Part shown: positions 1-23,205 of the stretch, piece after piece | Layout of the letters: each line of letters begins with the position of its first letter | How positions within the stretch are numbered: position 1 is the stretch's first letter | DNA from: a virus | Virus record (IMG/VR): IMGVR_UViG_3300042691_048644 | Location: 1 to 23,205 of that record | Length of the DNA stretch: 23,205 bases | Direction: 5' to 3' (one strand) | Program-made: the position numbers and the translations under genes | The notes under the pieces: model-generated | Databases searched by the model: none | Told to the model about the DNA's origin: nothing | Seen by the model: the letters and a program-made list of their open reading frames with translations, nothing else

Positions 1-845
1 CAAAAAGAGGGCATGCTGTATATTTTGATATATATGAAATTGCACCAGTTTCTTTAAAGGAAGCGTTGGGTAAAGTTGGCATTAGTTTAAATTCGTCGGA
101 TACAGCGGTAGCAGTTGATGATGAAAGTGGTGGACATTCAATTACTAAACCAAATGAGGTGACAACTGAAAAAATCATTAGTACCGCTAAAGGTGTAATT
201 TCTTCCATAGTTAAAACATTCACCGGTTCAAATCCAATTAACATCGCACCCAGAACGAAAGATAAATCTGTTGCAACTATTGCGTTATATATGCCCGAAA
301 CACTCAATTTCGAAGTCGATGCAAAATATAATCAGATAAATTTAGCAACAGCTGCGAATGCTACATTTTTGTCTGGTCTTGGTCCAGCAGCTATAACATC
401 ATTTATGGAAAATGCAGCAACCAAATTAGCAATGAGTGCTGCCGGTTATGTTTTCAACCCACAGGAACAAGTGTTGTTTGAGGGTATAGAATTTAGAACA
501 TATGAAATGAATTTCACTTTTACACCAAGTTCCAAAGAAGAAACAAACAGTGTAAATAGTATTATAAAAACTTTTCGTTACCATGCTGCACCACAAATAG
601 GTGGTTCAGGAGGATTTTTCTTTATTCCTCCATCGGTTTTTAACGTGTCTTTCCGTTACAATGGAAAAGTCAATCCAAACATAAATCTTTTAAAGAGAAG
701 TGTTTTGGAAAAAGTAACTGTCAATTACGCACCAAATGGATGGGCAGCTTTTGAAGGTAACGGTGCACCAATTCAGACAACTATGTCACTCCAATTCAGA
801 GAAATTGTTCTTGTCGATAAGACTCAGATCAAAGAAGGATTCTAA
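1..845 (+). CDS. gp48: Baseplate tail-tube cap protein, gp48/gp54 family (5' partial)
   Basis: Likely caps the baseplate hub and nucleates the tail tube, as gp48 and gp54 do in T4. The frame is open to the first base of the window (codons run from position 3 without a stop), so the start lies upstream and the TTG at 66 should not be used. The C-terminal half carries the family pattern I recognise: NPQEQVLFEGIEFR, then MNFTFTPSSKEE, then IIKTFRYH with a following G/F-rich stretch and FFIPPSVFNVSF, ending in VNYAPNGW and a TTMSLQFREI strand. These match the conserved C-terminal region of T4 gp54 and cyanophage gp48. It is followed directly by gp53: its TAA overlaps the next ATG by one base (TAATG at 843-847). 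Whether it is the gp48 or the gp54 orthologue cannot be decided from this fragment. Confidence 0.78.
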   Translation, partial: KRGHAVYFDIYEIAPVSLKEALGKVGISLNSSDTAVAVDDESGGHSITKPNEVTTEKIISTAKGVISSIVKTFTGSNPINIAPRTKDKSVATIALYMPETLNFEVDAKYNQINLATAANATFLSGLGPAAITSFMENAATKLAMSAAGYVFNPQEQVLFEGIEFRTYEMNFTFTPSSKEETNSVNSIIKTFRYHAAPQIGGSGGFFFIPPSVFNVSFRYNGKVNPNINLLKRSVLEKVTVNYAPNGWAAFEGNGAPIQTTMSLQFREIVLVDKTQIKEGF

Positions 846-1444
846 TGAGTTACTTTGAAAAATATCCAAAATTAGTTACAACTCAGAAAGATGGCACAAG
901 AAGTGTCATGGTCAACTTACTTACTAGAAGTAGTATCATACAAACTTTACTGAACGATCCACTTTTATTCTATTCGTATGATGTGCAGGACGGTGAAACA
1001 CCAGAAATGATTGCACATAGATATTACAATGATTCTTATTATTATTGGTTAATTCTTTATGCAAACGAAATAACTGATCCACAATGGGGTTGGCCACTGG
1101 ATCGCGCATCTTTTGAAAGATACATTGTGAAAAAATATACAAGTGTAAATCCATACTCAACAATTCATCATTATGAAAAAGTGATTTCACAATTTGAATC
1201 GTCATCAAGAACCACAACGGAAAAAAAGATAGTTATCGATGAAGAAACTTACAATAATCTGACACCATCAAAAACAACTTATCAATTTCCAACAAGTACG
1301 ACGACAATAACAATTTCAAAAAATGCAATAACGTTGTATCAATATGAATTGGATTTAAATGAATCTAAAAGATCAATAAAAGTCATAAAGAAAGAATTTG
1401 CAACAATTGTTGATGGACAATTTGAAACATTAATGTCGGAATAA
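845..1444 (+). CDS. gp53: Baseplate wedge subunit gp53
   Basis: gp53 joins neighbouring wedges around the hub in T4. This 199-aa protein is close to T4 gp53 in size and shows its signature: a YFEKYP start, a hydrophobic segment ending in LLFYSYDVQDGETPE (about residues 40-54), then a LysM-like core IAHRYYNDSYYYWLILYAN (about 56-74) followed by DPQWGWPLD (78-86). The remaining ~100 residues are Thr/Ser/Lys-rich and look less conserved. A good Shine-Dalgarno, AGAAGGA at 833-839, precedes the ATG. The start overlaps the stop of the tube-cap gene, which suggests translational coupling. It ends one base before the next gene's ATG. Confidence 0.88.
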   Translation: MSYFEKYPKLVTTQKDGTRSVMVNLLTRSSIIQTLLNDPLLFYSYDVQDGETPEMIAHRYYNDSYYYWLILYANEITDPQWGWPLDRASFERYIVKKYTSVNPYSTIHHYEKVISQFESSSRTTTEKKIVIDEETYNNLTPSKTTYQFPTSTTTITISKNAITLYQYELDLNESKRSIKVIKKEFATIVDGQFETLMSE

Positions 1445-1445
1445 A

Positions 1446-2780
1446 ATGGTCGATACCCCAAAAAACGTAGCTTATTACCCCCAAAGTGCGAGCGTAGATG
1501 AATTAAGAATCTTTGCATCAACTGGTGAATTTGATGTAACTAAGCTTTTAATAGAACTATCGTTTTTTGAAGACATGTATAGTTTTGTCATTTCTGGATA
1601 TGTAATATTGCGTGATGGTATTGGATTGGTTGAAAAATTACAATTATCAGGTAAAGAAGAAATTCAAATTAGTTTTGGTTCAACAAAGGGGGGATCAGAA
1701 AATGTCAATAAATTACTTGGTAATTTGAAGAAGTATAGAATTTATTCGATACCTGATAGAAAGCCAGTTGGAAACCAAAACAGTGAATTTATAAAAATAT
1801 TCTTTTGTTCAAAAGAGTTGTTTGATTCTGAACAAATAAAGGTGGTAAAATCTTATAAAGGTAAGGCAATACACCAAATTATAACTGACATTCTTTTAAC
1901 GCAATTGAAAGTTAATCCGAACAGAATAGATACACAAAACTTTGAAAAAACAATCGGTGTTTATGATTTTATAATTCCAACACTGCGACCATTTGAAGCG
2001 ATAAGTTGGTTGTGTACATATGCAAAACCAGCCAAGACCGGCGGACAAAGTGCAGATATGTTGTTTTTTGAAACAAAAGATGGATTTCAGTTCAGGTCAA
2101 TTTCTAGCATATATAAAGACCGACCATATAAAACATATACATATAATATAAAAAATATTGAAAGTCAAACCTTTGAACAAAAAATAACCTCTGTACTAGA
2201 TTATCAATTTGTCAAAGACTTTGATGCCTTGAACGAAATAAATTCTGGTACTTTTATAAACAGAGTAATGTCTTTTGATCCTTTAAATAGATCAACCAAT
2301 TTTACAGATTTTGATTACACAAAAGATATTACCACAAGGCTTAATAAAGGTGCACCAACAGATATATCAGAATACAAAGATAAGGCGAGAGGTGCTCTAA
2401 AATTGGTTGTTTCAAATTCAAATCAAAAATTTAAACCAACATTTCAAAATTTAAAGCAGCCTTCACAAAAAAATCTTTCGCCAGATAGTTTCATTCAAGA
2501 AACTGTGAAAAATAGAACAGCAGAATTGGCTCTGGCAAATTATACAATTTTAAAGATTAGAGTTCCTGGTGATACTGGTTTGACAGCAGGATCAATAATA
2601 AATTTCAATTTGCCAGCTCTAGATTATCAAAATAATAGAAAACAATTTGATAAGTTTTATTCTGGTAAATATTTGGTGACAGCTGTCAGACACATATTAC
2701 AATCTCAAGGTGTGTTTCAAACTGATTTGGAGATAACTAAAGACAGTTCGGGAGCTTCTTATATCGATTTACGCAAATAA
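1446..2780 (+). CDS. gp27: gp27-like baseplate hub protein
   Basis: Probable central hub protein, which in T4 forms a trimeric ring joining the tail tube to the gp5 spike. It has 444 aa against 391 in T4 gp27. Supporting features are an N-terminal beta-rich region resembling tail-tube-type hub folds (ELSFFEDMYSFVISGYVILRDG, about residues 37-58, not a signal peptide), a middle region with YRIYSIPDRKP and LRPFEAISWL, and a C-terminal sequence GDTGLTAGSIINFNLP followed by a YSGKYLVTAVRHIL strand, comparable with the C-terminal end of T4 gp27. The assignment rests on pattern and context (directly upstream of the gp5 OB domain) rather than strong identity. The weak GGA at 1438-1440 serves as ribosome-binding site. 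An alternative is a cyanophage-type hub protein of the same fold with another gene name. Confidence 0.65.
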   Translation: MVDTPKNVAYYPQSASVDELRIFASTGEFDVTKLLIELSFFEDMYSFVISGYVILRDGIGLVEKLQLSGKEEIQISFGSTKGGSENVNKLLGNLKKYRIYSIPDRKPVGNQNSEFIKIFFCSKELFDSEQIKVVKSYKGKAIHQIITDILLTQLKVNPNRIDTQNFEKTIGVYDFIIPTLRPFEAISWLCTYAKPAKTGGQSADMLFFETKDGFQFRSISSIYKDRPYKTYTYNIKNIESQTFEQKITSVLDYQFVKDFDALNEINSGTFINRVMSFDPLNRSTNFTDFDYTKDITTRLNKGAPTDISEYKDKARGALKLVVSNSNQKFKPTFQNLKQPSQKNLSPDSFIQETVKNRTAELALANYTILKIRVPGDTGLTAGSIINFNLPALDYQNNRKQFDKFYSGKYLVTAVRHILQSQGVFQTDLEITKDSSGASYIDLRK

Positions 2781-2795
2781 TGGAGTGAAATTGAA

Positions 2796-3146
2796 ATGTC
2801 GAATTTTTTAGGTAAAGACGGATTAATTTGGTGGGTTGGAACTGTAGAGAATAGAATGGATCCTCTTGGTTTGGGTCGTTGCCAAGTTCGAATTTTTGGT
2901 TGGCACACCGATGGTAGTAAAGAATCACAACAGAAGATACCGGTGGTCGATTTACCTTGGGCTATGCCGATATTACCATGTAATAACACCAAATCTTTTT
3001 CTTCTCCGGAACTAAAAGATTGGGTGGTTGGATTTTTCTTTGATGGGCTATCTGGCCAATTTCCTGTAATGTTTGGTGTTATTCCTGGTTTCATACCTAC
3101 AGCAGAAGATAAGAAAGTTGATGGAAATGATTTTATTTACATCTGA
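2796..3146 (+). CDS. gp5: gp5 N-terminal OB-fold domain as a separate protein
   Basis: This 116-aa protein matches only the first domain of T4 gp5, the OB fold that sits on the gp27 ring. The diagnostic stretch is WWVGTVENRMDPLGLGRCQVRIFG (residues 12-35), parallel to WFVGVVEDRMDPLKLGRVRVRVVG in T4 gp5. It is followed by LPWAMPI and a GSS-like loop, then VVGFFFDGLSGQFPVMFGVIPG, parallel to the T4 strand ending in a G-x-L-G turn. The protein then stops with a proper TGA (3144-3146). There is no lysozyme domain and no beta-helix attached; a beta-helix of the gp5 type appears 0.9 kb downstream as its own gene. A TGGAG at 2781-2785 is the likely ribosome-binding site. The hub spike is therefore probably assembled from separate chains. 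Confidence 0.85.
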   Translation: MSNFLGKDGLIWWVGTVENRMDPLGLGRCQVRIFGWHTDGSKESQQKIPVVDLPWAMPILPCNNTKSFSSPELKDWVVGFFFDGLSGQFPVMFGVIPGFIPTAEDKKVDGNDFIYI

Positions 3147-3153
3147 GGTATAA

Positions 3154-4050
3154 ATGGCAGAAACAACAGTCAATCTTGGCGGCTTCGATTTTATAAACTT
3201 CAAAATCACCGAAAGTTTTCCACCAAATTCACCGTTTTCTGGTGTGTTTGCGAAGCCTGGTGTGCAAACCACACCAGCTTTGTCTAGGGGTTATGTTCAG
3301 GGATCAGCAATTGATCTTATGAATAATAATTTAACACACGTATGTGATTTCAGATTTATTTTTAACATTGATATTTTTGCATCTTTAGGTTTGGTAAATC
3401 CTATTGCTGCGATACAACGAGCAATTCGTAATGCAAAGTTGAAAGCTGCAACACGAATGAGAGATTTGTTGCAGAAAGCTATTGAAGTTGTTAAAAAAAT
3501 AATGGCAGCAATAAGTGCAGCATTAAATTTTGATCCCACAGGACAAATCTCTTTGATAGTTGATTTATCTAAAGATACGATTAGAAGAGTAAATCAAGCT
3601 ATTGAAGATGTGGCTGATGCAATTGAGAGCGTTTTGGAGTGGGTATTCTTTGCACAAGAAATTATCGATTTAATAAACTGGATTAAAAGTTTACCGGAAA
3701 AAATTAAAAATCTATTGTTAGCTTGTATTGCAAAATTTGTAGGTTCACTAAAACAAGCAGTTAACAGCATATTATCAATTCCAGATCAAATTATTAATGC
3801 AACTGTGGGCCAAGCAAGATTAATTGCTGATCAATTTGTTGGTGCAGTCAAAGAAGTAGAAGAAGCTGCAAAAATACAATTTGATAGTGATTCAAAAGAT
3901 TTTTCTCCAGAATTATTGGACCTTATAATGAACCCTACAGAAGACGGTGCTAATAATATCATAACATATATAAATGTAAACACAGCAAATGCAAATGCGG
4001 TTTTCGCGAACTCGACAGGAACATTAATGGAAAATTCTTCTTCACCCTAA
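3154..4050 (+). CDS. Unrecognised helical protein between the two gp5 parts
   Basis: I do not recognise a family. The first ~75 residues contain Pro/Gly and beta-like sequence (FDFINFKITESFPPN near the start). Residues ~75-250 look almost wholly alpha-helical, with amphipathic heptad-like stretches and a markedly hydrophobic part around 160-200 (containing WVFFAQEIIDLINWIKSL and NLLLACIAKFVGSL). The C-terminal ~50 residues are Asn/Ala/Ser-rich. No signal peptide, no clean 20-residue membrane span and no lysozyme or peptidase motif is visible. It starts 7 bases after the OB-domain gene with GAGG at 3143-3146 overlapping that gene's stop, and ends 6 bases before the beta-helix gene. Position therefore argues for a hub component. 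Possible roles by inference are a helical linker replacing the gp5 linker/lysozyme region, a tape-measure-like or gp29-like hub plug, or a membrane-active protein released on injection. Confidence 0.7.
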   Translation: MAETTVNLGGFDFINFKITESFPPNSPFSGVFAKPGVQTTPALSRGYVQGSAIDLMNNNLTHVCDFRFIFNIDIFASLGLVNPIAAIQRAIRNAKLKAATRMRDLLQKAIEVVKKIMAAISAALNFDPTGQISLIVDLSKDTIRRVNQAIEDVADAIESVLEWVFFAQEIIDLINWIKSLPEKIKNLLLACIAKFVGSLKQAVNSILSIPDQIINATVGQARLIADQFVGAVKEVEEAAKIQFDSDSKDFSPELLDLIMNPTEDGANNIITYINVNTANANAVFANSTGTLMENSSSP

Positions 4051-4056
4051 TAAATT

Positions 4057-5046
4057 ATGGCAACATCAACAACACAAACATTAGAAGATGGTACAAGCAT
4101 ACAATTTTTTGATGACGGTTCAACATTGGTAACCGACAATGAAGGAAATATAAGTTCTTCACCGGCACCTGATGGACCCGTAAACAAACCAAAAAATGTT
4201 CTTGCATGGACAGAACCAGAATCTGCCGCTAACAGCACACATCAACCTGTATATCCTTACAACAATGTAACACAGACAAAGGGTGGGCATTCATTCGAAA
4301 TGGATGACACTCCAACAAGAGAACGAATTCGTCTGCAACACAAATCTGGAACATTTACAGAGATACATCCAAACGGAAATGAAGTACACAAGATAATTGG
4401 AGATGGATATCATATCGTATTAGGTGATCACAACATATCCATCGGAGTTGATGATGGACAATTAGCTAAAAAATTAAATATCACAGTTAATGGTGATGCA
4501 TATTTTTATGTAAAAGGTAATAAAGTTGAACAGATTGACGGTAGTGTTGAACAGTTTGTTAAAGGCGATTTTACACAAACAGTACAAGGAACGCACACCA
4601 CAACATCTTTTGGAAATATGAAAATTAATGCTGGTTCTAGTGTAAGTCTTGTTCCTGGTTTAGAAAGCAAACTTACAATTAAAACAAATTTAGTTAAGAT
4701 AAATGCAGATGTTGATATCGACACAGGTCTTGTAGCAAATAAGATAACCTCAAGAGGAAGAATAGATTCTGGTCCACTTTCTGGAATTAGTGCTGGTTTA
4801 ATGGGTTTCAATTCTCCTCTTGGTGGTATTTCTATTGGTTTAATAAATCCTGCTATTCCAGGAACAATCATGTCGAGTGGTCCAATAACCTCTTTTTCAA
4901 GTATGTCCGCACCACTTGGAAATTATGGAATATCTGCATCACTACTGGGATTTGATGTTATTAATACTTTATTGAGAAAAGTTCACAAACACGCTGCAAA
5001 AGGTGGTCTAACTTCACCACCATTAACTCAAGAAGTCAAGAAGTGA
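4057..5046 (+). CDS. gp5: gp5 C-terminal beta-helix spike as a separate protein
   Basis: This 329-aa protein corresponds to the C-terminal piercing needle of T4 gp5. Residues 66-107 read YPYNNVTQTKGGHSFEMDDT...RERIRLQHKSGTFTEIHPNG, the strongly conserved entry to the triple-stranded beta-helix (T4 has a GHIFEIDDTP...LLQFHKSG counterpart). From about 110 to 200 there are short alternating strands with regularly spaced V/I, G and N/D (for example YFYVKGNKVEQIDGSVEQFV), as in spike helices. A Gly/Ser/Ile-rich region follows. The extreme C-terminus has H310-x-H312 followed by G, T and PP, resembling the iron-binding tip of phage spikes. There is no lysozyme domain. No clear Shine-Dalgarno precedes the ATG (ACCCTAATAAATT), so expression may depend on coupling to the gene 6 bases upstream. 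Confidence 0.85.
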   Translation: MATSTTQTLEDGTSIQFFDDGSTLVTDNEGNISSSPAPDGPVNKPKNVLAWTEPESAANSTHQPVYPYNNVTQTKGGHSFEMDDTPTRERIRLQHKSGTFTEIHPNGNEVHKIIGDGYHIVLGDHNISIGVDDGQLAKKLNITVNGDAYFYVKGNKVEQIDGSVEQFVKGDFTQTVQGTHTTTSFGNMKINAGSSVSLVPGLESKLTIKTNLVKINADVDIDTGLVANKITSRGRIDSGPLSGISAGLMGFNSPLGGISIGLINPAIPGTIMSSGPITSFSSMSAPLGNYGISASLLGFDVINTLLRKVHKHAAKGGLTSPPLTQEVKK

Positions 5047-5066
5047 AAGCATAAAGGAAATATATT

Positions 5067-5912
5067 ATGGCTGGAGTATACGCTTTACTAGGATTCGACA
5101 CAACAGATCCAATAGCTAATGGTGCTGTTGAACAATTGAGTTCAACAGTTCAGACACAAATGAAAATGATGCCGAAGTTACTGCAACCATGGCAAGAAGC
5201 CGATTTAATATCAGATGAAGTCGAACAATATTTTGTGAATCCTGTATCAAACACGATCAATGTCATCTGGTCAACATCAAACACAATTTCGAATCTATCA
5301 TTTTCAAATGTTATCACAGGTACAATAAATGTAACATTCAATAATCCTGGTGTATCCAATATTATGAATCCTGCACTGATGGTCGTGAGAGATGTGACGC
5401 AAAACATTGCAAATAGTTTTATGATACACACAGACAGAATATCGAATGTGATGCCACTTGATTTCGATGTTGATTTACCACATTATGAAACCGCAATTGG
5501 TTTTGGTAAAATTATCATGTATATTGTCAACCAAACCGATAATATACAGAACAACTCACCCTTGATTGGTAGTTTTTCCAGTCTTTTTGTTGCAAATACA
5601 CTGTCGGATTACTCAAATACCTTTGTTTCGATATCAAATGTTTACTTGGGTTCAATCGTTAATGGCAATTCTTCACTAAGTTTAACAGATGCGAATGAAT
5701 TTTCAAATGCTGCAAATCAAGTTTCAAATACAATGACGACATATCGACAAAAAGACTTTGATTTTTTCACAAATTCACAAATGATCGTAGATAGGTATAA
5801 TAAAGCTAGTGAATTCAATAGGATTGGCCAGACAGAACTATTTCTAATCAATAATTACATCGGAACAACAAACTTAAAGAACAATTTGGCAAATACCGGT
5901 AATACATCCTAA
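5067..5912 (+). CDS. Unrecognised 281-aa structural-type protein
   Basis: No family recognised. It begins MAGVYALLGFDTTDPIANGA and has a Met/Pro-containing helix (MKMMPKLLQPWQEADLI, about residues 33-49). The middle is dominated by Asn, Ser, Thr and Val with repeated S-N pairs (STSNTISNLSFSNVI), typical of beta-rich virion proteins. The end is a more charged, probably helical C-terminus (TYRQKDFDFFTNSQMIVDRYNKASEF). No signal peptide or membrane span is convincing. AAAGGAA at 5053-5059 is a good ribosome-binding site eight bases before the ATG. It is the last gene of the hub block, ahead of the gap before gp25, so a tail or baseplate role is likely but unproven. Confidence 0.75.
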   Translation: MAGVYALLGFDTTDPIANGAVEQLSSTVQTQMKMMPKLLQPWQEADLISDEVEQYFVNPVSNTINVIWSTSNTISNLSFSNVITGTINVTFNNPGVSNIMNPALMVVRDVTQNIANSFMIHTDRISNVMPLDFDVDLPHYETAIGFGKIIMYIVNQTDNIQNNSPLIGSFSSLFVANTLSDYSNTFVSISNVYLGSIVNGNSSLSLTDANEFSNAANQVSNTMTTYRQKDFDFFTNSQMIVDRYNKASEFNRIGQTELFLINNYIGTTNLKNNLANTGNTS

Positions 5913-5926
5913 AATTTCGAAATTTT
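5911..5926 (+). terminator. Perfect A/T palindrome, weak terminator candidate
   Basis: AAAATTTCGAAATTTT is a perfect 16-base palindrome followed by one more T, and it overlaps the stop codon of the upstream gene (TAA 5910-5912). A hairpin of six A-T pairs with a TCGA loop and a T run could act as a weak intrinsic terminator, or the palindrome could be a protein site. The stem lacks G-C pairs, so confidence is low. Confidence 0.25.
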
Positions 5927-6003
5927 TCATTCCAGCCCAAGAATTTTCTCCGACGAATTCAAAAATCCAAAAAAGCGATTTACTTTTCGCACATAAATAA
6001 AAG
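5913..6003 (+). promoter_or_regulatory. 91-base intergenic gap with late-promoter-like CATAAATA
   Basis: This is the longest non-coding stretch in the window. CATAAATA at 5992-5999 matches the T4 late promoter octamer TATAAATA at seven of eight positions, four bases before the gp25 ATG. T4 late initiation begins a few bases after the octamer, so a transcript from here would begin at or inside the start codon. Either the message is nearly leaderless or the motif is only an A-rich translation leader. GCGA (5975-5978) and TCGC (5987-5990) could pair as a four-base stem just upstream. Confidence 0.35.
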
Positions 6004-6399
6004 ATGGCACAAACACTAAACAAACTATACTCGGATATAGACTTCACTTTCACCAGAGTACCGGTGACAGGTGATGTTGCCGTTAGTTATGATTTTCAGG
6101 CTGTCACACGTTCCGTCAGAAATTTATTACAAACAAATAACTACGATAGACCTTTTAATCCTGATCTAGGTTCACAATTAAACGCAATATTATTTGAACC
6201 TATGAGCCCCTTGACGGAAAACAGTATAGAAAATGAAATTGCTCAGATGATTGGGGCATATGAACCCAGAGTAATTTTGCAAAAAGTGAATGTGGAAGCA
6301 AATGATGCTCAAAATGCCTACAATGTGACAATAAGTTTTTTCCTACAGAATGCTACCACACCAACATCAATAACAATCCTTTTAGAGAGAAACCGATAA
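6004..6399 (+). CDS. gp25: Baseplate wedge subunit gp25
   Basis: gp25 is the small wedge protein that contacts the sheath and triggers its assembly; it shares a fold with type VI secretion TssE. This 131-aa protein is the usual length (132 in T4). It carries the family pattern LNKLYSDIDFTFTR (6-19), then VTRSVRNLLQTNNYDRPFNPDLGSQL (about 35-60), with the conserved RP(F)xPxxGS turn, and LFEPMSP. The ATG at 6004 gives an N-terminus in register with T4 gp25. No strong Shine-Dalgarno is present, only A-rich sequence. Its stop TAA at 6397-6399 abuts the gp6 ATG at 6400 with no gap. Confidence 0.92.
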   Translation: MAQTLNKLYSDIDFTFTRVPVTGDVAVSYDFQAVTRSVRNLLQTNNYDRPFNPDLGSQLNAILFEPMSPLTENSIENEIAQMIGAYEPRVILQKVNVEANDAQNAYNVTISFFLQNATTPTSITILLERNR

Positions 6400-8475
6400 A
6401 TGGCTGGAGCAAATAGCAATATTCAGATAACAGACTTGGATTTTAATGATATTAAAACTAATCTGAGGAACTTCTTAAAGTCGCAAAACGCTTTAAAAGA
6501 CTATAACTTTGAAGGTTCAGCACTCTCTGTACTATTAGACATTCTCTCATATAATACGCAGTACAATGCATATTATTTGAACATGGTTGCAAATGAGATG
6601 TTCTTAGACTCCGCAATTCAGAGAGAATCTGTCGTTTCACTAGCAAAACTTTTAAATTACACACCAAAATCCGCTATTGCACCCGAAGCTACAATTAATG
6701 TTCTTGTGAATCAGGTAACAGATGCATCATTAACTTTACCTAAAAATGCACAGTTTCTTTCGGAAAATATTGATGGTACTAACTATAACTTTGTCACAAC
6801 AGACTCTTCAACTGTGGCGGTTTCTGGCCAGCAAGCACTCTTTTCAAATGTATCAATAAAACAAGGTATTGTTTCATCAATATCATATCAAGTGGATTCT
6901 ACCACAAATCCAACATATACCTTCTCTATTCCTGATGAGAACGTTGATACCACAACACTTTTGGTGTCTGTACAACAGTCTGTTTCGAATACAACATATG
7001 AAATCTTCACAAAAGCATCAGATGTTTTGTTGTTAACGGCCGAGTCAACTGTTTACTTCTTGCAGGAGGGTGTCAACGGTTTATATGAAATCAATTTTGG
7101 TGATGGTATATTAGGCAAAAAACTTGTTAATGGTAATATTGTTAATCTGAATTACTTGTCTACAAGCGGATCAGGATCCGCTGGTGCAAACAGTTTCATC
7201 AACATGAATTCAATTGGAGGATTCTCCAACGTTACTGTTACATCTGTACAGCCAGCATCCTTTGGCCAAGATAGAGAATCTGTAGATTCCATAAAGTTTC
7301 AGGCACCAAAGTCTTTCTCTGCACAAAAACGTGCAGTGACTAAAGAAGATTATATAACAGCAATTCAACAGAACAATTTAGGTTATTCTTTTGATGCTGT
7401 CAACGTTTGGGGTGGACAAGAAAATGATGTACCAATTTATGGCCAAGTTTTCATTTCATTGAAGCCAGCAGGTTCTTACAACCTAACGCAATTACAGAAA
7501 CAGAAGTTGATTCAAGATGTAATTAAGCCAATTTCGGTACTTACAGTGACACCAACAATTGTGGATCCGGACTATAGTTACTTGCAATTGACTATAAATG
7601 TACTGTATGATCCAAATAAAACAAATTTAACATCTTCACAAATCAAAACAAATGTGAAGACTGCAATTTTAAATTTGGCTGCAAGTCAGTTAAATACTTT
7701 TAACTCCACATTTAATATTACAAACTTTAATAATGTGGTAAACAATGTCAGTTCATCAATTATTACAAATGAAATAAGTGTACAAGTACAGAAGAAATTC
7801 TTTCCAATTTTGACTGTACCAACAACATATAGTCTTTATTATGGAACACCACTCAAAAGAGGTATGTTCCAAAGTGGAATCAGCACATCACCATCATTGC
7901 AATTCAGAGATCCAGACAATCTATCATCAATTATTGATGGCGTACAAATTGAAGAGATGCCATCGTCAACTGGTGGTGTTGAATCAATTTCCATTATCAA
8001 TCCAGGCTTTGGTTATCAGAGTGCACCAACAATTGAAATTCTTGGCGACGGCGTTGGTGCAACAGCAGAGGCTGTAATTTCTATTACCGGTTCATTGAAG
8101 TCGATCAATATAACTAACAAAGGTTCTGGTTACACAAATGCGATTGTTAAGATTACAGCAAAGTCAAATGATACTACAGGTCAATTGGCGGCCGCAATTG
8201 TAAACCTTGAAGGTCGTTACGGTACACTAAGATCATTCTACAATAACAATGAGAACGTGAAGATCATATTGAATAGTTCTGTTGGTACTATTGATTACAA
8301 CTTGGGTGTGATAACACTTGAAAACTTCAATCCTTATGGTGTACAGAATGATCTCGGTCAGTTGACAGTTTCTGCAAATCCAACAACATCGATTATTTCG
8401 TCAACTTATAATAGGATCATCACAGTAGATTCATTTGATCCGAATTCGATTATTGTTAACGTAAATACTAAGTAA
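6400..8475 (+). CDS. gp6: Baseplate wedge subunit gp6 with inserted Gly-Tyr beta module
   Basis: gp6 dimers form the inner ring of the baseplate (gpJ family, TssF-like). The N-terminus is characteristic: ITDLDFNDIKTNLRNFLKSQ, then YNFEGSALSVLLDILSYNTQYNAYYLNMVANEMFLDSAI (about 35-75). The middle contains the expected LYEINFGDGILGKKL motif and FQAPKSFSAQKRAVTKEDY (about 301-319), which match gpJ/gp6 proteins. At 691 aa it is slightly longer than T4 gp6 (660). Residues about 524-588 hold two copies of a module with a G-x-GY core (NPGFGYQSAPTIEI and NKGSGYTNAIVKI) that T4 gp6 lacks and that recurs in three other proteins here. AGAGAGAA at 6384-6391 may serve as ribosome-binding site. Confidence 0.92.
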   Translation: MAGANSNIQITDLDFNDIKTNLRNFLKSQNALKDYNFEGSALSVLLDILSYNTQYNAYYLNMVANEMFLDSAIQRESVVSLAKLLNYTPKSAIAPEATINVLVNQVTDASLTLPKNAQFLSENIDGTNYNFVTTDSSTVAVSGQQALFSNVSIKQGIVSSISYQVDSTTNPTYTFSIPDENVDTTTLLVSVQQSVSNTTYEIFTKASDVLLLTAESTVYFLQEGVNGLYEINFGDGILGKKLVNGNIVNLNYLSTSGSGSAGANSFINMNSIGGFSNVTVTSVQPASFGQDRESVDSIKFQAPKSFSAQKRAVTKEDYITAIQQNNLGYSFDAVNVWGGQENDVPIYGQVFISLKPAGSYNLTQLQKQKLIQDVIKPISVLTVTPTIVDPDYSYLQLTINVLYDPNKTNLTSSQIKTNVKTAILNLAASQLNTFNSTFNITNFNNVVNNVSSSIITNEISVQVQKKFFPILTVPTTYSLYYGTPLKRGMFQSGISTSPSLQFRDPDNLSSIIDGVQIEEMPSSTGGVESISIINPGFGYQSAPTIEILGDGVGATAEAVISITGSLKSINITNKGSGYTNAIVKITAKSNDTTGQLAAAIVNLEGRYGTLRSFYNNNENVKIILNSSVGTIDYNLGVITLENFNPYGVQNDLGQLTVSANPTTSIISSTYNRIITVDSFDPNSIIVNVNTK

Positions 8476-8476
8476 A

Positions 8477-11281
8477 ATGATTCCCGATTTTCAGAAAACT
8501 TCTTTACTGATACCATCTCAACTTCCCTCTTTTGTTAGGGAAAATCCAGACTATGACAAGTTCGTTACGTTCTTGCAGGCATACTACGAATGGATGGAAC
8601 AGAATGGTAATGTCACAGAGAGAAGTAAAAACATTCTCAACTATAAAGATATTGACAGAACATCGGAAGAATTTTTAGATTATTTCACAAATGAATTCTT
8701 GCAATATTTTCCACAAGAAGTTCTAATCGACAAGAAAACTGCCGTAAAGTATGCTCGTCAGCTGTACTACACAAAAGGCACACCAGCATCTTATCAATTT
8801 TTGTTTAGAATTTTATATAATTCAGATTTTGATGTTTTCTATACAAAAGATGCAGTTCTAAAAGCTTCTGATGGTGCTTGGTATGTTGCGAAAAGTTTAA
8901 AACTGGCAACAGGAAATAAAAATTTCTTGAAAGTCAATAACTATAGACTGTTTGGTGAGACAACAAAGACGATTGCAACAATTGAAAATGCAACATCAAC
9001 AGGCAATATAATTGAAGTTTTTATTTCCGACATTACAAGATTGTTTCAGTCGGGTGAATTTGTTAGAGTAGTTGATACAAACAATCAAGATATTTTGTTT
9101 GGTGGACAATCACTTAGAGCAAAAATTGTGGGACAAATTAGTCAGATAAGAATTGATCCAAACAAAAGAGGTTTATTGTATGAAACTGGCGATCCAGTAG
9201 TCGTTTATGGTGGATTAAACTCTGCCAATGGAATTGGTGCATCTGCAACAGTTGGATTAACAACATCAGGATCAATTCAACGTATAAATGTTATTGATGG
9301 AAGTTATGGATATAGAGAAAATCCAAATACAATCATTTCATTTACAAATGCACCAGGTGCAACTGCTGTTGTTGGTTCTATAGATCCCGACTCAACAAAA
9401 ACCGCCAATGTTGCCTTAATACCCATAGAAACAATTGCACTAAAAAGATTCACACCAATAGGAAATACAAATTATTTCTTTTCGAACGTTGCTTCCGCAA
9501 ATGCAAATACCAGATTATCTGATGCGTTTTCTTTTATTCAGTTTTCTGCATATCCAATATCGTCCATTTTTGTTACAAATGGTGGCGGCGGCGTTAGAAC
9601 TATTCCAACGGTGCAAGCGACATCCGTATATCAGAATGATATAGGCGGCTCGGTTGATCTGGGTAATCTGGGTATACTTTCACCAATTCGAATCATAAGT
9701 GGTGGTCACGGATATCAAGCGAATGATCAAATTGTTTTTTCTGGTGGAAGTGGTGTTGGTGCTCGAGCAAATGTGACAGCTGTCTCCAATACTGGTGCAA
9801 TCACAGATGTTGAATATCTTTCTGTCTCTGTAAAAGATTATCCACCTGGTGGTTTTGGTTATTCTCAACTGTCTTTACCTACATTAACCGTACAATCAGC
9901 CAATGGACAAGCTGCGAATGCGAGTTTGATTGTCCCTGGTGTGCTTGGTAGAGGTGCAACATTCTCTTTAGTTACAGACAGAACTGGTTCCGTTACAACA
10001 ATTAATGTAGTTAATCCTGGTGAAGATTATGTTTCAGCACCTGGTATTTCTTTAAAGGTTGAAGATATTTTAGTTTCCAATGTCAGTTCAACATTGGAAA
10101 AAGGAGATGTTATTTTTCAAGGCACTAATGCCAATACATCGACATATTTGGCATACATAGATTCACTTTCAGTATATCAATTCAATAATGATCCTGCACA
10201 AACAATATACAACTTGCGTGTCTACGACTACAATACGACACCAAATACTGCATTACCATTGAAGGCAGAAAACAATGTTAATCTACAAATGGTTGGTGCA
10301 GCACTAGATTCAAACTATAATTCTAGTGGCGTGAGAAGATATGGTGACGGTAACGCAAGAGCTAATGCATCATTTTTGAACGGGCTGGTTGTCAGTCAAG
10401 GGCAATACCTGAACTCAAGAGGCAAACCAAGTTCTTCAGATGTATTGCAAAGTAAAATATATAACAACTTCACTTACATAATTAGTGTTGAAAAAGAGAT
10501 TGAAAAGTATAGAGAAATATTATTGAATCTCTTACACCCAACTGGAATGAATTTTTTGGGGCGTTACATACTTAGATCAAATACAGAATTAAATCTGGAT
10601 GCTTCTAGTTCATTAGATCAAGGCAAACCGATAGATTTTTTTACAGGAACTACTGCCACACAGGCACAAATGTATGCCAACTTTACAAATAAAAGTAATA
10701 ATATAATTTATTTCAGTAATTTGAATAGTGTAAACCTTGCAAATATTGTATCGGCAAACACAAATTCAATTGTTTTGAAACCAACAAATGGTCCTCAAGT
10801 ATCGTCGAAAGTGATTTATGTCAATGGTGCAGCCTCAACAGTTACGATTGAAAGTAATGTTTGGTTAACATTTGCGAATGTTGCGTTCGTGTCTGGTAAT
10901 TCCGGTTCCAATGTCATAAATATTACATCATTGACTAACGCTTATAATATTATAAACAATGGTCAATATAGCAACACAGCCTATCCAATCAAAGATATTG
11001 TCTATGTGGGCGATAGCGTTTTGGTGGATAATAATACAAGTAAGATTGTACAGAGTGTTGATTTTGAAAATGATCGAATTTATTTGACAACGAATTTAAC
11101 ATCGAATGTTGGTAATTCATACATGGCAGTGAACAGAACATTTGTTGCAAACACATCAACAAATTCAAAACAGATATTCATTTACGGAATAATTGGTCAA
11201 TCTTATACTTTACCAGAAATCACAACAGAAAATGGTTTGATAATAATAACTCAGGATGATAGAAAACTTCTATTAGGATAA
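8477..11281 (+). CDS. gp7: Baseplate wedge subunit gp7-like
   Basis: T4 gp7 (1032 aa) is part of the wedge core with gp6 and carries gp8, gp10 and gp11. This 934-aa protein matches the C-terminal part of T4 gp7. Residues ~25-130 read YDKFVTFLQAYYEWMEQ ... YTKGTPASYQFLFRILYN, parallel to FCEAYIQYLSDGYG ... YSTKGIEASYKFLFKVLYN in T4. A second match, LLHPTGMNFLGRY (HP at 687-688), parallels the T4 FVHPVGFGF segment. The propeller-like N-terminal part of T4 gp7 is missing. Between the two matches lie four Gly-Tyr/Gly-Gly beta modules (about 269-301, 362-380, 405-440, 508-530). The last ~230 residues are Asn/Thr/Ser/Val-rich beta repeats of unknown function. ATG at 8477 follows the gp6 stop by one base. 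Confidence 0.8.
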   Translation: MIPDFQKTSLLIPSQLPSFVRENPDYDKFVTFLQAYYEWMEQNGNVTERSKNILNYKDIDRTSEEFLDYFTNEFLQYFPQEVLIDKKTAVKYARQLYYTKGTPASYQFLFRILYNSDFDVFYTKDAVLKASDGAWYVAKSLKLATGNKNFLKVNNYRLFGETTKTIATIENATSTGNIIEVFISDITRLFQSGEFVRVVDTNNQDILFGGQSLRAKIVGQISQIRIDPNKRGLLYETGDPVVVYGGLNSANGIGASATVGLTTSGSIQRINVIDGSYGYRENPNTIISFTNAPGATAVVGSIDPDSTKTANVALIPIETIALKRFTPIGNTNYFFSNVASANANTRLSDAFSFIQFSAYPISSIFVTNGGGGVRTIPTVQATSVYQNDIGGSVDLGNLGILSPIRIISGGHGYQANDQIVFSGGSGVGARANVTAVSNTGAITDVEYLSVSVKDYPPGGFGYSQLSLPTLTVQSANGQAANASLIVPGVLGRGATFSLVTDRTGSVTTINVVNPGEDYVSAPGISLKVEDILVSNVSSTLEKGDVIFQGTNANTSTYLAYIDSLSVYQFNNDPAQTIYNLRVYDYNTTPNTALPLKAENNVNLQMVGAALDSNYNSSGVRRYGDGNARANASFLNGLVVSQGQYLNSRGKPSSSDVLQSKIYNNFTYIISVEKEIEKYREILLNLLHPTGMNFLGRYILRSNTELNLDASSSLDQGKPIDFFTGTTATQAQMYANFTNKSNNIIYFSNLNSVNLANIVSANTNSIVLKPTNGPQVSSKVIYVNGAASTVTIESNVWLTFANVAFVSGNSGSNVINITSLTNAYNIINNGQYSNTAYPIKDIVYVGDSVLVDNNTSKIVQSVDFENDRIYLTTNLTSNVGNSYMAVNRTFVANTSTNSKQIFIYGIIGQSYTLPEITTENGLIIITQDDRKLLLG

Positions 11282-11284
11282 AAA

Positions 11285-12517
11285 ATGGCAACAATAAAAA
11301 TTACAGAATTATCAGCAAGAACATTAACATCTGATACTGCAAATACAATATTTGTTGGTGTAGATTTAGAGACAGGTATAACAGGAAAATATACAGCCAA
11401 AAACATGGCAGACAATCTGTATGCGAATAATTCGTTGAATGTTGGTAACAATTTCACATTACTGAGTAAACCAATTACATTTGCTGATGGTACAACACAA
11501 AATACTTCTTTTGTTGTGACAGGCACATATGCAAATGCTGCTTTCTTAAATGCAAACTCAGCATATAACTCACAGAATACTACTGGTTCATATGCAAACT
11601 CAGCATATACTCAAGCTAATACCGCCAACACAAATGCAGCTACAGCAGATTCAAAAGCAGTATCAACTGGATCTTATGCTAACTCAGCATTTTCAGCAGC
11701 CAATTCAGCTGATAGTAAAGCAGTTACAGCTGGATCATATGCAAATTCAGCATTTTCAGCAGCCAATACAGCAGACTCCAAAGCAGTAACAGCTGGTTCT
11801 TATGCAAATTCAGCATTTTCAGCAGCCAATACAGCAGACTCCAAAGCAGTAACAGCTGGATCTTATGCAAACTCTGCATTTGATGTGGCAAACTCAGCAG
11901 CATTGTATGCCAACGGTTCTTTCATACAAGCAAATGCTGCTTATACCAGAGCCAACAATTCTCTTGATGCGAATACTGGTGGCACGGTAACTGGCAATGT
12001 AACAGTAACAGCATTCACAAACCTAGGAAACGTTAGTAATGTAATCATTACTGGTGGTTCAGCAAACAATATTTTAACCACAGATGGTGTAGGAGGAAAT
12101 TTAAGTTGGACTTCGAAAACCACTTTTCCTGGTCAAGCTTTTGTAGAAACATTTACGATACTAACTTCACCCGGATCATCGATCACTATTGACACATTGA
12201 ACCAATCGAGCACTTATTACACCAGTAATACCTCTTCAAACATCACTATAAATTTTAGAGGTAATTCCACCACAACATTAGATAACACAATACAAACTGG
12301 TCAGATCACAACCGCGGTAGTATTGATTACAAATGGTGCTACGGGTTTTTACATAAATGCATTTCAAATTGATGGGGTATCAGTAACTCCAAAATGGTTA
12401 ACTGGAATTGCACCAAGTTCAGGTAATGCTAACAGCATTGATGTTTATAATATTACTATTATTAAAACGGCCGCATCCACTTATACTGTATTGGCTGGAA
12501 TTTCTAAATTTTCTTAA
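11285..12517 (+). CDS. Tail fibre-like protein with alanine-rich 21-residue repeats
   Basis: Probable trimeric fibre. The N-terminus (MATIKITELSARTL ... residues 1-50) resembles a motif common at the start of phage structural proteins, and TFADGTTQNTS (about 64-74) is a common fibre element. Residues ~80-215 are Ala/Asn/Ser-rich heptads. They include three almost identical 21-residue units of the form GSYANSAFSAANTADSKAVTA, three heptads each, suggesting an extended trimeric coiled coil. The C-terminal ~130 residues are beta-rich, with KWLTGIAPSSGNANSIDVYN and a TVLAGISKFS end. This resembles the C-terminal domain in many aquatic phage fibres with a W-x-G-G-x-AP core. AGGA at 11275-11278 is the ribosome-binding site. 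It sits between gp7 and gp8, which are adjacent in T4, so it is an insertion in the wedge operon. Confidence 0.8.
   Translation: MATIKITELSARTLTSDTANTIFVGVDLETGITGKYTAKNMADNLYANNSLNVGNNFTLLSKPITFADGTTQNTSFVVTGTYANAAFLNANSAYNSQNTTGSYANSAYTQANTANTNAATADSKAVSTGSYANSAFSAANSADSKAVTAGSYANSAFSAANTADSKAVTAGSYANSAFSAANTADSKAVTAGSYANSAFDVANSAALYANGSFIQANAAYTRANNSLDANTGGTVTGNVTVTAFTNLGNVSNVIITGGSANNILTTDGVGGNLSWTSKTTFPGQAFVETFTILTSPGSSITIDTLNQSSTYYTSNTSSNITINFRGNSTTTLDNTIQTGQITTAVVLITNGATGFYINAFQIDGVSVTPKWLTGIAPSSGNANSIDVYNITIIKTAASTYTVLAGISKFS
11669..11857 (+). repeat. Three tandem 63-bp in-frame repeats in the fibre gene
   Basis: Units are 11669-11731, 11732-11794 and 11795-11857, with a partial fourth from 11858. 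Units two and three differ by only two bases by eye (GGATCA versus GGTTCT at the start); unit one is more diverged. Each encodes 21 residues, three heptads. Degenerate older units lie upstream from about 11521 (GTYANAAFLNAN, GSYANSAYTQAN). High DNA identity between units implies recent duplication or homogenisation and makes the array prone to length change. Confidence 0.9.
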
Positions 12518-12526
12518 GTACTAATC

Positions 12527-13681
12527 ATGCCATTATTTTCATCATTTTCCGGTAGTTTGTCTATACTTGCGGGCCCGGTACCTTTAATTATTACACCAAG
12601 CACAACAAGCATGACTGAGGGTGAAGAGGTGGTTTTCACAATTACTGGCCCCAGTAATACATATTTTCTAACTCCTCAAAATTTACGACCTCATTCATTA
12701 AACGCCGCATTTAAAACTGTAACTGTGTCTGGAGGAGAAGCCACAGTTTCTTATTTTGTTGGAATAAACTCCAATAATACTGAATCAGATAATGTATGGA
12801 GAATGAATGTTCGTACCGGAAGTACAACAGGACCAATTGTTGCTACTAGCGCAGACATTACAGTTTCTACCGTAATTGCGGGAACCTTTATTGATGAGGT
12901 GGCTGGATCAAGAAGTTGGACTGTTCCCGATGGAGTTACTAGTATTTCTTTCATAATCGTTGGTGGTGGCGGCGGCGGCGGCGGTTATCAATCCGGCACT
13001 GGCCGAGGCGGGGGAGGAGGAGGTGCTGTTGCAGCTCGAAATAATGTAGCTGTAACGCCTGGCGGCACAGTAAGTTACACTATCGGTGCGGGTGGAACTG
13101 GTGGAGCAAATACTACCAATGGTGGAAATGGTGGAGCTTCGTCGTGCCGATCAGCAATCGCTGGTGGAGGTCAAGCAGCAACTGGTGCCACCGGCGGCGC
13201 CGGCGGCGTTCGAAGCGGCACGACCGATCTTGGCGGCAATGGCGGCGCCGGTGGACAAGGCAACAGTACTAACGCCGGCGGCGGTGGTGGTGCCGGCGGA
13301 CTAGCAGGTAATGGCGGCCAAGGTGGCAGCACCGCCGCTGGCTTCGCCGCTCAAGCAGGCAGCGGCGGCGGTGGCGGCGGAGGTGCCAGCAGCGGGGGCA
13401 TCGGCGGCGCCGGTGGGGGTTGTGATCTTACCCATGGATTAGGAACTTTAGTAAATGGCTCGGTCGGCGCCACGGGGGCTTCAGGTTTTGCAGGTTTAAC
13501 TAATTCCGGGTCCGGAGGTAACTTCCCTGGTTCCGGCGGCGGATCCAGTAAAAGCCCCGTATCGCCCACCGGCCTGGGCGGCAAGGCCGGCGGAATACTT
13601 ATAGTATGGCCAGGAAACTTAAGACAAGCACAAATGACTCCAGGAAATCCTCCACAAAACACTGGAACTTTACCTTCTTAA
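12527..13681 (+). CDS. Glycine-rich adhesin-like protein
   Basis: Probable receptor-binding protein. Residues 1-~115 form a beta-rich domain like Ig/Calx-beta modules (PLIITPSTTSMTEGEEVVFTI). At about 130 a linker RSWTVPDGVTSISFIIVGGGG opens a glycine-rich domain of ~230 residues with long Gly runs and GG-x-GG repeats, closing with GGKAGGILIVWPG. This layout is a known glycine-rich domain type in phage and bacterial surface proteins. In phage S16 gp38, Gly-rich motifs pack as polyglycine II helices with host-specific loops; by inference the N/S/T/A/R loops here could play that role. The DNA of the Gly-rich part is far more GC-rich than its neighbours. The gene starts nine bases after the fibre gene with no clear Shine-Dalgarno (GTACTAATC). 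A smaller chance is a fibre-tip chaperone/adhesin for the gene upstream. Confidence 0.8.
   Translation: MPLFSSFSGSLSILAGPVPLIITPSTTSMTEGEEVVFTITGPSNTYFLTPQNLRPHSLNAAFKTVTVSGGEATVSYFVGINSNNTESDNVWRMNVRTGSTTGPIVATSADITVSTVIAGTFIDEVAGSRSWTVPDGVTSISFIIVGGGGGGGGYQSGTGRGGGGGGAVAARNNVAVTPGGTVSYTIGAGGTGGANTTNGGNGGASSCRSAIAGGGQAATGATGGAGGVRSGTTDLGGNGGAGGQGNSTNAGGGGGAGGLAGNGGQGGSTAAGFAAQAGSGGGGGGGASSGGIGGAGGGCDLTHGLGTLVNGSVGATGASGFAGLTNSGSGGNFPGSGGGSSKSPVSPTGLGGKAGGILIVWPGNLRQAQMTPGNPPQNTGTLPS
12960..13610 (+). other. GC-rich island within the adhesin gene
   Basis: Hand counts for the 60-base lines at 13201 and 13321 give 43 and 47 G+C (about 72 and 78 percent); the line at 14041 in gp8 has about 25 percent. 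Glycine codons force some of this, but the third position also shifts to GGC and GCC across about 13190-13420, whereas glycine elsewhere in the window is mostly GGT or GGA. The change is sharp on both sides and inside one reading frame. Confidence 0.85.
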
Positions 13682-13745
13682 AGGAAGGTGATGTAACTGA
13701 ACCGCCGATGAAACAATCAATAAAATTCAGAATAAATAAAATACT
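13682..13745 (+). promoter_or_regulatory. 64-base gap with late-promoter-like AATAAATA before gp8
   Basis: This is the second longest gap in the window. AATAAATA at 13731-13738 matches the T4 late octamer TATAAATA at seven of eight positions, seven bases before the gp8 ATG. Together with the similar site before gp25 it suggests that the two gaps restart transcription. AT-rich sequence gives this motif by chance fairly often, so confidence is modest. No stable terminator hairpin is seen behind the adhesin gene. Confidence 0.35.
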
Positions 13746-15113
13746 ATGACAAATAAAATCGTAATCACACCAGAAGCAAAACTTTTACAAGTTCAACAAA
13801 GTTATTATGCACCTGTTGCTGTAATTACAGCAAAAAATAATTTGCCCGCTGAAACAAACTATTGTTTTCTTTCAAGAGTGGATCCTTGGCCAGTAGCAAA
13901 TACTCCACCTACTCCTGGACTGGATCAAAAAAGTAGAAAAGAAGTTTTTAAAAATATTTTTGCCGTAAAAAAAGTAAATACATCCGACATTTCTCCTGTG
14001 ATACAAAGAATAGATTGGGAGCCGGGAGTTGTTTTTGATTATTACCGTGATAATGTTAATATGTTGGAAAAAGACGAAAACAAAATTTTGAATTATAATT
14101 TTTATGCTAAAAATAAATATGATCAGGTTTTTAAGTGTCTGTGGAATGGAAACGGCGCTGTTGCAACAGATGAACCAGTGTTTACACCTGGTACATACGG
14201 AACAAATAACATTTATGCTGGCTCGGATGGTTACAAATGGAAATTTATTTATTCAATTGACGCCGGCTTAAAAGTTAAATTCATGGATATAAATTGGATG
14301 CCCATTGGCGTCAGTGCAACATCATTGAACCCACTATTATCTTCAGAAGGTATTGGTGGAGTTGAAGTCATAAATGTTTTTAATGGTGGTTCCGGTTACG
14401 ATTCGGTTAATGCAACAATTACAGTAACTGTAACAGGAGATGGTAATGGTGTAGTTGCAACCGCAAATACATCCAATGGTTCAATTATTGATATCATCGT
14501 TACAAATCCTGGTGCAAATTATACTTATGCAAATGTTGTAGTAACATCTTCGTTAGGTAATGGTGTTGTTGCATATGCAAACACATCACCAGTTGGTGGC
14601 CACGGATTCGATCCAATTTCTGAACTTGGTTGTTCACATGTTATGTATTCGATTGAATTTAATGGTTCGGAAAGTAATCAAATACCAACAGACATTGATT
14701 TTCACCAATTAGGTTTAGTTGTCAATCCCACCTCAAAACAAACAACTCCAGACGCCGCAAACGGTGCAATCTATAGAACAACCACCGATTTTATTTTGGC
14801 TTCAGGTTTTGGTGCTTTTGAAAATGATGAAATTGTTTATCAAGGTACATCTTTAGCTGCAGCAACCTTTACTGCAAAAGTTTTAAGTTTTGATGTTGCT
14901 AGCAATGTACTTAGACTCATAAATATAACGGGAACTCCAATAATTAATGGTTCTGTTTACGGAAACACATCATCAACAGCAAGAACTGTACTAACCGTCA
15001 GTTATCCAAGCTTTGTTTTATTCTCTGGTTACTTGGCATATATAGAAAATAGAGAAAGCATTCAAAGAAGTTCTGACGGCATAGAACAATATAGATTCGT
15101 ATTAGGTTACTAA
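13746..15113 (+). CDS. gp8: Baseplate wedge subunit gp8 with inserted Gly-Tyr beta module
   Basis: gp8 dimers bind gp7 and gp10 in the T4 wedge. Matches to T4 gp8 (334 aa) are an N-terminal region with CFLSRVDPWP (about 39-48; T4 ITFGRSEPW), then VIQRIDWEPG (T4 VIPRRDWGD), then FKCLWNGNG, GSDGYKWKFIYSID (T4 GDGYVWEYLFEI) and a C-terminal GYLAYIENRESIQRSSDGIEQYRFVLGY, split here as YLAYIENR and EQYRFVL (T4 GEMIYMENR ... EEINILFTF). The extra length, 455 aa in all, is largely residues ~208-280, which hold two Gly-Tyr/Gly-Asn-Tyr beta modules also found in gp6, gp7 and the 551-aa protein. It lies ten bases ahead of the DUF4815-type gene and opens a new block after the fibre cassette. Confidence 0.85.
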   Translation: MTNKIVITPEAKLLQVQQSYYAPVAVITAKNNLPAETNYCFLSRVDPWPVANTPPTPGLDQKSRKEVFKNIFAVKKVNTSDISPVIQRIDWEPGVVFDYYRDNVNMLEKDENKILNYNFYAKNKYDQVFKCLWNGNGAVATDEPVFTPGTYGTNNIYAGSDGYKWKFIYSIDAGLKVKFMDINWMPIGVSATSLNPLLSSEGIGGVEVINVFNGGSGYDSVNATITVTVTGDGNGVVATANTSNGSIIDIIVTNPGANYTYANVVVTSSLGNGVVAYANTSPVGGHGFDPISELGCSHVMYSIEFNGSESNQIPTDIDFHQLGLVVNPTSKQTTPDAANGAIYRTTTDFILASGFGAFENDEIVYQGTSLAAATFTAKVLSFDVASNVLRLINITGTPIINGSVYGNTSSTARTVLTVSYPSFVLFSGYLAYIENRESIQRSSDGIEQYRFVLGY

Positions 15114-15122
15114 AGGAAAAAA

Positions 15123-18100
15123 ATGGCTCTGAATTTTAACGTTGATCCATATTACGATGATTTTGATCCCTCAAAGAATTTTCATCGTATTCTTTTTAAA
15201 CCGGGTGTGGCGGTACAAGCGAGAGAACTAACACAGTCTCAAACAATGCTGCAAAGCCAGATTTCCAAGTTTGCAGATAATATTTTCTCACAGAATACAC
15301 CAGTTACTGGTGGTAAAGTTACTGTTAACCAAAATTGTTATTATTTAAAACTGAACGCACAGTACAATAGTGTAGACATTGTTGCTGGTGATTTCACCAA
15401 TAAAATTATTCAAGACTCAACTGGTCAAGTTATTGCAAAAGTAATTAAGACAGCAGAATCCACAGGTACAGACGCTGCAGCTGGTGATCCACCAACATTA
15501 ATCGTTACGTACCTTTCTGGTGGTCAGTTTAGTGATGGCATGGAAATTTTCCCAGCAGATGGTTCCAATTTTGCTGCAACAATTATTGGCACCATTGGTG
15601 GTTCAACAGGTATTGGGCTCTCTTCTGTTGCATCTATTTCAGATGGTGTTTTCTATATTGTCAACGGTTATTCGCAGTCGAATACACAAAATGAAGATGG
15701 TTCGTTTACCAAATACTCTATTGGTAACTTTGTATCTGTTCAACCACAAACAACAATACTAGACAAGTACAGTTCAACACCGTCCTATCGTGTCGGTTTG
15801 TCGATCCAAGAAACAATTGTAGACTACATCGATGATCCATCATTATTGGATCCTGCCGTTGGTGCATCCAATTATCAGGCACCAGGTGCAGACAGATATC
15901 AAATTAACCTTTCACTAATAACATTGCCATTGGAGTTAGGTAATGATGATCAGTTTGTTGAACTGTTAAGAATCGAAAATGGTAATGTACAGAAACAAGT
16001 CAACAATACAGTTTATTCTGTCATCGATGAATATTTTGCAAAGAGAACTTCGGAAACAAATGGCGACTATATTGTCAGCAATTTCAAGATAACTCCATCA
16101 GCAAACACAATCGATGCGAACACATATATTTTGGGAGTTGGTCCTGGCATTGCATATGTTCAAGGTTTCAGAGTAGAGAATCAATCAACACTACAAATTA
16201 CATCAGATCGTGCAAGAACTACAGATTCGGTAAATAATAATAGTAACTTTATTGACTACGGAAATTACATTTATGTTGACAATGTAAAAGGGCAAGGCAA
16301 TAGTTTTTTTGATATCACAACAGGAAGCGCAGTTGATTTTCACATTGTTGGCACAACAGGTGTTAATAGATCAAACACAACAACATACAATTCAACTTTA
16401 GCCGGCAGTGGTTATATTCGTGCATTGAGTTATGTTCAAGCTTCGAACGGATCGAACACACAAACATATACTTACAAGGCACACATCTTTGATCTTGCAA
16501 GTAAAACACTTTCCAGCAACGTTTCGGCTGCTAACAGCACTTTCACAACACTATATGTTGATTCTGCTGGGTTACTATCTAACGTGGCGAATGCATACGT
16601 TGGTTGTTCTCTAACAATCAATTCTGGTACAGATGCTGGCGATGCAAGAACAATCACCTATTACGATCCTGACAACAAAACAATTCAAACTGATTCACCT
16701 TTTACGATTACACCTGATGCAACTTCTCAGTTCTCGATTCGTTTTGGTGTAAAAGACTTTGAAACAATTGTTCAACCTGTCACAGGCACACCCTACACAT
16801 TTACAGGCAGTGCAAGTGTTAGTAATTTAGGTAAGATAAACAATGTTGCATCAGGTTACACACAGTTATTCAATCCAGGAAATCCACAACTGATCTTCCC
16901 ATTGGGTAATAAATTTGTTTCTGCTGTAACAGATTCCTCATACACCACATTACAAGAATTTAGAGCACAATCTTTCGCTAGTTACTTGGGTGGTTCCAGA
17001 AGATATCTACAGTTGGATCCATCATCAATAGGAGTATTTGATTTTATCAGAACAGGAACAACAGAGTCCGCTGATGCAATCAGACAAAATTGGATAGTTG
17101 TTGTAACAGACAGATTAACCAATACCACAATAAACAACGGTGATGTTATTGATTTTACAACAGGCAGTAGAAGTATTGCTGTTGATTCCGATAAAAACGG
17201 TGTGTATCTGACATGCCCAGACCTTGCACCATTTACCGCAACAATCTATGCCAAGTTATCTGTCACAGATGGTAACGACACAAACTATGTGCTAAAAACC
17301 AAAACTCTAGTTCAAGCAAACACAACGGTTGCTACTGTAAATGGACCCGACGGCATAGTTAATTACACACATATTGACTTGACAAATGGTCAAATATGGA
17401 TTCCACAAGATGGTGTTTTAAGTTATGGTAACAATCAAAAACTATATGTTTCTGATGTAAAACAAATCATTAAAATTATTGATACGAACGGTGCAGATCC
17501 AAATGTGGCATTGTTAACATCAGGAACAGATATAACAACATCATACACATTCAATGATGGGCAGACAGACAATTACTATGGTCATTCATATATCACATTG
17601 AAACCAGGTCGTCAGAAACCTGTTTCATTGTGGATTCTATTCGATCACTTTAATCACTCTGGCGGCGATGGTTATTTTAGCGCACAGTCTTATACAAATG
17701 TTGGTTTCAGTGACAGACCAAAATACTATGCAGGTAATGGCACACTGTTTGACCTAAAAGATTGTTTAGATTTCAGGCCTGCTGTGTTGAATGGTCAAGG
17801 CAGTTTTATATTCAAATACAAGATAACACCAACAACGACAAATAATTCTGGATTCTTTATTCCTTCTGACCTGAGTGCATTTACATCAGACTATGCATAC
17901 TATCTTGGAAGAAAAGATATACTCGTAATTGGTAAAGACAAAGGTACAAGACTTATTCAAGGTGTTCCAGACATTAATCCTGTTTTCCCTAGCCAACCAG
18001 AAGGATCTATGTTGTTGGCCAAAATCTCTTTAGATCCTTATACTGAATATGTAACAGGACAAACAACAACGGGAGAAATTGCAAACATCAATGTACAACC

Positions 18101-20192
18101 AGTAATTCACAAACGTTGGGCATTCAAAGATATTACAGATTTACAAACACGTGTTAACAATCTGGAATATTATACATCATTGAATTTACTGGAACAAAAG
18201 GCCACAAATCTACAGATACCAGATGGTAACGGATTAAATCGTTTTAAGAATGGTATTTTAGTTGATGATTTTTCAACATTTAGTGTTGGTGACACATTCA
18301 ATCCAGACTTTAGTGCTGCAATCAATACAAGAATTCAATACTTAACACCTGCGATATTAGTTAAGAATTATCCATTACAGAACCAACAGTTGTTGAGTGT
18401 CGGCGGTTTCAAAGGTTTGTCAAACACAGCCACAACAGGTCTAACATACAAAACAACAAACTTTGATAATTCTCCAATTTATACTCTAAAGTATACGGAA
18501 GAAATAATTGCAAGTCAACCACTGGCAAGTCGAGCAATCGCAATCAATCCTTTTGCCGTGGCAGATTCGATTGGTACGTTGACTCTGACTCCACCGATGG
18601 ACAACTGGATCGACAATACAAAACAACCAGACTTGTTGTTCATTGATCCTAACCTAAGAATGTATCAACCTTCAAGTTCACTTAACTTACTTGAGGGTAA
18701 TCCAACTTTAGCTGTTGCCGACTGGAAGACAATTCCTGGAACAGAAACAACAACCACAGAAACAAGAACTGAAGGTGAAGGTGAATATTCCTCTTCTTAT
18801 AAAGTAAAGGTTACAACTGTAGACAAACAAAATATTTATACCTACGGATATTGGTCACAGTCTTACTCTGTCGAAGGTAATTATATCACTAACGTTTCTC
18901 TGTTACCTTATATCAGATCACAACAGATTGCTTTCAGAGCAACCGACATGTTGTTCAACACAACAGTTAACGCATTCTTTGATGAGAAACGTGTCTCACG
19001 TATGGTTAGAAAACCAAACATCATTGAATTGAGTTCTGTTTCTGGAACATTTAATGTTGGTGATACGATTGGATATGTTGTCAGTTCGATATTCACCAAA
19101 ACTGGTGTGATTGCCGATATCTATACGTATGCAAACGGCAACGTTCGTTTATATGTAATAGGCGACATTGGTACTACATCTTATGGTGCAACAGTGAGAA
19201 ACGGATTCTTTAATACATCTGGTGTATATCAAAACAGTACAGCAAGTGGTACATTTGTTTCACAAACTCACTATTCTGGTGCATTTGCAGCGAATACCTC
19301 TTCAGCAAATACTGTAACACTTGCAACAACAGCATCATCAAGTAACACTGCATATGTTGGGCAAGAGTTCTGGATCGTCAATGGAACGGAAGCAAGTGTA
19401 CTTTCAATACCTATCGGTCAGAAGGCAACAGTTTCAAGTTACAATGGTGTAACTAAAGTGGCAACACTGAGCAGAAATGTAATTGCAAATGTTGGTGAAA
19501 CCTACTCCATTGGAGCTCTGACAACAAACGAAATTGGCTCTGTGTCAGGAGTCTTTAACTGTCCCGGCGGTTACTTCAAGGTGGGTGAAAGATCTTTCAG
19601 ATTAGATAATAGAATTGTTACAGAAGGTGCGACAGACTTCTTCTACAACAAAGGAACCGAAACAACATCTGCTGAGGCAACATTCTTTGCACAAGGGATT
19701 TCAACCAATTCTCAACAGATTAACTACTCGGCCAGTGTTTCCGGACAAGCAAATACAGTCACAACTATAAAGACAGCTAATGATGTTGTAACAAACACTC
19801 AAAGAGTTAATGGTGGTGGTGGCGGTTGTTGTGTTATTTCTACCGCAATGTCTGATATGGGTATCTGGTCATCAGATCAGAAGTTCGATCTGATCGAATG
19901 GTGTGAGAAGTATCTACACAACAAGACTATCGGTGAATGCTTCCGTCGTGGTTATCAAGTCATTGGTTCCAAGATTGCAGTACCATTGTTAAGAAATGAA
20001 AGTGTTGTTGGTAAGATTGCTAGACCATATGGTAACTGGGCATTCACCAACGGTACAAACATGGTTCGTGGCAAGAAGTTCTCATGGTTGTCTATACCAA
20101 ACTCCGTAGTTTGGATTGCAGGTTTCATGGCAGTTGGTGCAGTTGTGACAACAAAGTTCGCAAACAAGTGCTGGAAAAAACTGTACGAATAA
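15123..20192 (+). CDS. Large DUF4815-type virion structural protein with CFI-box-like C-terminal tail
   Basis: The N-terminus NFNVDPYYDDFDPSKNFHRI, then LFKPGVAVQARELTQSQTML, is the hallmark of DUF4815-type structural proteins of T4-like cyanophages, where the gene follows the wedge genes and the product is a baseplate/peripheral virion protein. At 1689 aa it is long. Residues 1-~700 are beta-rich; ~1020-1070 include a helical KRWAFKDITDLQTRVNNLEYY stretch, written here in part as WAFKDITDLQTRVNNLEYY. The tail is distinct: five Gly at 1564-1568, then Cys-Cys (1569-1570) VISTAMSD, a Cys-containing helical part with RRGY (1608-1611) and VPLLR, and a hydrophobic segment IPNSVVWIAGFMAVGAVVT (1658-1676). 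It ends with KKLYE. AAAGGA at 15112-15117 is a strong ribosome-binding site. T4 gp10 may be its functional counterpart, by inference. Confidence 0.82.
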   Translation: MALNFNVDPYYDDFDPSKNFHRILFKPGVAVQARELTQSQTMLQSQISKFADNIFSQNTPVTGGKVTVNQNCYYLKLNAQYNSVDIVAGDFTNKIIQDSTGQVIAKVIKTAESTGTDAAAGDPPTLIVTYLSGGQFSDGMEIFPADGSNFAATIIGTIGGSTGIGLSSVASISDGVFYIVNGYSQSNTQNEDGSFTKYSIGNFVSVQPQTTILDKYSSTPSYRVGLSIQETIVDYIDDPSLLDPAVGASNYQAPGADRYQINLSLITLPLELGNDDQFVELLRIENGNVQKQVNNTVYSVIDEYFAKRTSETNGDYIVSNFKITPSANTIDANTYILGVGPGIAYVQGFRVENQSTLQITSDRARTTDSVNNNSNFIDYGNYIYVDNVKGQGNSFFDITTGSAVDFHIVGTTGVNRSNTTTYNSTLAGSGYIRALSYVQASNGSNTQTYTYKAHIFDLASKTLSSNVSAANSTFTTLYVDSAGLLSNVANAYVGCSLTINSGTDAGDARTITYYDPDNKTIQTDSPFTITPDATSQFSIRFGVKDFETIVQPVTGTPYTFTGSASVSNLGKINNVASGYTQLFNPGNPQLIFPLGNKFVSAVTDSSYTTLQEFRAQSFASYLGGSRRYLQLDPSSIGVFDFIRTGTTESADAIRQNWIVVVTDRLTNTTINNGDVIDFTTGSRSIAVDSDKNGVYLTCPDLAPFTATIYAKLSVTDGNDTNYVLKTKTLVQANTTVATVNGPDGIVNYTHIDLTNGQIWIPQDGVLSYGNNQKLYVSDVKQIIKIIDTNGADPNVALLTSGTDITTSYTFNDGQTDNYYGHSYITLKPGRQKPVSLWILFDHFNHSGGDGYFSAQSYTNVGFSDRPKYYAGNGTLFDLKDCLDFRPAVLNGQGSFIFKYKITPTTTNNSGFFIPSDLSAFTSDYAYYLGRKDILVIGKDKGTRLIQGVPDINPVFPSQPEGSMLLAKISLDPYTEYVTGQTTTGEIANINVQPVIHKRWAFKDITDLQTRVNNLEYYTSLNLLEQKATNLQIPDGNGLNRFKNGILVDDFSTFSVGDTFNPDFSAAINTRIQYLTPAILVKNYPLQNQQLLSVGGFKGLSNTATTGLTYKTTNFDNSPIYTLKYTEEIIASQPLASRAIAINPFAVADSIGTLTLTPPMDNWIDNTKQPDLLFIDPNLRMYQPSSSLNLLEGNPTLAVADWKTIPGTETTTTETRTEGEGEYSSSYKVKVTTVDKQNIYTYGYWSQSYSVEGNYITNVSLLPYIRSQQIAFRATDMLFNTTVNAFFDEKRVSRMVRKPNIIELSSVSGTFNVGDTIGYVVSSIFTKTGVIADIYTYANGNVRLYVIGDIGTTSYGATVRNGFFNTSGVYQNSTASGTFVSQTHYSGAFAANTSSANTVTLATTASSSNTAYVGQEFWIVNGTEASVLSIPIGQKATVSSYNGVTKVATLSRNVIANVGETYSIGALTTNEIGSVSGVFNCPGGYFKVGERSFRLDNRIVTEGATDFFYNKGTETTSAEATFFAQGISTNSQQINYSASVSGQANTVTTIKTANDVVTNTQRVNGGGGGCCVISTAMSDMGIWSSDQKFDLIEWCEKYLHNKTIGECFRRGYQVIGSKIAVPLLRNESVVGKIARPYGNWAFTNGTNMVRGKKFSWLSIPNSVVWIAGFMAVGAVVTTKFANKCWKKLYE
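19812..20189 (+). other. Gly5-Cys-Cys tail domain of the DUF4815-type protein
   Basis: Codons for residues 1564-1689. The order Gly run, Cys-Cys-x-I-S-T-A, RRGY, VPL-x-R, then a terminal hydrophobic segment resembles C-terminal tails recalled from cyanophage structural proteins (CCFI ... RRGY ... VPLMR) and the bacterial CFI-box C-terminal domain (CFIATAAYGS type). Cysteines lie at 1569, 1570, 1594, 1606 and 1683. Its function is not known to me. Membrane insertion or disulfide/metal chemistry are possibilities by inference only. Confidence 0.6.
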
Positions 20193-20195
20193 ATC

Positions 20196-20645
20196 ATGGG
20201 ACTAAGTGTAGCTGAATATTTCGCACAAAAAGAGGCCTGTGCCTCCTGTGTGGACCATGGTACAGAAGAACATTGTGTAACTACACTGTTAAGCAGAAAA
20301 GAAAATTGTTTTGTTTATAGTATCATACACAATCAGATAGGTGAATATAAACAACAAGAGATCGAACTTCTCCGAAAAATGAGGGAAGATTGTTCAGAAG
20401 AAGAAAACGTAATTTATTATGTTAGGGGTGAAAATATAATTGAAAAGATGGACCTGATGAATAAACCTTTCTACGAACAGGTTTCTATTTTCAGTTATAT
20501 AAATTACAAATATATTAAAAGTGTTGTCGAAGCATTGGTTCAAAAAAGAACAGATGATGCAAAACGTCTAATAAATACTATGTTAGAAGTTCTTGAAAAA
20601 GAGAATAACATACCGAAGGAATTAAATGAGTTCAAGTACTATTGA
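20196..20645 (+). CDS. Small Cys-containing protein of unknown function
   Basis: Not recognised. The 149-aa protein has an N-terminal cluster C15-x2-C18-x2-H21-x4-H26-C27, then C38 and C66, which could bind a metal ion. The rest is charged and probably alpha-helical (GEYKQQEIELLRKMREDC; later KRTDDAKRLINTMLEVLEK). No nuclease motif of the HNH or GIY-YIG kind, no signal peptide and no membrane span are seen. Composition differs from its neighbours: rich in Lys, Glu and Cys, poor in the Asn/Thr/Ser beta repeats of the structural genes. It begins three bases after the DUF4815-type stop without a clear Shine-Dalgarno and overlaps the next gene by 20 bases. By context it could be an assembly chaperone or a partner of the Cys-rich tail just upstream. 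Confidence 0.72.
   Translation: MGLSVAEYFAQKEACASCVDHGTEEHCVTTLLSRKENCFVYSIIHNQIGEYKQQEIELLRKMREDCSEEENVIYYVRGENIIEKMDLMNKPFYEQVSIFSYINYKYIKSVVEALVQKRTDDAKRLINTMLEVLEKENNIPKELNEFKYY
20615..20620 (+). promoter_or_regulatory. Shine-Dalgarno fixing the 551-aa gene start
   Basis: GAAGGA lies five bases before the ATG at 20626, inside the preceding gene. This supports the overlapping start, and hence a deliberate separate gene rather than a broken fragment. Confidence 0.75.
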
Positions 20646-22281
20646 TCCAGTAGCGCAAACATTTATCATAGATGGTCAGAATTTTCCATCTGGAGCTTTC
20701 TTAAGTTCTGTTAATTTGTTTTTTAGAACAAAGCCATCGACGAGCGTGCCAGTTCGCCTTTGCATATTATCAACTATCAATGGTTATCCAACCGGTCAAC
20801 CATTGAATTATTCCATTGTCAGTTTGCCAGCCACTTCAGTTAAGGTTTCTGAAACACCGCATTACTTGGATTCAAATTCGTATACGAATTTTGCTTTTTC
20901 GGCTCCGGTTTATATTAACCCAGAGCAATTATACGCAATAATTGTTCAGTCATCTTCAAATGATTATACATTGTGGTGTTCACAACAAGGCGACACCGCA
21001 CTGTTATCAACATCAAAAGCTTTACCCACAGATTCTAATCCAACAACATCAACAAAAATTGTTACCACTCCGTATGTTGGTGATCTGTTCGAATCACAGA
21101 ATGGATTAACTTGGACGGCTGACTTATTAAAAGACTTGATGTTTACAATTAATAGATGTAAATTTGTTACAAACACATCACCTTCAATGTCATTTGTTGT
21201 GCCGGCAGGATTACCGCAGAGAAGAAAAATTGAATCCAATACGGCTCTATCTACAGCCAACTCTACATACGATGTATTAAACCTATCTACAACAGATCTA
21301 ACACCACCAGGAACAACTCTTACATATCAGTACACGACAACACTAGAGTCTGGTTCAGCTGACGGCCCATATAGTGTGGTACCAGGAAAATATGGCACAC
21401 CAAAATCGGAAGATGTTTATTTGAATGATAATAAAGGTCCCAGAATTTTAAATTATACAGCAAACGACTCATTTAAATTACAAGTCTCATTATCTACAGA
21501 TGATGATGCAGTAAGCCCAATTATTTCAGAAGATGGATTGAGCCTATGGACAATTCGTTATAGAATTAACAACATGGGAATTTCAAATGATGACATTTTC
21601 CTAATTTCTGGTGGCCGAGGATACTTAGCCAATGCGAACGGAACAATTTCGTATCCTGAAATTACAGTTTCTGCACCCGATTTGGGTGGTGGTGAACAAG
21701 CTTACGTTTCTGCCAACATTCAATCTGGAAATATTGTCAGTGTATATGTTACATCAGAAGGTTCTGGATATCTGACAACACCATCAATCACCATTTCAAA
21801 TACATCAAATGTGTCAGCAAACGTGATTATTGCTGGTGAAACGTCACCCACCGGTGGAAACGGCAGAGCCAAATATATAACACAGGTTGTCACCTTGGCA
21901 GAAGGTAGTGATTCTGGTGATTTAAGAGTTTACACATCAGCTTATAGACCACCAAATTCAGATATTCATGTTTATTATAAGATTGTGGCCAGAGATGACA
22001 CACAAAAAATTGAACAGGGTGATTGGAAATTGATGACGATTACAAGTGGTGCCGGAAGATATTCGACAAGTTTTTCTGATATTGTTGAATATGAATTTTC
22101 ACCAGGTACTCTAAATGTTGCAGATGAATTTGTAAGTTATACCAGTAAAGCCAACGGGCTTTCTTACACATCATTCTATCAGTTTATGATTAAGATTATC
22201 ATGTCATCTTCCGATTCCACATTTGCACCATTCTTAGATGATGTACGAGCAATTGCTCTGCCACCAGGAACAGGACTATAA
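20626..22281 (+). CDS. Virion structural protein with DPxAQTF N-terminus
   Basis: A 551-aa baseplate-type protein. It opens with IDPVAQTFIIDGQNFPSGAF (6-25), then VNLFFRTKPS, VPVRLCILSTINGYPTG and SAPVYINPEQLYAIIVQS. I recall this block from the C-terminal half of DUF4815-type and related cyanophage proteins, where DPLAQTF, FFRTK and NGYP are conserved. Residues ~324-404 hold two Gly-Tyr beta modules (ISGGRGYLANA and SEGSGYLTTPSITI). The end, including YEFSPGTLNVADEF and APFLDDVRAIALPPG, is beta-rich and also typical of these proteins. By inference it works with the DUF4815-type protein and may be its detached C-terminal half. It overlaps the previous gene by 20 bases and is followed after one base by a small gene. 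Confidence 0.8.
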   Translation: MSSSTIDPVAQTFIIDGQNFPSGAFLSSVNLFFRTKPSTSVPVRLCILSTINGYPTGQPLNYSIVSLPATSVKVSETPHYLDSNSYTNFAFSAPVYINPEQLYAIIVQSSSNDYTLWCSQQGDTALLSTSKALPTDSNPTTSTKIVTTPYVGDLFESQNGLTWTADLLKDLMFTINRCKFVTNTSPSMSFVVPAGLPQRRKIESNTALSTANSTYDVLNLSTTDLTPPGTTLTYQYTTTLESGSADGPYSVVPGKYGTPKSEDVYLNDNKGPRILNYTANDSFKLQVSLSTDDDAVSPIISEDGLSLWTIRYRINNMGISNDDIFLISGGRGYLANANGTISYPEITVSAPDLGGGEQAYVSANIQSGNIVSVYVTSEGSGYLTTPSITISNTSNVSANVIIAGETSPTGGNGRAKYITQVVTLAEGSDSGDLRVYTSAYRPPNSDIHVYYKIVARDDTQKIEQGDWKLMTITSGAGRYSTSFSDIVEYEFSPGTLNVADEFVSYTSKANGLSYTSFYQFMIKIIMSSSDSTFAPFLDDVRAIALPPGTGL

Positions 22282-22282
22282 G

Positions 22283-22510
22283 ATGTTAGTCAAAGTAGAA
22301 GGCACAAATCTGTATCGCGATACAGAAACTATGGCTTTAATTAATAGAGACACGAAAGAAAGAAATGATTACGCAATGAAGTCTCGTTTAATTAAGAACC
22401 AAAAAGATCAAATAAATACCGTCAAAGAAGAAATAGAAGTCATCAAGGGTGAAATGTCCGAGATTAAACAATTGATGATAAAACTACTCGAAAAAGGTTC
22501 AAATGGCTAA
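22283..22510 (+). CDS. Small coiled-coil protein (75 aa)
   Basis: I place the start at the ATG at 22283, not at the in-frame ATG at 22238, because AGGA at 22272-22275 is well placed and the later start avoids a long overlap with the upstream gene. The product begins MLVKVEGTNLYRDTETMALIN and ends in a 35-40 residue charged helix with heptad spacing (INTVKEEIEVIKGEMSEIKQ). Small proteins starting with a V-E-G-x-x-x-L-x-R-D pattern and an A-(I/L)-I-N motif occur among T4-like phage structural genes, with no function known to me. Its stop overlaps the next gene by eight bases. Confidence 0.72.
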   Translation: MLVKVEGTNLYRDTETMALINRDTKERNDYAMKSRLIKNQKDQINTVKEEIEVIKGEMSEIKQLMIKLLEKGSNG

Positions 22511-23205
22511 TACAGTTACAGCGTTAAGTTTCGCCAATACGTTTGGTGAATGGGTTGTTGCGACAAATAATCTCATTAAAGAGAATAATGATCTTGCCGC
22601 AAATGACTATATTAAAAGCACAGGTACACTTTACCTAAACGAAACAACACAGAACTCACTTCAGGCAAACGGTACTGTAATTATACAGAAACAGTTGCTT
22701 GTACAAGGTACAGGTTCGTCCGCAACTGTACAGAACAACCTGAACGTTGGTAGTCAACTATATTTGACAAATGGTTCTTTAAGTTTGGTTGCATCTGGTC
22801 AAGCAAACGTTGCTGGTCAAATTAATGGACAAGCTTCTGATATTGGTTTGTTCATTGCAAACAACGCACATATTGGTGGTAATACAGTTTCTGCTATAAA
22901 AGTTACAACAGGTGTACTGCAAGCCAACTCTTCTGTCAATACATCTAATGCTTCGATTGTTAATACAGTATACACCAAAGATTTACAGGCAAACTCAACA
23001 GTTAACACCGCAACAGCATCTGTAACCGGTACAACTTTCACTAACGTATTACAAGCCAATACCTCAGTAAATACAGCTACCGCATCCGTAACTGGTACCA
23101 CATTCACCGATATATTACAAGCTTTCAACTCCACCAATACAGGTAATGCTTCCATAACTGGTACTGTATACACTAATGTATTACAAGCTAATACATCAAC
23201 TAATA
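22503..23205 (+). CDS. Repeat-rich tail fibre-like structural protein (3' partial)
   Basis: An open frame from the ATG at 22503 runs to the end of the window without a stop (234 codons). The N-terminus MANTVTALSFANTFGEWVVA, followed by TNNLIKENNDLAANDY and VQNNLNVGSQLYL, resembles a structural protein I recall from T4-like cyanophages that precedes fibre-type sequence. From about residue 144 it becomes tandem 22-residue beta repeats of the form SVNTATASVTGTTFTNVLQA. The AAAAAGG at 22491-22497 may serve as ribosome-binding site. It probably encodes a long extended fibre or baseplate appendage; the C-terminal tip is outside the window. Confidence 0.78.
   Translation, partial: MANTVTALSFANTFGEWVVATNNLIKENNDLAANDYIKSTGTLYLNETTQNSLQANGTVIIQKQLLVQGTGSSATVQNNLNVGSQLYLTNGSLSLVASGQANVAGQINGQASDIGLFIANNAHIGGNTVSAIKVTTGVLQANSSVNTSNASIVNTVYTKDLQANSTVNTATASVTGTTFTNVLQANTSVNTATASVTGTTFTDILQAFNSTNTGNASITGTVYTNVLQANTSTN
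22932..23205 (+). repeat. Tandem 66-bp in-frame repeats, continuing past the window
   Basis: Unit starts are 22932, 22998, 23064, 23130 and 23196, exactly 66 bases apart, each encoding 22 residues with the pattern S-x-N-T-x-x-A-S-V-T-G-T-x-F/Y-T-x-x-L-Q-A-N/F-T/N. DNA identity between units is moderate, so the protein pattern is better kept than the DNA. The array is cut by the window end. Confidence 0.88.

Follow-up and report, generated by a model that had tools for sequence, protein, structure and literature searches.

Gp5 of phage T4 is the textbook cell-puncturing needle. It is made as a single precursor chain that is cut in two after assembly, and in the mature spike (gp5* and gp5C) the needle chain is separate from the OB chain. 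In phages P2, Mu, phi92, and Milano, one spike chain carries both the OB domain and the needle. These spikes also share an HxH motif near the needle C-terminus. Iron is bound at HxH in P2, phi92, and R2 pyocin, and Mu is reported to bind it as well; Milano has the motif (PMC10811340, PMC6116203). T4 gp5 is cut at Ser351/Ala352, within the linker that joins the lysozyme to the needle (PMC3004832, PMC7650644).

In marine cyanophages and Stenotrophomonas phage Moby, the OB domain of gp5 is followed in the same chain by a helical-looking middle without Pfam lysozyme; the needle is Pfam-matched in Moby and assumed in the cyanophages. The gp5 proteins of Pelagibacter phages HTVC008M and Mosig have no Pfam lysozyme either; they consist of OB and needle in one short chain (350 and 361 aa), and a PAAR gene lies beside gp25. 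The cultured Methylophilales phage Melnitz (MZ577097) has the OB domain (346-aa gene) and the beta-helix (667-aa gene) in adjacent genes. Its OB gene gives a sub-threshold VanY match, the C-terminus of its beta-helix gene looks M15-like by eye, and passages of the paper describing it (PMC9004378) make no mention of a divided gp5.

The stretch of DNA analysed here (the window) is an IMG/VR virus record of 23,205 bases with a T4-type baseplate operon, in the order tube cap, gp53, a gp27-like gene, OB, MID, BH, a 281-aa orphan ORF, gp25, and gp6 (Table 1). The cultured phages with the best gp6 matches are HTVC008M and Mosig. The reading that best explains the evidence as a whole, and one that we consider probable, is that gp5, the central spike of this T4-like baseplate, is divided among three genes.

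Table 1. Features of the spike locus; positions are those of the window.
Feature	Position	Strand	Evidence or remark
gp27-like hub protein, 444 aa	1446..2780	+	phrog_350 'tail protein' E 3e-76; directly upstream of OB
OB, stand-alone gp5 N-terminal OB domain, 116 aa	2796..3146	+	phrog_694 E 5e-30, phrog_430 E 8e-25
MID, helical protein, 298 aa	3154..4050	+	lies between OB and the needle; forms one chain with OB in a single sub-clade of relatives
H62-x-C64-D65 signature of MID	3337..3348	+	H and C each in 75/79 distinct MIDs
C191 of MID	3724..3726	+	75/79; retained or lost jointly with H62 and C64
BH, stand-alone gp5C-type triple-stranded beta-helix needle, 329 aa	4057..5046	+	phrog_430 E 1e-44
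H310-x-H312, candidate iron-binding apex	4984..4992	+	near needle C-terminus

The preliminary description of this locus had taken the OB domain and the beta-helix to be separate genes with proper starts and stops, and all three ORFs are indeed complete, with ATG starts. The OB matches are confined to the first ~115 positions of the gp5 models phrog_694 and phrog_430 (Pfam Gp5_OB reaches E 0.089, under cut-off); BH aligns with positions 314-483 of the phrog_430 gp5 model, and a 12-row BH profile finds T4 gp5 (1K28) in the PDB at E 2e-31. At the level of sequence, these alignments show OB and BH to be homologues of the two ends of gp5, encoded apart. The locus thus has in common with T4 gp5 the OB domain, a sequence-homologous triple-stranded beta-helix, and a gp27-like neighbour, and, as in the mature T4 spike, needle and OB are separate chains. 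However, the single precursor chain cut after assembly is replaced by three ORFs whose relative frames vary among relatives: the division is genetic rather than proteolytic, and OB and the middle are separate as well. Unlike T4, the locus has a candidate HxH apex; no lysozyme domain was found in it, and no PAAR gene in the MID-phage records searched. Melnitz differs in that no MID match was found.

We take chain D of structure 1WTH to be gp27. The gp27-like protein of the window is homologous to a gene of Ochrobactrum phage OC (E 2e-14), for which the depositors' annotation records a match to 1WTH_D; the spike should be seated on this hub protein. At the window edge, the tube-cap ORF (66-845) has a TTG start, and its counterpart in a relative (L019:3010-4050, 346 aa) has an ATG further upstream, which indicates that the start of the window truncates the tube-cap gene. 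Farther downstream, positions 12527-13681 encode a glycine-rich protein (Pfam Gly_rich_2, E 1e-7).

Five scans of IMG/VR yielded 193 loci, some of them sharing contigs, in which ORFs were classified by profile and those running off the stretch were kept as incomplete classes. OB, MID, and BH were three separate genes in 135 loci, with BH broken in two in 3 more; a fused OB-MID was followed by BH in 22 and stood without BH in 1. The rest comprised 12 loci with separate OB and MID, 6 with MID and BH, 8 with a single-chain OB-BH, 2 with OB and BH as separate genes, and 4 with OB alone. When loci were grouped at 95% OB identity, the three-gene form accounted for 67 of 84 groups, followed by OB-MID plus BH (5), single-chain OB-BH (5), and separate OB and BH (2); the remaining 5 were incomplete (3 with OB and MID, 2 with OB alone). 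These shares are biased, as the queries of four of the five scans contained MID. With OB alone as the query, 339 relatives were obtained and the 80 best kept; among these, OB and MID were separate in 61 cases and fused in 16, and 3 ended before MID. Far from being an oddity of a single phage, the three-gene order is what most members of a large group of relatives have.

The preliminary description had raised the possibility of a sequencing or assembly error. Such an error, or a programmed frameshift or readthrough joining the frames, would fit the arrangement in the window, where MID and BH share a frame and the TAA stop of MID stands directly before a second TAA. However, the three-gene form recurs in the 67 groups with every relative frame represented (28/27/12 groups for OB to MID, 39/20/8 for MID to BH), and the OB and MID of the window were found 100% identical in two other contigs (L001, L002/L019). 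Since all three relative frames occur, neither assembly error nor conserved recoding explains the split; recoding was rejected on this ground, and we regard the chance of either as practically negligible. The gaps between the genes are small, with medians of 2 and 6 bases over 138 loci.

The same description had called for a survey of related genomes and allowed that the order might prove a well-described standard. The order is widespread, but we found no literature description of it: among the open-licence papers listed by the searches, none had a title or abstract opening that described a three-gene gp5, and passages of PMC3037559 and PMC3322345 have no bearing on it. A paper on pelagimyophages describes gp5 as strongly divergent (PMC7029224). 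No cultured phage with MID was found by tblastn of the window MID and two divergent relatives against 50,697 phage records.

A quick maximum-likelihood tree of the gp27-like protein, without bootstrap, was built from 88 rows, after three incomplete ones had been removed from the 91 selected. The OB-MID fusion forms one clade in it (SH-aLRT 97) inside the three-gene form, and four single-chain OB-BH rows fall outside a 73-row clade (SH-aLRT 98), with a fifth, L132, inside. Read most simply, the tree points to an early division that came with MID and to one later fusion of OB and MID, under a rooting that depends on long branches, on which the cultured rows sit.

The preliminary description had compared the division of the genes to the cleavage of T4 gp5, and the start of BH supports the comparison. 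In the alignment of BH with T4 gp5, the WTEP motif stands at T4 residues 376-379 (Phe376 aligned), which leaves 24 gp5C residues between Ala352 and Phe376 in T4; the window BH has 50 residues ahead of WTEP. A loose form of the motif, which missed 13 of 97 needles, gave a median of 8 preceding residues in the 84 matched, and 39-52 in six needles of the window's kind. The BH gene boundary accordingly lies in the same linker as the T4 cut; we do not claim exact coincidence.

The protein between OB and needle had been described as an unrelated-looking 298-aa gene. Its position holds, and nothing credible was matched in PHROG or Pfam; it is, however, no stranger to the spike. MID is fused to OB in 23 loci (5 of 84 groups), for instance in L077 and L073, where it follows OB in one chain with its signature kept. 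These fusions, all in one sub-clade, tie MID to the spike. Among 79 distinct MIDs (similarity-reduced from 163 complete sequences, ORFs running off the stretch excluded), the same four lack all of H62, C64, and C191; in the L054 group, where MID is fused to OB, the histidine and both cysteines were lost together and the genes retained. We take MID for a helical family without earlier description, marked by an H-x-C...C signature and with a putative fold and role. In L049 (6345-7568), L047, L048, and L050, MID carries a Thr/Ser-rich N-terminal extension of ~100 residues. We considered whether the N-terminus of MID (TTPxLARG) is what is left of the linker in single-chain gp5, and set this aside: the match lies in the expected position at E 0.3, which is not significant.

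AlphaFold gave a poor model of the window MID from 27 sequences (mean pLDDT 45.9) and a weak one of the L085 core from 77 (mean pLDDT 61.5, pTM 0.41), with long helices at 62-85, 96-142, 146-173, and 179-205. For the alignment used in this fold prediction and in a Pfam scan, the four MIDs without H-x-C...C were omitted and L085 and L216 added. A Foldseek search with the weak model against viral models and the PDB returned nothing at E 0.001 or better; the best match was an uncharacterised 292-aa phage protein (E 0.04). In the Pfam scan, two MIDs matched a TetR family (up to E 1.5e-6), over cut-off in L235; we take these matches to reflect helix composition.

Could MID be a cryptic peptidoglycan hydrolase that replaces the lysozyme through its conserved His, Cys, and Asp? 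The conservation of H, C, D, and the second C in 75 of 79 sequences would suit such a role, and L235 (from genome G006) is matched weakly by Phage_lysozyme over model positions 37-91 (12.2 bits against a cut-off of 22.3; E 0.0025 in one genome, E 0.095 in a Pfam scan). Yet the same stretch of L235 fits the TetR repressor family better (E 2e-6, over cut-off), which implies that helical composition drives such matches. The catalytic Glu of Phage_lysozyme lies outside the matched part of the model, and no Glu column of MID reaches 80%. No hydrolase appears among the 25 families shown of 40 Pfam families listed for 77 MIDs, the fold search with the weak model had no significant match, and one sub-clade has lost the H-x-C...C site. 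The preliminary description had named a lysozyme fold in the 298-aa protein as something that would refute it; none was found in these searches, and profile comparison with lysozymes gave 0.03%. We consider a hydrolase role of MID very improbable.

Cyanophage gp5 has a helical-looking middle, and MID might instead be that segment set free when gp5 broke into three domains. MID occupies the same position between OB and needle, cyanophage gp5 has no Pfam lysozyme, MID profiles match weakly inside gp5 of S-WAM1 (E 0.007), Syn30 (E 0.004), and S-CREM1 (E 0.05), and profile comparison gives up to 52%. This homology looked promising at first and then failed reversed-alignment controls: the central part scored 33.8 forward against 36.6 reversed and the full length 42.2 against 45.4, while heptad-block shuffles reached up to 25, and stand-alone MIDs by themselves brought the probability to 22%. 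The likeness may reflect helix composition alone, and we rate common descent as unlikely. The cyanophage and Moby proteins also differ from the locus in being one chain, the cyanophage middle is not shown to be homologous to MID, and Moby has a PAAR gene.

As a third possibility, MID could act in assembly, as a chaperone or morphogenetic factor that helps to fold or dock the spike and stays out of the virion. MID is known here from sequence, its gene lies between those of the components it would assemble, and its helices resemble solely unrelated, mostly helical families. However, in the 23 loci with fusion to OB, a structural domain, a chaperone would enter the baseplate, and we think this quite unlikely.

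The orphan ORF downstream of BH (5067-5912) has no family match and occupies the interval between BH and gp25 in most relatives tested. It is present in 101 of 105 three-gene loci with HxC, in all four fused loci with HxC, in none of 16 fused loci without HxC, and in 6 of 8 single-chain loci. It was considered as a missing tip protein or a partner of MID and rejected, since its presence in single-chain loci and its absence from four HxC-keeping three-gene loci leave no strict link.

An HxH tip together with an apparently missing PAAR gene is a feature of this spike that went unnoticed in the preliminary description. Of 97 separate needles that are not identical to one another (complete ORFs of 180 aa or more, those running off the stretch left out), 95 have HxH among their final 40 residues, against a mean of 3 and a maximum of 8 in 200 whole-protein shuffles; five single-chain proteins have it nowhere. 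The two separate needles without it are L048 and L206, the latter of which ends early. In an alignment of 54 of 60 listed HxH needles plus the window, the histidines are invariant by construction; a profile of the needle C-terminus found no apex among solved structures. The needle thus resembles the P2- and Mu-type spikes in having HxH close to the C-terminus. Unlike those of P2, Mu, phi92, and Milano, it is T4-type by sequence and lacks an apex-family match: GpV Apex was not among the matches of the window BH at E up to 1, and in five further needles it appeared in L130 only, at 17.4 bits against a cut-off of 20.8.

A PAAR search of 11 records gave matches over cut-off in T4, Moby, Mosig, HTVC008M, and G005 (a record with single-chain OB-BH) and under cut-off in Melnitz and S-CREM1; there was none in Syn19 and three MID-phage records. 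Syn19, which has no MID, is likewise without a PAAR match. A wider search turned up PAAR in none of 14 MID-phage records, which are mostly fragments, include some near-copies, and do not include the window's own; the one OB-BH record searched with them, G005, had it. The needle may carry its own apex in place of the PAAR protein.

No match to a lysozyme domain was found in OB, MID, or BH with PHROG and Pfam, in agreement with the earlier claim that the lysozyme is missing from OB and BH. BH has a weak match (E 7e-5) to phrog_181, an 'endolysin' PHROG, in the segment shared with gp5. Among cultured phages, gp5 carries Phage_lysozyme in T4, M15 and Phage_lysozyme2 in OC, and CHAP in RHph_N34, and has no Pfam lysozyme in S-B64, Syn19, S-CREM1, HTVC008M, Moby, and Mosig; a gp5 without a lysozyme match is common among the phages tested. 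In L134, L136, and L168, single-chain gp5 has the order OB, needle, M15-like domain, with Pfam M15_3 under cut-off (E 0.03, 0.035, and 0.0006, respectively) and a PHROG endolysin match in L136 (E 8e-10).

What degrades peptidoglycan had been left as a question and is partly answered outside the window. Phage_lysozyme is over cut-off in 2 of 15 MID-phage records, G004 (531 aa) and G011 (440 aa), in both cases in the gene directly after a gp26-like hub gene; the neighbour in G011 shares 52% identity with the gp26-like protein encoded in G001. Anabaena phage A-1(L), with hydrolase domains in the hub and not the spike (PMC10966104), is a precedent for an enzyme off the spike. L019, which has the OB and MID of the window, also carries the beginning of a gene of this kind, which continues past the end of the stretch analysed (62% identical over 154 residues). 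In G001 the gene in that place encodes an 802-aa protein in which no recognised domain or hydrolase was found; its assignment as a lytic transglycosylase, from a motif seen by eye with no database support, was rejected. Elsewhere in the tail region of G001 (L113:5225-14237, ~65-74 kb), Radical_SAM is matched four times, once over cut-off (E 2e-10), once narrowly short of it (29.4 of 29.5 bits), and twice more weakly, close to three 2OG-Fe(II) oxygenase matches over cut-off, an unusual enzyme cluster amid structural genes.

In the three-gene spike, an OB trimer would cap the gp27-like hub, and a BH trimer would form a needle that is never covalently joined to it and docks via its conserved N-terminal segment (WTEP...YPYN...SGHxxExDDTP). 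MID could sit at the junction as a helical clamp or collar, with its H-x-C...C site lending stability through a disulfide or a bound metal. On contraction, the needle would pierce with a metal-loaded apex and could detach without a maturation protease; peptidoglycan would be cut, in at least some relatives, by the hub-region enzyme encoded after the gp26-like gene. We put forward only tentatively the full combination, in which three separately translated proteins form the spike, MID clamps the free needle to the OB/hub ring through H-x-C...C, release needs no proteolysis, the built-in metal apex made PAAR dispensable, and hydrolysis moved to another hub protein.

For annotation, several marine phage gp5 proteins are labelled 'tail lysozyme', and the Pfam domain is absent in those tested here. 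Beside the textbook needle of T4, the split-gene group is in effect a natural experiment: it bears on what holds the needle, on the need for cutting before release, and on whether the peptidoglycan enzyme must be located on the spike. The series from single-chain OB-BH through OB-MID plus BH to three separate genes, set beside the HxH tip versus the PAAR gene, leads to testable predictions.

Follow-up and report, generated by a model that had tools for sequence, protein, structure and literature searches.

Chaperones encoded downstream are known from T4, from R-pyocins and from the two Alteromonas phages V22 and A5, gp27 of V22 being essential and gp9 of A5 not (PMC7289586, PMC10579305). The chaperone of cyanophage Pam3, gp25, embraces the distal parts of the fibre (PMC9608196). 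T4 gp38, Mu Tfa, V22 gp27, A5 gp9 and Pam3 gp25 are all encoded by small genes directly 3' of a virion fibre gene and are paired with an exchangeable C-terminal fibre part, an arrangement also found at the locus described here. Polymorphic toxin-immunity loci resemble it as well, in that an exchangeable C-terminal domain is followed by a cognate small gene. Unlike the chaperone-paired tail fibres, the C-terminal domain studied here (hereafter T) is helical and basic, also occurs on a baseplate protein and is part of a cassette that splits the baseplate gene; unlike the known chaperones, the downstream partner (hereafter P) has no family match and is helical, and partners can be as small as 61 aa.

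The window, i.e. the whole stretch of 23,205 nucleotides of viral DNA that was analysed and that is a viral record in its own right, contains an ORF at 15123-20192 (+) that encodes 1689 aa and is surrounded by a T4-like structural cluster with gp6- and gp8-like proteins. The features relevant to this study are the following.

15123..19811, + strand: residues 1-1563, the DUF4815 / phrog_358 body and N-half of the split baseplate protein.
19812..20189, + strand: T domain of type 1, an exchangeable C-terminal domain predicted to be helical, residues 1564-1689, delimited by 29 related loci, alignments, the AF2 model and the CFI-box link.
19812..19832, + strand: Gly5 linker and Cys-Cys, placed by alignments A2 and A4 and the hhalign register.
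20085..20144, + strand: predicted hydrophobic helix of T (T residues 92-111), from AF2 secondary structure and the hydropathy maximum.
20196..20645, + strand: partner gene P of family A, 149 aa, acidic product, starting 3 nt downstream of the T-gene stop.
20626..22281, + strand: C-half of the split phrog_358 protein, 551 aa, starting MSSSTI-DPVAQTF, matching the phrog_358 profile from position 1420.

The body clearly passes the cut-off of PF16075 (DUF4815; 212.5 bits, cut-off 30) and matches phrog_358 over profile positions 5-1417 with an E-value of 7e-239. Body (P0001) and C-half (P0005) together correspond to the DUF4815 / phrog_358 baseplate proteins of Kyanoviridae and Ackermannviridae, for a relative of which a structure has been solved (PDB 9euf); the window version differs in that the T-P cassette separates it into two ORFs. 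The same cluster also encodes, at 12527-13681, a Gly-rich fibre-like protein that matches PF21722 and has no T domain.

Residues 1564-1689 read GGGGGCCVISTAMSDMG...FRRGYQVIGSKIAVPLLR...SIPNSVVWIAGFMAVGAVVTTKFANKCWKKLYE. All elements that the original prediction had named in this tail are present, i.e. Gly5, CC-V-I-S-T-A, RRGY, VPLLR and a hydrophobic stretch of about 19 residues, and its view that the tail is unlike the rest of the protein is confirmed by Cys, Trp, net charge and the hydropathy maximum alike. These last 126 residues hold five of the ten Cys and six of the 14 Trp of the whole protein, have a net charge of +8 against -32 for residues 1-1563, and include the Kyte-Doolittle maximum of the protein (1.75, residues 1662-1680). 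Over the loci collected, T has a median net charge of +5 to +10 and a pI of 9.2-9.8, and T types 1 and 2 (see below) contain 4.5-5.1 Trp per 100 aa against 0.5 in the body. In the loci read, T ends at the stop or a few residues short of it. The 19-row tail alignment has 29 invariant columns; the wide type-1 alignment retains C7, A12, W19, K24, L27, W30, C31 (in W-C-E), R45, G47 and Y48 as invariant, C7 being the second Cys of the Cys-Cys pair. Close pairs show dN/dS of about 0.05-0.14, which indicates that T, P and the two halves are all under purifying selection. With 29 loci, conserved columns and low dN/dS, the tail is not a chance feature.

The AF2 model of T, made with 24 sequences, has a mean pLDDT of 88.8 and a pTM of 0.81 and is all-helical, with six helices. 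It places the hydrophobic stretch in a helix and hence contradicts the buried beta core that had been named as the outcome that would speak against the prediction. Membrane insertion, suggested at the same time, is possible yet borderline given Kyte-Doolittle values of 1.4-1.75; the hydrophobic moment of the helix is low (0.12). Foldseek found no match of T at E < 0.001 in the PDB and, in BFVD, a few large phage proteins at TM 0.59-0.69, none of them below E 0.001. When the tail itself was run through hmmscan, NCBIfam, Pfam and PHROGs yielded no significant match.

The likeness to the bacterial CFI box that was part of the prediction was brought up by none of the searches with a single sequence but has a statistical basis in profile comparison; membership in that family does not follow. 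The type-1 tail profile aligns to a CFI-box profile, made from 17 sequences from Bacteroidota genomes, plasmids and one C. difficile phage, over 56 columns starting at the Cys (hhalign Prob 71.6, score 32.6), C7 being equivalent to the CFI box Cys; the best of 60 column shuffles scored 16.7 and the reversed CFI profile 9.9. The wider alignment A4 scored 31.1 where 100 shuffles reached at most 18.6. NF041770 aligns to the tail of contig L031 over positions 1-67 of 69 with 12.7 bits, short of its cut-off of 40, and hmmscan gave no match to NF041770 at E<=10 for P0002 or A1 members. Since the profiles are linked and yet the NF041770 score is below the cut-off, the type-1 tail is, at the level of sequence, a distant relative of the CFI box and not a member of CFI_box_CTERM. 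Both are C-terminal, start at the Cys of a C-[hydrophobic]2-[AS]-[TS]-A box, are basic (median pI 9.2-10.2) and have an L..(W/F).(E/D)..L....G..F...Y core in the same register over the 56 columns. In the type-1 tail the box is relaxed from C-F-I-A-T-A to C-[VY]-[VIM]-[AS]-[TS]-A and the core from L-R-x-F-R-D...G-R-x-F...Y-Y-x-x-S-P to L-I-x-W-C-E...G-E-x-F...G-Y. T further differs in its second invariant Cys, C31, which is Arg in most aligned CFI boxes, in its hydrophobic C-terminal helix and in its length of 126 aa versus 69.

Sampled CFI boxes sit on cold-shock-domain and CAP-domain proteins, among others, and further carriers look by eye like TPR and nuclease proteins, so that the box is more than a tail for surface sorting. 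In the open literature no paper was found on CFI-box or CFIATA, and we know of no partner gene for CFI-box domains. At four plasmid loci (L115, L118, L119 and L121) the CFI-box gene reaches a few nt into the one that follows, which may hint at bacterial partners, the cases being four and overlap being common in operons. Clostridioides phage pCD1602_4 (L120) has a canonical C-terminal CFI box and was the only record of the phage collection found with the bacterial CFI-box query.

Two IMG/VR scans identified the type-1 tail at 29 loci with 44-95% identity. At about half of these it is carried by DUF4815 proteins and at the others by unrelated proteins, namely Gly-rich fibres (L035-L037), a 1089-residue incomplete ORF (L038), a 274-aa protein (L015-L022) and a 926-aa protein (L039). 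Roseophage CRP-1 gp49 and 22 related loci end in a relative of the type-1 tail, which keeps a shorter hydrophobic segment (IGLLFFYIPSYTIALYKML). A second fibre-end domain, type 2 ('KIICTKL...'), was found at 32 loci; homology between T types 1 and 2 is not supported (hhalign 17.1, shuffles up to 23). The fibres of L036 and L037, which match PF21722, have homologous bodies (54.5% identity) and end in tails of type 1 and type 2 respectively (20.5% identity), the switch occurring at the same Gly-rich linker and P being kept at 65%. In L063 a DUF4815 protein is split as in the window, with a T of type 2 and a 61-aa partner. On these sequence comparisons T is a movable, exchangeable domain and behaves as a module. 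Upstream of position 2501 in L149, L155 and L156 the linker before the type-2 tail is Cys-rich rather than Gly-rich (e.g. PVYNCTSNANCFTFNCNCSKIICTKL).

The prediction had likened the tail to a domain that some cyanophage structural proteins also carry; that it is common in cultured cyanophages is not supported. Over 430 Synechococcus-phage and cyanophage records match the DUF4815 body, and tblastn with the type-1 tail matched one of 50,697 records, roseophage CRP-1; the type-2 tail is present in one cyanophage. The sole result from 84,980 bacterial and archaeal genomes, in Prevotella (L104), was rejected as a chance match, and therefore no bacterial type-1 tail is claimed.

The swap of T types between homologous fibre bodies, the terminal position of T after Gly-rich fibre domains (PF21722, L036/L037) and the small gene downstream would all suit a receptor-binding tip, with P as a Tfa-like assembly factor and T exchange altering host range. 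This is distinctly improbable, since T evolves no faster than the body (59-62% versus 51-52% identity at the largest distance), has a dN/dS that is unlike that of typical host-range tips, and, being helical and basic with a hydrophobic helix, does not have the form of a lectin-like beta head. As T is conserved no less than the body of the baseplate protein, general envelope docking is favoured over a host-range tip.

The partner gene and the split of the gene carrying the tail were both missed by the original prediction, whose suggestion that the tail anchors another protein comes nearest to what was found. A search with P family A alone (A3) yielded 30 loci, comprising 24 distinct tails, and at 30/30 of these P lies directly 3' of a T-bearing gene, the stop of which is located -1 to +3 nt from the ATG of P. 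The backbones are 17 DUF4815 proteins with type 1 and 13 others (3 type 1, 10 type 2). Type-2 genes that lack family A are followed, few nt after the stop, by a second family of small, helical-looking proteins of 61-111 aa, in which homology links the sub-classes B, B2, C and D (B-B2, B-C, B2-C and C-D at Prob 89-98.6). Class B, searched alone, was found at 20 loci, each time (20/20) immediately behind a type-2 gene; three of the contigs had been missed by the T search. Neither partner family was seen away from a T gene in these partner-alone scans (30 + 20 loci), so that, judged by gene order, a partner is always beside T. The reverse rule has exceptions in L015-L022, whose T genes have no small gene directly downstream. 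Near the partner-less type-1 gene are ORFs (L015 12862-14211, L020 12539-13285) that resemble by eye a radical-SAM/SPASM protein (CFYPFTQLSSNPAGHLKPCCNY) and a sulfotransferase. Homology between family A and family 2 is not supported; CRP-1 gp48 (129 aa; family median net charge -21) is weakly like the second family.

In L092-L097 and L102 the family-A partner carries another type-2-like domain as a C-terminal fusion (hhalign Prob 100 versus type 2); an example is L095:6001-6840, in which the T-like end reads GRVICTWL.... In L046-L073 the second ORF after the type-2 gene is a tandem class-B paralogue (B2, about 108-134 aa, acidic; Prob 98.6).

Partners have a median net charge of -2 to -21 and a pI of 4.1-5.9. 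As most window proteins are acidic, the acidity of P says little by itself and only the basicity of T stands out. The AF2 model of P is helical with a pLDDT of 81 and a weak Cys-rich N-terminus. Known Tfa- and gp38-like chaperones are encoded directly downstream, as are the partners, but likeness of P to a known chaperone in sequence or fold was not found: Foldseek gave no match at E<=0.001 and no known chaperone, and Pfam, NCBIfam and PHROG families gave no significant match. Weak FliS-like matches were set aside.

Four Cys, C15, C18, C27 and C38, are invariant in P family A (alignment A8), as are C7 and C31 in type 1. In conjunction with the extra Cys in the linkers of L149, L155 and L156 and the disulfide network reported for the tail of phage Milano (PMC10811340), this could be taken to mean that T and P are shielded or joined by disulfide or metal links, set only after lysis. 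The partner in the cultured cyanophage SynMITS9220M01, however, is without the first three of these Cys, partner family 2 is almost Cys-free, and Arg replaces C31 in most aligned CFI boxes; such thiol chemistry is the least probable of the readings we considered.

The single-ORF homologues of the window protein are found in S-CAM8 (2490 aa), Melnitz-3 (2127 aa) and PhaxI (1612 aa). P0001 matches the N-terminal parts of the one-piece homologues and P0005 matches them from the DPLAQSF domain on, residue 7 of P0005 aligning with residue 1731 of S-CAM8. By eye, the window sequence before Gly5 resembles the S-CAM8 segment that precedes 'GWYDPLAQSF'. The cassette thus lies exactly at the boundary of the DUF4815 body and the DPLAQTF domain, which means that the gene is split in two and that the C-half has its own start, overlapping the stop of the partner by 20 nt. 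A second protein is split alike in SynMITS9220M01, where QJT70041 matches phrog_24848 over profile positions 6-380 and has a type-2-like end, and is followed by a family-A partner and then by a gene that matches profile positions 390-784. Comparison with the one-piece homologues suggests that the one-piece state is ancestral and that the cassette was gained. A split intein was discarded upon inspection, as no intein-like motif was seen and the C-half begins with its own Met beside a conserved domain.

The split raises the question whether P is a permanent structural joint, i.e. whether a T+P connector holds the C-half (20626-22281) or another fibre on the baseplate protein and replaces the lost covalent link. 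The order N-half with T, P, C-half is kept in the window and in the DUF4815 loci long enough to show it, spacing is tight or genes overlap, and the split falls exactly at a domain boundary, as it does in phrog_24848. We nevertheless consider a joint unlikely, because T-P pairs also occur on Gly-rich fibres that are not known as split halves (L035, L101 and L103) and because the partner at the same split site ranges from 61 aa (L063) to 149 aa (window).

Our preferred reading, to which we assign a probability of roughly 45%, is that T is a membrane-interacting tip and P its dedicated, translationally coupled chaperone, the two forming a cassette in which a tip domain of the virion is paired with the product of its cognate gene downstream. 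The T domain, about 120 aa, helical, basic and Trp-rich, forms the end of a baseplate protein or fibre, to which a Gly-rich linker joins it, and in the window the cassette at the body / DPLAQTF boundary makes two polypeptides out of one. By virtue of its hydrophobic helix, positive charge and Trp, T could be a tip that contacts the membrane or envelope from the periphery of the baseplate. The hydrophobic helix would need shielding in the producing cell; P would bind nascent T through translational coupling and, in the manner of downstream tail-fibre chaperones, maintain its solubility or correct fold until assembly. That P binds T, that it is a chaperone and that T touches membranes we infer from this architecture, the exchangeable end, the small coupled downstream gene, the charge complementarity and the hydrophobic helix making a tip with chaperone the most economical explanation. 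Against it, the hydrophobic helix may be the mere core of a helix bundle, L015-L022 lack a small downstream gene and Foldseek showed no chaperone fold for P. Recognition of T by P would also have to be loose, since family A serves both T types although these lack detectable homology.

The same architecture of constant body, Gly linker, exchangeable C-terminus and adjacent small gene is that of polymorphic toxins, and T is basic with a hydrophobic helix, so it could instead be a membrane-disrupting virion effector from which P, as an immunity protein, guards the producing cell. Toxin-immunity pairing is very improbable, as no Pfam, NCBIfam or PADLOC model of such proteins matches T or P, T is strongly conserved and not diversifying, and many bacterial proteins bear the related CFI-box domains with no immunity gene known for them.

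With these results, an odd tail of a single protein becomes a two-gene rule across many uncultured phages, with two T types and two partner families, and T and P are a directly testable pair from two families without any annotation. The locus also indicates that a baseplate gene can be broken at a domain boundary through the gain of a tip cassette, with both halves under purifying selection. It is a doubtful generalization, which we put forward tentatively, that these loci represent an unnamed class of phage cassettes, in which a helical envelope-docking C-terminal domain travels with its own chaperone and splits baseplate and fibre genes at domain boundaries, one type being related to the CFI box. 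If true, the bacterial CFI box would be a docking domain of the same kind, which would provide a first handle on the possible role of this widespread bacterial domain.
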